DNA of 64,000 nt, taken from Thioalkalivibrio sp. ALJ24 (GTDB lineage Bacteria; Pseudomonadota; Gammaproteobacteria; Ectothiorhodospirales; Ectothiorhodospiraceae). The position numbers and the translations under genes are program-made. This document shows, one piece after another, positions 1 through 64,000 of the stretch (its first letter is position 1; every line of letters begins with the position of its first letter). The notes beneath the pieces are model-generated. The model worked only from the letters and a program-made list of their open reading frames with translations, was not told the origin of the DNA and did not search any database. The stretch spans positions 151,801-215,800 of the forward strand of contig NZ_KB898726.1 in the NCBI RefSeq assembly GCF_000377785.1, in the 5' to 3' direction.

Positions 1-1227
1 CTCAAGAAGCTGCGCGCGCAGGTGGACATGCTGACCATGACCGCCACCCCGATCCCGCGCACGCTCAACATGGCGCTGGCCGGGCTGCGCGACCTGTCGG
101 TCATCACCACCCCGCCGCGCGAGCGCCTCGCGGTGAAGACCTTCGTCAACGAATGGAACGACGCGGTCATCCAGGAGGCCTGCCTGCGCGAGATCCGGCG
201 TGGCGGACAGGTGTATTTCGTGCACAACGAGGTCAACACCATCGACCGTACCGCTGAACAGGTACGCGAACTGCTGCCCGGCGCGCGGGTGGGCGTGGCG
301 CATGGCCAGATGCGCGAGAGCGAGCTGGAACAGGTGATGCTCGACTTCTATCACCGCCGCTACAACATCCTGGTCTGCTCCACCATCATCGAGACCGGGA
401 TCGACGTACCCACCGCCAATACCATCGTGATGAACCGCGCCGACAAGCTGGGCCTGGCGCAGATGCACCAGCTGCGCGGTCGCGTCGGCCGCTCGCATCA
501 TCGCGCCTACGCCTACCTGATCACGCCGCCATGGAAGAGCCTCAGCGCGGACGCGAAGAAGCGCCTGGAGGCGATCGCCTCGCTGGAAGACCTGGGAGTC
601 GGCTTTACGCTGGCTTCACACGATCTGGAGATCCGCGGCGCCGGCGAGCTGCTGGGTGACGAGCAGAGCGGGCAGATCACCGAGGTCGGCTTCAACATGT
701 ACAACGAGCTGCTCAACCGCGCGGTCAGCGCCCTGCGCTCCGGCAAGATGCCCGAACTGGAGGCGCCGGAACCCGGCGGCACGGAGGTCGAGCTGGGCCT
801 GCCGGCGCTGCTACCGGACGATTACGTGCCCGACGTGCACACCCGCCTGATCCTGTACAAGCGCATCAGCAACGCCGAATCCGCGGACGCCCTGCGCGAT
901 CTGGAGGTCGAGCTGGTCGATCGCTTTGGTCTGCTGCCGGACCCGGCGCGCACCCTGTTCGCGGCGGCACGCCTGCGCCTGCGGCTGACGCCGCTGGGCA
1001 TACGCAAACTGGAGATGGGCCCGGCCGGTGGGCGGATGGTGTTCGGGTCGGAGCCCGATCTGGACATCGGGGCACTGATCGAACTGGTACAGTCGGATCC
1101 GCAGGGGTATCGTCTGGAAGGCCAGAAGGCCTTCCATTTCCACGGCAGCATGGAAACCCTGGAGGCCCGCACCGAGGCGGTACACCGCCTGCTGAACACC
1201 CTCAGCCGCAACCAGGAGGCGGCCTGA
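1..1227 (+). CDS. mfd: Transcription-repair coupling factor Mfd, C-terminal part (5' truncated by the window)
   Basis: The frame is open from base 1, so the gene begins outside the window; about 408 residues remain of a protein usually near 1,150. Mfd is the ATP-driven translocase that removes RNA polymerase stalled at DNA lesions and recruits UvrA. Visible are the second RecA-like lobe with helicase motifs V and VI (STIIETGIDVPTAN and QLRGRVGRS), the RecG-like translocation (TRG) region with SHDLEIRGAGELLGDEQSG, and the C-terminal regulatory domain starting near ELGLPALLPDDYVPD. The stop codon abuts the ATG of the CsiV-like gene, so the two are probably cotranscribed. Identity is secure from motif order. 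Confidence 0.95.
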   Translation, partial: LKKLRAQVDMLTMTATPIPRTLNMALAGLRDLSVITTPPRERLAVKTFVNEWNDAVIQEACLREIRRGGQVYFVHNEVNTIDRTAEQVRELLPGARVGVAHGQMRESELEQVMLDFYHRRYNILVCSTIIETGIDVPTANTIVMNRADKLGLAQMHQLRGRVGRSHHRAYAYLITPPWKSLSADAKKRLEAIASLEDLGVGFTLASHDLEIRGAGELLGDEQSGQITEVGFNMYNELLNRAVSALRSGKMPELEAPEPGGTEVELGLPALLPDDYVPDVHTRLILYKRISNAESADALRDLEVELVDRFGLLPDPARTLFAAARLRLRLTPLGIRKLEMGPAGGRMVFGSEPDLDIGALIELVQSDPQGYRLEGQKAFHFHGSMETLEARTEAVHRLLNTLSRNQEAA

Positions 1228-1902
1228 ATGTCACGCAACCCTTCCGAAGCCGCATCCGCACCCCGCAACCCGCGTCGCCGGCAGCTGCTCGGGGCGATGG
1301 TCACCCTCCCCTGGTTGTTCCCGGCCGTCGCGGGGGCTCAGGTCGGGCGCGATTACCGCGTCGAACTGGTGATCTTCCAGCATCTCACCGACGAAAGCCG
1401 GCGGCTGCTGGAGACCAGCGGGCGAGCCCTGCAGCCCTCTCCCGGCTCCGGCCCCATCGGCGAGGGGACCTACCGCAGCTCGCGCCGCGGCTTCGAACTC
1501 GGCAACGTGGTCCGGCGCATCGAGGATGATTCCGAGAGCCGACTGATCGCGCGTCTGGCCTGGGATCAGCGCGGCCGGGACTACGCCACCACGCCGTGGC
1601 TGACGGTGCGCGAGGGGGGCAGCCTGGATCGCCGTACCCCGCTGCACGACGACCGCGGTCCGGCGGCCCCCGTCCCGCTGGAACGCGGCGAGGAGCGCCG
1701 CGAGCTGGAAGGTCGCCTGCGGGTCTGGGTCGGCCGGTTCCTGCATCTGGAAACCGACTTGATCTTCCATGGTGAGCCGGACGGCGAGTCGGCGGTCGCG
1801 GTTCGCGGGCGCCAGCGGATGAACTCGGGCGACGACCTGTTCTATCTCGACCACCCGGTGGTGGGCATGATCGCCCGCGTCACCCGCATCGACGACAGCT
1901 GA
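1228..1902 (+). CDS. CsiV-like exported protein
   Basis: This 224-residue protein starts immediately after the mfd stop. Residues 13-37 look like an export signal: a twin-arginine-like RNPRRRQLL followed by a hydrophobic stretch ending at AGA. The mature part opens with YRVELVIFQHL and ends with YLDHPVVGMIARVTRID. This matches the CsiV (peptidoglycan-binding regulator) family pattern, in which an N-terminal strand of the form YxVExxxFxH and a C-terminal ...YxDHPxxG... are conserved. CsiV genes next to mfd are known in several gammaproteobacteria. I infer a periplasmic envelope protein. In Vibrio, CsiV acts on beta-lactamase induction and growth with D-amino acids, but that function should not be assumed here. 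Confidence 0.6.
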   Translation: MSRNPSEAASAPRNPRRRQLLGAMVTLPWLFPAVAGAQVGRDYRVELVIFQHLTDESRRLLETSGRALQPSPGSGPIGEGTYRSSRRGFELGNVVRRIEDDSESRLIARLAWDQRGRDYATTPWLTVREGGSLDRRTPLHDDRGPAAPVPLERGEERRELEGRLRVWVGRFLHLETDLIFHGEPDGESAVAVRGRQRMNSGDDLFYLDHPVVGMIARVTRIDDS

Positions 1903-1908
1903 CCGCCT

Positions 1909-2868
1909 TCAGCGCCACTGCGGCTGCGACTCCAGGTTCAGCAGCTGCTGCGTCACGATCGCCCCGAGATCCTCCAGGAGCAGCTGGATCGGGGTACGTC
2001 GCGGCCGGAACTCCACCATCTCTTCAACACCGATCACGTCACGGGCCACGCTGCGCGGGTTGCCCAGGCCATCGGTCAGGCCCAGATCCACCGCCTTCTC
2101 CCCGGTCCAGGTCAGGCCGTTGAAGACGTCCGCATCCTCCGGCAGCCGCTCGCCGCGACCGGCCCGCACCACGTCAATGAACTGCTGGTGCACGTCATCG
2201 ATCAGGCCTTCCATGTGTTCCACGTGCTCGCTCTCCAGCGGCAGGAACGGATCGAGGAAGGCCTTGTTCTCGCCGGCGGTGAACAGCCGGCGTTCGACCC
2301 CGATGTTGTCCATCAGGTCGACCAGGCCGAAGCTGTCCAGGCGCACGCCGATGGAACCCACCAGACTGGCCCGGTCCGCATAGATCTCGTCGGCCGCCAC
2401 CGCAATGTAGTAGGCACCGGACGCACCGATGTCCCCGATGACCGCGTACAGCGGGATGCCCTCGTGCTCTTCTCTCAGGCGCAGCAGTTCGTCGTGGATG
2501 ATCCCGGCCTGCACCGGGCTGCCGCCACCGGAATTGATGCGCAGCATCACCGCCTGCGTGCCGTCATCCTCGAAGGCACGTTTGAGGGTCTTGGTCAGAT
2601 CCTCGGCATTGGCCGCGGCCGACGAGGCGATCAGACCGTCGACGTCCACCACCGCCACGTGTTCCGCAGGCTTCTTTTCCGTCTCGAACCAGTCGCCCGG
2701 GCCGTCGCCGCGCACCAGGATCAGCAGCGCGAACAGGTAGGCGAACAGCAGTATCTTGAAGAAGATGCCCCAGCGCCGGGCCCGGCGCTGCTCGATCACC
2801 TGCGCCTGAACCAGCTTCTCCAGGGTCTCGCGTTCCCAGCCCGGTTTGTCCTCTTTCGACCATCCCAT
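1909..2868 (-). CDS. S49 family signal peptide peptidase (SppA/SohB type)
   Basis: The 319-residue protein has one membrane segment near residues 36-55 (IFFKILLFAYLFALLILV) and a single S49 protease domain. That makes it the short SppA/SohB form rather than the duplicated 600-residue form. The glycine-rich oxyanion region is INSGGGSPVQAG, the nucleophile serine lies in GDIGASGAYYIAVAAD, and the probable general-base lysine lies in AGENKAFLDPFLP. It would cleave remnant signal peptides or membrane fragments in or near the inner membrane. It is transcribed with the HAD gene upstream (25 nt gap). The stop is 6 nt from the end of the convergent CsiV-like gene, leaving almost no room for a terminator. 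Confidence 0.88.
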   Translation of the reverse strand: MGWSKEDKPGWERETLEKLVQAQVIEQRRARRWGIFFKILLFAYLFALLILVRGDGPGDWFETEKKPAEHVAVVDVDGLIASSAAANAEDLTKTLKRAFEDDGTQAVMLRINSGGGSPVQAGIIHDELLRLREEHEGIPLYAVIGDIGASGAYYIAVAADEIYADRASLVGSIGVRLDSFGLVDLMDNIGVERRLFTAGENKAFLDPFLPLESEHVEHMEGLIDDVHQQFIDVVRAGRGERLPEDADVFNGLTWTGEKAVDLGLTDGLGNPRSVARDVIGVEEMVEFRPRRTPIQLLLEDLGAIVTQQLLNLESQPQWR

Positions 2869-2893
2869 CTTGGTTGTCCTCTGAGCGTGTCCC

Positions 2894-3610
2894 TTACGCG
2901 TCCGTCAGTCGGTGCCGCAGCGCGGCAATGTCGGGTAGCAGCGCCGCCGGCCGTTCGGCGGCCAGACGGTCGTCCGAGTGAGCCCCGTGGGTGATACCAA
3001 CCGCCCGCACCCCGGCGGCCCGTGCCATCTGCAGATCGTACACGCTGTCGCCGATCATCAGCGTGCGGTCGCGCTCCACCCCGGTACGCCGCAACAGCTC
3101 TTCAACCATCGCGGGGCTGGGCTTCGACGGCTGCTCGTCACTGGTGACCGTGGCGACGAACCGGGGTTCCAGACCGCTGGCGCCCAGGGCCCGATCAAGC
3201 CCCGCCCGGGATTTGCTGGTGGCGACCGCCAGCAGGATCCCGCGGCGGTCCAGGTCCTCGAGCAGCTCGGTCACGCCCGGAAACAGGGGCTCCTCCGGCG
3301 CATCCTCGGCCTCGAGGTAACAGCGGCGGTAACTGGTGGCAAACGCATCCATGCCCGCCTCGTCAAGCTCGGGGTAGAGCTCGCTCACCGCTGCCCGCAC
3401 CCCGAGCCCGATGATCCCCCGCAGCGCGGACTCCTCGCGCTCGGGCAGGCCGGTCTCGCGGGCCGCACGGCGCAGGCAGTACACGATCCGCCGTGGCGAG
3501 TCCATCAGGGTACCGTCCCAGTCGAAGACCACCAGGCGCAGTTCGCCGTCGTCCGGGGGCAGCAACGGCGCCTGCGGGTCCATGCTTGAACGGGCCATAT
3601 TCACGGTCAT
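2894..3610 (-). CDS. HAD-superfamily hydrolase (phosphoglycolate phosphatase-like)
   Basis: A 238-residue subfamily IA HAD hydrolase. Motif I is VVFDWDGTLMDS (both aspartates present), motif II is AVATSKS, the motif III lysine is in SDEQPSKPSP, and motif IV is MIGDSVYDLQMARAAG. It would hydrolyse a small phosphate monoester; the substrate cannot be read from sequence. The start overlaps the rluC stop by 4 nt, so translation is probably coupled. The arrangement peptidase - HAD - rluC matches the Pseudomonas locus upstream of rne. A second in-frame ATG lies four codons downstream; the first is chosen because of the overlap. Confidence 0.85.
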   Translation of the reverse strand: MTVNMARSSMDPQAPLLPPDDGELRLVVFDWDGTLMDSPRRIVYCLRRAARETGLPEREESALRGIIGLGVRAAVSELYPELDEAGMDAFATSYRRCYLEAEDAPEEPLFPGVTELLEDLDRRGILLAVATSKSRAGLDRALGASGLEPRFVATVTSDEQPSKPSPAMVEELLRRTGVERDRTLMIGDSVYDLQMARAAGVRAVGITHGAHSDDRLAAERPAALLPDIAALRHRLTDA

Positions 3611-4599
3611 TCCTCTCCTGCTGATTCGGTCGCGTGGTCCAGCGAATTCAGCACCGCCACCAGTTCGTCCGGCAAGGGCGCCGAAAAGATCCGCTCCTCG
3701 CCCCGTCCATCGGTGAAGCGCAGCGCCTGCGCGTGCAGGAACAGGCGCTTGAGGCCCAGCCGGCGCAGCCGGCGGTTGGCGTCCGGCAGTCCGTATTCGT
3801 GATCCCCGGCGACCGGATGGCCGATCTCCCGCCCGTGCACCCGGATCTGGTGGGTGCGGCCGGTACCGATGCGGACCTCGGCCAGCTGAAACGCCCCGTG
3901 GGCCTCCAGCGGCACGAACAGGCTGTCGGCCGCGCGCTGGCGGGCATCTCCCTCGCCGCCGGCCGACACCCGCCGGCGGCCGTCCTCGCCCCGATCGCGG
4001 CCCAGCGGCGCATCGCAGTGGATCGGCCGGTCGTCCTTCCAGCGCCCGACCAGCAACGCAAGGTAACGCTTGTCGACCTGCCCCGTGCGCAGGGCCTCAT
4101 GCAGTGCCTGCAGCGGCTCCCGCCCTTTCGCCAGCACCAGGCACCCCGAGGTCTCGCGATCCAGCCGGTGACCCAGTTCGAGTCCCGCATCCGGCCGCAG
4201 CACCCGCATCGCCTCGATGATCCCGAACGCCAGCCCGCTGCCACCGTGCACCGCAAGGCCGGACGGCTTGTCCAGCACCAGGTAGTCGTCGTCCTCGAAC
4301 AGGATGGCGGCCCGCAGCCGTTCCAGCACCCGCGGCGGAATGTCGGGGGCGTCGGCGGTCTGCGGCCGGTCGAGATCCGGGACCCGCACGGTCGACCCGG
4401 CGGCCAGACGCTGGCGGGCGCTCCCGCGCCGGCCGTCCACCCGGATCGCTCCCTTGCGGATCAGCCGGTAGAGCAGCCCGCGGGGCACCCCCCTCAGTTC
4501 GCGCAGCAGGAAATTGTCGAGACGCTGCCCGTCGGCGCGCGCGTCCACCGGGAACTCGCGCGGGCCGGAGCGCCCGGCATCGGAAGATCGGGATTTCAT
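3607..4599 (-). CDS. rluC: 23S rRNA pseudouridine synthase RluC
   Basis: A 330-residue RluA-family enzyme. An S4 RNA-binding domain lies at about residues 20-75 (DGQRLDNFLLRELRG, RKGAIRVDGRR). The catalytic domain follows, with the family signature ELGHRLDRETSGCLVLAKG, in which the aspartate of RLDRETSG is the nucleophile, and a C-terminal RTHQIRVHGREIGHPVAGD block. RluC converts U955, U2504 and U2580 of 23S rRNA to pseudouridine (E. coli numbering). It is divergently placed next to rne, the classical arrangement in enteric bacteria and Pseudomonas, which supports RluC over RluD. Confidence 0.92.
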   Translation of the reverse strand: MKSRSSDAGRSGPREFPVDARADGQRLDNFLLRELRGVPRGLLYRLIRKGAIRVDGRRGSARQRLAAGSTVRVPDLDRPQTADAPDIPPRVLERLRAAILFEDDDYLVLDKPSGLAVHGGSGLAFGIIEAMRVLRPDAGLELGHRLDRETSGCLVLAKGREPLQALHEALRTGQVDKRYLALLVGRWKDDRPIHCDAPLGRDRGEDGRRRVSAGGEGDARQRAADSLFVPLEAHGAFQLAEVRIGTGRTHQIRVHGREIGHPVAGDHEYGLPDANRRLRRLGLKRLFLHAQALRFTDGRGEERIFSAPLPDELVAVLNSLDHATESAGEE

Positions 4600-5046
4600 T
4601 CGGAAATGCTAACGCAGGCAAAGCCGCGCGGCCACGACGGATCCGTGCCGGGCGCCGCAAACGGGTGCGAACGGTCACGCAATGCCCGGTAAAATCACAA
4701 AAAACTTGCCCACAAGGGGCCTCGTATCCTACATTGCCGGCTGGCGTCGCCCCTTCTTCGGGCCGGGTCGCCACGAATCATCCACCGCTCCGGCCACACG
4801 CCGGAGTCGGCCTCGCCAAGAGCGAACGCGTGACACTATTTCTTTTAACCCAGTCCTGCTTCCCCGGTCGCTGTCCTGACGGACGGCTGATCCCGTGGCT
4901 GCTGGTGAACACCTGGCTGGCGCGCTGCCTGATGCTCCGCGCCGCCCCTGCGCGCACCCCTGACGTATCGAAGCCGTGTCGCAGGCTCACCTTCCGCCCG
5001 CTCGGCCGCGCCGCGGGCAGGCAGGACGTCCCGACGAGTCCATTGC
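4600..5046 (+). promoter_or_regulatory. Divergent rluC-rne intergenic region with long rne leader
   Basis: This 447-base gap holds no credible gene. In E. coli and relatives rne has a roughly 360-nt 5' untranslated region through which RNase E represses its own synthesis; the gap here has the right size and position. An AT-rich patch at about 4691-4735 contains a possible promoter, TTGCCC at 4706-4711 and TACATT at 4730-4735 with an 18-nt spacer. This would give a leader of about 300 nt. No strong ribosome-binding site precedes the rne ATG. The promoter call is weak; the leader is an inference from conserved organisation. Confidence 0.45.
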
Positions 5047-8000
5047 ATGAAACGCATACTGATCAACGCAACGCAGCCGGAAGAGCTGCGCGTCGCCATG
5101 GTCGACGGCCAGCGGCTGTACGACCTCGACATCGAACTCCCCTCGCGCGAGCGCAAGAAGGCCAACATCTACAAGGCGAAGATCACCCGCGTCGAGCCCA
5201 GCCTCGAAGCGGCCTTCGTCAACTTTGGGGCTGACCGCCACGGCTTCCTGCCGTTCAAGGAGATCGCGCATTCGGCGGTGGGCGCCCCGGCCGACAGCGA
5301 CAAGCCCGTCCGCGAGTTCCTGAAGGAAGGCCTCGAGATCCTGGTCCAGGTGGAGAAGGAAGAACGTGGCACCAAGGGTGCCGCGCTCACCACCTACATC
5401 AGCCTGGCCGGCCGCTATCTGGTGCTGATGCCCAACAACCCGAAGGCCGGGGGTGTCTCCCGCCGGATCGAGGGCGAGGACCGGGCTGAACTGCGCGAGG
5501 CCCTGTCCGGGCTCAATATCCCGGAGGACATGGGGCTGATCGCCCGCACCGCCGGGGTCGGCCGCAGCACCGAAGAACTCCAGTGGGACCTCGACTACAT
5601 GACCGCCCTGTGGGCGGCCGTGACCGAGGCCGCCGGGAAGGCGAAGGCCCCCGCGCTGATCCATCAGGAGAGCAACGTCATCATCCGCGCGCTGCGGGAT
5701 CACATGCGCAACGACGTCGGCGAGGTGATCATCGACGATGACACCATCTACCAGCAGGCTGAAGACTTCGTGCGCATGGTCATGCCCACCAGCCTGCGCA
5801 AGCTGAAGCACTACACCGATCCGGTCCCGCTGTTCAACCGCTATCAGATCGAAACCCAGATCGAGAGCGCCTTCGACCGCGAGGTCCAGCTGCCCTCCGG
5901 CGGTGCCCTGGTGATCGACCACACCGAGGCACTGATCTCCATCGACGTGAACTCGGCGCGGTCCACCAAGGGCGGCGATATCGAAGAGACGGCACTGCAC
6001 ACCAATCTGGAAGCGGCCGAGGAGGTCGCCCGCCAGCTGCGCATCCGCGATCTGGGCGGCCTGATCGTGATCGATTTCATCGACATGAACCCCAACAAGC
6101 ACCAGCGCGAGGTCGAGAACCGCCTGCGCGAGGCGCTGGAGATGGATCGCGCCCGGGTTCAGGTCGGTCGCATCAGCCGTTTTGGCCTGCTGGAGATGTC
6201 GCGCCAGCGGCTGCGTTCCTCGCTGGGCGAGTCCAGCCAGATCACCTGCCCGCGCTGTCAGGGCCACGGCCAGATCCGCAGCGTGGAGTCCATGGCCCTG
6301 TCCATCCTTCGGCTGATGGAAGAGGAAGGCATGAAGGACCGCACCGGCCTGGTGCTGGCCCAGGTCCCGGTGGACGTGGGTACCTTCCTCCTCAACGAAA
6401 AGCGGCAGTCCATCGGCGAGATCGAAGAGCGCCACGGCGTCGAGATCAGCGTGATCCCCAACCCGCAGTTCCTGACCCCGCATTTCAGCGTACAGCGGGT
6501 GCGTGGCGACGAGCGCGAGGAGGTGGTCAGCGACCGCAGCAGCCACCAGCTGGTGGAGACCATCGAAGAGGATTCCGACCCACACCAGGACCGCCGGCAG
6601 AAACCCGAGCGCCCCCTGGTCCAGGGCGTAAAGGTTTCCGCCCCGGCGCCCGAAACCGCGGCGCCCGCCGCCACATCGGCCCCGCCCGCCCCGGCATCCG
6701 AACCGGTCGCCCAGCCCGGCTTCTTCGGCCGGATCTGGAGCGCCCTGTTCCCCAATGTCCGTCCGCCGGCCAGCACCGCCGGCACGGCCGGCGAGGACTC
6801 CAGCGGCCGCGACGGCGGCGACGAGCGAGGCCGTCGTGGCAAAGGCAACGGCCGCGGCGGCCAGGAACGCTCGCGCAAGGATGGAGACGGCGGCGGCAAC
6901 GGCAGTCGCCGCTCCCGTGGCGGCAAGGGCGGCGGCAAATCCGAACGCGACGACAAGCCGCGCAAGGACCGATCCGCGGACGCAGGCGAGGACCGGGGCA
7001 AGGGCTCCGGCGGCCGTTCGGGCAAGCCGCAGGGTAGCGACAAGTCACGCAAGGCCGCCGACAAGCCTGCGGCCAAGACCGATTCCGCCGCGGCCACTGA
7101 CGTGGCAAAACCCGCGGACAAGCCGGCCGCCCGCGCGGAGGAACCCGCCGGCGATCAGGAGGCCGGTAGCGGCAGCAACCGCGATAGCGACCATCGCGGG
7201 CCGGCCACAGGCCATGGCGAGGAGTCGGGCGATGACACCGGCAAGGGCCGTACCCGCAGCCGGCGTTCGCGCCGTGGCGGGCGCCGTCGTGGCGGTCGGT
7301 CGCGCAGCGCCGAAAGCGGTGCCGACAGTGCCTCCGAGGCCAGCAGCGGCGCTACCGAGGGCGACACAGAGGCCGACAGCGGTGCATCCGAAGACGCCGC
7401 CGATACCGAGGCCAATCAGGATGAGACACCCCGGAAGACCAGTGGCCCCGAAACCGGCGGCGACAGCGCAGACACTGCCGGAAGCGGAAAGCGTCGCGCT
7501 GGCGCCCGCAAGGGCCGTGCGGATAGCAAGGCCGAAGACGACGCGTCGGGAGCTGAACCGGAAACCGGCGCCACGCCCGCCAGGACCGCGGCAGCCGATA
7601 CCGGTGCGGACGCCAGCACGGGTTCCGGTGACAGCAGCGGGGATGCCGGCGAAACCTCCGCAGCCTCCGGGGCGAAATCGGATGGGACCGGCGGCGCACG
7701 CCGGCGCGCTTCCGGAGGTGGCGGACGCAAACGCTCGCGCTCCCGGAGTTCCACGGACGAGGCAGCCACGGAAGGAGATGCCGGGAGCGGCGACCCCGGG
7801 GCGCTGGCCGAACCGGATCCGACATCCGCACCGGAGGCTCCGGCCCCGACGAAAAAGAAGCCCGCCGGAAGAAAGCGTGCAGCGGCCGACGCTGGCGAGG
7901 AGCCGCCGCAGCCGGCTACGGACACATCCGGAGACGCTGACACCGCCAGCGGCGGCGATGATGCCACCAATGCCGCCCGCGGCGCAGAATCGGCCGAGAC

Positions 8001-8235
8001 GGCCGAGGAACAACGACCGCGCAAGATCGCCACACGGGGACGCCGGCGGCGTTCCGGTTCGGCATCCGGTGACAGCGAAGCGGCGCAGACATCCTCCGGC
8101 GAGCCGTCCGGCGGCGGGTCGTCCGAAACCGGGGCTTCATCCGGCGCGGCCAGCCCCGACGGCCAGGCCAAGCCCTCCCCGTCGCATCCGGCGGCTGAAG
8201 AAGCCGGCGGCAACGACGAACCGAAGAAGGACTAG
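5047..8235 (+). CDS. rne: Ribonuclease E
   Basis: A 1,062-residue endoribonuclease, the scaffold of the degradosome. The catalytic half (about 1-510) begins [19 protein letters not shown], with the S1 domain at about residues 35-125. The two metal-binding aspartates are D300 ([14 protein letters not shown]) and D343 (LIVIDFIDM), and the zinc-link is CPRCQGHG with C401 and C404. A probable membrane-targeting amphipathic helix follows at about 557-571 ([13 protein letters not shown]), in the same place as E. coli segment A. The remaining ~490 residues are disordered and Ala/Gly/Ser/Asp-rich, with arginine-rich RNA-binding patches ([20 protein letters not shown] near residues 733-752). No recognisable enolase or PNPase docking motif could be assigned. 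Confidence 0.97.
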
Positions 8236-8242
8236 GACGCCC

Positions 8243-8279
8243 CCGTATCCCGGAGCCGGCCCCGACGGGCCGGATACCG
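8243..8279. terminator. GC-rich hairpin between convergent rne and phosphatase genes
   Basis: CCGGCCC (8256-8262) pairs with GGGCCGG (8267-8273) around a CGAC loop, and the stem can be lengthened by GTAT (8245-8248) with ATAC (8274-8277) around a bulge. It begins 7 bases after the rne stop. There is no T-run on either strand, so it may protect the 3' end or assist Rho-dependent termination rather than act as a classical intrinsic terminator. Confidence 0.4.
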
Positions 8280-8333
8280 GGCCAGACTCCGGGCATGGGC
8301 CCCGGCACTGGCTCCGGGGACGGGGGCTCGGGG

Positions 8334-8837
8334 TCACCCTTGCTGCGGGCGCCCGTGAATGTCGTGTTCGCGGGCGAAGTGTTCGAGCAGACCGTCGCTG
8401 GCCGCCTCCACCAGATCCATCACATGGACGAAGCCTTCCCCGCCCCCGTAATACGGGTCCGGGACCTCGGTCTCCGGACGGTCCACCGCATATTCCGGAA
8501 AACGCTGCAGGCGGGCCCTTGAGCCCTCCGGCTGCAGCTGCCGGGCGATCCGTTCGTTCGCCTCGTCCATCACCAGGATGTAATCGAACTCGTCGAAGTC
8601 CTCGCGTCCCAGCTGACGGGCACGCAGGTGGCTGATGTCATAGCCCCGCCCCCGCGCCTCCTCGCGCGCCCGCGGGTCCGGTCCCGAGCCGATGTGATAA
8701 CCATGGGTCCCGGCGGAGTCCACCTCGACCACGTCCTGCAGCCCGCGTTCGCGCAGGCGCTGTTCCAGCACGCCGTGCGCCATCGGCGAACGGCAGATAT
8801 TGCCCATGCACACCATGAGCACGCGCAGCTTCGGCAT
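8334..8837 (-). CDS. Low-molecular-weight protein tyrosine phosphatase
   Basis: The chosen ATG at 8837 is preceded by AGGGGAAG at good spacing and gives 167 residues beginning MPKLRVLMVCMGNICRSP, the usual start of this family. The CX5R catalytic loop (CMGNICR) and the general-acid aspartate in VPDPYYGGGEGF are both intact. It would dephosphorylate phosphotyrosine; no kinase is adjacent. A ptpA-like gene near rne also occurs in Pseudomonas, so this is probably the ancestral housekeeping copy. The second LMW phosphatase at 53.5 kb is the dedicated exopolysaccharide one. The longer open frame upstream of the ATG has no family similarity and is not taken as coding. Confidence 0.9.
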   Translation of the reverse strand: MPKLRVLMVCMGNICRSPMAHGVLEQRLRERGLQDVVEVDSAGTHGYHIGSGPDPRAREEARGRGYDISHLRARQLGREDFDEFDYILVMDEANERIARQLQPEGSRARLQRFPEYAVDRPETEVPDPYYGGGEGFVHVMDLVEAASDGLLEHFAREHDIHGRPQQG

Positions 8838-8978
8838 GTTGTCTTCCCCTTCCTGATGTTCGGTCGCGCTGGCGCGCGATCCTGCCCGCGCCCGCCCGCG
8901 CTGACAAGTACCGGCCGATTCCGCCCGGCGGGCCCTTTGTGACATCCTGACCCTCACACCCATGCACCGAGCCTGTCC

Positions 8979-10208
8979 ATGGCCGAATTCACCGGCCCGC
9001 GTCCCCTGCTCCCGTTGTCGACCGGCAGCGAAGGTTCGCGCAGCCCCGGCGCCGCACGCGACCCCTTGCTGGCCGTGGGCCAGCGTATGGAGATCCGCAT
9101 GATCGAGCGCCTGGCGGACGGCAACGTACGCCTGCAGCTGCCGGCCGGCGGCGGCGCGGGCGCCGAGCGGGCCGAACGCACCGCTGTGATGGTGGCGCGC
9201 CTGGCCGGGGCGATATCCGAGGCGCTGGCGGCACGCAGCGAGGCCGGACAGCGCCTGATGGCCGAGATCACCCGCACTTCGCCATCGCTGGAGGTTCGAC
9301 TGCTGCCCTCGCCCGGCAGCGCGCCCGGCGCCGGTAGCGCCGGTTCGAGTTCGGCTACCGATGGCGATCGCCTGTCCGCCCTGCTGCGCCAGACGCTCCC
9401 CGCCGCGCGTGCCCTGGGGCCGGTGCTGCAGGCCCTGTCCTCCGCCACACCTCCCGAGAACACCGCAAACACCGCGCGTGCGGAAACGGCCGCCTCGCGC
9501 ATCGACGCCCTGCTGCGCGCGCTGCCGGATGCCGCGCAGCTGACACGTCCCGACGGTCTGCAAAAGGCGACTCGCGGGTCCGGCCTTTGGATGGAATCAA
9601 TGCTGGCACAGACGGCCGTAGCCGGCAGTGGCGGCGCGGCCCCCGACCTCTCGGGCGATCTCAAGGCCCGGCTGCTGCGCGCCGCCGATGCGCTGCGCCA
9701 GATGGCCGCGGTCAACATCCAGCCGGGCGGCCCGCCCACGGGCGGCCCGGCCAGCGCCGGCGGTCTGCTGGAAGCCATGCTGGGCCGTCTGGCCAGCCTG
9801 CAGCTGCAGTCGGCAGGTGATGTCGGGGACCTGCAGCGCTGGTTCTTCGAACTCCCGTTTCGCACCCCGCAGGGGGTCCAGAGCCTGCATGGCGAGATCG
9901 AACAGGGACCCGGCTCCGGGGCACACGAGGAAGCCGGGGACTGGCGCTGCCGGCTGACCCTCGATCTGCCCGCGCTGGGCCCCACCCGCATCGTGCTGCA
10001 CTCACGCAGCGATCAACTGCACCTGCATTTTACCGCGGAACGCGCCGAAACCGTGGAACGCCTGAAGGGACATCAGTCCGAACTGCGAGAAAACCTGGCC
10101 GCGCGCGACCTCGAACCCGCCAGTGTGGCCGTGCGTCAGGGCTCGGTGGACCCCGACCCTCACGCCCGGCCGGAGCATGCGCACGGCATGCTGGACGAAC
10201 GCGCATGA
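8979..10208 (+). CDS. FliK-like hook-length control domain protein (second FliK paralogue)
   Basis: A 409-residue protein, mostly low-complexity and Ala/Gly/Arg-rich. Only the C-terminal ~120 residues look structured: LTLDLPALGPTRIVLHSRS, LHLHFTAERAETVERLKGH and ELRENLAARDLEPASVAV. These match the strand-helix pattern of the FliK C-terminal (Flg_hook) domain, including the region corresponding to LHPPxLGxVxV and the final LRExLxxxGLxxxxV. It overlaps the FhlB gene by 4 nt, so hook-length or export-switch function is likely. The true FliK is at 30.5 kb. The N-terminal half gives no family clue. The ATG at 8979 is the first with a plausible upstream GAG; the exact start is uncertain. Confidence 0.65.
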   Translation: MAEFTGPRPLLPLSTGSEGSRSPGAARDPLLAVGQRMEIRMIERLADGNVRLQLPAGGGAGAERAERTAVMVARLAGAISEALAARSEAGQRLMAEITRTSPSLEVRLLPSPGSAPGAGSAGSSSATDGDRLSALLRQTLPAARALGPVLQALSSATPPENTANTARAETAASRIDALLRALPDAAQLTRPDGLQKATRGSGLWMESMLAQTAVAGSGGAAPDLSGDLKARLLRAADALRQMAAVNIQPGGPPTGGPASAGGLLEAMLGRLASLQLQSAGDVGDLQRWFFELPFRTPQGVQSLHGEIEQGPGSGAHEEAGDWRCRLTLDLPALGPTRIVLHSRSDQLHLHFTAERAETVERLKGHQSELRENLAARDLEPASVAVRQGSVDPDPHARPEHAHGMLDERA

Positions 10209-10519
10209 CGGACGACGACCGTCACCGGCGCAGCGGCCCCGCCGGGCGCGACCGCGCGGTCGCGCTGGAGTGGGATCGCCACAACGCCCCGCGCATCACG
10301 GCCTCCGGGGCCGGGGTCACCGCCGAGGAGATCCTGCGGGTCGCGGAGGCATACGACATCCCCCTGCACCACGACGCGGTACTGACCGAGGCGCTGGCGC
10401 AGGTCCCGCTGGGCGAAGACATCCCCGAAGAACTGTATGTCGCGGTGGCCGAGGTGCTGGCCTTCGTATTCCTGCTGGCCGGGATCACCCCCGAGGATCT
10501 GGGGCACTCGCGGGACTGA
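10205..10519 (+). CDS. FhlB: FlhB cytoplasmic-domain paralogue
   Basis: A 104-residue soluble protein resembling only the C-terminal cytoplasmic domain of FlhB/YscU. After a basic leader the homology starts at RAVALEWDRHNAPRITASG (from residue 17). This aligns with the FlhB sequence just after the autocleavage motif NPTH, so the protein looks like the already cleaved C-domain. Conserved helices VAEAYDIPLHHDAVLTEAL and DIPEELYVAVAEVLAFVFLL follow. Such stand-alone proteins can influence export-specificity switching. It is translationally coupled to the FliK-like gene by a 4-nt overlap. Its stop is directly adjacent to the end of the convergent DUF2802 gene. Confidence 0.82.
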   Translation: MTDDDRHRRSGPAGRDRAVALEWDRHNAPRITASGAGVTAEEILRVAEAYDIPLHHDAVLTEALAQVPLGEDIPEELYVAVAEVLAFVFLLAGITPEDLGHSRD

Positions 10520-10942
10520 TCACTCCCCCCCGCGTGCGGTACCGGCACCGTGCAGGCTGTAGATCAGATCGAGTTCGGTGGGCGTCAGGCTGCAAAGACG
10601 CCGCACCTCGTCGCGCGAATAGCCCTCGCGCACCAGCTGGATGGCCTTCTCGTAGGAACCCTGATCCGGGTCGCGGGCGCGCAATTCGGTGTGCTGGTCA
10701 TGCAGGCGTTCCAGCGCCCGCTGCACCGCCGCCTGCGCCTGTCCGTGGTTGATCACCCCCTCGGACAGCACCTTCATCGCCCCCTGCAGGGCCATCAGGG
10801 AGGTGGCCTGGCGCTGGTAGTCCTGGCGCAGGGCCGCCAGCTGGCGCCTCAGCAGCAGGACCATCGCGATCGCGAACGCCGCGACGATGGTGGAGATCAG
10901 GGCGATGCCCGCCACCACCCAGACCAGTATGTTCTCTCCCAT
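10520..10942 (-). CDS. DUF2802 membrane-anchored protein
   Basis: From the ATG at 10942 the protein has 140 residues: one membrane helix at about residues 7-31 (VWVVAGIALISTIVAAFAIAMVLLLRR), a coiled-coil-prone middle (ALRQDYQRQATSLMALQGAM, QRALERLHDQH), and a C-terminal helix-turn-helix-like block, YEKAIQLVREGYSRDEVRRL. This matches DUF2802, which in Pseudomonas follows cheW at the end of the flagellar/chemotaxis cluster, as here. No function is established. The cytoplasmic HTH-like end could contact chemotaxis proteins, but that is speculation. The open frame continues upstream without family similarity, so the start is moderately certain. Confidence 0.75.
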   Translation of the reverse strand: MGENILVWVVAGIALISTIVAAFAIAMVLLLRRQLAALRQDYQRQATSLMALQGAMKVLSEGVINHGQAQAAVQRALERLHDQHTELRARDPDQGSYEKAIQLVREGYSRDEVRRLCSLTPTELDLIYSLHGAGTARGGE

Positions 10943-11024
10943 GAAATCCCAGCTCTCCGGTTGGCCGGCTTGATTGTCGCGTGAAAACGCCACCCGGTGC
11001 CAGCCCGGAGCCGATGCACGCGGA

Positions 11025-11252
11025 TCAGGCGTATTCGTCGATCCGGCCGCCGCGGCGGCGCTCGCGCTCGGCAAAGCGCGGCGGTTTCTGCTGGGCGGGA
11101 GGGATCCCGGGCCGCAGCAGCGGATCCCGGTCGGAGTCGTCACTGAGGGCGTGTCCGGGCACGCTGGTATGCACCGGCCGCACATCGCGTGGCGGCGTCA
11201 CCACCGGGCGCAGTGGCCGCACGGAGCGATCGGGCTGCAGTTCGTCTACCAT
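11025..11252 (-). CDS. Small proline/arginine-rich hypothetical protein
   Basis: The start at 11252 is set by a very strong ribosome-binding site (GGGAGGTGAAC directly before ATG), giving 75 residues beginning MVDELQPDRSVRPLRPV. It has no membrane segment. Residues 10-35 are rich in VRP/VTPP repeats, the middle is acidic (SDDSDRD), and the end is basic (ERERRRGG). I do not recognise the family. It sits between cheW (67-nt gap) and the DUF2802 gene (82 nt) on the same strand, so it is probably transcribed with cheW. The strong Shine-Dalgarno and operon position argue that it is real. It could be a disordered adaptor peptide of the chemotaxis array. Confidence 0.55.
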   Translation of the reverse strand: MVDELQPDRSVRPLRPVVTPPRDVRPVHTSVPGHALSDDSDRDPLLRPGIPPAQQKPPRFAERERRRGGRIDEYA

Positions 11253-11319
11253 GTTCACCTCCCGCACGGACCCTGCCGTGCTGCCCGCCGCGCCTTCGAA
11301 CCCGCGTGGCGGTGTCGGG

Positions 11320-11802
11320 CTACAGCTCCCGCAGCTGCGCCCACTCCTCGTCGGAGAGGAGCTTGTTCAGATCCACCAGGATGGTCAGACCGGCATCGGT
11401 GCTGGTCACCCCCTGGATGAAGCGCGCGCTCTCGTCGTTGCCGACCTCCGGCGCCGGTTCCACGCTGTCGGGCGAGATCCGCACCACCTCGGACACCGAG
11501 TCCACCAGGATGCCCACGTTCTGGTCGTCCACGTCGATGATCACGATGCGCGATGCGTCGTCCGGCTCGCGTTCGTCCAGCCCCATGCGCCGCCGGGCAT
11601 CGATGACCGTCACCACGTTGCCGCGCAGGTTGATGATCCCGAGGATGTAGTCGGGTACGCCGGGCACCGGTGCGATGTCCGATACCTTCAGAACCTCCTG
11701 CACCTGCAGCACGTCGATGGCATAGGTCTCGTCGGCCAGGCTGAAGGTTACGTAGGGAGCCGTGTCGGCCTTGGCGAGGGATTCAACGTCTTGTGCGCTC
11801 AT
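11320..11802 (-). CDS. cheW: Chemotaxis coupling protein CheW
   Basis: A CheW-only protein of 160 residues from the ATG at 11802; AAGAGG lies 6 nt before it, whereas the ATG two codons upstream is too close to that site. The family core is clear: YVTFSLADETYAIDVLQVQEV, VPDYILGIINLRGNVVTVID and NVGILVDSVSEVVRI. It bridges chemoreceptors and CheA. It lies downstream of parP on the same strand, with a 108-nt gap containing a sigma-28 promoter, so it can be expressed both from read-through and from its own FliA promoter. Confidence 0.95.
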   Translation of the reverse strand: MSAQDVESLAKADTAPYVTFSLADETYAIDVLQVQEVLKVSDIAPVPGVPDYILGIINLRGNVVTVIDARRRMGLDEREPDDASRIVIIDVDDQNVGILVDSVSEVVRISPDSVEPAPEVGNDESARFIQGVTSTDAGLTILVDLNKLLSDEEWAQLREL

Positions 11803-11865
11803 GCTCATCCTCTTGGAGCAGTCGCGCCCGCCCCGGCGGACGCGCAACATGGATACTTTCCCGGG

Positions 11866-11892
11866 TTAGCGGCCGCGGACGGCCGCGCTTGA
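11866..11892 (-). promoter_or_regulatory. Sigma-28 (FliA) promoter of cheW
   Basis: On the minus strand TCAA (11892-11889), a 15-nt spacer and GCCGCTAA (11873-11866) match the FliA consensus TAAA-N15-GCCGATAA at 10 of 12 fixed positions. Transcription would start near 11858, about 55 nt before the cheW ATG. The same bases form an inverted repeat (GCGGCCG 11869-11875 with CGGCCGC 11880-11886); I read this as coincidental since no T-run follows. Confidence 0.55.
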
Positions 11893-11910
11893 GTCCCGGG
11901 CCTGCCGACA

Positions 11911-12648
11911 TCAGTCCTGGGCCGTCTCCCAGTCACCCGACGCGAGGCTGTCGTGCAACGCGGCCGTGTCCAGCAGGGTCGCCATCTTCTCCCGGTCGAC
12001 CCCGGCGAGCCACGGCAGACGGCGACGCTCGCTGCGCCAGCGCAGCTGGTCCGGGTCGATGGTGCGGGTCCCGTGGATCGCCCGGCAAGCCAGGGCGAAG
12101 CGGGAATTCGCCAGGAACACCACCTGACGGGCACTGTCCGGCTCGTATTCCCGATCCGACGGTGTCACGATGGCGGCCAGATCGATCAGCTGCACCCGCC
12201 CCTGCTTGCTGTCGGCAATGCCCAGATACCACGGCGCATGGGCCGGCGTCGGCCGTACCTCCAGTTTGTCCAGCGGCACCACGCCGCCCAGATCCACAAG
12301 CGGTGCCAGCAGGGTCAACGGCCCGGCCTCGATCTCCAGCGCCGAAAACGGCTTCTCCGGGCGCGGATACGTCGGGGCCGCAGGTGGCACCACCGGCGGC
12401 CCGGCCGGCGCCGGCTCGGATACCGGAGTCTCCACCGGTGCCCTCACCGGCTCCAGGATGTCCTCCCGCATCAGGTTGCGCGGGCCGGAAGGTGCCTCTG
12501 CCACGCGAGTCGACCTGGATGGGTCGGCGGCCGACTCGCGCTGCTCGGCCGGAGCCGGCTCAGGCGGTTCCAGCAGATCGCCGAAATAGTCCTCCAGCGC
12601 GCGGGGTTCGGCCTGCAGCGGTGCGTTTTGTCGCCGTTCGGAGCTCAT
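11911..12648 (-). CDS. parP: CheW-domain polar array protein ParP
   Basis: A 245-residue protein with a proline/acid-rich N-terminal linker (about residues 1-110) and a degenerate CheW-like domain at the C terminus: PFSALEIEAGPLTLLAPLVDL, WYLGIADSKQGRVQLIDLAAI and RQVVFLANSRFALACRAIHG. It follows the ParA-like gene with a 4-nt overlap. This is the organisation of Vibrio parC-parP and of Pseudomonas PA1462-PA1463. In Vibrio, ParP uses this domain (AIF) to bind CheA and receptors and links the array to the pole through ParC. A polar role here is inferred from family and context. Confidence 0.8.
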   Translation of the reverse strand: MSSERRQNAPLQAEPRALEDYFGDLLEPPEPAPAEQRESAADPSRSTRVAEAPSGPRNLMREDILEPVRAPVETPVSEPAPAGPPVVPPAAPTYPRPEKPFSALEIEAGPLTLLAPLVDLGGVVPLDKLEVRPTPAHAPWYLGIADSKQGRVQLIDLAAIVTPSDREYEPDSARQVVFLANSRFALACRAIHGTRTIDPDQLRWRSERRRLPWLAGVDREKMATLLDTAALHDSLASGDWETAQD

Positions 12649-13445
12649 CGAGCCTGCCTCTGAACGGGTTTACGGGGCAGCCGCCCGCCGATGGCGTCCA
12701 GCAGATCGGCATAGGCCAGCACACCGCGGGCGTCGGGAATCATGAAGCACAGCGGCTGGCCGGCACTGGACGCATCACGGAACTTGGTGTCCACCGGGAT
12801 CACCCCGGACCAGACGTCGTCCCCGTACTGCCGGCGCAGCTCGGCCAGGGCCTCGTGCGCCGCACGCGTGCGACGGTCGAAAAGGGTCGGGATGATGCGG
12901 TAGTTCAGCCGCGCTTTGCGCGATTTCTGCACCATGGTCAGGGTGTTGATCATGCGTTCCAGACCCTTGAGCGCGAGGAATTCGGTCTGCACCGGCACCA
13001 GCAGCTCGTCGCAGGCCGCCAGCGCGTTGACCATCAGCACGCCCAGCATCGGCGGGCAGTCCATCAGCACGTAGTCGTATTCTTCCTGCACGCCCTCCAG
13101 CGCCTGACGCAGCACCAGCCCCATCCCGCCCCGGCTACCGAGCTGGCGATCCAGGGTAGCCAGCGCGGTGCTCGCGGTCAGCAGGTCCAGCCCGGGGAAG
13201 CGGGTCTCGCGGATCAGGCCGGCGGGATCGGGCCGTTCACCCTCCACCGCCTGATTGAACAGCTCGTACACCCCGCGGGTAGCGGTCTCCGGGTCATGCC
13301 CGAAATAGGCGGTGAGGGAACCGTGTGGGTCCATGTCCACCAGCAGCACGCGCTGGTCCGGCCCGGACAACAGGCCGCCAAGGGTGACCGTGGTGGTGGT
13401 CTTGCCCACCCCGCCCTTCTGATTGGCCACTGCCCAGATCTTCAT
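12645..13445 (-). CDS. parC: ParA-family ATPase ParC (chemotaxis cluster)
   Basis: The start at 13445 gives 266 residues beginning MKIWAVANQKGGVGKTTTTV, the deviant Walker A of the ParA/MinD family. Switch motifs VLLVDMDPHGSLT and YVLMDCPPMLG follow. It lies in the flagellar/chemotaxis operon between motD and parP, and no parB partner is nearby. It is therefore the array-positioning ParA (Soj/ParC type) rather than the chromosome-segregation one. In Vibrio it forms an ATP-dependent polar gradient that recruits chemotaxis arrays at division. The stop overlaps the parP start by 4 nt. Upstream in-frame sequence lacks similarity. Confidence 0.88.
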   Translation of the reverse strand: MKIWAVANQKGGVGKTTTTVTLGGLLSGPDQRVLLVDMDPHGSLTAYFGHDPETATRGVYELFNQAVEGERPDPAGLIRETRFPGLDLLTASTALATLDRQLGSRGGMGLVLRQALEGVQEEYDYVLMDCPPMLGVLMVNALAACDELLVPVQTEFLALKGLERMINTLTMVQKSRKARLNYRIIPTLFDRRTRAAHEALAELRRQYGDDVWSGVIPVDTKFRDASSAGQPLCFMIPDARGVLAYADLLDAIGGRLPRKPVQRQAR

Positions 13446-13461
13446 GTGATGTCCCTCGTGG

Positions 13462-14331
13462 CTACGGTGACGGCACCGCGCGCAGCTGTTCCGGTTCCCG
13501 TTGTCCGTCTTCGCGCGGCGCCGCGCCGGGCAGCACCACGATCGCCACCCGGCGATTCTCCGCACGACCGGCGGCGGTTTCATTGTCGGCCACCGGACGA
13601 TGTTCTCCGTGCCCCAGCGCAACCATGTCCGCCGGGTCCATGCCCTGTTCCTCGAACATCCTTACCACTGTGGCCGCCCGCGCCGCGGACAGTTCCCAGT
13701 TGGAAGGATAGACCGCGGTGGTGATGGGCACATTGTCGGTGTGGCCTTCCACATGGATGCGCGCGGCACGCGGCTCCAGAATCTCCGCGATATCGCGCAG
13801 TACCGGCTCGGCCTCCGGGTTCAGCCCCGCCTCTCCACTGGGGAACAGCAGCTGGCTGGTGATCTCGATCTCCAGCCAGTAGGTCTCCCGGCTAACGTCG
13901 ACCTGCCCGTCCTCGATCATTGGCGCCATGGCCGCTTCGATCTCGCCGGCCACCTCGGCGATTTCGTCCAGCAGTCCCTGGATGTCCTCGTCACCACTCT
14001 CTTCGAACAGCCCCGCGGCCGCGCGATCCATCGCCTGGGCATCGCCTTCCAGCAGGCCGGGCCGGATGTCGATGGGCGCCAGCGAGCGCGGTACGTCATC
14101 CGCCGGGGGCGCGACCACCGAGGGGTCACCCACCTGTATCGGCTCCAGCTGGCCCGGCGTGCCGAAGGCCTCCACCAGCGAATCCGACAGCACCCGGTAC
14201 TTGCCCTCGTCCACCGAGGAGATCGCATACATCACCACGAAGAACGCCAGCAAAAGCGTGACCAGATCCCCGTAGGGAATGGCCCAGGCCTCGTGATTGG
14301 CCTCCTCCTCACGACGTTTGCGACGTGCCAT
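13462..14331 (-). CDS. motD: Flagellar motor stator protein MotD (MotB family)
   Basis: A 289-residue MotB-type stator subunit. It has a short basic N terminus, one membrane helix (YGDLVTLLLAFFVVMYAIS) carrying the ion-binding aspartate D22, and a periplasmic plug/linker. The C-terminal OmpA peptidoglycan-binding domain includes VEGHTDNVPITTAVYPSNWELSAARA written over two blocks (VEGHTDN, NWELSAARA) and GHGEHRPVADN. It is transcribed with motC 6 nt upstream. The motC/motD names follow the Pseudomonas second stator set, which this gene order matches (cheB-motC-motD-ParA). The coupling ion cannot be stated from sequence. Confidence 0.92.
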   Translation of the reverse strand: MARRKRREEEANHEAWAIPYGDLVTLLLAFFVVMYAISSVDEGKYRVLSDSLVEAFGTPGQLEPIQVGDPSVVAPPADDVPRSLAPIDIRPGLLEGDAQAMDRAAAGLFEESGDEDIQGLLDEIAEVAGEIEAAMAPMIEDGQVDVSRETYWLEIEITSQLLFPSGEAGLNPEAEPVLRDIAEILEPRAARIHVEGHTDNVPITTAVYPSNWELSAARAATVVRMFEEQGMDPADMVALGHGEHRPVADNETAAGRAENRRVAIVVLPGAAPREDGQREPEQLRAVPSP

Positions 14332-14337
14332 CTCCCG

Positions 14338-15081
14338 TTACCCGTGCACGTAGCCGCCGAGTTTGCTCTCGATGTTCCGGGGATTCTCGCCCTCGGCGAT
14401 CGCGATCAGCCCCTCCATCAGCATCTCCTGATGCCGCGAGCGTTCGTGCACCAGCCCCTTCAGCTTGTTCGCCACCGGCAGGAACAGCAGGTTGGCCGAG
14501 GCGATCCCGTATACCGTGGCCACGAACGCCGCGGCGATGCCGGCCCCCAGGCGATCCGGGTCGGTGAGGTTCTGCATCACCGCCATCAATCCCATCACGG
14601 CACCGACGATCCCCAGGGTCGGGGCATACACCCCCATGCTCTCGAAGACCTTCGCACCCTGGAGATCGAAGGCCTCGCGGTTGTCCACGTCCGACTCGAG
14701 GATCTGCCGGATAACCTGCGGTTCCGTGCCATCCACCAGCAGCTGCAGACCCTTGCGGGCGAACGGATCGCGTTCCTCCTCGGCCACGCTTTCCAACCCC
14801 AGCAGACCCTCCTTGCGCGCGATGTTCGACCATTCCACCACCCGCCGGATCATCGCGGCGTTGTCGATCGCGGGTGGCCGGACGACCCAGGGCAGCATCT
14901 TCATGCCATGCAGGAACACCCCCAGGCGTGCCTGGATCAGGGTCGCTCCCAGGGTCCCCAGCACCACGATGAGGAAGGCCGCGGCATTCCACAGTGCACC
15001 GATCCCGCTGCCCTTGGCGATGCTTCCGCCCAGCACCGCGATGAGCCCCAGGAGCATCCCGATGAGGCTCAGGATATCCAC
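14338..15081 (-). CDS. motC: Flagellar motor stator protein MotC (MotA family)
   Basis: A 247-residue MotA/PomA-type protein starting at GTG (15081), directly after the cheB stop. It has two N-terminal helices (ILSLIGMLLGLIAVLGGSIA; WNAAAFLIVVLGTLGATLI), a large cytoplasmic loop with the torque-generating charges (GLESVAEEERDPFARKGLQLL), and two C-terminal helices (MGVYAPTLGIVGAVMGLMAVM; AAFVATVYGIASANLLFLPVA). Together with MotD it forms the ion channel that drives the rotor via FliG. MotA/MotB homologues elsewhere in the genome cannot be excluded. Confidence 0.93.
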   Translation of the reverse strand: MDILSLIGMLLGLIAVLGGSIAKGSGIGALWNAAAFLIVVLGTLGATLIQARLGVFLHGMKMLPWVVRPPAIDNAAMIRRVVEWSNIARKEGLLGLESVAEEERDPFARKGLQLLVDGTEPQVIRQILESDVDNREAFDLQGAKVFESMGVYAPTLGIVGAVMGLMAVMQNLTDPDRLGAGIAAAFVATVYGIASANLLFLPVANKLKGLVHERSRHQEMLMEGLIAIAEGENPRNIESKLGGYVHG

Positions 15082-15082
15082 G

Positions 15083-16195
15083 TCAGCAGAACCCCTTGAC
15101 CAGCGCGGGGCCGATCTCCTGCAGCGGATACACGTGATCGGTCAGCCCGGCCTCGGCCACCGCCGCCGGCATCCCGTAGACCACGGAGGTCGCGGCGTCC
15201 TGCGACCACACCTGGGCGCCACAGCCCTTCAGCGCGCGCACCCCCTCGCGACCGTCCGCTCCCATCCCGGTCAGGATGATGGCCAGTACCTGGCCGCGCA
15301 GGGCATCCACCGCGGATTCGAAGGCCGCATCCACGCTCGGCTTGTAGATGGTCCCTGCGGGGCTTTCGGTCACCCTCACGCGGGTCTGCGACCCGCGCTC
15401 GAGGGTCAGCTGCTGACCACCGGGCGCCAGTAGAGCGATGCCCGGACGCAGGAAATCGCCGTCCACCGCCTGCTTCACGCGGATCGGACAGATGGAATCG
15501 AGGCGCTCGGCGAACGCCGGCGTGAAGCTCGCCGGCATGTGCTGCACCAGCACCACCGGCAGAGGAAAGTTGGTCGGCAGATGTTTGAGCACCTCCTGCA
15601 GCGCCACCGGGCCGCCGGTAGAGGTCCCGATCAGCACCGCGCGCAGCGAGCCGAGCGGCGCAGGCGGACGCGCCACCGGTGGCTTGGGCGTCTCGCGCGC
15701 CGTCTCGATGGCCTTGCGGTCGGCCGCCTGACGCCGTTCCGACACCGGGGCCTCGGTCTTCGGGCGGCCCCCGCCCGGAGCGCTGGACGACCGCGCACGG
15801 CTGCGCGCCAGGCTGCGGACCCGCCGCCGCAACAGCGCGCGGGCACTGTCCTCGTCGCTTGCCATGTCGGAAAAACGCTTGGGCAGGAAATCCACCGCGC
15901 CCGCTTCCAGGGCATCCAGGGTCGCCTGCGCACCCTCGGTCGTCAGACTGGAGAACATCAGGATCGGGCGCGGACTCTCCGCCATGATCTTGCGTACCGC
16001 GGTGATGCCGTCCATGACCGGCATCTCGATGTCCATGGTCACGACATCCGGGTCCAGCTCCTTCACTGCCTCGATTGCCTTGCGACCATCCTCGGCCGTC
16101 CCCACGACTTCGATCCCGATATCCGCGTTCAGGATCTCCGCGATCCGGCGTCGAAAGAAACCGGAATCATCCACCACCAGAACCCTGACCGGCAT
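15083..16195 (-). CDS. cheB: Chemotaxis response regulator / protein-glutamate methylesterase CheB
   Basis: 370 residues. The receiver domain at 1-125 has the acidic pair in VLVVDDSGFF, phosphoacceptor D55 in VVTMDIEMPVMDG and the lysine in DFLPKRFSD. A linker rich in Arg/Ser/Ala spans about 130-195. The methylesterase domain has the catalytic serine in LIGTSTGGPVALQEVL, the histidine in VVLVQHMPASFT and the aspartate in GADGREGVRAL. It removes methyl groups from chemoreceptors after phosphorylation by CheA. The gap to cheA is 2 nt and to motC 1 nt, so the three are one transcription unit. No cheR is present in the window. Confidence 0.96.
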   Translation of the reverse strand: MPVRVLVVDDSGFFRRRIAEILNADIGIEVVGTAEDGRKAIEAVKELDPDVVTMDIEMPVMDGITAVRKIMAESPRPILMFSSLTTEGAQATLDALEAGAVDFLPKRFSDMASDEDSARALLRRRVRSLARSRARSSSAPGGGRPKTEAPVSERRQAADRKAIETARETPKPPVARPPAPLGSLRAVLIGTSTGGPVALQEVLKHLPTNFPLPVVLVQHMPASFTPAFAERLDSICPIRVKQAVDGDFLRPGIALLAPGGQQLTLERGSQTRVRVTESPAGTIYKPSVDAAFESAVDALRGQVLAIILTGMGADGREGVRALKGCGAQVWSQDAATSVVYGMPAAVAEAGLTDHVYPLQEIGPALVKGFC

Positions 16196-16197
16196 CC

Positions 16198-18408
16198 TCA
16201 GCCCTCAGCGCGTCGGGAGGCCCGGCGTGCCCGCCCGCTGCCGGGCACCTGGCTCACCAGCAGCGAGACCAGGTCTGACACGTCCAGAATCAGTGCAATG
16301 CCACCGTCGCCAGTGATGGTGGCCCCCGCGAGTCCCTTGACCCCCTGAAGATTCTGCCCCAGAGGCTTGATCACGACCTCTTCCTGACCGACCAGTCCGT
16401 CCACCACCAGGCCGACCTTACGATCCGCGGTGTGGACCACGACCACGTGGGCATTCTCGCGCGGTTCGGGTTCCACCTCCGGCCTGGCCCAGCGCGACAG
16501 ATAGTGGATCGGCAGGGTCTGGTTGCGCACTATGATGACCTCCTGATCATCCACATAGTGCGTCTTCGTCAAGTCGAGGTCGAGGATCTCGGAGACCGCC
16601 GCCAGCGGGATCGCGAAACGGCGCTCGCCGAGGATCACCATCAGCGCCGGCAGGATCGCCAGCGTCAGCGGGAGCTTCACGCGCAGGGTGGTCCCCACGC
16701 CCACGGCCGATTCAATCTCCACGGTCCCGTTGAGCTGGTTCAGGCTGGTCTTGACCACATCCATGCCCACGCCCCGCCCGGAGACGTCCGAGATCTCGGT
16801 CTTGGTCGAGAAGCCGGCCATGAAGATCACGTTGAACGCCTCACGGTCGGTCATGCGCTCGGCCATGGCGGGCTCCATCAGCCCCTTCTCCACCGCCTTG
16901 CGGCGCAGCGCGTCCGGATCCATGCCGCGCCCGTCATCTTTGATGATCAGGGCGATATGGTCGCCTTCCTGCGCCGCGCCCAGCACCACCGTTCCGCGGC
17001 GCGGCTTGCCCGCCGCCTCGCGCTCCTCGGGCATCTCGATCCCGTGGTCCACCGCGTTGCGCACGAGATGGACCATCGGATCCGCCAGGGCCTCGACCAG
17101 GTTCTTGTCGAGATCGGTCTCCTCGCCGAAGATCTCCAGATCGATCTCCTTGCCCAGGTTGCGGGACAGGTCGCGGATCACTCGCGGAAAGCGATTGAAG
17201 ACCTTCTTCACCGGCTGCATGCGGGTCTTCATCACCGACGCCTGAAGATCCGAGGTCACCAGTGCAAGCGAACTGATCGCCTTGCCCAGTTCGTCGTCCA
17301 CGTGTTCCGAGCGCAGCATGCTGAGCCGGTTACGCACCAGCACCAGCTCGCCCACCAGGTTCATGATCTCGTCGAGGCGCTCGGTATCGACCCTTACCGA
17401 GGTCTCCCCATGGCCGCCGCCCTGACCACCGCCCGCACCGCCTCCGCGACCACCCCCCGCGGCGGCCGGCTGGTCCGTTCCGGCCTTCGCGGCCTCCGCA
17501 GCCGGTTCCTGCGACCTGCCTTCGGGTACCTTTTCAGGTTGCTTCTCCGCAGCCTCTTCCGGTTCCGCGGACGGTTCCGCCGGTACCCCGGACCCGGATG
17601 ACGCGGCAGACGATTCCGGAGCCGAGGTCGGCGGCCCCGCACCTTTCGCCTGCAGTTCGTCCAGCAGGCTCTCGAACTCGTCGTCGGTGATTTCGTCGGC
17701 GGAAGCATCGCCGGCGGCCACCTCCGGCGCGGCCTCGACCGCGGTGCCCGGATCCACCGGCTGCGGAGGACGGTCGCCATGCAGGCTGTCGAGCAGCGCC
17801 TCGAATTCGTCATCGGTGATCTCGTCCCCGGCCCCGACGCGAACCTCATCCTGCCCCGCCGTTGCGTGGTCGGCGGGCGCCTCGGTCGGCACGTCCTCCA
17901 GCGCCTCCTCCGGCCATTCGGTGCCCGCCCCGGCATCACCCTCCTCCGACGCCGTAGCTGCGGCCCCTTCATCATCACCGACCGGTTCCGCGTCACCGCC
18001 GCCGTCGGCGGGCACGGTCTCGTTGCGCGCCATGCGCCGCAGGGTGTCGACCAGATCCTCGGGGGCCGGGGTCGGTTCCTGGCCGTCGCGCAGATCGCCG
18101 AACATCACGTTGAGGGTGTCCAGCACCCGCAGCATGGTGTCCATCAGCTGGCCATCCACCTGGCGCTCGTGATTGCGCAGCAGGTTGAACACGTCCTCGG
18201 CGTTGTGACACACCGTGACCAGGGCATCCAGGCCGAGAAAACCCGCCCCGCCCTTGATGGTGTGAAAACTGCGAAAGACCGCATTCAGCAGATCGGTGTC
18301 ATCCGGGTGCTGTTCCAGATCGATCAGCTGTTCGTTCAGGCCCTCCAGTAGCTCCCCCGCCTCGATCAGGAAGTCCTGGAGGATCTCGTCATTGGGGTCG
18401 ATGGCCAT
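16198..18408 (-). CDS. cheA: Chemotaxis sensor histidine kinase CheA
   Basis: 736 residues. The P1 phosphotransfer domain has His49 in SFHTIKGGAGFLG. Residues 125-335 form a long acidic and proline-rich linker in place of a normal P2 domain. It contains two near-identical motifs, DEITDDEFEALLDSL (195-209) and DEITDDEFESLLDEL (238-252), which resemble the FliM CheY-binding motif. P3 dimerisation (RLDEIMNLVGELVLVRNRL) follows, then P4 ATPase boxes (HLVRNAVDHGIE, DDGRGMDPDALR, GRGVGMDVV) and a P5 CheW-like domain ending LILDVSDLVSLLV. It phosphorylates CheY and CheB. A 71-nt gap separates it from cheZ. Confidence 0.97.
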   Translation of the reverse strand: MAIDPNDEILQDFLIEAGELLEGLNEQLIDLEQHPDDTDLLNAVFRSFHTIKGGAGFLGLDALVTVCHNAEDVFNLLRNHERQVDGQLMDTMLRVLDTLNVMFGDLRDGQEPTPAPEDLVDTLRRMARNETVPADGGGDAEPVGDDEGAAATASEEGDAGAGTEWPEEALEDVPTEAPADHATAGQDEVRVGAGDEITDDEFEALLDSLHGDRPPQPVDPGTAVEAAPEVAAGDASADEITDDEFESLLDELQAKGAGPPTSAPESSAASSGSGVPAEPSAEPEEAAEKQPEKVPEGRSQEPAAEAAKAGTDQPAAAGGGRGGGAGGGQGGGHGETSVRVDTERLDEIMNLVGELVLVRNRLSMLRSEHVDDELGKAISSLALVTSDLQASVMKTRMQPVKKVFNRFPRVIRDLSRNLGKEIDLEIFGEETDLDKNLVEALADPMVHLVRNAVDHGIEMPEEREAAGKPRRGTVVLGAAQEGDHIALIIKDDGRGMDPDALRRKAVEKGLMEPAMAERMTDREAFNVIFMAGFSTKTEISDVSGRGVGMDVVKTSLNQLNGTVEIESAVGVGTTLRVKLPLTLAILPALMVILGERRFAIPLAAVSEILDLDLTKTHYVDDQEVIIVRNQTLPIHYLSRWARPEVEPEPRENAHVVVVHTADRKVGLVVDGLVGQEEVVIKPLGQNLQGVKGLAGATITGDGGIALILDVSDLVSLLVSQVPGSGRARRASRRAEG

Positions 18409-18479
18409 GCGGTCTCTCCTTCCGGTGACTCGAATCGTCGACGGGCGTTTGCGCGTTCAGCGGGGAGCCGGGCGCAATC

Positions 18480-19262
18480 CTAAAAACCCAGACTCGACAG
18501 CAGATCGTCCACCTCGTCCTGTCCTTGAACGACATCCTGACCGGAATCTTGAGTCTTCGGCACCGCCGGCCCATGCCCGCGACGGTCTTCCTCGCGCGCC
18601 TTGTCGTCCTCGGCCGGTGCCCGCTGCGCGGCGTTCTCGGCGTCGCGTTCCAGGCGCCCGGAGGACAACCGGATCAGCGACACGAGGTTCTCTTCCAGAT
18701 CGGTAACCAGCCGGATCACCCGGCGGATGACCTGACCGGTCAGGTCCTGGTAGCTCTGCGCCATCAGCACCTGGGACAGCAGACGCCGCAGTTCCTCGGT
18801 GTCCCTCCCGGTCTGTTCGAAAAAGGTGTCCAGTTCGCGGGCGAATTCACGAAACTCCTCCACCGACAGCTCGCGGTTGCGGAAGCGGGTCCATTTCTCG
18901 GTCAGGTCGGCGGCGCGGCTGGCGAATTCCTCGGCGATCGGCAGCGACGATTCCACGGCGTTGAGCGTCTCGTGGGTTGCCTGTTCGGTCTGCGTGACCA
19001 CGTAGTTCAGGCGTTCGCGCGCATCCGGGATCTCGTCCTGAGCCAGTTCAACCAGGCGCGAATCACCCCGAAAGCTCTCCAGGGCCTCGTGCAAATCGCG
19101 GGTCAGTTTGCCCAGCTCGTCGAACAGCTCGCGTTCGTACGGACGCGCCAGGTCCTGGATCAGGCGCCGCGCGCCTTCCTCGTCACCCGTCTCCAGGGCA
19201 CCGACCAGCTGCCGCGCCAGATCGAGGGGATTCCTCTCCGGGTGTTGATCTTGTTCGGTCAT
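18480..19262 (-). CDS. cheZ: CheY-P phosphatase CheZ
   Basis: A 260-residue, largely helical protein. The central hairpin carries the catalytic-glutamine region LLSQVLMAQSYQDLTGQVI, and the extreme C terminus DEVDDLLSSLGF is the CheY-anchoring peptide, nearly identical to that of E. coli CheZ. It dephosphorylates CheY-P, terminating the motor-switch signal. It lies 35 nt downstream of cheY. CheZ together with FliA-flhFG upstream is typical of polar flagellated gammaproteobacteria. Confidence 0.95.
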   Translation of the reverse strand: MTEQDQHPERNPLDLARQLVGALETGDEEGARRLIQDLARPYERELFDELGKLTRDLHEALESFRGDSRLVELAQDEIPDARERLNYVVTQTEQATHETLNAVESSLPIAEEFASRAADLTEKWTRFRNRELSVEEFREFARELDTFFEQTGRDTEELRRLLSQVLMAQSYQDLTGQVIRRVIRLVTDLEENLVSLIRLSSGRLERDAENAAQRAPAEDDKAREEDRRGHGPAVPKTQDSGQDVVQGQDEVDDLLSSLGF

Positions 19263-19297
19263 CCACTCTCTCCTGCCCGACCGGCAGTCCGCGGTAT

Positions 19298-19690
19298 TCA
19301 GCCTTGCGCTTCAATGCGTTCGAAGATCTTTTCGATCTTTTCCTTGAGGGTCTCGGCGGTGAACGGTTTCACAATGTACCCGTTAACGCCGGCCTCCGCG
19401 GCTTCCACGATCTGGTCGCGCTTGGCTTCCGCCGTGACCATCAGCACCGGCAGGCTCTTCAGGCGGTCGTCCTTGCGCACCTCGCGCAGCAGGTCGATGC
19501 CCGGCATGTTGGGCATATTCCAGTCGGTGATCAGGAAATCGAAATCGCCGTTCTGCAGCATCGGCAGGGCGGTGCTCCCGTCATCGGCCTCCATGGTGTT
19601 GTTGAAGCCGAGATCCCGCAGGAGATTCTTGATGATGCGCCGCATCGTGGAGAAGTCGTCCACGATCAGGATTTTCATACCCTTGTCCAC
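19298..19690 (-). CDS. cheY: Chemotaxis response regulator CheY
   Basis: A stand-alone receiver. I choose the GTG at 19690. It has GGAG 7 nt upstream, and its product (V)[18 protein letters not shown] aligns residue for residue with E. coli [19 protein letters not shown]. The ATG four codons later has its purine-rich site too close. This gives 130 residues with the acidic pair D11-D12, phosphoacceptor D56 in [13 protein letters not shown], the conserved threonine in PVLMVTAEA and the lysine in [12 protein letters not shown]. CheY-P binds FliM to switch rotation. It is 28 nt from fliA and 35 nt from cheZ. Confidence 0.96.
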
Positions 19691-19718
19691 AAGTTCGCTC
19701 CGGGAATGTATTTGAACC

Positions 19719-20480
19719 TTAAAATAGCTGCAGGGCCTCGACGTCCTCGAGCCACGAACCCAGGCGCGCACGCAGACGATGGACTGCCTGGCTGCGGATC
19801 TGACTCACTCGTGATTCGGTCACGTCCAGCACGGCACCAATCTCGCGCAGGTTGAGCTCTTCGGTGTAGTAGAGGTTGAGGACCAGCCGTTCGCGCTCGG
19901 GCAGATCCCCCAGCGCGCTGGCCAGCTCGTCGCGGAACTCGCCGGCCTCCATGCGCCGCGGTGGGGACTGCTCGGCACCTTCCAGTACCCGGTCCGCCTC
20001 GCCTTCCGGGCCGCCTACGTCGTCCAGTGCGAACAGATGCGCCCCGGCATGATCATCCAGCATCTGGTAATAGGTTTCCACCGGCACGCCCAGCTCTTCG
20101 GCGATCTCGGGCGCGCGCGCCGCCCGTCCCTCGCGCGCCTCCACCGTCTGCATCGCCTCGGAGATACGCCGGCTGTTGCGATGCACCGAACGCGGCGTCC
20201 AGTCACTGCGGCGCAGCTCGTCGATCATCGCCCCACGGATGCGGATGCCCGCGTAGGTCGCGAAGGTCGCGCCCTGACCGCCCTCGAACTGACGCGCCGC
20301 CTCGATCAGGCCGACCATCCCGGCCTGCACCAGGTCGTCCACCTGCACCGACGCCGGCAGCCTGGCCATCAGATGATGGGCAATCCGGTGCACCAGCTCC
20401 ACGTTCTCCGCGACCAGCCGGTCCGGGCCCCCGGTACCCGCCTGCGCGTACCCCGCCACTCTGTTCCTTGGTGTATTCAT
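19719..20480 (-). CDS. fliA: RNA polymerase sigma factor FliA (sigma-28)
   Basis: 253 residues with region 2 ([36 protein letters not shown]; -10 recognition around [20 protein letters not shown]), region 3 and region 4 ([37 protein letters not shown]). It directs transcription of late flagellar and chemotaxis genes; the promoter in front of cheW in this window is a plausible target. Its start overlaps flhG by 4 nt. It would be held inactive by the anti-sigma factor FlgM, which is not in this window. Confidence 0.96.
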
Positions 20481-21301
20481 GCGCTCTGCAGCATCCTCTC
20501 GACGAAGAAACCGACCCCGCCGCCGGCTCCACGCGCCACCGGCCAGGCATCCACCTTGCGCGCCAGTTCCAGAAACGCCTTGCCCGCGGGACTCCCGGGA
20601 TACTGCTGCACGACCGGGGAGCGTTTCTGCACCGCCTGGCGCAGGGATTCATCCGCCGGGATCACGCCGACCAGATCCAGTATGACCTCCGGCAGATACT
20701 TGGAACAAACCGCCTGGAGTTTCTGCATCACCCGTTCCGCGCCTGCCCGGCCCGGCACCATATTCGCGACCATGCGGAACCGGGTGATGCCGTGATCGCG
20801 GTGCAGGACCTTGATCAGCGCGTAGGCATCGGTGAGCGAGGCGGGTTCGTCGGTCACCACCACCAGGGTCTCCTGCACCGCCTGGCAGAAACTCGTGACC
20901 GATTCCTGCAGTCCCGCAGCGGTATCCACAACCAGCACGTCCAGCGGACGCGTGTACATGCTGAAGGCCTGGATCAGGCCGTGGTGCTCTGCGCGGCTCA
21001 GATTGGCCATCGCCGCGATACCGGACGCCGACGGGACCACGCGGATTCCCTCCGGCCCGTCGATGATCACGTCCTCCAGATCGTCGACGACACCGGTTAC
21101 CAGGTCATGCAGCGTGCGTTCGGGCCGCAGACCCAGCAGCACGTCGGCGTTGGCGAGCCCCAGATCGGCGTCGAACAGCATCACCTCGCGGCCCAGACGG
21201 GCCAGCCCGACCGACAGGTTGACCGACACGTTGGTCTTGCCGACCCCTCCCTTGCCCGAGGCCACCGCGACGACCTTCAGGGGCTTGGTGTTATGTGACA
21301 T
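20477..21301 (-). CDS. flhG: Flagellar number regulator FlhG (FleN), MinD-like ATPase
   Basis: 274 residues with the deviant Walker A ASGKGGVGKTNVSVNLSVGL, switch I region LFDADLGLANADVLLGL, switch II VLVVDTAAGLQESV, and a C-terminal amphipathic segment. In Pseudomonas and Vibrio it restricts the number of polar flagella by antagonising FleQ and stimulating the FlhF GTPase. Both partners are encoded in this same cluster. It overlaps flhF by 11 nt upstream and fliA by 4 nt downstream, indicating translational coupling. Confidence 0.94.
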   Translation of the reverse strand: MSHNTKPLKVVAVASGKGGVGKTNVSVNLSVGLARLGREVMLFDADLGLANADVLLGLRPERTLHDLVTGVVDDLEDVIIDGPEGIRVVPSASGIAAMANLSRAEHHGLIQAFSMYTRPLDVLVVDTAAGLQESVTSFCQAVQETLVVVTDEPASLTDAYALIKVLHRDHGITRFRMVANMVPGRAGAERVMQKLQAVCSKYLPEVILDLVGVIPADESLRQAVQKRSPVVQQYPGSPAGKAFLELARKVDAWPVARGAGGGVGFFVERMLQSA

Positions 21302-22607
21302 GACGTCCCTTCAGCACTGGTTGAATCATCTCCAGGGGCGCGGGCTCCCCGCCACCCTGCCGGTCGGTCGTGGATCCCGGTCGCCGGGCCTCACGATCGG
21401 CCGCCTCGCGCCGCCGCCAGGCCTGCATGGCCTCGTCCAGCCATGCATCGGCGGCCCCGTGTTCTGTCTCTTCCTGCAGCGCCAGCCGGGTCAGGTGGCC
21501 GGTATCCACGCGGTGAAAGTCCTCCGCAATCCGCTGGCCATCGCTCATGAACGCGATGCCCAGCGGCTGGTCCAGCAGTACCGACAGCACCTCGCCAAGC
21601 TGTTCCGCCTCGTCCAGCTTCGTCAGCACCAGGGCCGAGGGCTCGGTCGCCGCGAAGGACTCCAGCACGCGCCTCAGGGCCACGCCCTGGGTGGTTGCGG
21701 ACACCACCAGCCAGGTCTCGGCGCGCACGTCCGCCGGCATGTCCGGCAGCAGCGGTTCGCGCGGCGCGGTGCGTGGCGACTGCCCGGCGGTATCGACCAG
21801 GATCAGATGACCGCTGCCGGCCGAGCGCCGTGCCATCTCGCGCAGTTCGGCCACGTTCTCCAGCACCCGCACCGGGGTCCCGGCCATCTGTCCGAAGGCC
21901 TGCAGCTGACGGGTGGCACCGATGCGCTGCGCGTCCATGGTGACCAGGGTCACCGAGTCCGGACCCATGCGCCGGATCTGGCGCAGGGCGATCCGCGCGA
22001 TGGTGGTGGTCTTGCCCACCCCCGTCGGCCCCTCCAGCGCCAGCACTCCGCCCTCGTCGAGGATGGTCGAGCGCGCCGTCACGATGGCTCCCGACAGGCG
22101 GGCACGCAGGCGTTCCCAGGCCTCCTCGGCGGTGTGGTCATCCAGGATGCTGCCGGCCAGACTGCGCGCCAGCGGTTCGCGAAACCCCAGATCCATCAGC
22201 CGGGCCTTGCACTCCGCCGCCTGCGGATGCCGTGCCGCCCAGCGCGCCTGTTCGTTCTCCTCGTACTGCCGGGTGAGCAGGCTGCGCAGGTCGCGCAGCT
22301 CCTGGCGCATGGCCGAGACCTCGGGGTCGGCGGGCCAGTGGGTGCTGGGACGCGAGCGGCCGCTACCCGGCGCACCCGCAGCGGCCTGAGGTTCGGGCTT
22401 CTCTTCGCGGGGCACCTCGCGCGACGCCGCACGCTGCGGCTGGGCGGCCGCCTGCGCCGGCTCGTCGCCACCGTCCAGGGCGGCGACCACCTCCAGCCAG
22501 CCATCGACCCGGCGGCTGGACAGGATGACCGCGTCCTCGCCCTGCTCCTCGCGGACCTGACGCATCGCGTCACGCATGTCCCGTGCCCGGTATCGTCTGA
22601 CATTCAT
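21291..22607 (-). CDS. flhF: Flagellar polarity GTPase FlhF
   Basis: 438 residues. The N-terminal B domain starts MNVRRYRARDMRDAMRQVRE, a variable Ala/Pro-rich linker follows, and the C-terminal NG domain is SRP-type: P-loop LEGPTGVGKTTTIARIAL, VTMDAQRIGATRQL, LVDTAGQSPR and the specificity motif VLTKLDEAEQLGEVLSVLL. FlhF marks the pole and recruits the first ring proteins such as FliF. Together with FlhG it indicates polar flagellation. A 55-nt gap to flhA holds no obvious promoter. Confidence 0.95.
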   Translation of the reverse strand: MNVRRYRARDMRDAMRQVREEQGEDAVILSSRRVDGWLEVVAALDGGDEPAQAAAQPQRAASREVPREEKPEPQAAAGAPGSGRSRPSTHWPADPEVSAMRQELRDLRSLLTRQYEENEQARWAARHPQAAECKARLMDLGFREPLARSLAGSILDDHTAEEAWERLRARLSGAIVTARSTILDEGGVLALEGPTGVGKTTTIARIALRQIRRMGPDSVTLVTMDAQRIGATRQLQAFGQMAGTPVRVLENVAELREMARRSAGSGHLILVDTAGQSPRTAPREPLLPDMPADVRAETWLVVSATTQGVALRRVLESFAATEPSALVLTKLDEAEQLGEVLSVLLDQPLGIAFMSDGQRIAEDFHRVDTGHLTRLALQEETEHGAADAWLDEAMQAWRRREAADREARRPGSTTDRQGGGEPAPLEMIQPVLKGRHVT

Positions 22608-22662
22608 CGTTCGTTCTCCCGCCGATCGTTGACTGGTGCTTCAGGCCATGCCCGTTCGCACA

Positions 22663-24765
22663 TCACGCCGACTTCTTGTCTGCTTCATCCTGTCCCACCG
22701 TGGCTACGACCCGGATCCGTCGGTTGTCCGGGATCTCGGTGAATGCGAGGACGGTCAGGTTGCGCACCGCTCCCCGCAGCCAGCCGGCAATCCAGGACCG
22801 GATCTCCGGGGCCACTACCAGCACCGCCGGCTGTCCCGCTGCCTCCTGGCGCTGGGCGGCCTCGCCCACCGATCGCTGCAGCCTCTCGGCCAGACCCGGT
22901 TCCAGTCCGACAGTCTCGCCATTGCTGCCCTGCAGAGACTTATGCAAGAGCTGTTCCAGCGACGGATCGAGTGCGATCAGGGGCAGTTCTTCGTCCGGTC
23001 CCACCAGGTCCTGGACGATGGAGCGCGACAGCGCGACCCTTACGGCGGCGGTCAAAGTGCCGGGATCCTGACTCTTGGTACCCTCCTCTGCCAGGGTTTC
23101 GGCGATCGTGCGCAGATCGCGGATGGAGACCTGCTCGGCCAGCAGGTTCTGCAGGACCTTCAGGATCACGCTCAGCGAGAGGGTCTTCGGCACCAGGTTT
23201 TCCACCAGCTTGGGCGAACGCTGCGCCAGCTGGTCCAGCAGGTGCTGGGCCTCCTCGTGGCCGATCAGCCGGTGGGCGTTCTCGCGGAACACCTGCGACA
23301 GATGGGTGGCGATCACCGTGGATACGTCCACCACGGTGTAGCCGGCCCCCTGCGCCTGTTCGCGGTTCTCGGGGTCGATCCACAGGGCATCCAGATTGAA
23401 CGTCGGATCCTTCGTCGGCGTGCCCGGCACCTCGCCGAAGACCTCGCCCGGATTGATCGCCAGCTCCTTGTCCGGGAACACCTCCGCCTCGGCGACGGTG
23501 ACGCCCAGCAGGGCGATACGGTAGGTATTCGGGCTCAGCTCGAGGTTGTCGCGGATATGCACCGGCTGCAGCAGAAAACCCAGCTCCTGCGACAGCTTGC
23601 GGCGCACGCCCTTGATCCGCCCCATCAGCTGACCATCCTGAGTCCGGTCCACCAGCGGGATCAGGCGATAGCCGACCTCCAGCGAGACCAGGTCCACCGG
23701 CGGCACGTCGTCCCACGACAGCTCGCGGCTTTCCGGCGACGGCTCCTGCTGTTCCGCCTCCGGCAGGCGTTCCACCGCGGCGGAAGCCTCGCGCTGCCGC
23801 CGCGCCATCAGGTACCCACCTCCGGCCGCCATCGAGGCCAGACCAAGGAACACCGCGTTGGGCATGCCCGGGACCATGCCCAGCGAGGCGATGACACCGC
23901 CAACCACGTACAGCACGCGCGGCTTGGAGAACATCTGCCCCAGCACCTGCTGGCCCATGTCCTGGCTGGTGGATACGCGGGTCACGATGATGGCGGTGGC
24001 CGAGGACAGCACCAGCGACGGGATCTGCGCGACCAGGCCGTCGCCGATGGTCAGCAGCACATAGTTGGTGGCGGCGTCGCCGATGGACATGCCGTGCTGC
24101 AGCGCACCGATGCTGAGCCCACCGATGATGTTCACGAACAGGATAAGGATGCCGGCGATGGCGTCGCCGCGGACGAACTTCGAGGCCCCGTCCATCGAGC
24201 CGTAGAAGTCCGCCTCCTGAGCGATCTCGTCACGCCGCCGGCGGGCCTCCTCCTGGGTCAGCAGCCCGGCGTTGAGGTCGGCGTCGATCGCCATCTGCTT
24301 GCCGGGCATGGAGTCCAGGGTGAAGCGGGCACTGACCTCGGACACGCGCCCCGCGCCCTTGGTCACCACCACGAAGTTGATGATGATCAGGATCGCGAAC
24401 ACCACCAGGCCGACCGCGTAGTTGCCGCCGACCACAAAGTCGCCGAAGGCCTGGATCACCTGCCCGGCCGCGTCCGTGCCGGTATGGCCTTCCAGCAGTA
24501 TCACCCGGGTGGAGGCGATGTTCAGCGCCAGACGCAGCAGCGTGGCCACCAGCAGCACCGTGGGGAACACCGCGAACTCCAGCGGTCGCGGGGTATAGAC
24601 CGCGACCATGATGACCACCAGTGACAGCGCGATGTTGAAGGTGAACAGCACGTCCAGAGCGATGGGCGGCAGTGGCACCACCATCATCGCCAGCATCGCG
24701 ATCAGCAGCAGCGGCGCACCCAGCCCCCAGCGCCCCATACCGCTCAGGCGATCAAGGAAGGTCAT
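22663..24765 (-). CDS. flhA: Flagellar export gate protein FlhA
   Basis: 700 residues. About eight membrane helices occupy the first 330 residues (for example LLIAMLAMMVVPLPPIALDVLF and AVGLVVFAILIIINFVVVTKG). The family signature between helices 4 and 5, RFTLDSMPGKQMAIDADLNAG, carries the conserved charged residues of the proton-using loop. The cytoplasmic nonameric-ring domain runs from about residue 350. FlhA forms the export gate of the flagellar type III machine. Its ATG overlaps the flhB stop by 4 nt, so unlike Pseudomonas there is no room for a separate flhA promoter in an intergenic space. Confidence 0.97.
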   Translation of the reverse strand: MTFLDRLSGMGRWGLGAPLLLIAMLAMMVVPLPPIALDVLFTFNIALSLVVIMVAVYTPRPLEFAVFPTVLLVATLLRLALNIASTRVILLEGHTGTDAAGQVIQAFGDFVVGGNYAVGLVVFAILIIINFVVVTKGAGRVSEVSARFTLDSMPGKQMAIDADLNAGLLTQEEARRRRDEIAQEADFYGSMDGASKFVRGDAIAGILILFVNIIGGLSIGALQHGMSIGDAATNYVLLTIGDGLVAQIPSLVLSSATAIIVTRVSTSQDMGQQVLGQMFSKPRVLYVVGGVIASLGMVPGMPNAVFLGLASMAAGGGYLMARRQREASAAVERLPEAEQQEPSPESRELSWDDVPPVDLVSLEVGYRLIPLVDRTQDGQLMGRIKGVRRKLSQELGFLLQPVHIRDNLELSPNTYRIALLGVTVAEAEVFPDKELAINPGEVFGEVPGTPTKDPTFNLDALWIDPENREQAQGAGYTVVDVSTVIATHLSQVFRENAHRLIGHEEAQHLLDQLAQRSPKLVENLVPKTLSLSVILKVLQNLLAEQVSIRDLRTIAETLAEEGTKSQDPGTLTAAVRVALSRSIVQDLVGPDEELPLIALDPSLEQLLHKSLQGSNGETVGLEPGLAERLQRSVGEAAQRQEAAGQPAVLVVAPEIRSWIAGWLRGAVRNLTVLAFTEIPDNRRIRVVATVGQDEADKKSA

Positions 24766-25922
24766 GCGTCACCTTCCCGACGCCGACCGTGGCGACCGCG
24801 GTGGGGATCGAGGTATTCGTCCGGCACCGGCAGATCATCAGGCATGTCCACGCCCTGATCGGCACGCTTGAGCTGATAGACGTAGGCGAGGATGCGCGCC
24901 ACCGCGACAAACAGGCCGTCCGGGATCTCGCGGTCGAGATCGGTGGTGAAGTACAGCGCACGCGCGACCTTTGGCGCCTCCACGCGGATGATGTTGTGCT
25001 CGTCGGCGATCTCGCGGATGTTCGCGGCCACCTCGTCCACGCCCTTGGCCACCACCTTCGGCGCCGACATCTTCGAGGCCTCGTAGACGATCGCCACCGC
25101 GTAATGGGTCGGGTTGGTGATCACCACGTCGGCCTTCGGTACTTCCTGCATCATGCGCCGCTGCGCCATCTCCTGCTGCTGCTGACGGATCTTCTGCTTG
25201 ACCTCGGGCTTGCCGTCGGTCTCCTTGTATTCGTCCTTCAGCTCCTGGCGCGTCATGCGCAACTGCTTCTGGTGGTTCCACATCTGGAACGGCGCATCGA
25301 TCGCGGCCACGATGATCAGCGCCGCAGACACCGCGATGAACGTCCCCAGTGCCATCTGCGCCGCATGCGCCACGCCCTGATGCAGTGGCTCCTGGCCAAG
25401 CCCCAGCAGACGGTCCGAGAAGGTCCACAGGGTCAGCAGTGCCACCGTACCCACCAGGGTGAACTTGGCCAGGGTCTTGCCGAACTCCATCAGCCCCTGC
25501 CACGAGAAGATCCGCTTCAGGCCCTTGATCGGGTTCAGCTTGGAGGCCTTGGGGGCCGCGGCCTGCCAGGAGAAATTCGCCCCGCCGATCAGGATCGGCG
25601 CCATCACCGCCGCCACCATCAGCACCCCGAACAATGGCAGCAGGCTGCGCAATGTCTGGAAGATCTGGTCGGCCAGGTACGGCAGCAGCAGGTCCGGGTC
25701 GTGTGCCAGCTCGGGCTCGAACGCCAGGCGTGCCTCGGTCTGGCTGGCCAGCTGCGCCCCCAGGGTCGGGCCGAAGAACAGCATGAAGATGCCCGCGGTG
25801 ATCAGCACAAGAAAGGTGGACAGCTCGCGCGATCGCGGCACCTGCCCTTTCTCGCGCGCCTCCCGCAGCCGTTTCTGGGTCGGCTCTTCGGTTTTTTCCT
25901 GTCCGTTCTCGTTCTCGGCCAT
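24762..25922 (-). CDS. flhB: Flagellar export switch protein FlhB
   Basis: 386 residues: a short acidic start, four membrane helices (for example STFLVLITAGIFMLFFGPTLG; VLMVAAVMAPILIGGA), then the cytoplasmic domain with the self-cleavage motif NPTH (N270-P271) in VVITNPTHYAVAIVYEASK. Cleavage changes export from rod/hook to filament substrates in response to FliK. The C-terminal tail PVPDEYLDPHRGRHG is variable. The gap to fliR is 1 nt. The stand-alone FhlB at 10.2 kb is a paralogue of this cytoplasmic domain. Confidence 0.97.
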   Translation of the reverse strand: MAENENGQEKTEEPTQKRLREAREKGQVPRSRELSTFLVLITAGIFMLFFGPTLGAQLASQTEARLAFEPELAHDPDLLLPYLADQIFQTLRSLLPLFGVLMVAAVMAPILIGGANFSWQAAAPKASKLNPIKGLKRIFSWQGLMEFGKTLAKFTLVGTVALLTLWTFSDRLLGLGQEPLHQGVAHAAQMALGTFIAVSAALIIVAAIDAPFQMWNHQKQLRMTRQELKDEYKETDGKPEVKQKIRQQQQEMAQRRMMQEVPKADVVITNPTHYAVAIVYEASKMSAPKVVAKGVDEVAANIREIADEHNIIRVEAPKVARALYFTTDLDREIPDGLFVAVARILAYVYQLKRADQGVDMPDDLPVPDEYLDPHRGRHGRRREGDA

Positions 25923-25923
25923 C

Positions 25924-26697
25924 TCAGAACCCCAGCAGGACCTGGATCAGCTGGAAGCCCTCGAGCGCGAGGTCCCCCACGCGTTCCGGCAGCCCCGGCA
26001 GCACCAGCAGCAACAGGACAAAGCCCATCAGGATCATCATCGGGAAGCCAACGGCGAAGATGTTGAGCTGCGGCGAGGCGCGCGTGATCACGCCCATCGA
26101 GAGGTTGACCACCAGCAGCGAGGCTACCGCCGGCAGCGCCACCAGCACCGCGCCGGCGAACATGGTCTGGCCGAACATCGCGACCTGCATGAAGGCCTCG
26201 GCATCCAGTCCGGAGGGTGCCACCGGCATCACCTCGAAGCTGGTCAAAAGCAGCTCGAACAGGATCAGATGACCGTTCATCGCCAGGAAGATCAGCGTGG
26301 CCATGCTCATCAGTGCGGTGGAGACCACCGGCACCTGAACCCCCTGGGCGGGATCCATCACCGAGGCGAAGCCCAGCCCCATGGACAGCGCGATCACCTC
26401 CCCGGCCTGGGTCAGCGCCGAGAACACCAGCTGCAGGATGAAGCCCATGGTCAGGCCGATCAGCACCTGGTTCAGGGTCACGATCGCCCCCTCGAGGCTG
26501 ACCAGGTCGACGTCCGGCAGCGGCGGCTCCTGCATCGCCACCACCAGGGCCAGCATCAACGCCACCGCGATGCGGATGGTCGCGTTGAGCTGGTCACCAC
26601 CGAAGACCGGCATCACCAGCACCATCGCGCTGATGCGCGCCAGCGGCCACATGACCGCAGCGACCCACAGCAGCATCTGTTCGGTGGTGATGACCAC
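25924..26697 (-). CDS. fliR: Flagellar export gate protein FliR
   Basis: A 257-residue hydrophobic protein with about six membrane segments, starting at GTG (26697). Family features include the N-terminal MLLWVAAVMWPLARISAMVL, the conserved TLNQVLIGLTMGFILQLVFSAL block and ASPQLNIFAVGFPMMILMGF. FliR combines with FliP and FliQ in the 5:4:1 export gate. The flanking order fliQ-fliR-flhB is the universal one. GTG is preferred because no in-frame ATG allows the first helix to be complete. Confidence 0.95.
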   Translation of the reverse strand: MVITTEQMLLWVAAVMWPLARISAMVLVMPVFGGDQLNATIRIAVALMLALVVAMQEPPLPDVDLVSLEGAIVTLNQVLIGLTMGFILQLVFSALTQAGEVIALSMGLGFASVMDPAQGVQVPVVSTALMSMATLIFLAMNGHLILFELLLTSFEVMPVAPSGLDAEAFMQVAMFGQTMFAGAVLVALPAVASLLVVNLSMGVITRASPQLNIFAVGFPMMILMGFVLLLLVLPGLPERVGDLALEGFQLIQVLLGF

Positions 26698-26706
26698 GGG
26701 ACCCCG

Positions 26707-26976
26707 CTAGCCCACCATGCCCGGCGCGCCTTCGTACAGGCGCTCGGTGAATTCGACGATCAGCGACAGCATCCAGTGGCCGCTGACCAGCAGCGCGGCG
26801 AACATCGCCAGCAACTTGGGGATGAACGACAGGGTCATCTCCTGGATCTGGGTCGCCGCCTGCAGCATCCCGATCGCCAGACCGACCGCCAGCGCCGTCA
26901 GCAGCGGCGGGGCGGCCAGCAGGACCACGATCATCAGCGTCTCGCGGCCGATGTCCACGACCATTTCGGGTGTCAT
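26707..26976 (-). CDS. fliQ: Flagellar export gate protein FliQ
   Basis: 89 residues with two membrane helices: RETLMIVVLLAAPPLLTALAVGLAIGML (quoted here only by its ends, RETLMIVV to LAIGML) and LLAMFAALLVSGHWMLSLIV. The conserved inter-helix motif QAATQIQEMTLSFIPK is intact. FliQ packs around FliP in the export gate. It is 9 nt from both neighbours fliP and fliR in one operon. Confidence 0.96.
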   Translation of the reverse strand: MTPEMVVDIGRETLMIVVLLAAPPLLTALAVGLAIGMLQAATQIQEMTLSFIPKLLAMFAALLVSGHWMLSLIVEFTERLYEGAPGMVG

Positions 26977-26985
26977 CTGCGCCTC

Positions 26986-27741
26986 CTAAACAAAGAAGCT
27001 GGTCGCCAGTGTGTTCATCAACAGGGCCCAGCCGTCCACCAGCACGAACAGCATCACCTTGAACGGCAGCGAGATGATCAGCGGCGACAGCATCACCATC
27101 CCCATCGACATCAGCACCGAGGCCACCACCAGGTCGATGATCAGGAACGGAATCAGGATCAGAAAGCCGATCTGGAAGGCGGTCTTCAGTTCGCTGGTCA
27201 CGAACGACGGCACCAGCAGCGACAGCGGGATGTCGTCGGGGTCCTCGAAACCGTCGATGCCGTTGATCTCGGCGAACATGCGCAGATCGCTTTCACGGGT
27301 CTGCTCCAGCATGAACTCGCGCAGCGGCTGTATCCCGGCCTCCAGCGCCTCCTCGGTGCCGATCTCCTCGGCGAGGTAGGGATCCACCGCCACCTCCTGG
27401 ATCTCCTCCAGCACCGGCGCCATCACGAACAGGGTCAGGAAGAACGCCAGACCGATCAGGATCTGGTTGGAGGGCGTCTGCGTGGTTCCCAGACCCTGGC
27501 GCAGGATCGCCAGCACGATCAGGATGCGGGTGAAGGCCGTCATCATGATCAGCGCCGCCGGCAGCAGCGTCATCAGGGTCATCAGGACCAGGATCTGCAG
27601 CGTCACCGACCAGGTCTCGCCGCCGTCCTCGTCGGTGGTGATCGTCACCGCATCGATGCCCTGTCCCACCTGCGCCCCCGCCAGCCCGGGGACCAGCCAC
27701 AGCCCGAGCAGCAGGAGCGGAAAGAAGAACCGCGCGTTCAC
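26986..27741 (-). CDS. fliP: Flagellar export gate protein FliP
   Basis: 251 residues beginning at GTG (27741). A cleavable signal peptide (RFFFPLLLLGLWLVPGLAGA) is followed by four membrane helices. Conserved blocks are LLPAALIMMTAFTRILIVLA, LGTTQTPSNQILIGLAFFLT, SELKTAFQIGFLILIPFLII and PFKVMLFVLVDGWALL. Five FliP copies form the core of the export gate. The start overlaps the fliO stop by 4 nt. The length and signal peptide are standard for the family. Confidence 0.96.
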   Translation of the reverse strand: MNARFFFPLLLLGLWLVPGLAGAQVGQGIDAVTITTDEDGGETWSVTLQILVLMTLMTLLPAALIMMTAFTRILIVLAILRQGLGTTQTPSNQILIGLAFFLTLFVMAPVLEEIQEVAVDPYLAEEIGTEEALEAGIQPLREFMLEQTRESDLRMFAEINGIDGFEDPDDIPLSLLVPSFVTSELKTAFQIGFLILIPFLIIDLVVASVLMSMGMVMLSPLIISLPFKVMLFVLVDGWALLMNTLATSFFV

Positions 27742-28172
27742 GACTCCGAACCTCCCCCGGAGGCACGGCGCGAGCCCACCGCCCGCTTGAGCACCCCGGA
27801 AAAATCGGGGCCCTCGCCTCCGGCGGGGACCTCCACCGGCTTTTCCATGGTGTGCAGGGTGCGGATGCCCGAGGGCGCCACCGCGATCAGCACCTGCTCG
27901 TCGCCCACGCGCACCAGCATCAGCCGCTCGCGGGCACCCACCGAGCGCACCGACTGCACGTCGATCAGCTGGCGCCCGTGGCCGACGCTGCCCTGCGTAC
28001 GCCGCAGCACCCAGGCTAGCACCACGATCGCCGCGATCACGATCAGCAGCCCGCCGATCAGCTGCGACAGGTAGGCCGCCGCGCTCATCGCGCCGCTGTC
28101 ATCCTCGGCCAGTGCGCCGGCCGGCAGCAGCGCCAGCAGCCACAGTCCTCCGGTGAGTCCGCGTACCGACAT
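27738..28172 (-). CDS. fliO: Flagellar biosynthesis protein FliO
   Basis: 144 residues: an N-terminal hydrophobic leader (LTGGLWLLALLPAGALA), a membrane helix (LIGGLLIVIAAIVVLAWVLRR) and a short cytoplasmic domain with QLIDVQSVRSVGARERLMLV. That last stretch is the diagnostic FliO pattern. FliO is an assembly factor for the FliP ring and is not retained in the mature structure. It is 2 nt from fliN and overlaps fliP. Confidence 0.9.
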   Translation of the reverse strand: MSVRGLTGGLWLLALLPAGALAEDDSGAMSAAAYLSQLIGGLLIVIAAIVVLAWVLRRTQGSVGHGRQLIDVQSVRSVGARERLMLVRVGDEQVLIAVAPSGIRTLHTMEKPVEVPAGGEGPDFSGVLKRAVGSRRASGGGSES

Positions 28173-28174
28173 GA

Positions 28175-28777
28175 CTACTTCAGCTTCCGGATGCGTTCAC
28201 TGGGGCTGATCACGTCGGTCAGGCGGATGCCGAACTTCTCGTTCACCACCACCACCTCGCCGTGCGCGATCAGGGTTCCGTTGACCAGCACGTCCAGCGG
28301 CTCTCCCGCGAGGCGTTCCAGCTCGACTACCGACCCCTGGTTGAGCTGCAGCAGGTTGCGGATCGGGATGCGCGTGCGGCCGATCTCCATGGAGATGGTC
28401 ACCGGAACGTCCAGCACCATGTCCAGGTTGACGTCCTGGTCGTCCCCCTGCCCCGAATCGGTCAACTCATCCGGCTCCATCGGCCGCGCGTCGGGGTCCG
28501 GCTTGTGCCGACGTTCATCGCCACTGCGCGCCTTGCCGCGCCCGCCGGTCCCGGTGGACGCGGCGTTGGCCGAATCGCTCTCGTGCGAGTTGGCCTGCGC
28601 CTGCGCCAGCAGCGCATCGGGGTCTTCCGCCTCGCCCCCGGCACTGTCCTCCTGCTCCGCCAGGGCCGCGGCCCACTCGTCCGCCAGTGCGTCCTGGTCC
28701 ACGGATTCCTCGCCGTCTTCCCGCGTAGCGGTGTTGCCTTGCGGCTTTTCGTCCGGACGTTCGTCCTGCTCTGCCAT
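28175..28777 (-). CDS. fliN: Flagellar motor switch protein FliN
   Basis: From the ATG at 28777 (AGAGGACAGG upstream) the protein has 200 residues, longer than the 137 of E. coli. The C-terminal SpoA domain (about residues 118-200) is canonical: LDMVLDVPVTISMEIGRTRI, LLQLNQGSVVELERLAGEPL and KFGIRLTDVISPSERI. The first ~115 residues are a highly acidic disordered extension rich in Glu, Asp, Ala and Gln. FliN forms the lower C-ring and binds FliH to receive export cargo. The gap to fliM is 16 nt. Confidence 0.94.
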   Translation of the reverse strand: MAEQDERPDEKPQGNTATREDGEESVDQDALADEWAAALAEQEDSAGGEAEDPDALLAQAQANSHESDSANAASTGTGGRGKARSGDERRHKPDPDARPMEPDELTDSGQGDDQDVNLDMVLDVPVTISMEIGRTRIPIRNLLQLNQGSVVELERLAGEPLDVLVNGTLIAHGEVVVVNEKFGIRLTDVISPSERIRKLK

Positions 28778-28793
28778 CGTCCTGTCCTCTTGC

Positions 28794-29771
28794 CTATCGT
28801 TGGACGCGACCGGTGATCTTGATCGCGTTCTGGCCATTCGAAACCCCGAACTTGCCCCGCAGCAGCGGGATGTCTTCGACCTTCAGTGTGACCTCTTCGG
28901 GAAGCTCCACCGGGATGATGTCTCCGGGCTTGATATCCAGCAGTTCCTGTACCGTGACTTCGGCCTGGGTCAGTTCGGAGGTGACCTCGACATCGGCGAA
29001 CTGCACCTCTTCGCGCAGGGCGTTCATCCAGCGCTGGTCCACGTCGGAGCGATCCGACTGGATGCCGGTGTCCAGCTGTTCGCGAATCGGCTCGATCATC
29101 GAGTACGGGAGGGTCACGTGCAGGTTGCCGCCGCCACCGTCCAGTTCGATGTGGAACTCGCTGATCACGACGATCTCGGTGGGGCTGACGATGTTGGCGA
29201 ACTGGGGATTCACCTCCGAGTTGAGGAACTCGAAATTGATGTCCATCACCGGTTCCCAGGCCTTGGTCATGTCCTCGAATGCGCCCTCGAGGATGCTGTG
29301 CACCACGCGCATCTCCATCGGTGTGAAGTCACGTCCCTCGATGCGGGTGTAGAAGCGTCCGTCGCCGCCGAAGAAGTTGTCCACCAGTATGAACACCAGC
29401 TTGGGGTCGAACACGAACAGCCCGGTACCATGCAGCGGATGCGCACGCACCAGATTCAGACTGGTGGGTACGAACAGGGAGTGCATGTATTCGGAAAACT
29501 TGGTCAGCCGGGTCCCGGCCACCGAGATCTCGGCGGATCGCCGCAGCATGTTGAACAGCCGCACGCGCAGGTGCCGGGCAAAACGCTCGTTGATCATCTC
29601 GAGCGTGGGCATGCGCCCGCGCACGATGCGATCCTGGGTGGCGAAATTGAACTCGCGCGCCTGGCCGTCGTGGGGAAACTCTTCCTCTTCGGTCTCGACG
29701 TCGCCGGAATCGACGCCGTGCAGCAGCGCGTCGATCTCGTCCTGGCTCAGAATGTCGGTCTGCTGTGCCAT
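28794..29771 (-). CDS. fliM: Flagellar motor switch protein FliM
   Basis: 325 residues. The N-terminal CheY-P-binding peptide is DILSQDEIDALLHGVD (residues 5-20). The middle CheC-like domain contains MLRRSAEISVAGTRLTKFSEY, LFVFDPKLVFILVDNFFGG and FTPMEMRVVHSILEGAFEDM. The C-terminal SpoA domain ends LLRGKFGVSNGQNAIKITG. It is the C-ring subunit that receives the CheY signal. It lies 9 nt downstream of fliL in the sigma-54-driven fliL operon. Confidence 0.97.
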   Translation of the reverse strand: MAQQTDILSQDEIDALLHGVDSGDVETEEEEFPHDGQAREFNFATQDRIVRGRMPTLEMINERFARHLRVRLFNMLRRSAEISVAGTRLTKFSEYMHSLFVPTSLNLVRAHPLHGTGLFVFDPKLVFILVDNFFGGDGRFYTRIEGRDFTPMEMRVVHSILEGAFEDMTKAWEPVMDINFEFLNSEVNPQFANIVSPTEIVVISEFHIELDGGGGNLHVTLPYSMIEPIREQLDTGIQSDRSDVDQRWMNALREEVQFADVEVTSELTQAEVTVQELLDIKPGDIIPVELPEEVTLKVEDIPLLRGKFGVSNGQNAIKITGRVQR

Positions 29772-29780
29772 GACGCCGCC

Positions 29781-30257
29781 CTACTGCATCACCAGTTCGG
29801 TGAATACCACCCGCTCCAGATCGGAGGGCGCGCCGCGCGAGTCCAGGACACCACGAATGGCCGACTCGAGGTCAGCGGCCAGGGCCTCCTTGCCCTCGCG
29901 CGTGTTCAGCTCGGTATATTCCTGCTCGGAAAGCAGGCCGAGGACGTCGTTGCGCACCACCGGCAGGTGCTCATCCACCGCCTCCAGCACTGCCGGATCC
30001 TGTGATACCAGGCCGATCTGCACGCGCAGAAACTGGATGCGGCCGGGCGCATCGATGTTCACCGTCATCGCATCCAGGGAGGAATAATGGCGTTCCGGCG
30101 GGACATCCTCCGCGGCCGCGTCATCGTCCTGCGTGAGCAGGAACCACGCGGCGGCGCCACCACCACCGGCCAGCAGCAGGGCCACGATCAGCAGGAGGAT
30201 CAGGGTCCATTTCCTGCCACCGCCCTTGTTTTCGAGTTCGACTTCCTTCTCCGCCAT
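29781..30257 (-). CDS. fliL: Flagellar basal-body-associated protein FliL
   Basis: The start at 30257 gives 158 residues: a short charged N terminus, a membrane helix (WTLILLLIVALLLAGGGGAA), and a periplasmic stomatin-like domain (YSSLDAMTVNIDAPGRIQFL; EHLPVVRNDVLGLLSEQEY; LERVVFTELVMQ). FliL surrounds the stators and supports torque under load. It is the first gene of fliLMNOPQR-flhBA, about 29 nt downstream of the predicted sigma-54 transcription start. In-frame sequence upstream of this ATG lies across the promoter and is not coding. Confidence 0.93.
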   Translation of the reverse strand: MAEKEVELENKGGGRKWTLILLLIVALLLAGGGGAAAWFLLTQDDDAAAEDVPPERHYSSLDAMTVNIDAPGRIQFLRVQIGLVSQDPAVLEAVDEHLPVVRNDVLGLLSEQEYTELNTREGKEALAADLESAIRGVLDSRGAPSDLERVVFTELVMQ

Positions 30258-30296
30258 GACACACCCGGGTTGCGTGGATTCGCTGACGGAACCCAA

Positions 30297-30311
30297 GCAA
30301 TCCCGGTGCCA
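30297..30311 (-). promoter_or_regulatory. Sigma-54 promoter of the fliL operon
   Basis: The minus strand reads TGGCACCGGGATTGC, against the RpoN consensus TGGCACG-N4-TTGC. GG and GC are exactly 10 bases apart, and only one of 11 fixed positions differs. It lies in the 194-base fliK-fliL gap, which otherwise holds no gene, and would start transcription near 30286. FleQ and/or FleR are the likely activators, as in Pseudomonas. Confidence 0.85.
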
Positions 30312-30451
30312 TGATCGGTTTCGGCTTACAAGACAGAGACTTGACGGAACTGTTTGGGGCGCAACCCCGGTGTCATCGGAGCGAGTCCCAGGCGCATGCG
30401 TCAATGAACCGAACGCCGGCGGCCCCGCCAGTCAAGATTCTGGCGCCACGT

Positions 30452-31549
30452 TCAGGCGAACAGGTCTACCCGCCGGTTGAGGAAGGACAACGTGCTGCCC
30501 GGGGTCACGGGACCATCCTCGCCCTCGGCCTCCTCGCCTTCGCCGACCGCGGCCTGTTCCTCACCGCGCGGGCCGGAACCGTCGCCGGCCATCTCCGCAT
30601 CCGCCGAATCGTCCGGCGGCTCGTCCGACACCGAGGCATCGGCCAGCTCCAGGCCACTGTCCGCCAGGCTGTCCCGCAGCCGGGGCATGGCTGCCTCCAG
30701 CACTTCGCGGGTTACGGGGTTGTTACTGAAGAACTGCACGCTCGCACGATCTCCCTCCATGGTCACGCGCACATCGAGCACTCCCAGCTGCGGGGGATGC
30801 AGTTTCATCTCGGTCCGCCCGCCGCGGGCCTGCGCCATCATCTGAATCTGTTCGGAGAGCTGGCGATCACCCGAGGCCTGCAGCAAACGGGTGAGGTCCA
30901 GACGCATCGCGCTGCCTCGCCCGCCCTCGCCCTCGGCGGTCTGTGCGGCCGGCTGCGCCAGCTGCTGGGCATGCTCGCGTCCGGCGCGGGCCGACTCCGA
31001 GGCCTGGGTCAGCCACTGCGCGAGGATCTCGGTGGTCCCCTCGCGCGAGCCACCGGCCGGATTCGCGCCGGACAGCGCGCCCGACGCCAGCTCCTGCAGA
31101 CGCGAGCCGGTGCCCTGGCCATCCGGGCCCGCCTGCAGGAACAGCCGCATCAGGGAGACCGAGACCCCGGCGTCGGCACGGGCATCCGGATCCGGGGCAT
31201 CCTGCAGCAGGCCCCGGAGCTCCTTGCCGTCCACCCGGACCTCGCCATCCAGGTCCTCCAGCAGTTCGGGCGGCAACGCCTTGCCGTCCCCGGCGGTCAG
31301 ATCCTGCCCCTGCAAAAGATCCTGAAAGCGCTGGATCAGGCCTTCCATATCCAGCTCCGCGAGTTCGGCTTCATCCGCGCCGAGCGCGGACAGCATCGCC
31401 TCCAGCTGCGGACGCAGGGCCTTCAGAAATCCGTCCTCGCCGGATTTCGCCTTTTCTTTCAGATCCTTGAGCTTCTCCAGGCCCTCGCCACCCTCGAACA
31501 GCTGTGCCAAGGCGCCCATCCCCTGTCCCGATGCCTGTGCTGCGATCAT
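30452..31549 (-). CDS. fliK: Flagellar hook-length control protein FliK
   Basis: The ATG at 31549 follows GCGAGGACGGGAC and gives 365 residues. The N-terminal ~220 residues are the variable ruler region, rich in Leu, Gln, Asp and Ala. The conserved C-terminal domain contains RTEMKLHPPQLGVLDVRVTM, ASVQFFSNNPVTREVLEAAM and LRDSLADSGLELADASV, matching Flg_hook. FliK measures the hook and triggers the FlhB switch. It sits between fliJ and fliL, the standard location, so this is taken as the true FliK rather than the paralogue at 9 kb. Confidence 0.92.
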   Translation of the reverse strand: MIAAQASGQGMGALAQLFEGGEGLEKLKDLKEKAKSGEDGFLKALRPQLEAMLSALGADEAELAELDMEGLIQRFQDLLQGQDLTAGDGKALPPELLEDLDGEVRVDGKELRGLLQDAPDPDARADAGVSVSLMRLFLQAGPDGQGTGSRLQELASGALSGANPAGGSREGTTEILAQWLTQASESARAGREHAQQLAQPAAQTAEGEGGRGSAMRLDLTRLLQASGDRQLSEQIQMMAQARGGRTEMKLHPPQLGVLDVRVTMEGDRASVQFFSNNPVTREVLEAAMPRLRDSLADSGLELADASVSDEPPDDSADAEMAGDGSGPRGEEQAAVGEGEEAEGEDGPVTPGSTLSFLNRRVDLFA

Positions 31550-31616
31550 GTCCCGTCCTCGCCTGTTGCGCGCCGCCGGCGCGTCGCCCCGCGCGGGGCC
31601 CGTGTCCTGCTCTCTA

Positions 31617-32078
31617 TCAAGATCCTTGCCAGTTTTCCCCGTCCGCACGGCCATCCGGTTCGCGCGCATAGGCCTGGCGGGTCGCCCACATGTCCTGCTC
31701 CACCTGCCGGCGTCGCGCCTGATGGCGTTCTTCCTCGGCGCGCACCCGTTCCAGCAGTTTCTCCAGCGACTTGCAGTCGCGGTGATGTTCCAGCCACTGC
31801 GCCCGCGCGCTCTCCACCTGACTCTCGGCCGCCTGGATGCGCAGGGCCTGCTGCTCCAGTGCCTCGCGCAGTTTCTGCCGCATGCCGGCCAGCCACTTCA
31901 GGGTATTCGGGTCCTCGGGCATGGAGGCCGCCAGGTATTCCTGCTGAAAGGTCTCCAGCTGGTCGCGCTGGGTCTCGGCCGCGTTCAGCTGGGCGATCCG
32001 CTCGCCCAGTTCGCGGGTCGCCTCGGTCTCGCCGATGCGGCGGATGCGCAGCAGGCGTTCGATACGCCGCGGGTTCAT
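31617..32078 (-). CDS. fliJ: Flagellar export chaperone FliJ
   Basis: A 153-residue, almost entirely helical, charged protein forming an antiparallel coiled coil ([58 protein letters not shown]). It is the general chaperone/stalk of the export ATPase, binding FliI and FlhA like the gamma subunit of F1-ATPase. The start overlaps the fliI stop by 4 nt, and a 67-nt gap follows to fliK. The assignment rests on size, coiled-coil content and fixed position, with a modest family match. Confidence 0.88.
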
Positions 32079-33454
32079 GCCCCGCCTCCGGTCAGCGCGA
32101 TCAGCTGATCGCGTGCGGTGTCGAAATCCACCGCCTCGCGGGTGCCCTGGGCCAGGAACTGCTCCAGCCGGTCATGCATCGCCACCGCCTGGTCGAGATG
32201 CGGATCCGCGCCCTTGCGATAGGCCCCTACCGAGATCAGATCGCGGTTGCGCTGATAGGTCGCGGCCAGGTCGCGGAAACGCCGCGCCGCCTTCTCGTGC
32301 TCCGGCGAGATCAGCGCGCTCATCACGCGCGAGACCGACGCCCCCACGTCGATCGCCGGGTAGCGGCCGGTCTCGGCGATCTCGCGCGAGAGCACCACGT
32401 GGCCGTCCAGGATCGCCCGCGCGGCGTCCACGATCGGATCGTTGGGATCATCCCCCTCGGCCAGCACGGTGTAGAACGCGGTGATCGAACCGCCACCGAC
32501 GTCGCCGTTACCGGCACGCTCCACCAGTTGCGGCAGACGCGCGAAGACCGAGGCCGCATAGCCCTTGGAGGCCGGAGGCTCGCCGATCGCCATCGCGATC
32601 TCGCGCGCGCCCTGGGCGAAGCGGGTCAGCGAGTCCATCAGCAGCAGTACGTTCAGGCCCTGATCGCGAAACTGTTCGGCCACCGTGGTCGCCACCCAGG
32701 CACCGTGCTGACGCAGAAGCGGCGACTGGTCCGCCGGCACCGCCACCACCACCGTGCGCCGGCGCGATTCCTCGTCGAGGATATCGTGGATGAAGTCGTT
32801 CACTTCGCGCCCGCGTTCGCCGATCAGCCCGACCACGATCACATCCGCGCTGGTATGCCGGGTCATCATCCCCAGCAGCACACTCTTGCCCACCCCGGAG
32901 CCGGCAAACAGCCCCAGGCGCTGACCCCGCCCGACCGAAAGCAGCGCGTTGATCGAACGCACGCCGGTATCCAGCGGCTCGCGCACCGGGGCCCGCGACA
33001 GCGGATTGATCGGGCGACCGTTCAGGGTGGCCCGGTCATGGGTGCGGATCGGGCCCAGGTTGTCCAGTGGCTCGCCGCGCGCGTCGATCACCCGGCCCAG
33101 CAGCCCGTTGCCCACCGGGATCGAACGCTGGGTATCGACCGGCTCGATGCGCGCCCCCGGCACCAGCCCGGCGGCGGCCTCCTCCGGCATCAGGAACGTG
33201 CGATCGTTCTGGAAGCCCACCACCTCGGCGGGTACCGCCTCGCCCTGCTCGCCATGGATCAGTGCGCGCCCGCCCAGCGGCAGGCGCAGTCCTTCGGCCT
33301 CCAGGGTCAGGCCGGTCACCCGGGACAGGATGCCCTGCGACTGCGGTGCCGCGACCCTTTCGACTCGCCCGCGCGACTGTTCCAGACGCTCGCGCAGGCC
33401 GGCGGTGAGTCCGTCACGCTGGCGCGCATGGGCATCACGAATACGGGCCGTCAT
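32075..33454 (-). CDS. fliI: Flagellum-specific ATP synthase FliI
   Basis: 459 residues of the F1-beta-like ATPase family. The Walker A motif is [17 protein letters not shown], the Walker B region is [21 protein letters not shown], and the type III signature [21 protein letters not shown] and the catalytic-glutamate segment [14 protein letters not shown] are present. It energises unfolding and docking of export substrates with FliH and FliJ. It overlaps fliH and fliJ by 4 nt each. Confidence 0.97.
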
Positions 33455-34188
33455 GCCGGATCCTCCTGGTCGCGGGTGGAATCATCGTCGGCCGACGTGC
33501 CGGCCGGGGACGCCGACCGAGGGCCCGGGTCCGGACCGGTATCCGGCACCACGGCGTGGCCCTCCCAGATCGCCTCGACCGCCTGACGCAGGCGCCGTTC
33601 CAGGCTGGCATCCACCGCCGAGGCCCCCGCCTCGACCCGGCAGCCGCCACGTGCCAGGTCCGGATCCTGAACCCAGGTGATCTCGCCGGCCTGCCCCGAA
33701 CCCCACTGTTCCACCAGCGCCTGATCCTCCGGATTCAGATGCACCCGCACGCTGCGGTTGCGCCCGGGCAGCTGCCGCATCGCCTCGTCCAGCACCTCGC
33801 GAATGATCTCCGGACGGGTCTGGAGTTCGACCCGGACCACCTGTCGCGCCAGCGCCGTCACCAGCGCCAGCAGCTCCGGCTCCAGCGCATCGGCGGCCTC
33901 GGCCAGCGGGTCACTGAGCCCCTGCCCGACCGACTCCAGGGCCGCCACCGCCTCGCGCAGCTTCTTCTCCTCGCGCGCGCGGGCGGCCTTCTCGGCTTCC
34001 TTCTTGCCCAGTTCGTGGCCTTCGGCGTAACCCCTTTCGAAACCGTTCTGCCGGGCCTCCTCCTCGATCGCCTCGATCTCGGCGGCGGTGGGCAGGCGAC
34101 GCTGTTCCGACTGTTCCCCGTTCTCGTCGAACTCGGGCGGCTCCCACAGGGAGGCGGCACCCGCGGAGGCGGCATCGTGCAGGCTCAC
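33451..34188 (-). CDS. fliH: Flagellar export ATPase regulator FliH
   Basis: 245 residues from GTG (34188), which overlaps the fliG stop (GTGA). After an acidic, disordered start comes a glycine-zipper-like helix ([20 protein letters not shown]), a charged helix ([20 protein letters not shown]) and the V-ATPase-E-like C-terminal domain ([40 protein letters not shown]). FliH dimers tether FliI to FliN at the C-ring. The extreme C terminus is Pro/Gly-rich and variable. Confidence 0.93.
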
Positions 34189-35198
34189 AGCATCTGCTCC
34201 CCGCCCTTGCCGCCGAGCACGATCTCACCGTTCTCGGCCAGGCGCCGCGCCACCTGCAGGATCTCCTTCTGCGCACCCTCGACCTCGGAGACCCGCACCG
34301 GACCCTTGGCCTCCAGATCCTCGCGCAGCATCTCCGCGGCGCGCTTGGACATGTTGCTGAAGATCTTGTCCTTGAGATCGTCGTCGGCACCCTTCATCGC
34401 CAGCACCAGGGACTCGGTGGACACCTCGCGCAACAGGGTCTGGATGCCGCGGTCGTCGACATCGATCAGGTTGTCGAACACGAACATCAGTTCCTCGATG
34501 CGACCGGCCAGGTCCTGGTCCATCTCGCTGACACTGTCCATGATCTCGGCTTCGCGCGAGCCGTCCATCAGGTTCATGATGTCCGCGGCGGTCTTGACCC
34601 CGCCGACCATCGAGGTCTTGGCGGTGCTGTTGCCGGACAGCTGACGGTCGAGGATGTCGTCGAGCTCCTGTAGCGCGGAAGGCTGCACGCCATCCAGCGT
34701 GGCGATGCGCATGATCACGTCGGACTGCACCCGGTTCGGCAGATACCCGAGGGTCTCGGCAGCCTGGTCGGCATCCAGATGCGACATCACGATGGCCACG
34801 ATCTGCGGATGCTCGTTGCGCAGCATGTCGGCGATTGCGCGCGGGTCCAGCCATTTCAGGGCCTCAATACCCTTGGAATTGCGTCCCAGCAGGATGCGGT
34901 CGATCAGACCCTCGGCCTTGTCCTCGCCCAGTGCGTTCTGCAGAACGGAACGCACGTAGTCGTCGGCCCCGATCCCCAGCGCGGTCTGTTCACGCACGTG
35001 GCCGGAAAACTCCTCCAGCACCGCATTCACGTCGGTACGGGAGATCCTTTCCATATTGGCCATGGCAGCGCCGATCCGCTGGACCTCCTTGGGCCCCATG
35101 TGGCGCATCACCTCGGCGGCCGCCTCCTCGCCCAGGCTCATCATGAAAACGGCCGCGCGTTCCGCGCCGTCCAGCTTGGACTTCTTGCTATCGGCCAT
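34185..35198 (-). CDS. fliG: Flagellar motor switch protein FliG
   Basis: 337 residues. The N-terminal domain binds FliF (GAERAAVFMMSLGEEAAAEV). The middle domain has the conserved EHPQ motif (RNEHPQIVAIVMSHLDADQA). The C-terminal torque domain contains IEELMFVFDNLIDVDDRGIQ, TLLREVSTESLVLAMKGAD and MSKRAAEMLREDLEAKGPV with the conserved charges facing the stator. It overlaps fliF by 11 nt and fliH by 4 nt. Confidence 0.97.
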   Translation of the reverse strand: MADSKKSKLDGAERAAVFMMSLGEEAAAEVMRHMGPKEVQRIGAAMANMERISRTDVNAVLEEFSGHVREQTALGIGADDYVRSVLQNALGEDKAEGLIDRILLGRNSKGIEALKWLDPRAIADMLRNEHPQIVAIVMSHLDADQAAETLGYLPNRVQSDVIMRIATLDGVQPSALQELDDILDRQLSGNSTAKTSMVGGVKTAADIMNLMDGSREAEIMDSVSEMDQDLAGRIEELMFVFDNLIDVDDRGIQTLLREVSTESLVLAMKGADDDLKDKIFSNMSKRAAEMLREDLEAKGPVRVSEVEGAQKEILQVARRLAENGEIVLGGKGGEQML

Positions 35199-36879
35199 CT
35201 TCGTTCAACCAGGTCTTCATCACCTGCGCCACGCGCTTGGGATCCTCCTTCACCATACCGCGCACGGCCTCCAGATCCATCTCCTGCTGATCCTGCTCGG
35301 GCCCGCCGAGCGCGGCCACCGCCGAACCCTCGCCGGCCGCACCGCCAGCGGCCCCCGCGCCGGTACTCTGGTCCGTCAGCGCCAGGCTCTCCTCGCCCTC
35401 ATCCGGCTCCTGCTGCGAAGGACGCGCGCCAGAGCCGCTCATCAGGTGCTTCAGGGCCGGGCGCACGACCGTCAGCAGCACGATCAGCGCCAGCAGCAGC
35501 GCCCCCACAAGGCGGGCCAGGTCCATGAACCAGCCCTGGGTCCAGAACGGGCGCTCCTCTTCGACCATTTCGTCTTCCACCGGGGCCTCGAACGGGGCGC
35601 TCACCACATTGATCGAGTCACCGCGATCTTCGCTGAAGCCCACGGCCTGGCGCACCAGATTCTCCAGGCGTTCGATCTCCTCGGCATCCCGTGCCACGCG
35701 CTGGACCTCGCCGTCCTCGCCGACCTCCTCGCGGAAATCAACGACCACCGCGGTCGACAGACGCTCCACTCCCCCCGGCATCTCACGGATATGGGCGAAG
35801 CGGCGGTCCACCTCGAAGTTGCGGGTGGCCGAACTGGAGCGCTGGCCGGCCGGCGCATCCTCGGCATTTTCCTCGCCGTTTTCCTGCTCCTCGCCCACCG
35901 CGCCGCCGGCCGGCGGCTGGTTGGTCAGCGCACCCGGTACCCCCATCGGACCCTCGCCCATGTCGGGACGCAGATCATCCGACACCTGTTCCGAGCGCAG
36001 GGCGATGGTGTCCGGGTCGTACAGCTCCTCGGTGCGCTCGATCTCGGAGAAATCGATGTCCGCCGAGACCTGGACCCGCACGTGATCGCTCCCGACCAGC
36101 GGCGCCAGCAGATCGCGGATCGCCTCGGCATAGCGACGTTCCACCTGGCTGGTGAACGACAGCCGGTCCCCGCTCTGGCGCATACCGCGATCGTCCGCGC
36201 CGTCTTCAGTCAGGAGTCGTCCCCGCTGGTCCACCACCGTCACGTTCTCCGGCGACAGATCGGAGGTGCTGGATGCCACCATGTGCACGATCGCGCGGAC
36301 CTGGGATTCGCTCAGCGACCGGCCCCCGCGCAGGTGCACCGTGACCGATGCGCTGGCCGGCGTTCGTTCGCGGACGAAGACCGAATCCTCGCCCTCCGCG
36401 AGATGCACCCGGGCACGTTCCACCGCGTCCAGCGACGACACCGTGCGTCCCAGCTCGCCCTCCATCGCGCGGCGATGACGCGCACTCTCCATCATCCGGC
36501 TGGTACCGATGCCGGTATCTTCCTGCAGCAGTTCAAAGCCCACATCGCCGGAGCGCGGCAGCCCCTCGCCGGCGAGATGCAGGCGCGCCTCGCCCACATC
36601 GGCGCGCGGCACCTTGATCTGGCCGGTCCCGGAATCGACCCGGTAACGGATGCCCGCCCCGTCCAGGGCGGTAACGACCTCGGCCGCCTCGTCCTGTTCC
36701 AGCGAGGTATACAGCGGGACGTAGGTGGGGCTGAGTGCCCATATCAGGATGCCCGCAACGGCCGCCACCGCCCCGGCCAGCATGCCGATCAGGGCCAGCT
36801 GACGGCCGGCGGGCATGCTCCCGAAATCCTTGATGCCACCGCTTACGACGGCGGGCAGGCTTTGCTGTGCTGCGGCCAT
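35188..36879 (-). CDS. fliF: Flagellar MS-ring protein FliF
   Basis: 563 residues from the ATG at 36879, which has GGGAG 10 nt upstream; a TTG two codons earlier is possible but less likely. An N-terminal membrane helix (LALIGMLAGAVAAVAGILIW) precedes the ring-building motifs (YVPLYTSLEQDEAAEVVTAL; LARTVSS-like RTVSSLDAVERARVHLA; VTVVDQRGRLLT). A variable acidic loop lies near residues 300-350. A second helix (LVGALLLALIVLLTVVRPAL) and a FliG-binding tail (VRGMVKEDPKRVAQVMKTWL) end the protein. It is the first-assembled ring, probably recruited to the pole by FlhF. Confidence 0.96.
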   Translation of the reverse strand: MAAAQQSLPAVVSGGIKDFGSMPAGRQLALIGMLAGAVAAVAGILIWALSPTYVPLYTSLEQDEAAEVVTALDGAGIRYRVDSGTGQIKVPRADVGEARLHLAGEGLPRSGDVGFELLQEDTGIGTSRMMESARHRRAMEGELGRTVSSLDAVERARVHLAEGEDSVFVRERTPASASVTVHLRGGRSLSESQVRAIVHMVASSTSDLSPENVTVVDQRGRLLTEDGADDRGMRQSGDRLSFTSQVERRYAEAIRDLLAPLVGSDHVRVQVSADIDFSEIERTEELYDPDTIALRSEQVSDDLRPDMGEGPMGVPGALTNQPPAGGAVGEEQENGEENAEDAPAGQRSSSATRNFEVDRRFAHIREMPGGVERLSTAVVVDFREEVGEDGEVQRVARDAEEIERLENLVRQAVGFSEDRGDSINVVSAPFEAPVEDEMVEEERPFWTQGWFMDLARLVGALLLALIVLLTVVRPALKHLMSGSGARPSQQEPDEGEESLALTDQSTGAGAAGGAAGEGSAVAALGGPEQDQQEMDLEAVRGMVKEDPKRVAQVMKTWLNEDGR

Positions 36880-36907
36880 GATCAATGTTCTCCCGGAGGC
36901 TCAGGCA

Positions 36908-37249
36908 CTACACCTGCATCCGCATGATTTCCTGGTAGGCGTCCAGCAGACGGTTGCGGACCTGATTGGTGGCCTCGAAGGCCAGGCTGGACTTGTTCAT
37001 CGCGACCATCACCTGCGGCAGGGAGACGTTTTCATCCCCCAGCTCGAAACGGGTCTGCAGATCGTTGGCGTTCTGCTGGACCTCGTTGACGTTGCGCAGG
37101 GAATCGCGCAGCACATTCTGGAAGTCGACCCCGCCGGCCTGACCGGTCCCGCTGCCGGCGCCGCCGCCAGTGCCGGGAGCCTCGACCCCGCCGCTTTCCG
37201 ACAGTTGACGCATCTGCTGCAGTACGTTCTGGATCTGCATTTCACTCAT
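36908..37249 (-). CDS. fliE: Flagellar hook-basal body protein FliE
   Basis: 113 residues: a Gly/Ala-rich N-terminal half and the conserved C-terminal half (FQNVLRDSLRNVNEVQQNAN, ENVSLPQVMVAMNKSSLAFE, ATNQVRNRLLDAYQEIMRMQV). FliE joins the MS ring/export gate to the rod. The ATG follows GGAGG at good spacing and is about 27 nt from the start site predicted for the upstream sigma-54 promoter, so it heads the fliEFGHIJ(K) transcription unit. Confidence 0.95.
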   Translation of the reverse strand: MSEMQIQNVLQQMRQLSESGGVEAPGTGGGAGSGTGQAGGVDFQNVLRDSLRNVNEVQQNANDLQTRFELGDENVSLPQVMVAMNKSSLAFEATNQVRNRLLDAYQEIMRMQV

Positions 37250-37286
37250 GCCCTGCCTCCGGCATACGATCTCGGGGGAGTTTCAA

Positions 37287-37301
37287 GCAAAAATGGGGCC
37301 A
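37287..37301 (-). promoter_or_regulatory. Sigma-54 promoter of the fliE operon
   Basis: The minus strand reads TGGCCCCATTTTTGC, with GG and GC at the exact -24/-12 spacing of RpoN promoters and 9 of 11 consensus positions. It lies in the 58-base gap between the fleR stop and the fliE start and would begin transcription near 37276. FleR and/or FleQ are the likely activators. Confidence 0.8.
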
Positions 37302-37307
37302 TAATCA

Positions 37308-38681
37308 TCAGATGGAGCCGGTACGCGGCACCTGGATCCCCGATTCACGCAGGCGCGCCAGCTTGTAGCGCAGCGTACGGGGACTGATCCCGAGGCGTTC
37401 CGCGGCCTCCTTGCGCCGACCGCCGGATTCGCGCAGGACGTTCAGGATCACCCGGCTCTCCTGGCTCTGCAGGGTCTGTTCCAGCAGCGGGGCCGCCGGA
37501 TTGTCGTCACCAGCGCCCGCCGAATCCACCGAAGCGCCAGCCATGCTGGCACCCTGCTCCGCTTCCAGCATGTCGGCATCCAGCCAGATGGCTTGTGCAT
37601 CCACGCGTCCGTCGGCCGGATCGCCGGCCAGGGTCGCGGCCCGCTCCATCACGTTGGCCAGCTCGCGCGCATTGCCGGGCCAGTGATGGCCCATCAATCG
37701 CGCCTCGGCCTCCGGAGTCAAGTCGACCAGACGCCCCTGACTGGCACGGCTCAGCAACGCGCGCGCCAGCGACGGGATGTCCTCCGGGCGCTCGCGCAAC
37801 GGCGGGATGCGCACCGGGAACACGCTCAGGCGGTAGTAGAGATCCTCGCGCAGCGCGCCTTCGGCCACCGCCTCCCGCAGATCGCGGTTGGAGGTGGCGA
37901 TCACCCGCACGTCCACCTGCCGGGTGCGACGCGCGCCCAGGGGCTCGACCTCCTGCTCCTGCAGGACCCGCAGCAGCTTGGGTTGCAGATGCACCGGGAT
38001 CTCGGTGACCTCATCCAGCAACAGGGTGCCACCGTCGGCCTGCACGAACTTGCCGGGGCGCGCCTCGATCGCCCCGGTGAACGCGCCCTTGGCATGCCCG
38101 AACAGCAGAGCCTCCAGCATGGCCTCCGGCAACGCGGCGCAGTTGATCGCCTCGAACGGCGCCCCGGCACGCGGCGAACGTGCGTGGATCTGACGCGCCA
38201 GGACCTCCTTGCCCACCCCCGATTCGCCGGTGATGAAGACCGTCGCGGAGGTTCGCGCGATGCGCTCGGCAAAGGCGTCCAGCGAACGCATGCGCTCGCT
38301 GCGGGCGACCATCTCGGGGATGCGCGGCTGGTTCCCGGGCCCGGGCAGCTGATCCCGCAGCCACTGTGCCAGCGGGGCGGCCATGTCCGGCAGACCGAAA
38401 TGAGCGTCCACTCCGGCACGCATCGCGGCGATCTCGTTGTCGTGGGTGGCCTCGGGGCTCACCACCGCAACGGGGAGATGCGCGGGGATCCGTTCGCGCA
38501 GTTCCGCCGTGGCCGGATGGGCGATCAGGACCACCTCGGGACGCAGCGTTTCCAGCGAGCGTTCGAGCTCGCGATCATCGCAGTCCTGGAGGCGAACCCG
38601 GGGAATGGTGGCCAGCACCTGCACCACGCTTTCGCGCAGGGTGGCGTCGGCGTTGACCAGAAGAAGGGTCGCTCGAGGCAT
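37308..38681 (-). CDS. fleR: FleR-like sigma-54-dependent flagellar activator with degenerate receiver
   Basis: 457 residues from the ATG at 38681. The N-terminal ~120 residues have the receiver fold but lack its chemistry. The acidic pair reads VNADA, the phosphoacceptor position falls in VVLIAHPAT with no Asp, and the lysine region reads AHFGLPD. The AAA+ domain is complete: Walker [18 protein letters not shown], the sigma-54 contact motif [18 protein letters not shown] (Walker B) and the arginine region [16 protein letters not shown]. The C-terminal HTH (Fis-type) is [20 protein letters not shown]. It has its own sigma-54 promoter. No FleS kinase gene is present beside it, so it probably acts without phosphorylation. 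Being a paralogue of FleQ is an alternative description. Confidence 0.85.
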
Positions 38682-38717
38682 GGCTGCCGTCCTGTCTTGG
38701 GATTCGGACTGCCTCAA

Positions 38718-38732
38718 GCAGGCGGCGTGCCA
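38718..38732 (-). promoter_or_regulatory. Sigma-54 promoter of fleR
   Basis: The minus strand reads TGGCACGCCGCCTGC, matching TGGCACG-N4-TTGC at 10 of 11 fixed positions with correct spacing. It lies in the 143-base fleQ-fleR gap, with the predicted start near 38707, about 26 nt before the fleR ATG. The arrangement implies that fleR is a FleQ target, as fleSR is in Pseudomonas. Confidence 0.87.
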
Positions 38733-38824
38733 GATGTTTTTTCTTCTTTATTTTCCGGGACCTGTGATTGCCTTTGCCGCTTTTCGTCGGGATCCCGACA
38801 GCGGCAAGGGCTTGCCGCCGCCGG

Positions 38825-40225
38825 TCAGGCGTCAGAATCCCGTCCCAGACCGAACTTGCGCATGCGTTCCACCAGGGTGGTCCGCCGCATCCCCAGCCGT
38901 CGCGCGGCGCGCGCCACCACGTGCCCGGTTTCGGTCAACGCCGATTCAATCATGCTGCGCTCGAGATCGTTGAGGAAGTCGCGCAGGTCGACCCCCTCGG
39001 GCGGCAGCCCGTTCTCCCCCAGCACGCCATTGCCCGCGGCCGACGGGGCGGCCGCAGCAGCCCCGGTGCCCGGCTCAGGGGCGGAACCACTACGGTCCTC
39101 CACCCCCTCCGGCCGCACGCGCGGCGGGAGCTGGCCAAGATCCACCGGCAGATCGGGATACATGATGGACAGCTGTTCCAGCAGATTGGCCAGCTCGCGG
39201 ATGTTGCCCGACCACTCCAGGCGCCCGAGATGATGGACCACCGCAGGGGTCAGGTGCGCCGGGGTCGCCCCCTGCTCGCGCAGCCGCTCCTCCAGCGCCG
39301 ATACCAGCAGCGGGATGTCGCTCGAGCGTTCGCGCAGCGGCGGCAGTTCGATGGGAAAGACGTTCAGGCGGAAAAACAGGTCCTGGCGGAACTGCCCTTC
39401 GGCCACGGCTTCGTCGAGGTTGCGGTGGGTTGCAGCAATGATGCGTGCCTGGGTGGTGATGGACTTGTTCGAGCCCACCCGCTCGAACACCCGCTCCTGC
39501 AGTACCCGCAGCAGCTTCACCTGCATGGGCAGCGGCATGTCCCCGATCTCGTCGAGGAACAATGTGCCGTCTCCGGCCAGTTCGAAACGCCCGGTACGCG
39601 CAGTGAAGGCCCCGGTAAACGCCCCCTTCTCGTGCCCGAACAGTTCGCTCTCCAGCAGATCCGGCGGGATCGCACCGCAGTTGACCGCGACAAACGGCCG
39701 GTCCGCCCGCTCCGAGGCGTCGTGGATCGCACGGGCGACCACTTCCTTGCCGGAGCCGGTCTCGCCCAGGATCAGGGCCGTGGCATCGGTACGCGCCACC
39801 TGCGCCACCAGGCGCTTCACGCCGACCATGGTCGGGTGGCTGCCGACCAGACCGGGTACGTCGTCATGCATGCGCTGCCCGCCGAACCGCAGCCACTGCA
39901 GGATCTGGGTGACCCGCGAGACCGGCACCGGATGTTCCACCACCCAGTCCACCGCATGGTGGTCCACACTGCCACCATCGGTCGGCTGGGCCACCACCGG
40001 CAGGTTGTCAGGCGCACTGTCGGCCTGGGCGGCCACCGTCGATGCCGGCCCGCACAGCCAGATGGCAGCCGGTTCCCGGCTGCCGTCGGTCAGCCCGTCG
40101 GCATCGATGCGGGTCTCGGCTTCGCAGCCGATGGAGGAAAGAATGGCCCGGGTATCGCGGGCGGCCTCGGGTTCACCACCCAGGGCAATGTGGAGTCCGT
40201 TGTCGTCGTCCGCAGATTTCGCCAT
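38825..40225 (-). CDS. fleQ: Flagellar master regulator FleQ
   Basis: 466 residues. The N-terminal ~125 residues are a degenerate receiver (FleQ domain) without phosphorylation residues. The AAA+ domain has Walker [24 protein letters not shown] in [17 protein letters not shown], Walker [38 protein letters not shown] and [20 protein letters not shown] Fis-type HTH ([20 protein letters not shown]) ends the protein. High similarity through the core to Pseudomonas FleQ and the position before fleR and fliE make the identity strong. The sequence just before the AAA+ domain reads [10 protein letters not shown], without the LFRS motif used by P. aeruginosa FleQ to bind c-di-GMP. Confidence 0.93.
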
Positions 40226-40282
40226 TCGCTCGAGGGCTCCGGTCGTGGGTTTGCGGCCTCCTCCGTGAAACCAGTCGCAGTA

Positions 40283-40831
40283 TCAATGCGACCCCGCGCC
40301 GCCGTCAACTTTCTGTCGCTTTTCCGCCACGTCCCGACGGTGCAGCCGAAAGATCCAGCGCCCCAGTGCATCGTGCATGCGGTCATCATGCGGGGTCCAG
40401 CGGATCAGCTGGGCGTTCTCGCGCGGCGTCGGCGTCTCGACACCCAGAACCAGCGGCTGGGGCAGGAAATCGCTCAGATAGAGGGCCAGGCGGTCTGCGT
40501 CGTCACCCAGCGTACCCGCCGGGAGCACCATCCCGCCGCGGCTGATGACCACCGGGCGGGCCGTCGGACGCTCGGGTTCGAGGGCCTCGGCCAGCAGGTG
40601 CACCAGCAGGTCCAGCTTGCGCTCCAGCCGCTGCAGTTCCAGCGCCGTCTCGTCGGCAACCCCGTGCGCCGCGTGACCGCGGCCTCCTCCCGCCTCGAAC
40701 AGTTCCATGCCGTCCACCAGCCGCTCGGCCAGTTCCCCGCGAGTAACCGGCCGATTGGTCGGCCCCACCGCCAGCGACGTGCGCACCGTCAGGGTATCGC
40801 CCAGCCAGTCACTCCAGTCCTGCTCGCTCAT
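40283..40831 (-). CDS. PilZ-like (tPilZ-type) protein upstream of fleQ
   Basis: The ATG at 40831 (GGGAGCGAAGAC upstream) gives 182 residues. A long helix with heptad character at about 55-80 (LELQRLERKLDLLVHLLAEAL) is followed by a beta-rich part with PVVISRGGMVLPAGTLGD, which resembles the (D/N)xSxxG strand of PilZ domains, and LYLSDFLPQPLVLGVETP. The RxxxR c-di-GMP motif is not evident. A helix plus degenerate PilZ is the layout of the tetrameric tPilZ family known from Xanthomonas. It lies between purL (30 nt upstream) and fleQ (57 nt downstream), suggesting a link to motility control. Family assignment is tentative. Confidence 0.5.
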   Translation of the reverse strand: MSEQDWSDWLGDTLTVRTSLAVGPTNRPVTRGELAERLVDGMELFEAGGGRGHAAHGVADETALELQRLERKLDLLVHLLAEALEPERPTARPVVISRGGMVLPAGTLGDDADRLALYLSDFLPQPLVLGVETPTPRENAQLIRWTPHDDRMHDALGRWIFRLHRRDVAEKRQKVDGGAGSH

Positions 40832-40861
40832 GTCTTCGCTCCCCTGCACGGATGCGCTGGT

Positions 40862-43800
40862 TCAGCCCGCGAATGCCCGGGCATTGCGGAAAAGACGCAT
40901 CCACGGGCCATCTTCGCCCCACTCTTCGGGATGCCAGCTGTGCTGCACCGTACGGAACACCCGCTCCGGATGCGGCATCATGATCGTCGCGCGTCCATCC
41001 TCGCTGGTAAAGGCGGTCGCCCCGCGCGGCGAACCGTTGGGGTTGGCCGGATAGGCCTCGGCCGGCGAGTCATCGGCCTCCACGTAACGCAGCGCGGCCC
41101 GGTCATGCACCGGGGTCTGCCCGGGATACTCCACCCGGCCCTCGCCATGGGACACCGCCACCGGCAATACCGAGCCCCCCATGCCGTCCAGCAGGACCGA
41201 CGGCCCCGGCTCGACCCGCACCAGCGACAGCCGCGCCTCGAACTGTTCGGACCGATTGCGCACGAAATGCGGCCAGTGGTCGGCCCCCGGTATCAGCGGC
41301 GCCAGGCGCGACAGCATCTGACAGCCATTGCAGACCCCCAGGCTGAAGGTATCGTCGCGCTCGAAGAACGCCGCGAACTGGTCCCGCAGCCCCGCATGGT
41401 TGAGGATGGTGCGCGCCCATCCGCCACCGGCACCCAGCACGTCACCGTAAGAGAAGCCGCCACAGGCGGCCAGCCCCTGCATTCCGGCCAGGTCCTGACG
41501 CCCCTCCAGAAGGTCGGTCATGTGCACGTCCACCGGCCGGAAGCCGGCCCGTTCGAAGGCCGCCGCCATCTCCAGCTGGCCGTTGACCCCTTGCTCGCGC
41601 AGGATTGCCACGCGCGGACGGACCCCCGTGGCGATGAACGGCGCCGCAATGTCCTCGGCCGGATCGAAGCGCAGGCGCTCGCACAACCCGTCATCCGCAT
41701 CGATGCGGGCATATTCCTCGTCGGCGCACTCGGGGTTGTCGCGCAGTCGCTGCATACGCCAGCTGGTGGCCTGCCACTGCCGCTGCAGCCGCGCGCGCGT
41801 GGATTCCAGCAGGCTCCGCCCGGCCTGCCGCACCTGAACGGCATCGTCCGCGCGCAGCCGCGCGACCGCGTGCAGCCGGTCACCGAGACCGGCGCGCTGC
41901 ATCGCATCCGTCAGCGCCTCCTCGGCCCCGGCGCGCATCTGGATCACCGCCCCCAGCTCCTCGTTGAACAGCCAGGCCGCGGCATCGGGCACCGCTTCCG
42001 GCACCTCGATGTCCAGACCCGACCGTCCGGCGAAGCCCATCTCCAGCAACGTGGTGATCAGCCCACCGTCGGAGCGGTCGTGATACGCGCACACCAGGCC
42101 CTCGCGCCGCAGCACGCCAAGTTCTGCCACGAAGGCCCGCAGGGCCACCGGATCCTCGACGTCGGGCGGGACCTCGCCGATCCCGGCCCCGGTCTGCGCC
42201 AGCGCGGAACCGCCCAGACGCATCTTCCCGCCGGCCAGATCCACGAACCACAGGCTGCCACCCTCCCGCGGATCCGGCTGTGGCGTCAGGCTGCGCCGGG
42301 CATCCGCGACCGGCGCAAAGCCCGACACCACCAGCGTCACCGGCGCGTGCATGTGGCGCTCCCGGCCCGCCTCGTCCTGCCACACGGTGCGCATGGACAG
42401 CGAATCCTTGCCCACCGGAATGCTGATGCCCAGCTGTGGACACAGGTCCTCGGCCACCGCCTGCACGGTGTCGAACAGACCGGCCTCCTCGCCCGGCACG
42501 CCGGCGGCCGCCATCCAGTTCGCGGACAGCCGGATCGCATGGGTACCGTCGATGTCCGCCGCGGCCAGATTGGTCACCACCTCGCCGATCGCCATGCGTC
42601 CGGAGGCCGGGGCAGACAGGATCGCCACCGGCGAACGTTCGCCCATGGCCATCGCCTCGCCGGTGGAACCCTCGAAATCGGTCAGCGTCACCGCACAGTC
42701 GGCCACCGGTACCTGCCACGGCCCCACCATCGGATCACGTGCCACGAGACCGCCCACGGAACGGTCACCGATGGTGATCAGGAAATGCTTGGCGGCCACC
42801 GCCGGCAGGTTCAGCACCCATTGCAGCGCGTCCTGCAGATCCAGGCTGTCGGTCTCCAGCGGCGTGACCGGCGGCGCGCGGCGCCGATCCTCGCGGGTCA
42901 TCTTCGGCGTGCTTCCCAGCAGCATTCCCATCGGCATGTCCACCGCCGGCTGGTTGAACAGCCGGTCGTCGACCCGCAGATGGCCGTCGTCGGTGGCCTC
43001 GCCGACCACCGCGAACGGTGCCCGTTCGCGCTCGCAGATCGCGCGGAAGGCCTCCAGCGCCGCCGCGTCCACCGCCAGCACGTAGCGCTCCTGCGCCTCG
43101 TTGCACCACAGCTCCATCGGCGACAGGCCGGGCTCGGCGGTGGGTACCTCGCGCAGCTCCATGCGCCCGCCCCGTCCGGCATCGTCGAGGATCTCCGGGA
43201 TCGCGTTGGACAGCCCGCCGGCACCCACGTCGTGGATGGAGCGGATCGGGTTGTCCGCGCCCAGCGCGGTGCAGCGGTCGATCACCTCCTGGCAGCGGCG
43301 CTGGATCTCGGGATTGCCGCGCTGCACGGACGCGTAGTCCAGCGCCTCGCTGCTCGCCCCGCTGGCCATCGACGAAGCGGCCCCGCCGCCCAGCCCGATC
43401 AGCATCGCCGGGCCGCCCAGCACCACGATGGGCGTCTGTGCAGGCACGTCGCCCTTGTACACGTGCTCGCCGCGCATCGATCCCACGCCCCCGGCCAGCA
43501 TCACCGGCTTGTGGTAGCCGTACAGCACCTCGCCCCCGTCCGGGTGCGGCAGCTCGGTCTCCAGCGTACGGAAATAGCCGCACAGTGCCGGCCGCCCGAA
43601 TTCGTTGTTAAATGCCGCGGCCCCGATCGGCCCCTCCAGCATGATGTTCAGTGCGCTCTCGATTCTCCCCGGACGACCGAAATCCTGCTCCCAGGGCTGC
43701 GGATGCTCCGGGATACGCAGGTTGGACACGGTAAAGCCGGTCAGCCCGGCCTTGGGCTTAGACCCGCGCCCGGTCGCACCCTCGTCGCGGATCTCGCCGC

Positions 43801-44740
43801 CGGAGCCGGTGGCCGCTCCCGGCCAGGGGGAGATCGCCGTCGGATGATTATGGGTCTCCACCTTCATCAATACTGGCAGGTCCAGCGACTCGCGCCGATA
43901 TTCGCCGTCGGCGTCGGGCATCAGCCGCACCCCGTGGTGACCCTCGATCACCGAGGCATTGTCGCTGTAGGCGGACAGCACGCCTTGCGGGTGCTTCCGG
44001 TGCGTCTCGCGGATCATCCCGAACAGCGTGCGGTCCTGCGCCTCGCCATCCACCACCCAGTCGGCGTTGAAGATCTTGTGGCGACAGTGTTCGGAATTGG
44101 CCTGCGCGAACATCATCAGTTCGGCGTCGGTGGGCGCCCGCCCCAGCGCGCGGTAGCCCTCGGTCAGATAATCGATTTCCTCGCTCGACAGGGCCAGCCC
44201 GAGCTCGCCGTTGGCCCGTTCCAGCGCGCTGCGGGCATCCGGCTCCAGCGTCACGGTCTGCAGCGACCGCGGGGTCTCGGTACGGAACAGCGCACCCGCA
44301 TCGGCCGGATCTTCGATCACCGCCTCGGTCATGCGGTCGAACAGCGGCGCGGCCAGTTCGGCCAGCGACAGTGACTCCGACCATTCGCCCGCCAGGTACC
44401 AGTGCGTGCCGCGCTCGATGCGTTCCACCGCACCTTCCAGCCCCGCGTGCCACGCGATCTCGGTGGCCTTGGAGGACCACGCGCTGATGGTGCCCGGGCG
44501 CGGGATCACCACCGGCTCACGGCGCGCCTCGAAACCGGGCGCCGTCCACGGATCTCCCTCTTCCAGCAGTGCGGCCAGGCGCTGCTCCTCCTCGGGATGC
44601 AGGCGGCGGTGCAGCTGCACGAAATACAGATAACGGGCGGCCAGCCGAACCGTCCCTCCGGTACGTTCGCCCAGCGCCGCCTCCAGCGTCCGCAGCCGAA
44701 AGGACGAAACCGCCGTGCCGCCTTCAAAAACCCGCATCAT
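40862..44740 (-). CDS. purL: Phosphoribosylformylglycinamidine synthase PurL
   Basis: 1,292 residues, the length of the single-chain gammaproteobacterial enzyme. It converts FGAR, glutamine and ATP to FGAM in purine synthesis. The N-terminal domain starts [17 protein letters not shown]. The linker and two FGAM-synthase domains contain [39 protein letters not shown] and [17 protein letters not shown]. The C-terminal class I glutaminase has the catalytic cysteine in [19 protein letters not shown] and the histidine in [16 protein letters not shown] candidates further upstream run into the ssrA region and lack similarity, so the tandem ATG at 44740 is preferred, with GGGTGAC upstream. Confidence 0.97.
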
Positions 44741-44839
44741 TGTCACCCGGTATGCCGTGGTTGGAGCCTCGATCAAGCCGCGCATTGTAACGGATGCGCG
44801 GGAACTCCGGCTGCGGTACCCTGTCTCAGTAGTTGCGAA

Positions 44840-45201
44840 GGGGGCGACCTGGATTCGACGCGGGTCGCAAAACCTGAGGTGCATGCCGAGGATGTAGTGA
44901 GCCTCGTAAAAATCACTGCAAAAAAATAGTTGCCAACGACGACAACTACGCACTCGCCGCTTAAAACCCGGTAGGGTGCCGTCCGACTGGAGCCGTGCTT
45001 GTGCGTCCAGTATCGGGCGTCGACTCTCACAAGCTCGCGGTGAAGCGTGCCCGGCGCGGATCCGTTAAAACTCAACCGGGATCGCCAGTCGTCTTCCCTG
45101 CCTGTCGGGTAGCGGCTGGTTAAACGCAAAGACAGGATAAGCATGTAGAGCCGAGGGCGGAGGGCCTGCGGACGCGGGTTCGATTCCCGCCGCCTCCACC
45201 A
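44840..45201 (+). ncRNA. ssrA: Transfer-messenger RNA (tmRNA)
   Basis: The 5' end GGGGGCGACCTGGATTCGACG and the 3' end with a T-arm (GGTTCGATTCCCGCC) and CGCCTCCACCA pair as a 7-bp tRNA-like acceptor stem. The tag frame runs from GCC at 44932 to TAA at 44962-44964 and encodes [10 protein letters not shown]. This is one residue different from the E. coli tag (ANDENYALAA) and keeps the ALAA protease signal. It rescues stalled ribosomes with SmpB. It is divergent from purL and followed by an intrinsic terminator. Confidence 0.97.
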
Positions 45202-45217
45202 CATTCTGAAGACAATC

Positions 45218-45240
45218 AGGCGCCTGCGGGCGCCTTTTTT
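45218..45240 (+). terminator. Intrinsic terminator of ssrA
   Basis: AGGCGCC (45218-45224), loop TGCG, GGCGCCT (45229-45235), then a run of T through 45240. It is 16 nt after the tmRNA CCA. Confidence 0.92.
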
Positions 45241-45269
45241 CGTTGACTATCCAACGGTGCACCCACCCC

Positions 45270-45689
45270 ATGAGCGTTCACCAGGAAAGCCTGACCTTCA
45301 CCACCCGCGGCCGGGGTTCCGTTCCGGTCACCGAGGCCGTGAACCGGGTCATCCGCCAGTCCGGCATCACCACCGGGACCTGCCATGTCTTCCAGCATCA
45401 CACCAGCGCCTCGCTGCTGATCACGGAGAATGCCGACCCCGACGTGCGCCGCGACCTCGAGACCATCCTCGCGCGCCTCGCGCCGGACGGTGACCCGGCC
45501 TATCACCACGACATGGAAGGCGACGACGACATGGCGGCCCATGCCCGCGCCATGCTGACCCATAACGACCTCACGGTCCCGGTGACCGAAGGCCGGGCCA
45601 GCCTCGGCACCTGGCAGGGCATCTTCCTGCTGGAACACCGCTACGCCGGTCACCAGCGACGCGTCACGGTCACCGTCCAGGGGGAATAG
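45270..45689 (+). CDS. yjbQ: YjbQ family (UPF0047) protein
   Basis: 139 residues from the ATG at 45270, which gives the normal N terminus MSVHQESLTFTTRGRGSV. The family core is TCHVFQHHTSASLLITENAD with the paired histidines, AYHHDMEGDDDMAAHARAML and LGTWQGIFLLEHR. YjbQ proteins form compact trimers; a secondary thiamine-phosphate synthase activity has been reported for E. coli YjbQ, and the physiological role is unclear. It follows the ssrA terminator, so it needs its own promoter, which I could not place in the 29-base gap. Its stop is 12 nt from the convergent rlmM stop. Confidence 0.9.
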   Translation: MSVHQESLTFTTRGRGSVPVTEAVNRVIRQSGITTGTCHVFQHHTSASLLITENADPDVRRDLETILARLAPDGDPAYHHDMEGDDDMAAHARAMLTHNDLTVPVTEGRASLGTWQGIFLLEHRYAGHQRRVTVTVQGE

Positions 45690-45701
45690 GCCAGTGTCCG
45701 A

Positions 45702-46784
45702 TCATGCCGGACGCCCGCGTGGCGGGCGCGCGTGTACGGTGATCTCCTCACGGTCGTGATAGAGTTGGCGCGCGCGCAGGCGAAATCCGCGCCCGGCCAG
45801 CCGGCCTTCCAGCCGATCAAGACATTCACGCACGGTCTCGTAGCGCTTCTTCATCGGCAGCTTGAGGTTGAAGATCGCCTCCTCCGCCCAGCCCGCTTCC
45901 AGCCAGTCCCCGATCCGATCGCTCACCCGTCCCGGCCGGTCGACGATGTCGCACACCAGCCAGTGCACCGGGCGCGGCGGCAACCAGGTAAACGCGTCCT
46001 CGCGCACGTGTTCGACCTGCCCCCCGGCCATCAGGCCCGGATCCATCGGCCCGTTGTCCACCGCCTGCACGTGCAGGCCGCGCCGCACCAGCTGCCAGGT
46101 CCAGCCCCCCGGGGCCGCACCCAGGTCCACGGCCGACATGCCCTCGCTCAGGCGCTGTTCGCGCTCCGCCGGCGTGAGGAACTGATGCCAGGCCTCCTCC
46201 AGCTTGAGCGCCGAGCGGCTGGGTGCCGCACGCGGCGCCTTCAGTCGCAGGATCCCGCCCGGCCGGTCGCTGCTTCGGTCCGGCTCGGCGAGTCCCGGCT
46301 GCACCCGATCGCCGGCGGTCCAGAAGCAGTGCAGCCGCCGCCCCCCGGCGGCACCCGATTCGCGCAGCGACCCGGCCGCGCGCAGCGCTGCGGCCAGCGG
46401 GCGCTCCAGGGCCTTGCCCAGACGCTGCAGCTGCTTGCCCTCGTTGGTGTCCGGGGTCTCGTGCCAGATCGTCTCGAACGACCACCCGGCCGCCTGCACG
46501 CGCTCCACGATCGGCCCGACCCGGTCTTCGCGCGGCAGACCTTCCAGCGGATGCAGGGCCGGCAGGCGCTGGCGGGCAAAGATGCGATCCTCCAGCGCAA
46601 GCGCCTCGCGCAGCGCTTCCGGCTGGCCGTCGGCCGGCAACAGGCGCACAAAGGCCGCGGCGTCGGCAAAACGCAGGTACACCGCGAGTCCCGCGCGCCC
46701 GGCCTCCGCCGCGAGTTCCCCGGCCAGGTCCTTCTCGAACCCGGCCCGACAGTAGAAAAGCAGTTCTTCGATGCCCGGCTCCAT
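45702..46784 (-). CDS. rlmM: 23S rRNA 2'-O-ribose C2498 methyltransferase RlmM
   Basis: 360 residues from the ATG at 46784, preceded by GGGAGGGGACC. An N-terminal THUMP-like RNA-binding region (EELLFYCRAGFEKDLAGELA) is followed by a Rossmann methyltransferase domain: motif I SAVDLGAAPGGWTWQLVRRG, VQAVDNGPMDPGL, VHWLVCDIVDRPG, and the catalytic lysine region AIFNLKLPMKKRYE. Length and domain order match E. coli RlmM (366 residues). A gap of 157 bases to soxB contains the soxB terminator, so it has its own transcription unit. Confidence 0.93.
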   Translation of the reverse strand: MEPGIEELLFYCRAGFEKDLAGELAAEAGRAGLAVYLRFADAAAFVRLLPADGQPEALREALALEDRIFARQRLPALHPLEGLPREDRVGPIVERVQAAGWSFETIWHETPDTNEGKQLQRLGKALERPLAAALRAAGSLRESGAAGGRRLHCFWTAGDRVQPGLAEPDRSSDRPGGILRLKAPRAAPSRSALKLEEAWHQFLTPAEREQRLSEGMSAVDLGAAPGGWTWQLVRRGLHVQAVDNGPMDPGLMAGGQVEHVREDAFTWLPPRPVHWLVCDIVDRPGRVSDRIGDWLEAGWAEEAIFNLKLPMKKRYETVRECLDRLEGRLAGRGFRLRARQLYHDREEITVHARPPRGRPA

Positions 46785-46886
46785 TCCGGTCCCCTCCCGG
46801 CCCGTATCGGCACGCAGGATGCCCCAGCCGTGGTGCACGCCGCCAGCCCGGGCTACCCCGGCAAGACCGCCCGCACACGCGTCCAC

Positions 46887-46914
46887 AAAAAAGGCCGCCC
46901 CTGACGGGGCGGCC
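46887..46914 (-). terminator. Intrinsic terminator downstream of soxB
   Basis: On the minus strand GGCCGCCCC (46914-46906), loop GTCA, GGGGCGGCC (46901-46893) and six T (46892-46887). It is 28 nt after the soxB stop and isolates soxB from rlmM. Confidence 0.92.
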
Positions 46915-46941
46915 CTGATGGTCGGCGATCCGGCCGGGCGA

Positions 46942-48675
46942 TCAGCGCGCCATGCCGGGATCGTCCTCCACGTTCTTCACCTTCGGCAGGTACGGCTGCC
47001 CCACCGACACGGTTTCCTTGTCACGCAGCCAGTCGGCAACGATCTCCCAGACCGGTTCGGTGTCGTGCGGCTCGTGGACATCGGCCCAGCCCGCCACCAC
47101 GTAGTTGCGGTCCGGATCCAGGGGCTCGCCGTTGATCTCCACGTCGGTGATGCGCTCGCCCATCGACTTGTGCGGGTCGATCGTGTAGGTGATGCCACCG
47201 GTACGCACCATGTCGCCGCCGCGGTGTCGGAACGGATCCTCGTTGAAGATCGAGTTCGCGACGTCTTCCATCGCGTTCTTCAGCTGGGCCCCGGTCATCT
47301 CGTTGCGGGTGGTCTCGGAATAAGTGGTCGCGGTCTGACTCATCAGCTCCTCGAAGGTGATCGGCTGGCCCGGCAGCACGCTGATACCCCAGCGGAAGCC
47401 CGGCGACAGCGCCACTTCGGCGTCCATGCGCTCCATCATCGCCTCGAGGATGATCTCGTCGAAGGTGCCGTTGAAGTTGCCGCGGCGATAGAGCAGGTCG
47501 TCCGTCACCGCCAGCTCTTCCATAAGCTTGTCCTCGTACGGCTTGCGCACCTCCTTGATGTGCGCCTCCATCTCCTCGTCGGGCTCCAGCAGGTTGGAGA
47601 ACACCGGCAGCATCTTGAAGCGGTAGTCCTTCACGCCGCTATCATTCACATCCAGATCCAGCACGCCAAGGAACTTGCCGTTGGAACCCGCGTTGGTCAC
47701 CAGAGTACGTTCGCCGGCGGCGTTCTCGATTTCCAGCGCACCCGGGATCGCGTCGTGGGTGTGGCCACCCATGATCACGTCGACGTCGCGCAGGCGACGG
47801 GCCATCTCGATATCCGTGACCATTCCGTTGTGCGACAGGATGGCGACGACCTTGGCGCCCTTCTCCCGCACCTCGTCGATCATCTGCTGCGCTTTCTCTT
47901 CACGGATCCCGAAGGACCAGTCCGGGAACATGTAGCTCGGATTCGCCACCGAGGTGTAGGGGAAGGCCTGGCCTATGATCGCCACCGGGACCCCGTTCAT
48001 CTCGCGGATGGTGTAGGGCTCGAACACCCGGTCACCCCAGTCAGCATCCTCGACGTTTTGTGCGACGAAATCGATGCCGTTGGGCTTGAAGTCGTTCTCG
48101 ATGACCTCCATGAGCCGCTCGTCACCGAAGGTGAACTCCCAGTGACCGGTCATCACGTCCACGCCCAGCAGCTTCTGCGCGTCGACCATGTCCTGCGCAC
48201 CGCTCCACAGCGAGACTGCGGACCCCTGCCAGGTATCACCGCCGTCCAGCAGCAGCGAGTTCGGGCGATCGGCACGCAGCTTCTTAACCAGTGTCGACAG
48301 GTGGGCAAAACCACCGACCCGGCCGTATTTCTCCGCCGCCTCGGCAAAATCGATGTAGGTCAGCGCGTGCGCCTCGGGGGTGCCCTTCTCGACCCCGAAG
48401 TGTTCCAGCAGGGCCTCGCCGGCCAGAACCGGCGGCTTGCCCTTCATGTCCCCCACGCCGATGTTGACGTCCGGCTCGCGGAAATACACCGGCATCAGCT
48501 GCGCGTGGCAGTCGGTGTAGTGCAGCAGCGACACGTTGCCGAACGGCTTGATGTCGTAAAAATCCGACGGCGCGCGCTGCCAGTTGATGCTCTCGCCCGC
48601 CCAGGCGGTGCCGGTCAGACCGGCCGCCCCGGCCGCCACCATGACTTCTAGGAATTCCCTCCGCGTGAGGTTCAT
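46942..48675 (-). CDS. soxB: Thiosulfohydrolase SoxB
   Basis: 577 residues from the ATG at 48675, with AGGAG 7 nt upstream. A Tat signal peptide (LTRREFLEVMVAAGAAGLTG, ending AWA) precedes a metallophosphoesterase domain with LLHYTDCHAQLMPVYFREP, LLLDGGDTWQGSAVSLWSG, VGHWEFTFG-like TGHWEFTFGDERL and HNGMVTDIEMA/MGGHTHDAIPG metal ligands. A 5'-nucleotidase C-domain follows. The YFREP and DGGDTWQGS context distinguishes SoxB from ordinary 5'-nucleotidases. It is the dimanganese enzyme that hydrolyses sulfate from SoxY-bound sulfur intermediates in the periplasm. No soxXYZA genes flank it. Confidence 0.93.
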   Translation of the reverse strand: MNLTRREFLEVMVAAGAAGLTGTAWAGESINWQRAPSDFYDIKPFGNVSLLHYTDCHAQLMPVYFREPDVNIGVGDMKGKPPVLAGEALLEHFGVEKGTPEAHALTYIDFAEAAEKYGRVGGFAHLSTLVKKLRADRPNSLLLDGGDTWQGSAVSLWSGAQDMVDAQKLLGVDVMTGHWEFTFGDERLMEVIENDFKPNGIDFVAQNVEDADWGDRVFEPYTIREMNGVPVAIIGQAFPYTSVANPSYMFPDWSFGIREEKAQQMIDEVREKGAKVVAILSHNGMVTDIEMARRLRDVDVIMGGHTHDAIPGALEIENAAGERTLVTNAGSNGKFLGVLDLDVNDSGVKDYRFKMLPVFSNLLEPDEEMEAHIKEVRKPYEDKLMEELAVTDDLLYRRGNFNGTFDEIILEAMMERMDAEVALSPGFRWGISVLPGQPITFEELMSQTATTYSETTRNEMTGAQLKNAMEDVANSIFNEDPFRHRGGDMVRTGGITYTIDPHKSMGERITDVEINGEPLDPDRNYVVAGWADVHEPHDTEPVWEIVADWLRDKETVSVGQPYLPKVKNVEDDPGMAR

Positions 48676-48723
48676 AGACCACTCCTGAGTGTTGGGACCT
48701 GAATGTAAACCGATAGACGCCCA

Positions 48724-48802
48724 CCGGGTGCGCGTTATTCCATCACGTTTCGCTCGCCCTGCGGGCTCGCGGCACAATGTGACGCCGAACGCACCCGGCG
48801 TC
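48724..48802. repeat. Inverted repeats upstream of soxB
   Basis: CCGGGTGCG (48724-48732) is the exact reverse complement of CGCACCCGG (48790-48798). Nested with it is GACGCCG (48781-48787), mirrored by CGGCGTC (48796-48802). The two pairings are mutually exclusive because they share bases 48796-48798. This could be a leader structure or an operator. The bases between are unremarkable and there is no T-run. Confidence 0.4.
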
Positions 48803-48846
48803 GCGAAAGACCCACCTTCGCAAGGGATAAAGCGAGGAGAATCCAC

Positions 48847-48876
48847 AAAAAAGGCCCCTCCCGAACGGCAGGGGCC
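48847..48876 (-). terminator. Intrinsic terminator in the soxB-tRNA gap
   Basis: On the minus strand GGCCCCT (48876-48870), a 10-base loop, AGGGGCC (48859-48853) and six T (48852-48847). No annotated gene precedes it on this strand, which is the main reason to suspect a small RNA. Confidence 0.85.
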
Positions 48877-48957
48877 AATACGCGACATACACCACTCAAC
48901 GGCTACCCGATCGAACGCGGCATGCCCCGTGGTCGACGGCACCGATCGAAGCTGGCA
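48847..48957 (-). ncRNA. Candidate FNR-regulated small RNA
   Basis: This is a roughly 110-nt transcript predicted from signals alone. An FNR-type box (48991-49004) and a -10 element TACAGT (48969-48964) would start transcription near 48957, and an intrinsic terminator ends it at 48847-48876. No ORF with a ribosome-binding site lies inside, and the neighbouring soxB is on the far side of the terminator. Its sequence does not resemble the FnrS or PhrS RNAs I know. Expression is unproven; the terminator is the strongest evidence. Confidence 0.4.
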
Positions 48958-48963
48958 CCTCCG

Positions 48964-49004
48964 ACTGTAGCTGGCGACACAAACGAGATTGTGATGCAGA
49001 TCAA
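48964..49004 (-). promoter_or_regulatory. FNR/Anr-type box and -10 element
   Basis: The minus strand reads TTGATCTGCATCAC (49004-48991) against TTGAT-N4-ATCAA: 9 of 10 positions. TACAGT follows at 48969-48964. The box centre is about 40.5 bases before the predicted start at 48957, the class II activator spacing. A CRP site is less likely because one half-site (TCAAT) is poor. Confidence 0.5.
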
Positions 49005-49124
49005 TGAGAAACGCGTTCGGAATGAAATGTCCCCGGACCTTTTGCTACCGGCCGTCCCGGGGACGGTTAAGCGATCCGGGCCATTGCGCCGGACCGTCGC
49101 GTGGTTTAACCTTTCGCGGCTTAC

Positions 49125-49215
49125 GGAGAGGTGGCCGAGCGGTCGAAGGCGCACGCCTGGAAAGTGTGTATACGGTAACCCCGTATCGAGGGTTCGAATC
49201 CCTCCCTCTCCGCCA
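49125..49215 (+). tRNA. tRNA-Ser (anticodon GGA)
   Basis: A 91-base class II tRNA: acceptor GGAGAGG pairs with CCTCTCC, followed by discriminator G and encoded CCA. The anticodon loop CTGGAAA gives GGA, reading UCC/UCU serine codons. A long variable arm (TGTGTATACGGTAACCCCGTA region) and the T-loop GGTTCGAATCC are present. A terminator follows, and the next genes form a polysaccharide module, so this tRNA is a possible island boundary. No duplicated 3' end is seen in the window. Confidence 0.95.
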
Positions 49216-49262
49216 GATTGAAGGAGATCTCCGGCATCCGCTCAGGTGTCCGGAACTCGACG

Positions 49263-49287
49263 AAAAGGGCCTCCGGGCCCTTTTTTT
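49263..49287 (+). terminator. Intrinsic terminator after tRNA-Ser
   Basis: AAAAGGGCC (49263-49271), loop TCCG, GGCCCTTTT (49276-49284) and a T-run through 49287. It lies 47 nt after the tRNA and just before the capD-like start. Confidence 0.9.
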
Positions 49288-49334
49288 ACATGGGCTCCTC
49301 ACAGGCGCATCTCGCGCACCGGGACCAGGGAAGA

Positions 49335-51248
49335 ATGGGCAACCCCACCAACCAGCCAGGCCGCCGGCGCACGCGCTGGCTCGGTTCCCTCATCAACCTG
49401 CCGCGCCGCACCAAGCGCTGGCTCATGGTCGCGGCCGACGTGGTCATGCTTCCGCTGGCCCTCTGGAGCGCCTTCGCCATCCGTCTGGCCGAACCCCTGC
49501 CGCCGGCCATGCTCAATGCCTGGTGGCTGTTCCCCCTGTTGCCCGTGGCCGGCGTGTTCATCTTCGCCCGCCTGGGCCTGTACCGCGCGGTGGTGCGCTT
49601 TATGGGGACGCGCGCGGTGTGGTCGGTACTCACCGGCGTGATCCTGCTGGCCCTTCTGCTGTGGGCGGCCGCGGCCATCGGACGTCTCGACGACTTTCCA
49701 CGGCTGGTCCCGGTCAATTTCGCCATCCTTGCGTTTCTGTATGTGGGTGGCAGCCGCTTCCTGGTGCGCAGCTGGTACCACACGGTCAACGAGCTCCGTC
49801 GGCATGCCGAGCCCGTGCTCGTCTACGGAGCCGGCGCGGCGGGCATGCAGCTCGCCGCCGGCCTTGGTCCGGCCGGACAGTTCCGCATCATCGCCTTCAT
49901 CGACGACAACCCGGCCCTGCAAGGTCAGGCGATCAACGGCATCCGGGTTCATCCACCTCGCATGATCGGGCCGTTGCTGCACCAGCACGGGATCCGGCGC
50001 ATCCTGCTGGCCATACCGTCCGCGTCGCGATCCACCCGCAAGACGATCCTGGAGCGCCTGGAGCCCTACCCGCTGCATGTGCAGTCGGTGCCGTCCATGG
50101 AGGCGGTGGTTTCCGGCCAGGCACGGCTGGAGCAGCTCGAGGACATCGACGTCGCCGACCTCCTGGGCCGCGACCCGGTGCCGCCGCAGCCCGATCTGCT
50201 GCGTTGCAGCATCCATGGCCGGCGCGTGATGGTTACCGGTGCCGGCGGATCCATCGGCTCCGAACTGTGCCGGCGCATCCTGCGTCAGGAGCCCGCCGAA
50301 CTCGTCCTGCTCGAACGCAATGAGTACGCGCTCTACCGTATCGAACAGGAGATGCGTGCCCTGCGCGAGGAACTGCGACTGGACTGCGCCATCCATGCCC
50401 TGCTGGGTTCCGTCACCCTGGAACGCCGGGTGACATCCATCCTGCGCCTGAACCGGGTCCAGACCCTGTACCACGCCGCGGCCTACAAACATGTGCCCAT
50501 CGTCGAAGAGAATGCCGTCGAGGGGGTGCGCAACAACGTGTTCGGCACCCGCATACTGGCCGATGCCGCCATCGCCGCCGGGGTCGAACGTTTCATCCTG
50601 ATCAGTACCGACAAGGCCGTGCGCCCCACCAACGTGATGGGCGCCAGCAAACGCCTGGCCGAGATGATCCTGCAGGACCGCGCCGCCAACACCCCGGGCA
50701 CCATCTTCAGCATGGTGCGTTTCGGCAACGTACTGGGTTCTTCGGGTTCGGTCGTGCCGCTGTTTCACCGCCAGATCCGCGAGGGCGGCCCGGTGACCGT
50801 GACCCACCCGGAGATCACCCGGTATTTCATGTCCATCCCCGAGGCGGCCGAGCTGGTGATCCAGGCCGGCACCATGGCCAGCGGGGGCGAGGTCTTCGTC
50901 CTCGACATGGGCGAAGCCGTGCGCATCCAGGACCTGGCGCGACGGATGATCCGACTGCACGGACGCCAGGTCCGCGACGCGAACGGCCAGCCAGCGGATG
51001 GCATCGCGATCACCTTCACCGGCCTGCGACCGGGCGAGAAGCTCTACGAGGAACTGCTGATCGGCGACAACGTGGAACCGACCCGGCACCCGCGCATCAT
51101 GCAGGCACGCGAAGACCATGCCGCACCCGAGACCCTGGGCCGGGCCCTGGAGCAACTGGAGGCCGCCGATCAGGCGATGGATGCCGAGGCCACGCGCGAG
51201 CACCTGCGGCGAATCCTGCCCGAATACCGGCCCGCACCCGCCGACTGA
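49335..51248 (+). CDS. Nucleoside-diphosphate-sugar 4,6-dehydratase (FlaA1/CapD/WbpM type)
   Basis: 637 residues from the ATG at 49335 (CAGGGAAGA upstream); an earlier in-frame ATG lies on the terminator and is disfavoured. Four membrane helices occupy about residues 28-140 (VAADVVMLPLALWSAFAIRL; LLPVAGVFIFARLGLYRAVV). Then come a Rossmann region (VLVYGAGAAGMQLAAGLG) and the extended SDR domain: MVTGAGGSIGSELCRRILRQ, YHAAAYKHVPIVEENAVEG, STDKAVRPTNVMGASKRLAE with the catalytic lysine, and RFGNVLGSSGSVVPLF. It dehydrates UDP-GlcNAc-type sugars for surface glycans. It is convergent with wzc. Confidence 0.9.
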   Translation: MGNPTNQPGRRRTRWLGSLINLPRRTKRWLMVAADVVMLPLALWSAFAIRLAEPLPPAMLNAWWLFPLLPVAGVFIFARLGLYRAVVRFMGTRAVWSVLTGVILLALLLWAAAAIGRLDDFPRLVPVNFAILAFLYVGGSRFLVRSWYHTVNELRRHAEPVLVYGAGAAGMQLAAGLGPAGQFRIIAFIDDNPALQGQAINGIRVHPPRMIGPLLHQHGIRRILLAIPSASRSTRKTILERLEPYPLHVQSVPSMEAVVSGQARLEQLEDIDVADLLGRDPVPPQPDLLRCSIHGRRVMVTGAGGSIGSELCRRILRQEPAELVLLERNEYALYRIEQEMRALREELRLDCAIHALLGSVTLERRVTSILRLNRVQTLYHAAAYKHVPIVEENAVEGVRNNVFGTRILADAAIAAGVERFILISTDKAVRPTNVMGASKRLAEMILQDRAANTPGTIFSMVRFGNVLGSSGSVVPLFHRQIREGGPVTVTHPEITRYFMSIPEAAELVIQAGTMASGGEVFVLDMGEAVRIQDLARRMIRLHGRQVRDANGQPADGIAITFTGLRPGEKLYEELLIGDNVEPTRHPRIMQAREDHAAPETLGRALEQLEAADQAMDAEATREHLRRILPEYRPAPAD

Positions 51249-51265
51249 GCGAGCCAGCCCGCTAC

Positions 51266-53497
51266 TTACTTGTACGAGTAGTGGTAGTACCCGTACCCGT
51301 AACTGGCGCTGGCCGTAGCCTCCATCGAGTTCAGGATCGCCCCCCGGGTCTCCACGCCCGCGCTCTCCAGACGCCGTCGGGCGGTTTCGATCTCGCGCAC
51401 GGGGTTGAGCTGGAAGCGCACCACCATCAGGGTCGTCGAGCAGTGCCGCGCCACCACAGACGCATCCGTCACCGCGAGGATCGGCGGGGTATCGATCAGC
51501 ACGAGATCGTACTCCTCGCTCACCTGATCCAGGAACCGGGTGAAGCGCTCGTTCATCAACAGCTCGGCCGGATTCGGCGGCGCCGAGCCACGGGCCATGT
51601 AGTCCAGCCCCTCGATGTCGGTCTCGCGGATCGCTTCGCTCAGAGTCAGCTTGTCGGTCAGCATATCCGACAACCCGCCCGCGCTGGACTCGCCAAAGGC
51701 ATGGTGGATGTGGCCCTTGCGCAGGTCGGCATCCACGACCAGCACCTTCTGACCCGCCTGCGCACACACCGCGGCCAGATTCACCGAGATGAAGCTCTTG
51801 CCCACCCCGGGGCTCGGCCCGGTGATCACCAGCCGGTTGTCCCCAGCCTCCAGCATCGCAAAATGCAGGCTGCTGCGCAGTCCGCGCAGGGCCTCGACCG
51901 CCCCGTCGGTGGGCGAATACGAGGCCAGCACGCCGCTCACCACACCTTGCTCGGACGCGGCGCCTTCACGCCTGCCACTGCTCCGACTGTCGCGTCGCCG
52001 GCGCAGACGCTTGATCAGTTTCTGCTGTACATCCGAAAGCGGCACGGTCGCATACACCGGGAGGTCCAGCTCCTCGATCTGTTCCTGCGACTCCACGCCC
52101 CGGTTGAGCATTCCACGCAGCAGTACCAGGGCCACCGACAGCATCCCGCCGAGCACTGTCGCCAGTGCGACGATCAGACCGCGCTGCGGCTCCACCGGCG
52201 ACGGCAACACCGCCGCATCATCCAGGATGCGCACGTTCCCCACAGTGCCGGCACGAGTGATATCCAGCTCCTGCATGCGGTTGAGCAGCTGGACGTAGAC
52301 CTCCTGATTCACTTCCACGTCGCGCTGCAGCCGCAGCACCTGCTGCTGGGTCTCGGGCAACCCCCCGATCTTTTCCTGCAGCGAGCGACGCTCGTTCTGC
52401 AGCTGTTCGCGTTTTTCCAGCAGGGTCACGTAGGTGGGATGGCTCTGGGTGTAGCGCCGGGAGATCTCCGCCTCCTCGAACTCCAGCTCGGTGATCTGGC
52501 GATCGAGTTCCACCAGACGGTCGAGGATCGACTGCGTCTCCATCGACATGTCAACGCTTTCCTGCTCCACCTGGTACTCGTTGAGCGCGTCCTCGGCCTC
52601 GCGCAGGCGGGCGCGCACCTCGGGCACCTGATCCTCCAGGAACTCCAGACTCTGTTCGGCCTCCGCCGCCTGACGTTCCACGTTCTGCTGGCGATAGATG
52701 TCGCTGATCGCGTTCAGTGCGCGCCGGGCCTGATCCGAATCCGAATCGGTGTACGTAAGACTGAACACCCCGCTCTCGCTGCCCTGCTCGCTGGCCTGAA
52801 AACGGTTGCGCAAGTCACGGATCGCATTCAGCCGCGAATCGCGCCGCAGCTCGAAGCGCGCACCCGGTGCGGCAGACACCTCCTCGACGAACAGGATCAC
52901 CTGCCCGTCCATAAAACTGGCCTCTTCGCCGACCCGGCCTTCACCGACTTCTTCCTCCTCGTGGCGCAGGACAAACCGGTCCTCACCGGTGACCTCCAGT
53001 TCCATGACCCGGCCTTCCATCTCCGGCGAGACCCGCAGATCCCCTAGGCTCAGATGTTCCCCCGCCCACGCGTAACCTGCACCCGGCCCGCCGAGCATGG
53101 CGGCGTCGGCCCGTGCCCAGCCCCGGCGCACCAGGAACTCGCCGATCACCGGCAGGTGCACCGGCCTCACCACCAGATCCAGGCGCTCACGGTCCACCGC
53201 CTGTCCCAGCACCATGCGCGACCGCAGGATCTCCAGCTCGGCCGAGGCACGGGGTTCGCGCCCCAGCATCTCGCGCATGTCGTCCAGCGGCGCGCGCATG
53301 CCCCCGGTCTCCTCGACCTGCACCAGCGCATCGGCCTGATAGATCGGTGTGGCCAGGTTCGCGTAGATACCACCACCCAGCATGAACAGGAAGGTGATGC
53401 CGACGATCCACCACTTGTGATCCAGCAGCAGCCCGAACAGCCGTCCGAGATCGATTTCGTCATCCGCCGGAGCCGAGGGAGAGGGATTCTGCGCCAT
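51266..53497 (-). CDS. wzc: Polysaccharide co-polymerase / tyrosine autokinase Wzc
   Basis: 743 residues. The N-terminal Wzz domain (DEIDLGRLFGLLLDHKWWIV with the first membrane helix), a long periplasmic coiled coil (LEFLEDQVPEVRARLREAED), a second helix (LIVALATVLGGMLSVALVLL) and the cytoplasmic BY-kinase domain are all present. Walker A is ITGPSPGVGKSFISVNLAAV, A' is VLVVDADLRKGHIHHAFG, and Walker B is LVLIDTPPILAV. The last 13 residues (SYGYGYYHYSYK region) hold six tyrosines, the autophosphorylation cluster. Its phosphorylation cycle, reversed by Wzb, controls polymer length and export. It is 35 nt after wzb. Confidence 0.95.
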   Translation of the reverse strand: MAQNPSPSAPADDEIDLGRLFGLLLDHKWWIVGITFLFMLGGGIYANLATPIYQADALVQVEETGGMRAPLDDMREMLGREPRASAELEILRSRMVLGQAVDRERLDLVVRPVHLPVIGEFLVRRGWARADAAMLGGPGAGYAWAGEHLSLGDLRVSPEMEGRVMELEVTGEDRFVLRHEEEEVGEGRVGEEASFMDGQVILFVEEVSAAPGARFELRRDSRLNAIRDLRNRFQASEQGSESGVFSLTYTDSDSDQARRALNAISDIYRQQNVERQAAEAEQSLEFLEDQVPEVRARLREAEDALNEYQVEQESVDMSMETQSILDRLVELDRQITELEFEEAEISRRYTQSHPTYVTLLEKREQLQNERRSLQEKIGGLPETQQQVLRLQRDVEVNQEVYVQLLNRMQELDITRAGTVGNVRILDDAAVLPSPVEPQRGLIVALATVLGGMLSVALVLLRGMLNRGVESQEQIEELDLPVYATVPLSDVQQKLIKRLRRRRDSRSSGRREGAASEQGVVSGVLASYSPTDGAVEALRGLRSSLHFAMLEAGDNRLVITGPSPGVGKSFISVNLAAVCAQAGQKVLVVDADLRKGHIHHAFGESSAGGLSDMLTDKLTLSEAIRETDIEGLDYMARGSAPPNPAELLMNERFTRFLDQVSEEYDLVLIDTPPILAVTDASVVARHCSTTLMVVRFQLNPVREIETARRRLESAGVETRGAILNSMEATASASYGYGYYHYSYK

Positions 53498-53532
53498 GGA
53501 TTATCGTGTTCCTGTGGTCTTTTGGGGGCCGT

Positions 53533-53973
53533 TCAGCGCAGCCGTTCCGCCCAGCCGCGCGCCGCCTCGGTCAGCAGCACGTGCACCTCGCGAAACGCAT
53601 CATCGCTCTTGCCGTAGGGATCGGGGATGTCGCGTCCGCGGCCCTCGTCCAGCCAGTGACCAAAACGCATGGTCTTGCCCAGCGCGCGCGGATGGTTGCG
53701 ACCGATCGCCTGGCGCTGACCGTCAGTCATCACCAGCACCAGATCGGACTGTTCCAGCAAGCTGGAAGTCAACTGGCGCGCGCTGTGTGCGGACACGTCC
53801 AGCCCGTCGGCCTCGGCCAGCGCGCGCGCCTGGGGAGCCACCCCTTCGCCCACCAGCGCTCCCAGACCGGCGGATCCGATGTGGCGCTTCGGCGCATGGC
53901 GGCGCAGCAGTGCCTCACCGACCGGGCTGCGGCAGATATTACCGGTACATACGACCAGGATGCGTTCGAACAT
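53533..53973 (-). CDS. wzb: Low-molecular-weight tyrosine phosphatase Wzb
   Basis: 146 residues. The catalytic loop CTGNICRSP (CX5R) sits at the N terminus and the general acid in RDIPDPYGKSDDAF, as in E. coli Wzb (147 residues). It dephosphorylates the tyrosine tail of Wzc. It lies 8 nt downstream of wza and 35 nt before wzc, the conserved wza-wzb-wzc order. It differs clearly from the orphan phosphatase at 8.3 kb. Confidence 0.95.
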   Translation of the reverse strand: MFERILVVCTGNICRSPVGEALLRRHAPKRHIGSAGLGALVGEGVAPQARALAEADGLDVSAHSARQLTSSLLEQSDLVLVMTDGQRQAIGRNHPRALGKTMRFGHWLDEGRGRDIPDPYGKSDDAFREVHVLLTEAARGWAERLR

Positions 53974-53981
53974 GAGCGCCG

Positions 53982-55115
53982 TCAGAAATCGTCACGCAGG
54001 TCGCGGACATCGCGAGTGGCCTGCGAGGCGCGATAGACCGCGTTCACGGTCGGCAACAGCTCGTTGATCACGCGGTTCCAGCGACCCAGCGGCGTGGTCG
54101 TCACATACACGATATCCATCGGCTCCAGCTCGAACTCAGTGCCCAGCAGCAGGGCGGTCGCATCGCGCGCATCCAGCTGATACACCGTCGCGAGCAGATC
54201 CGAGTCGGGCGCGGCCTGCCGGATCACGAAGATCCCGCTGGCGTCCGCCGTCGCCTCGTTGAAACCGCCCGATTCGGTCAAGGCGTCGGTCAGCGAGATC
54301 CGTCCACGCCCCATCGGGATACTGCGGGGCTCGCCCACCTCGCCGAGCACGTAGGCCTTCTGGTCGGTGGTGTCCGGCACGTGCAGCACGTCGCCATCCC
54401 GCAGCACGCGGTTCTCGGAGAGATCGCCCTCGCTCAGCATCGCGTACATCGACAGCGGCACTTCTTCACCATCGCGTGTCAGACGTACGTTGTGCCAGTT
54501 CGCTTCCTCGGTCAGGCCACCGGCGTCATTGATCGCGTCCAGCACCGTCAGCGGCACGTTGGTAACCGGCTGGCGCCCCGGCTCGCGGACCTCGCCGGTC
54601 ACGTGCACCTGCTGCGAGCGGTAATCCGCCACCAGCACCTCCACCTGCGGATCGCTGATGACCGCGGACAGTTCCTCGGCCAGCACGTCGCGGACCTCGG
54701 CCACCGTCAGCCCTTCCACCTCGACCCGTCCCACGAACGGATAGAAGATCGTCCCGTCAGAATGCACCGTATTGCCCGACTCCGCCGCCGAACGCTCGGA
54801 GCCCGCAGGGATCGTCAGCTCGGGGTGGTCGTACACGATGATACTGAGGACGTCGCCGCGCCCGATGCGGTAGTCGTAATGCGGGACGTCCGCCCCCAGC
54901 TCCTCCCGGGCCTGCTCCAGATCCGGCACCTCGGGGGTCTCCGCGAGTTCCTGGCGCACCAGTCCGCGGGTGATCGGCCGCACCTCCACCATGTCGTGCA
55001 GGGGTTCGGATTCCGCGCGCTCCTGGATATACCCGCCCGGCGCCCACGCGCAGCCGGAAAGGCCCAGCGCCGCCAGCAGCGGCAGGGAAAACAAGGCATA
55101 CCTTGCGGAAGACAT
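53982..55115 (-). CDS. wza: Polysaccharide export outer-membrane lipoprotein Wza
   Basis: 377 residues, close to E. coli Wza (379). The lipoprotein signal ends in the lipobox LGLSGC, so the cysteine becomes the acylated N terminus. The PES domain (DYRIGRGDVLSIIVYDHPEL, IFYPFVGRVEVEGLTVAEVR) and two SLBB repeats (VHVTGEVREPGRQPVTNVPL; AYVLGEVGEPRSIPMGRGRI) follow. The C-terminal helix that forms the outer-membrane barrel is WNRVINELLPTVNAVYRAS. It is the octameric exit channel for group 1-type capsules or exopolysaccharide. Confidence 0.94.
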   Translation of the reverse strand: MSSARYALFSLPLLAALGLSGCAWAPGGYIQERAESEPLHDMVEVRPITRGLVRQELAETPEVPDLEQAREELGADVPHYDYRIGRGDVLSIIVYDHPELTIPAGSERSAAESGNTVHSDGTIFYPFVGRVEVEGLTVAEVRDVLAEELSAVISDPQVEVLVADYRSQQVHVTGEVREPGRQPVTNVPLTVLDAINDAGGLTEEANWHNVRLTRDGEEVPLSMYAMLSEGDLSENRVLRDGDVLHVPDTTDQKAYVLGEVGEPRSIPMGRGRISLTDALTESGGFNEATADASGIFVIRQAAPDSDLLATVYQLDARDATALLLGTEFELEPMDIVYVTTTPLGRWNRVINELLPTVNAVYRASQATRDVRDLRDDF

Positions 55116-55201
55116 CCGCGAATCCCTCGGGGGTCGGCTTCAAAAACGGAACGGGAAGGATACAGATCGACCCTGACTCATGCCACAGCGTCCGTGCGCG
55201 G

Positions 55202-56209
55202 TCAGACCCCGTAATAGTCGCGGTACCAGCGGACGAAGCGGGCGACGCCTTCTTCTACCGGAGTGGAGGGTTCGTAGCCGACGTCGGCCTTGAGGTCTTC
55301 GACGTCGGCGTAGGTATCGGGGACGTCACCGGGCTGCAGCGGCAGCAGGTTTTTCTCGGCCTTTTTGCCGAGGTTTTCTTCCAGCACCTCGATGTAGTGC
55401 ATCAGCTCCACCGGCCGGTGTGCCCCGATATTGTACAGCCGGTACGGCGCGGCGCTGGTGGCGGAGTCGGGCTGCGCCCCGCTCCAGTCCGCGTTGGCCT
55501 GGGCCGGGTGATCGAGGGTGCGGATCACGCCTTCGACGATGTCATCGATGTAGGTGAAGTCGCGCCGGTGGTTGCCGTAGTTGAAGACGTCGATCGGCTC
55601 GCCGGCGAGGATCTTGCGGGTGAACATGAACAGTGCCATGTCCGGACGGCCCCAGGGGCCGTAGACGGTAAAGAAGCGCAGGCCGGTGGTCGGAAGCTGA
55701 TAAAGGTGGCTGTAGGTGTGCGCCATCAGCTCGTTGGCCTTCTTGCTCGCGGCGTAGAGGCTGAGCGGGTGGTCGACGTTGTGGTGCACCGAGAACGGCA
55801 TCTCCTCGTTGGCGCCGTACACCGAGCTGGAGCTGGCGTAGACCAGGTGCTCCACGCCGTTGTGGCGGCAGCCCTCCAGGATGTTGCCGAAGCCGACCAG
55901 GTTGGTGTCGATGTAGGCGGCCGGGTTCTCCAGCGAGTAGCGCACGCCGGCCTGGGCGGCGAGGTTAACCACGCGCTGCGGCCGATGCTCGCGGAACACC
56001 CGCTCCATCGCCTCACGATCCGCGATGTCCTCGCGCACGTCGGTGAAGCGCTCGTGGTCCCGGATGCGAGCCAGGCGCGCCTCCTTCAGCGACACGTCGT
56101 AGTAGTCATTCAGGTTGTCGATGCCGATGACTTCGTCGCCGCGCTCCAGCAGGCGCTGAGCCAGGGCGTTGCCGATAAAACCGGCGGTTCCGGTAATGAG
56201 GATCTTCAT
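55202..56209 (-). CDS. NAD-dependent epimerase (UDP-glucuronate 4-epimerase type)
   Basis: 335 residues from the ATG at 56209, beginning [20 protein letters not shown] with the Rossmann GxxGxxG. The SDR catalytic elements are SSSSVYG, then YAASKKANE (Tyr and Lys), and [20 protein letters not shown]. The C-terminal region [20 protein letters not shown] is typical of UDP-glucuronate 4-epimerases that supply UDP-galacturonate for surface polysaccharides. It precedes wza on the same strand with an 86-base gap, so it belongs to the exopolysaccharide module. Substrate is by family resemblance only. Confidence 0.85.
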
Positions 56210-56366
56210 GCGTGCGTTCGATTCCGGGTGCGGTGCGGGTCGCAGTGGGAGTATCCGTACGCGACGTATAGTACCCGCCACTCTGTCCGCGTGCACCCGC
56301 CACCATCGCGGGGGACCGGTTTGCGTTACCATGCGCGGCCTGCAGAAACCGGATGCGGAGTGGCCG

Positions 56367-57704
56367 ATGACGGATCGTTCGACGCTGATTGTGAGCGCGA
56401 CCTGGGTGCTGCCAATGGTGCCGCGGGGCACTGTCCTGCACGACCACGCGGTGATCATCCGCGACGGCGGGATCGTCGCGGTCCGCTCGCGCGAGCAGGC
56501 GCTGGCGGAATACCCGGAGGCCCGCCACGAACATCGCGAGGGACATGCCCTGATGCCCGGACTGGTCAACGCTCATACCCATGCCGGCATGACCCTGCTG
56601 CGCGGCGTCGGCAGCGATCGCCCGCTGATGGAATGGCTGAAAAGCTACATCTGGCCGGTGGAAGGCAAACTGCTGTCGCCGGAATTCGTGAACGACGGCA
56701 CTCGGCTGGCCGCGGCGGAGATGCTGCGGGGCGGCACGACCTGCTTCTCCGACATGTACCTGTTCGTGAATGATGCCGCCGCCGCGGTCGATGCCAGCGG
56801 CATTCGCGGGGTGATGGGCCTGACGGTGTTCGACTTCCCCACCCCCTGGGCGCAGACCCCGGACGAATACTTCCAGCGCGGTCGCGAGGTCGTGGACACC
56901 TGGGGCGATCACCCCCGCATCCGCTTCACCGTCGCCCCCCACGCGCCCTACACCGTGGGTGACGAGAGCATGCAGCGGGTGGGCGAGCGCGCCCGTGAGC
57001 TGGGCGTGCCGGTGCACACCCACGTGCACGAGACCGCCGGCGAGGTGGAAGAGGCGGTAAGCAACGGCGGTGAACGCCCGCTGGCCCGCCTCGCCCGCCT
57101 CGGTCTGCTGGACCAGCCGTTCATGGCGGTGCACATGACCCAGGTCAGCGACGAAGATCTGGCCCTGCTGGAGAACCGGCCGGTGTCGATCACGCACTGC
57201 CCGGAATCCAATCTCAAGCTGGCGTCCGGCTTCTGCCCGGTGGCGCGGCTGGACCAGGCCGGGATCAACCTCGCGCTGGGCACCGACGGGACCGCCTCCA
57301 ACAACGACCTCGACATGATCGGCGAGATGCGCACGGCGGCCCTGCTGGCCAAGGGCGTGAGTGGCGATGCAGCCGCGCTGCCGGCCGAGCGCGTGCTGGA
57401 GATGGCGACCCTGGGCAGCGCGCGCGCCCTGGGGCTGGATCACGAGATCGGTTCACTGGAAGCGGGCAAGCGCGCCGATCTGATCAGCCTCGACCTGAAC
57501 GGCCCGGAGCTGCAGCCCGAACACGATCCGCACGCACGCATCGTCTATGCCGCCACCCGCGAGGCCGTGCGCGACGTATGGGTGGACGGGCGGGCGTTGC
57601 TCGCCGACCGCGAACTGCTTACGCTTGACCTTGAGGCCATCCACGCCAGCGCCGTTCGGTGGCAGGGCCGCGTGGCCGAGACCCTGCAAGCCTGCGAGAG
57701 CTGA
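56367..57704 (+). CDS. mtaD: 5-methylthioadenosine/S-adenosylhomocysteine deaminase (TRZ/ATZ family)
   Basis: 445 residues from the ATG at 56367, with GGAG 6 nt upstream. It is an amidohydrolase with metal ligands in [34 protein letters not shown] and [14 protein letters not shown]. In Pseudomonas the gene just before ubiG encodes a methylthioadenosine deaminase, and the same order occurs here (mtaD-ubiG-mupP), supporting the assignment over other TRZ/ATZ activities. It starts a plus-strand run, 157 bases from the divergent epimerase. Confidence 0.85.
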
Positions 57705-57711
57705 ACCGCCC

Positions 57712-58416
57712 ATGACCCAGACGCACTCCAACGTCGATCCGGCCGAGATCCACAAGTTCACGGATCGCGCGCACGAATGGTGGGACCCCAACGGGGCCTT
57801 CGCCACCCTGCACGCGATCAACCCCCTGCGCCTGGAATGGATCGACGGTCACGCCGATCTCGCCGGCAAGAAGGTCATCGATGTCGGATGCGGCGCCGGG
57901 ATCCTGTCCGAGGCAATGGCCGTACGCGGCGCCGAGGTCACCGGACTCGATGCCGGTGCCGAACACCTGGAAGTCGCGCGCGAACACGCCCACGACAGCG
58001 GTGTTTCCGTGCGTTATCTGCACGTAACGGCCGAGGAGCACGCGGAAAAGCACCCGGGCGAATATGACGTGGTCACCTGCCTGGAAATGCTGGAACACGT
58101 ACCCGATCCGGAGAACGTGATTGACGCCCTGTGCCGGCTGGTCCGGCCCGGCGGCTGGATCTTCCTCTCCACCATCAACCGCACCCCGCGGGCGTTTGCC
58201 GAGGCCATCGTGGGCGCCGAATACGTGATGCGCCTGCTGCCGGCCGGCACCCACGAGTACGGCCGTTTCATTCGTCCGTCGGAACTGGCCGCGCAGCTGC
58301 GCCGGCACCAGGTGGAAGTGGTGGACATGACCGGCCTCACGTGGTCGCCGCTGTCCGGACGCTACCGCCTCACCCCGAACACCGACGTCAACTACCTGAT
58401 GGCCGCACGCGCATGA
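57712..58416 (+). CDS. ubiG: Ubiquinone biosynthesis O-methyltransferase UbiG
   Basis: 234 residues. The SAM-binding motif I is KVIDVGCGAGILSEAMAVRG, with VTGLDAG and DVVTCLEMLEHVPDPENVI following; the family segment RFIRPSELAAQLRRHQVEVVDMTGL and the N-terminal AHEWWDPNGAFATLHAINPL are clear. It methylates two hydroxyls during ubiquinone synthesis at the inner membrane. It lies 7 nt after mtaD and overlaps mupP by 4 nt (ATGA). Confidence 0.96.
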   Translation: MTQTHSNVDPAEIHKFTDRAHEWWDPNGAFATLHAINPLRLEWIDGHADLAGKKVIDVGCGAGILSEAMAVRGAEVTGLDAGAEHLEVAREHAHDSGVSVRYLHVTAEEHAEKHPGEYDVVTCLEMLEHVPDPENVIDALCRLVRPGGWIFLSTINRTPRAFAEAIVGAEYVMRLLPAGTHEYGRFIRPSELAAQLRRHQVEVVDMTGLTWSPLSGRYRLTPNTDVNYLMAARA

Positions 58417-59102
58417 GCCACGAACCGGGCGCGGTCCTGTTCGATCTGGACGGGACCCTCCTCGACACCGCACCCGACATGCACGCCGCGCTCAACCGGC
58501 TGCTGGCCGAGAACGACCGCGCGCCCCTGCCCTTCGATGCCGTGCGCAACCATGTCTCGCACGGCTCGCACGCCCTGGTCACTCTGGCCTTCCCCGATGC
58601 GCCGGACGAGCAAACCGAGGCCCTGAAAAAGCGCTACCTCGAGATCTACGCGCGCGACCTGTGCATCGCCACCGCCCTGTTCCCGGGCATGGACGCCCTG
58701 CTGGGCGAGATCGAGGCGCGCGGCTGGCACTGGGGCGTGGTCACCAACAAGCCGACATGGCTGACCGAACCGCTGCTGGAGGCCCTGGGCCTCGCCCCGC
58801 GCATGAGCGCGATCGTCTCCGGCGACAGCCTCGCACGACGCAAGCCGGACCCCGATCCCATGTGGCTGGCCGCCCGCCAGACCGGGCTCGAGCCCGCACG
58901 CCACTGTTACTGGGGCGATGCCGAGCGAGACATCGTCGCCGGCAAGCGGGCCGGCATGTCTACCCTGATCGCCGGCTGGGGCTATATCGATTCCGCTCAG
59001 GACCCGCAGACCTGGGGTGCCGACGGCATGCTCGAGCAGCCCGGCGATTTCTGGCCCTGGCATGCCGCCCTGAGCGACATCCCCGACACCTGCCTCCCGT
59101 AG
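58413..59102 (+). CDS. mupP: N-acetylmuramic acid 6-phosphate phosphatase MupP (HAD family)
   Basis: 229 residues. HAD motif I is AVLFDLDGTLLDTAPDM, motif II is VVTNKPTW, the motif III lysine is in RRKPDPDPMW, and motif IV is YWGDAERDIVAGKRAGM. It resembles phosphoglycolate phosphatase (Gph), but the location directly after ubiG is that of Pseudomonas mupP, which acts in the anabolic cell-wall recycling route AmgK-MurU. Gph is the alternative. It is coupled to ubiG by a 4-nt overlap. Confidence 0.82.
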   Translation: MSHEPGAVLFDLDGTLLDTAPDMHAALNRLLAENDRAPLPFDAVRNHVSHGSHALVTLAFPDAPDEQTEALKKRYLEIYARDLCIATALFPGMDALLGEIEARGWHWGVVTNKPTWLTEPLLEALGLAPRMSAIVSGDSLARRKPDPDPMWLAARQTGLEPARHCYWGDAERDIVAGKRAGMSTLIAGWGYIDSAQDPQTWGADGMLEQPGDFWPWHAALSDIPDTCLP

Positions 59103-59122
59103 TCCGGGAAAGGGACGCCGAA

Positions 59123-59995
59123 ATGGCTCGAAGCGAGATTGCCGCCGCCTACCGGCACTGCCGCCAGCGGGCGGCCACGCATTACGAGAATTTCCCGGTC
59201 GCCTCGCGGCTGCTGCCCCGCAAGATGCGCGACCCGGTGGCCGCGATATACTGCTACGCACGCGACGCCGACGACCTCGCCGATGAGGATTCGCGCCCGG
59301 TCGACGCGCGCCGTGCCGATCTGCAGGCCATGCAGGAACACGTCCGCGCGCTGGACGACCCGGCCGCGGAGACCGCCCCCGAATGGATCGCGCTGGCGGA
59401 TGCGAAGAGGCGCTTCGACCTGCCCGTTGAACCCTTCGTCGACCTCGCGGACGCGTTCATCCAGGACCTGGAAAAGACCCGCTATGCGGACATCGGCGAG
59501 GTGATGGAATACTGCCGGCGTTCGGCCAACCCCGTCGGCCGGCTGATCCTGCACCTGCAGGGCGATCCCGATGACGCCATGCTGGGCCAGTCGGATGCCA
59601 TCTGCACCTCTCTGCAACTGATCAACTTCTACCAGGACCTGCACCAGGACATCAGCGAAAACGACCGCATCTATCTCCCGCAGGACGAGATGGCCCGCTA
59701 CGGTGTGACCGAGGTGATGCTGCGCGAACGGCTCAACACCCTGCCCCTGCAGAACCTGATGCGGTTCCAGTACGCCCGCGCCGACCGCCTGCTGCGCGCC
59801 GGCGCCCCGCTGGGCGGGACCCTGCGCGGGCGGCTCGGGCTGGAGATCCGCGCCATCGTCAACGGGGGCGCGCGCGTGCTGTGGCGCCTGCGCCAGCAGG
59901 ACGACGTGTTCGCCCGCCCCCGCCTGCGAACCCGCGACATGGCGGTGATCCTGTGGCACAGCCTGCGGCCGCGCCGCCGGGGCAGCGGCGCCTGA
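59123..59995 (+). CDS. hpnC: Squalene-pathway synthase HpnC (trans-isoprenyl diphosphate synthase family)
   Basis: 290 residues from the ATG at 59123 (GGGACGCCGAA upstream). The head-to-head prenyl synthase family is shown by the first Asp-rich motif CYARDADDLADE, the second motif NFYQDLHQDISENDRIYLPQ, and the HpnC-like N terminus HYENFPVASRLLPRKMRDPV. HpnC with HpnD and HpnE makes squalene via hydroxysqualene, the precursor of hopanoids. hpnD, hpnE and the cyclase are not in the window. It is 20 nt after mupP on the same strand. Confidence 0.85.
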   Translation: MARSEIAAAYRHCRQRAATHYENFPVASRLLPRKMRDPVAAIYCYARDADDLADEDSRPVDARRADLQAMQEHVRALDDPAAETAPEWIALADAKRRFDLPVEPFVDLADAFIQDLEKTRYADIGEVMEYCRRSANPVGRLILHLQGDPDDAMLGQSDAICTSLQLINFYQDLHQDISENDRIYLPQDEMARYGVTEVMLRERLNTLPLQNLMRFQYARADRLLRAGAPLGGTLRGRLGLEIRAIVNGGARVLWRLRQQDDVFARPRLRTRDMAVILWHSLRPRRRGSGA

Positions 59996-60045
59996 ACGTC
60001 CTCCCCGATCCGCTCCCGACTCCGAACCACCACCCGGCGCCCGAC

Positions 60046-61392
60046 ATGCAAACCAACCCGCTGCTGCCCGGCAACCACCCGCTGCGTGAGTCCATCCAGG
60101 ACGAGATCCACACCCGTTTTTACGAACCCCTGGAGCCACCGGCGCGGGTCTCCTGGCTGGCCCTGCTGACCCCGCGCGACGCGATCGAGCGCGAGCGTGA
60201 ATGCGTCGCCGACCTGTGCCGGCGCCACGGGGTCCAGCCGCCGCTGGACGGGGAGAACTTCGTGGCAGTGGATCTGGGCGAGTTCCGCCTGCGCTGGGAG
60301 CGCCACAACGAATTCTCCACCTGGGCCTTCTTCGTGGTCAGCGAACCCCGGCAGGAACCGTTTGCCCATCCGGCCATCCATCGGGTCCCGATCGACTGGC
60401 TGACCGGCCTGCCCGGCGAGACCATCGCCGCTATCCACCTGGAACTGGAACCGCGCGACGCCCCGGTGCGCAGTATGCAGGAGCTGGGCGAGCTGTTCGC
60501 GCCGTACTCGTTCGCCGGCAACGGCGTCTCCGGCGGCGATGGCCGGGTGTTCACCGATTTTCGTGTGCGCGAGGACGGCTTCGAGCGCTTTCTGGTGCGC
60601 GACGTGGACCTCTCCCGCCGTCAGGCCGGGCGCCTGGTGCAGCGCGTCCTCGAACTGGAGACCTATCGCCTGATGGCCCTGCTGGCGCTGCCGCTGGCGC
60701 GCGAGCTGATGCCCGAACTCAACGAGCTGGAAGGCCGGCTCAACGACATCAACGACGAGATGGCCGGGATCTCCGAACGTTTCCAGGGGACCGACCGCGA
60801 ACAGCGCCTGCTGGCCGCGCTGTCCGATCTGGCCGCCGATGTCGAGCGCATGGGCAGCCACACGGCGACCCGCTTTCATGCCGCACGCGCCTACGCCTCG
60901 ATGGTGGACAAGCGCGCCGAGGAGCTGCGCCCGGTGCGCATCCCCGGTCTGCAGACCCTGTGCGAATACCTCGGCCGGCGCCTGGATCCGGCCATGCGGA
61001 CCTGCCGCTCGCAGGAAGAACGCCTCAACAGCCTCGCGACCCGGATCAACCGCACCACCTCCATGCTGCGCACCCGGGTGGACGTGGCGGTGGAAAACCA
61101 GAACCGCGACCTGCTGCGCTCGATGAACCGGCGTGCCCATCTGCAGCTGCGCCTGCAGGAGACCGTCGAAGGGCTGTCGGTGGTCGTGATCTCCTACTAC
61201 CTCACCAGCCTCGTGGCCTACTTCCTGCGCGGCATGGACGATGCCGGCACGCTGCCGATCCCGGTCAACATCGCCATCGGTGCCACCGTCCCGGTGGTGG
61301 TCGGCGGGGTGTGGTACGCACTGCGCCGCATGCGCGCGCGCATCACGGCCGGGCATGGCGACGATGGCAAGCGCGATGGCGGCGCACCCTGA
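60046..61392 (+). CDS. DUF3422 membrane protein
   Basis: 448 residues. The N-terminal part starts [20 protein letters not shown], with the family blocks [17 protein letters not shown] and [17 protein letters not shown]. The middle is long and helical ([40 protein letters not shown]). Two C-terminal membrane segments end the protein ([40 protein letters not shown]). The layout is like a CorA-type transporter tail, but no GMN motif is present. Function is unknown. It follows hpnC by 50 bases and precedes the phoB promoter. Confidence 0.85.
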
Positions 61393-61452
61393 CCCGGCGC
61401 ACGGCTCCGGCCACGGCATGCGGCGCCCGCGGTTATCTGCGCGTTCACATGC

Positions 61453-61470
61453 CTGTAACACGGCTGTTAT
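61453..61470 (+). promoter_or_regulatory. Pho box upstream of phoB
   Basis: CTGTAAC (61453-61459) and CTGTTAT (61464-61470) are direct repeats with the 11-base period of PhoB half-sites (consensus CTGTCAT). They lie about 33 bases before the phoB ATG, consistent with autoregulation of phoBR. An AATAGC sequence just downstream may serve as a poor -10. Confidence 0.75.
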
Positions 61471-61502
61471 CCAATAGCGTCATCAGGCAACCGGAGCCGA
61501 CC

Positions 61503-62192
61503 ATGGCTGTTTCGATTCTGCTGGTGGAAGACGACCTCGCGATCCGCGAGATGCTCCGCCGGCCCTTGCAGAAAGCCGGGTACCAACTGCACGAGGCCGG
61601 CGACATCGCCAGCGCCCGCACCGCGCTGCTGGAAGACCCGCCGGACCTGGTCCTGCTGGACTGGATGCTCCCCGACATGACCGGCCTGGAATGGGCCCGC
61701 ACGCTCAAGGCCAGTCCGGTGACCCGGGACATCCCGGTCATCATGCTCACCGCCCGCGGCGAAGAAGAGGACCGCGTACGCGGACTGGACGTGGGCGCCG
61801 ACGACTACATCGTCAAGCCGTTTTCCCCGCGCGAGCTGGTCGCCCGGCTGAAGGCCGTGCTGCGACGCACCACGCCCACCAGCGCCGAGGAGCCGGTGGA
61901 GCTCTCCGGCCTGCGCCTGGACCCGCTCTCCCACCGTGTGAGCGGCCACGGCGAGGCCATTCCGCTGGGGCCCACCGAATACAACCTGCTGCATTTCTTC
62001 ATGACGCATCCGGACCGGGTCTTTACCCGCGAACAGCTGCTGGACAAGGTCTGGGGCACCAACGTGTACGTCGAGGAGCGTACCGTGGACGTGCACATCC
62101 GCCGCCTGCGCAAGGCGCTTGCCGACACCGGCCACGACGGCCTGGTGCAGACCGTACGCGGTACCGGGTATCGTTTCTCCGACAAGGACTGA
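61503..62192 (+). CDS. phoB: Phosphate regulon response regulator PhoB
   Basis: 229 residues, the same length as E. coli PhoB. The receiver domain has the acidic residues of [14 protein letters not shown], phosphoacceptor D53 ([17 protein letters not shown]), the threonine of [19 protein letters not shown] and lysine in [17 protein letters not shown]. The OmpR-type winged helix ends in [19 protein letters not shown] and [12 protein letters not shown]. It activates phosphate-starvation genes through the Pho boxes in this window. It is 12 nt from phoR. Confidence 0.97.
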
Positions 62193-62204
62193 ACGGAACC
62201 CGGC

Positions 62205-63539
62205 GTGCAGCCACCACCGAATCCCTGGCCACGACTCGTCGCCCGCCACCTGCTGATCGCCCTGACGGTGCTTGCCATCGGCGGGGCGCTGGGCTATCTG
62301 CTCGAGGCCGCCATCGCCCTGCTGGGGGCACTGCTGGCATGGAACCTCTGGCAGCTTTACCGGCTGGAGAACTGGATCCGCCGCGGCGGACGCAGCGAGC
62401 CCCCGGACGCCCCCGGTCTGTGGGGCGAGATCTTCACCGGGCTGCATCAGCGCCGCCAGCGGCGTCTGCGCCGGGTCGCCGGACTGCGGCGCCTGCTGGA
62501 CCGTTACCGCGAGTCCGCCAGTGCCCTGCCGGATGCGGTGGTGGTCCTCAACCCGGACTACCGCATCGAGTGGGCCAATCAGACCGCCGCCCGCCTGCTG
62601 GGGCTTGACTGGCCGGCCGACGAGGGCCGGCGTATCACCCACCTGGTGCGGCACCCGGAGTTCATGCGTTTCATGGATCCGGACTCGCCGCCACGCGATG
62701 CGCTCAACCTGCCGTCCCCGGTGAACGCGGACCTGTGGCTGGAGGTCCGGCTGGTGCCCTACGGCGACCACCAGTTCCTGCTGCTGGCGCGCGACACCAC
62801 CCATCTGCATCGCCTGGAGGTCATGCGGCGGGACTTCATCGCCAACGTCTCGCACGAGCTGCGCACCCCGCTGACCGTCCTCTACGGGGTCGCCGAGACC
62901 CTGGAGGACGAGCTGGAGGATCAGCCGGAACTGTTCGATTCGGTGAAGCTGCTGCGCGAACAGTCGGAGCGCATGAAGCTGCTGGTGGATGACCTGCTGA
63001 TGCTCTCGCGTCTGGAAACCGGTTCGGAGCGCGCCGAGCAGGACTGGTTCAACCCCGGCAATCTGCTGCGCAATCTGGTGCACGAGGCGGAGCTGCTGTC
63101 CGGCGAGCGCGGACACCGCATCGAGCTGGAGAACGAACCGGGCCTGGAGATCCTGGGCACCGAGAACGAACTGCGCTCGGCCTTCGCCAATCTGGTCTTC
63201 AACGCCGTCAAGTACACCCCGCCCGGCACCCGCATCCGCGTGCAGTGGAAGGCCACGCCACAGGGCGGGCACCTGGCGGTCATCGATGACGGCCCGGGGA
63301 TCGCCGGCCACCATCTGGAACGCCTGACCGAACGCTTCTACCGTGTCGACAGTGGCCGCACCCAGGACCGGGGCGGCACCGGGCTGGGTCTGGCCATCGT
63401 CAAGCACGTCCTGCTGCGTCACGACGGTCAGCTGCACATCGACAGCGAACTCGGTCGCGGCAGCCGCTTTGCCTGCCAGTTCCCGGCGGAGCGGCTTCGC
63501 CGGGCGGTGGGCGAGGCGGAAATCGCCCGCAGCGACTAA
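62205..63539 (+). CDS. phoR: Phosphate regulon sensor histidine kinase PhoR
   Basis: 444 residues from GTG (62205), preceded by GGAA. Two closely spaced N-terminal membrane segments (LLIALTVLAIGGALGYLLEA; IALLGALLAWNLWQLY) and a charged linker lead to a PAS domain (LPDAVVVLNPDYRIEWANQT). Then come the phosphorylated H217 in FIANVSHELRTPLTVLYGV and the ATPase boxes NLVFNAVKYTPPGTRI, DDGPGIAGHHLERLTERFY and GTGLGLAIVKHVLLRH. The short periplasmic part is normal for PhoR, which senses phosphate through the Pst transporter and PhoU. It forms an operon with phoB. Confidence 0.96.
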   Translation: MQPPPNPWPRLVARHLLIALTVLAIGGALGYLLEAAIALLGALLAWNLWQLYRLENWIRRGGRSEPPDAPGLWGEIFTGLHQRRQRRLRRVAGLRRLLDRYRESASALPDAVVVLNPDYRIEWANQTAARLLGLDWPADEGRRITHLVRHPEFMRFMDPDSPPRDALNLPSPVNADLWLEVRLVPYGDHQFLLLARDTTHLHRLEVMRRDFIANVSHELRTPLTVLYGVAETLEDELEDQPELFDSVKLLREQSERMKLLVDDLLMLSRLETGSERAEQDWFNPGNLLRNLVHEAELLSGERGHRIELENEPGLEILGTENELRSAFANLVFNAVKYTPPGTRIRVQWKATPQGGHLAVIDDGPGIAGHHLERLTERFYRVDSGRTQDRGGTGLGLAIVKHVLLRHDGQLHIDSELGRGSRFACQFPAERLRRAVGEAEIARSD

Positions 63540-63561
63540 AAACCGCGTGGTGACGGCGCCA

Positions 63562-63590
63562 CTGTCATATTTCGGTCATCTTCCGGTCAA
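63562..63590 (+). promoter_or_regulatory. Three-repeat Pho box upstream of pstS
   Basis: CTGTCAT (63562-63568), CGGTCAT (63573-63579) and CGGTCAA (63584-63590) repeat at an exact 11-base period. The site is about 85 bases before the pstS-like ATG, leaving room for a -10 element and leader. Three consecutive half-sites predict strong PhoB binding. Confidence 0.87.
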
Positions 63591-63675
63591 AGGCGCGTCA
63601 ATTCTCCTGCGGATAATCCATCTCCGAGGTCACCGAAAACCCGACCTTTCGCTCAAACGCAATCAGGAGAACACC

Positions 63676-64000
63676 ATGTTGCTCAAGCGCAGTGTACTGG
63701 CCCTGGCCACCGCCGCCGCCATCGCGTCCGCCCCGATGTCCGCGGCCGACGTCGACGCCGATATCCCGTCCTATCAGACCGTCAGCGGAATCTCCGGCAG
63801 CCTTTCCAGCGAGGGCTCGGACACCCTCAACAACCTGATGGCGCTGTGGGCGGAGGCCTTCCAGGATTTCTATCCCAACGTCGATATCGAGATCCAGGGT
63901 GCCGGCACCTCCACCGCCCCGCCCGCCCTGACCGAAGGCACCGCCGACTTCGGCCCGATGTCCCGCATGCCGCGTGACAGCGAGCACGCCGAGTTCGAGG
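63676..64000 (+). CDS. pstS: Phosphate-binding protein PstS-like (3' truncated by the window)
   Basis: The first 108 residues are present. AGGAGA precedes the ATG. A Sec signal peptide (LLKRSVLALATAAAIASAPM, ending SAA) is followed by SGISGSLSSEGSDTLNNLMA, AFQDFYPNVDIEIQGAGTST and PPALTEGTADFGPMSRMPRD. These are the phosphate-ligand loops of the Pseudomonas/Vibrio-type PstS. It is the periplasmic receptor of the high-affinity Pst transporter; pstCAB and phoU are expected beyond the end. Its Pho box and position after phoBR confirm the phosphate regulon. Confidence 0.93.
   Translation, partial: MLLKRSVLALATAAAIASAPMSAADVDADIPSYQTVSGISGSLSSEGSDTLNNLMALWAEAFQDFYPNVDIEIQGAGTSTAPPALTEGTADFGPMSRMPRDSEHAEFE

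Follow-up and report, generated by a model that had tools for sequence, protein, structure and literature searches.

The window analysed here is a stretch of 64,000 nucleotides from Thioalkalivibrio sp. ALJ24 in which soxB and a divergently transcribed tRNA-Ser gene enclose an intergenic interval with the elements of a compact transcription unit (Table 1). Between 49004 and 48847, read in the minus-strand direction, this interval consists of an FNR-type box (TTGATCTGCATCAC), a spacer of 21 nt, the hexamer TACAGT and a further stretch of about 117 nt, 111 of which make up the predicted RNA, with a GC-rich hairpin and six T. The hairpin, GGCCCCUGCCGUUCGGGAGGGGCC, and its U6 tract terminate at 48847, and the centre of the box is located approximately 40.5 nt upstream of the inferred start near 48957. 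A preliminary description, made from the letters alone, had proposed a minus-strand transcript of about 110 nt bounded by an FNR-type box, a correctly spaced -10 element and a strong intrinsic terminator. All of these are present: the box matches at 9 of 10 positions, TACAGT follows at the distance of a class II promoter, and the hairpin with its U-tract ends where proposed.

Table 1. Features of the soxB-proximal locus, in window coordinates.
Feature	Position	Strand	Remarks
FNR/Anr box TTGATCTGCATCAC	48991..49004	minus	9/10 positions; at orthologous loci 10/10 in 13, 9/10 in 2
-10 element TACAGT	48964..48969	minus	begins 21 nt past the box; 4/6 matches to TATAAT
Predicted small RNA, about 111 nt	48847..48957	minus	start inferred from class II spacing
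Invariant segment GGUGUAUGUCGCGU, 14 nt, proposed pairing region	48880..48893	minus	identical in 15/15
Intrinsic terminator, hairpin + U6	48847..48876	minus	fold; compensatory changes in relatives
soxB, next downstream gene	46942..48675	minus	start 171 nt past terminator; TIGR04486, 816.7 bits (cut-off 550)
tRNA-Ser(GGA), divergent upstream neighbour	49125..49215	plus	among 15 loci, in the window and G007 only

The 64 kb contain three FNR boxes with no more than one mismatch, compared with 0.40 expected from shuffling. The other two, each matching 9/10 positions (24377-24390 and 29236-29249), lie inside long reading frames (22663-24765 and 28794-29771) that we take to be the flagellar genes flhA and fliM, and are probably chance occurrences. 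A 119-nt stretch spanning the predicted RNA folds slightly more stably than its shuffles, with a z score of -2.07 and 4 of 200 shuffled versions folding equally well. A consensus scanner run on the window called neither a promoter nor a terminator at 48847-49004: the program requires a -35 element, with which class II sites can dispense, and the stem of the terminator contains an internal mismatch. The sole terminator-like site it listed is a different one (48727-48710), with 0.8 expected by chance. Because the scanner lists neither element, the single sequence taken alone is only suggestive. A search of the window with Rfam matched a tmRNA and the tRNA-Ser, with no match over the interval of the small RNA. 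The tmRNA gene (44840-45201) is ordinary, and two tRNA genes called by ARAGORN, tRNA-Ala(CGC) at 9278-9369 and tRNA-Glu(TTC) at 61791-61888, do not reach the gathering score of the Rfam tRNA model and are probably false.

We compared the locus across the genome that contains the window (G000) and 29 further genomes of the genus. Orthologues of the window SoxB with 77-88% identity are encoded in 14 of these 29, and a more distant one (72%) in G016. Among the remaining 14 genomes, 13 contain only a second SoxB type (54-61% identity) or fragments, and G028 gave no match. In 14 of the 30 genomes, two complete SoxB types occur together, with about 57% identity to each other. The small RNA accompanies only the window type, which is also the only type present in G000. 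At 15 of the 16 loci with a soxB at least 72% identical to that of the window, the FNR box, a TAnnnT element, the invariant segment and the terminator all precede soxB; the full set is missing only before the 72% orthologue of G016. Conservation of box and terminator in related genomes, which the preliminary description had named as a check, thus holds at 15 of 16 loci. The box is perfect everywhere except in the window and G007. TAnnnT begins 21-22 nt past the box at all 15 loci with three or four of six matches to TATAAT, these calls being the best candidates that a script found within a small range and sharing one alignment column. From box centre to inferred start the distance is 40.5-41.5 nt throughout, and the predicted RNA measures 108-127 nt across the 15 genomes. 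The exact segment GGTGTATGTCGCGTNTTGGCC, followed by the terminator, is likewise found at every one of these loci, and the sequence between the -10 element and the segment is divergent, with insertions and deletions. As box, -10 element, 14-nt segment and terminator recur at 15 orthologous loci amid such divergence, the element is far from a chance arrangement. From these sequence comparisons, the interval very probably represents a real small RNA gene, and it is highly likely that this gene is activated by FNR.

Outside these loci, the RNA was sought at several taxonomic depths. Of 47 genomes of the family, 15 contain the exact segment, and every one of these belongs to the genus; a 21-nt pattern holding GGUGUAUGUCGCGU has exact matches in 12 named records, each from Thioalkalivibrio, including T. 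halophilus HL17, T. versutus AL 2 and T. thiocyanoxidans ARh2. A covariance model searched against 369 genomes drawn from the class under strict filters, in which only G000 and G022 among the genomes listed are from the genus, matched five genomes and convincingly only these two; the matches in G273, G285 and G323 are terminators only. Further matches to the segment with two or three mismatches in G026, G027, G029 and G036 have neither box nor terminator as judged by eye. Since the exact segment and the convincing model matches are confined to the carrier genomes, the small RNA appears, as far as searched, to be limited to a single branch of this genus of soda-lake sulfur bacteria.

Proteins that such an RNA would call for are encoded in the genomes examined. 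A protein of G000 passes the Fnr model NCBIfam NF008365 (241 bits, cut-off 228), and the features of FNR, namely the C-x2-C-x5-C arrangement, a fourth cysteine (in VCAVP) and a recognition helix reading QETISRLF, are found in all 15 carriers; a scripted search did not show the pattern in the non-carrier G018. Hfq is encoded in all nine genomes of the genus that were tested, four of them carriers. The earlier proposal of an FNR-driven RNA analogous but unrelated to FnrS and PhrS is well supported by the conservation in 15 genomes, by the presence of FNR with its cysteines in the same 15, and by the lack of an Rfam match.

RNAalifold predicted three paired elements: a closing stem around the 5' domain, a mini-hairpin of 3 bp within the constant segment, and the terminator. 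In the closing stem and the terminator, 95.5% of the cells are paired, compared with 33-51% in slid versions, and two-sided changes occur in 22 cells compared with 7.7 in shuffles that ignore relatedness and are applied to a structure derived from the same alignment. Seven of the 22 fall at a single pair of the closing stem and 15 in the terminator; further pair types in these two elements are not above shuffles (13 versus 14.3). The closing stem is absent from the lowest-energy fold of the window RNA. In the predicted folds the invariant segment is partly free, with a mean unpaired fraction of 0.42 in the window and 0.53-0.70 in the other genomes. An AUG lies inside this segment, and the frame that it opens begins with M-S-R in all 15 genomes, as an mRNA for a small protein might. 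The shared residues, however, follow from the invariance of the bases, and this frame, the only one common to the 15 loci, stops after 10 codons in five of them and runs off the RNA in ten. No longer frame with a kept start and end is found among the 15 loci, and the insertion lengths in the 5' part are not divisible by three. A protein-coding function is therefore the least probable of the readings that we weighed, and the earlier statement that the interval contains no ORF is right in substance.

The genomic surroundings bear on two further readings. Downstream, all 15 loci have soxB in the same orientation, 171-253 nt past the terminator. The upstream gene differs: at 13 loci it encodes, on the same strand, a class I fructose-bisphosphate aldolase (one copy was checked with a profile), whose frame ends about 25-70 nt ahead of the FNR box. 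Of the placement between tRNA-Ser and soxB given in the preliminary description, the soxB side thus applies throughout and the tRNA-Ser side in only two of 15 loci. Because the downstream gene is constant and the upstream gene is not, the RNA can be said to stay with soxB. This constancy, kept although the upstream neighbour varies by clade, is what one would see if the element were a soxB 5' leader whose terminator is regulated, with signal-dependent read-through of an FNR-driven transcript into the gene. The spacer between terminator and soxB nevertheless contains no long conserved stretch at the 15 loci except near the ribosome site, contrary to what is asked of a riboswitch or attenuator. 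At five loci (L013, L014, L016, L018 and L019) the spacer includes an additional hairpin-like stretch, recognized by eye and followed in four of them by at least five T, which also counts against this reading, and we consider the leader function improbable. At the 13 aldolase loci no run of five T separates the aldolase frame from the box, so that the terminator could there also end the aldolase mRNA, and the RNA might be mainly the 3' end of that mRNA, with an independent transcript secondary to it. Yet the window and G007 have no aldolase at this place and keep box, segment and terminator, and box and -10 element are conserved at all 15 loci; a principal origin from the aldolase mRNA is accordingly very improbable.

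For candidate partners of a stand-alone small RNA, we initially searched the 15 carrier genomes for the complement of the 14-nt segment, allowing at most one mismatch. This returned 35 places, 15 of them the RNA gene itself, and the 20 others do not constitute a genome-wide excess, as a reversed control pattern gave 24 in the same genomes. Of these 20, 14 and additionally L053 were read, and two more precede tpx by position. Five of the non-self matches, each with one mismatch, lie 21 nt upstream of the start codon of the thiol peroxidase gene tpx, just ahead of AGGAGG, in five thiocyanoxidans-type genomes. The gene was chosen via these five closely related genomes, and the other ten tpx leaders were read without further selection. 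All 15 leaders pair at the same place, strongly in 11 and weakly in four genomes. The predicted energies are -21.7 kcal/mol in the five genomes, -14.2 to -18.0 kcal/mol in eight versutus-type leaders, which carry ACGCGCCAUACAC or variants of it, and -19.6 kcal/mol in the window and G007, which have a different version of the site (ACGCGACGUGC) with two G-U pairs. The four weak leaders are versutus-type (-14.2 to -16.7 kcal/mol, within about 0.6-1.6 sd of the mean for unrelated leaders of G029) and include L113 and L117, whose site no longer has its 3' half. In members of the genus that do not carry the RNA, tpx leaders reach only -8.1 to -12.7 kcal/mol (8/8; L124, -9.2); for unrelated leaders, which were 20 nt longer, the means are -12.7 (sd 2.5) for G029 and -13.2 (sd 2.4) for G000. 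A supposed in-frame TGA in the tpx of several relatives proved, in the four that were read, to be the terminal stop codon of a somewhat shorter protein.

We assessed the match with permuted segments, a control that keeps composition only. In 3000 trials, permuted segments matched as well as the real one in 2.1% of cases for the versutus-type set, 0.23% for the window set and 0.1% for both of these clades, neither of which had served to select tpx; as the 15 genomes form only three clades, the independent evidence for tpx amounts to about two clades, which are not fully independent tests. With the five selected genomes included, 0.1% of 1000 permuted segments equalled the 15 leaders. The tpx leader ranks first among 191 orthologue pairs and first among 671 leaders in G029. 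In G000 it ranks tenth of 1009, nine other leaders pairing more strongly. These rankings cover called genes in sampled stretches that were partly picked to include tpx, an HdrB-like gene, a porin and fnr. Complements of 7-9 nt show no general excess in leaders. When the whole RNA and the tpx leader were co-folded freely, 13 of the 14 segment bases paired at the site and the terminator was kept, in both G000 and G029. On this evidence we judge it somewhat better than an even bet that tpx is a direct target of the small RNA.

The same FNR-activated RNA could instead act on other genes, such as those for outer-membrane proteins or respiratory functions, with the tpx match arising by chance. It was a search that picked out tpx, and complements are no commoner than those of the reversed control. 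Candidates exist as well. Leaders of outer-membrane proteins that we take to be TorF-like, L165 (G000:C4:196000-198500) and one near G029:C1 ~203893, each have an 8-mer complementary to the segment roughly 30 nt ahead of the start, at a similar place, which makes the TorF-like porin a second candidate target. The leader of the HdrB-like gene keeps GACATCAGGAG in all 15 genomes and CGCGACAT in two, and ccoP-like leaders pair at -15.6 and -17.5, although this site, judged by eye, is probably within the end of the preceding gene. However, among the four leader sets assembled from all 15 genomes (tpx and, as matched controls, soxB, HdrB-like and fnr), only tpx exceeds permuted segments, and tpx also leads the orthologue pairs. 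We therefore regard a set of targets without tpx as a rather unlikely alternative.

Several individual candidates were rejected. The soxB leaders pair at a mean of -10.3 kcal/mol (-6.2 to -15.7), no better than permuted segments. For the HdrB-like gene an 8-bp match is present in the window and G007 only, and the 15 genomes together are not above permutation; the same holds for the 15 fnr leaders. The link to sulfur oxidation or denitrification raised in the preliminary description is thus unsupported, with soxB and HdrB-like leaders no better than permuted segments and tpx as the conserved partner that was found. Gapped patterns, composed of part of the complement, GGAG and ATG, yielded many, mostly coding-like matches for CGCGACAT and five for GACATACA, of which two fall on the RNA gene; neither pattern gave a leader common to all clades. 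As a separate observation, the HdrB-like leader (L212-L226) of all 15 carriers has kept GACATCAGGAGAAGCGTTATG immediately ahead of the gene start, and the sequence is different in the six RNA-less relatives that were read.

Comparison with described RNAs places the candidate outside the families of Rfam. None of the Rfam 15 covariance models reached its gathering score for the small RNA, and five sub-threshold matches (E 0.34 to 6) all fall over the terminator, none of them to FnrS. PhrS and PaiI of Pseudomonas aeruginosa are likewise small RNAs linked to anaerobiosis, to which the Thioalkalivibrio RNA has no Rfam match. PhrS is under ANR control. PaiI is anaerobically induced in a NarXL-dependent manner (PMC5703892). 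Most FNR-activated promoters work at the class II position, and the FNR site of E. coli FnrS is tabulated at -42.5 (PMC3688515). FnrS of E. coli and other enterobacteria resembles what is predicted for our candidate in being a small RNA with a class II FNR promoter, and it lowers target mRNAs without oxygen (PMC3688515). It shares no sequence relation detectable by Rfam with the Thioalkalivibrio RNA, which differs further in its constant segment beside the terminator and its variable 5' part. The word tpx is absent from the main text of PMC3688515, which thus gives no sign of FnrS acting on this gene. In Neisseria gonorrhoeae, a member of another bacterial class, FnrS is FNR-activated and anaerobically induced, with a class II site and a rho-independent terminator, and its targets are left open in PMC3032703; here, too, the Thioalkalivibrio RNA is without an Rfam match. 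A precedent for small-RNA control of tpx is provided by the oxygen-linked ArcZ of Salmonella and Erwinia, which represses tpx post-transcriptionally (PMC6895013). Our candidate, which again has no Rfam match to it, would be induced on oxygen loss, whereas ArcZ is produced while oxygen is abundant, controlled by an oxygen-responsive two-component system (PMC11331407).

Full-text literature searches, which for PMC11109978 covered the main text, found no description of the soxB-adjacent RNA, nor of an oxygen-tied small RNA in haloalkaliphilic sulfur oxidizers. The main text of that study, an intergenic structured-RNA screen of a Thioalkalivibrio genome, does not mention soxB, sox or FNR, and its authors state that their method was not designed for comprehensive small-RNA identification (PMC11109978). 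The parts consulted of a Thioalkalivibrio RNA-seq study name RtT, SRP, RNase P and tmRNA as non-coding RNAs, and not the one next to soxB (PMC8092127). Judging from sequence and from these comparisons, we consider the Thioalkalivibrio element a new, lineage-restricted small RNA of the FNR type, which would work like FnrS outside that sequence family.

The reading that we favour, with a probability of roughly 60%, is a stand-alone, trans-acting, FNR-activated small RNA with tpx as its best-supported partner. It combines a conserved anatomy, the genes for FNR and Hfq and the complementarity to tpx, all of which are observed. When oxygen falls, the iron-sulfur sensor FNR would bind the box centred about 41 nt upstream of the start and switch on the class II promoter. 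The transcript, presumably 110-127 nt long, would comprise a folded, fast-evolving 5' domain, the invariant GGUGUAUGUCGCGU and the terminator hairpin with its U-tail. Its 14-nt segment, possibly with the help of Hfq, would then pair with mRNA leaders, the best-supported being that of tpx just upstream of the ribosome-binding site. The position of this pairing site suggests repression rather than activation, such that synthesis of the thiol peroxidase would drop as peroxide formation stops. A fuller version is tentative and, taken as a whole, doubtful: the invariant segment, directly before the terminator and partly held in the mini-hairpin, may co-evolve with the tpx leader to lower peroxide defence on oxygen loss, further targets may include TorF-like porins, and the RNA may be kept next to soxB so that its gain and loss travel with that gene copy.

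Haloalkaliphilic sulfur oxidizers are used in gas desulfurization under low oxygen. With one RNA, one promoter, one 14-nt segment and one leading target, the locus offers a ready test case. The candidate also adds to the pattern of bacteria that, though unrelated, possess FNR-driven RNAs of their own. If the proposed function is true, chemolithotrophic sulfur oxidizers would reduce their defence against peroxide on the loss of oxygen through a post-transcriptional switch.
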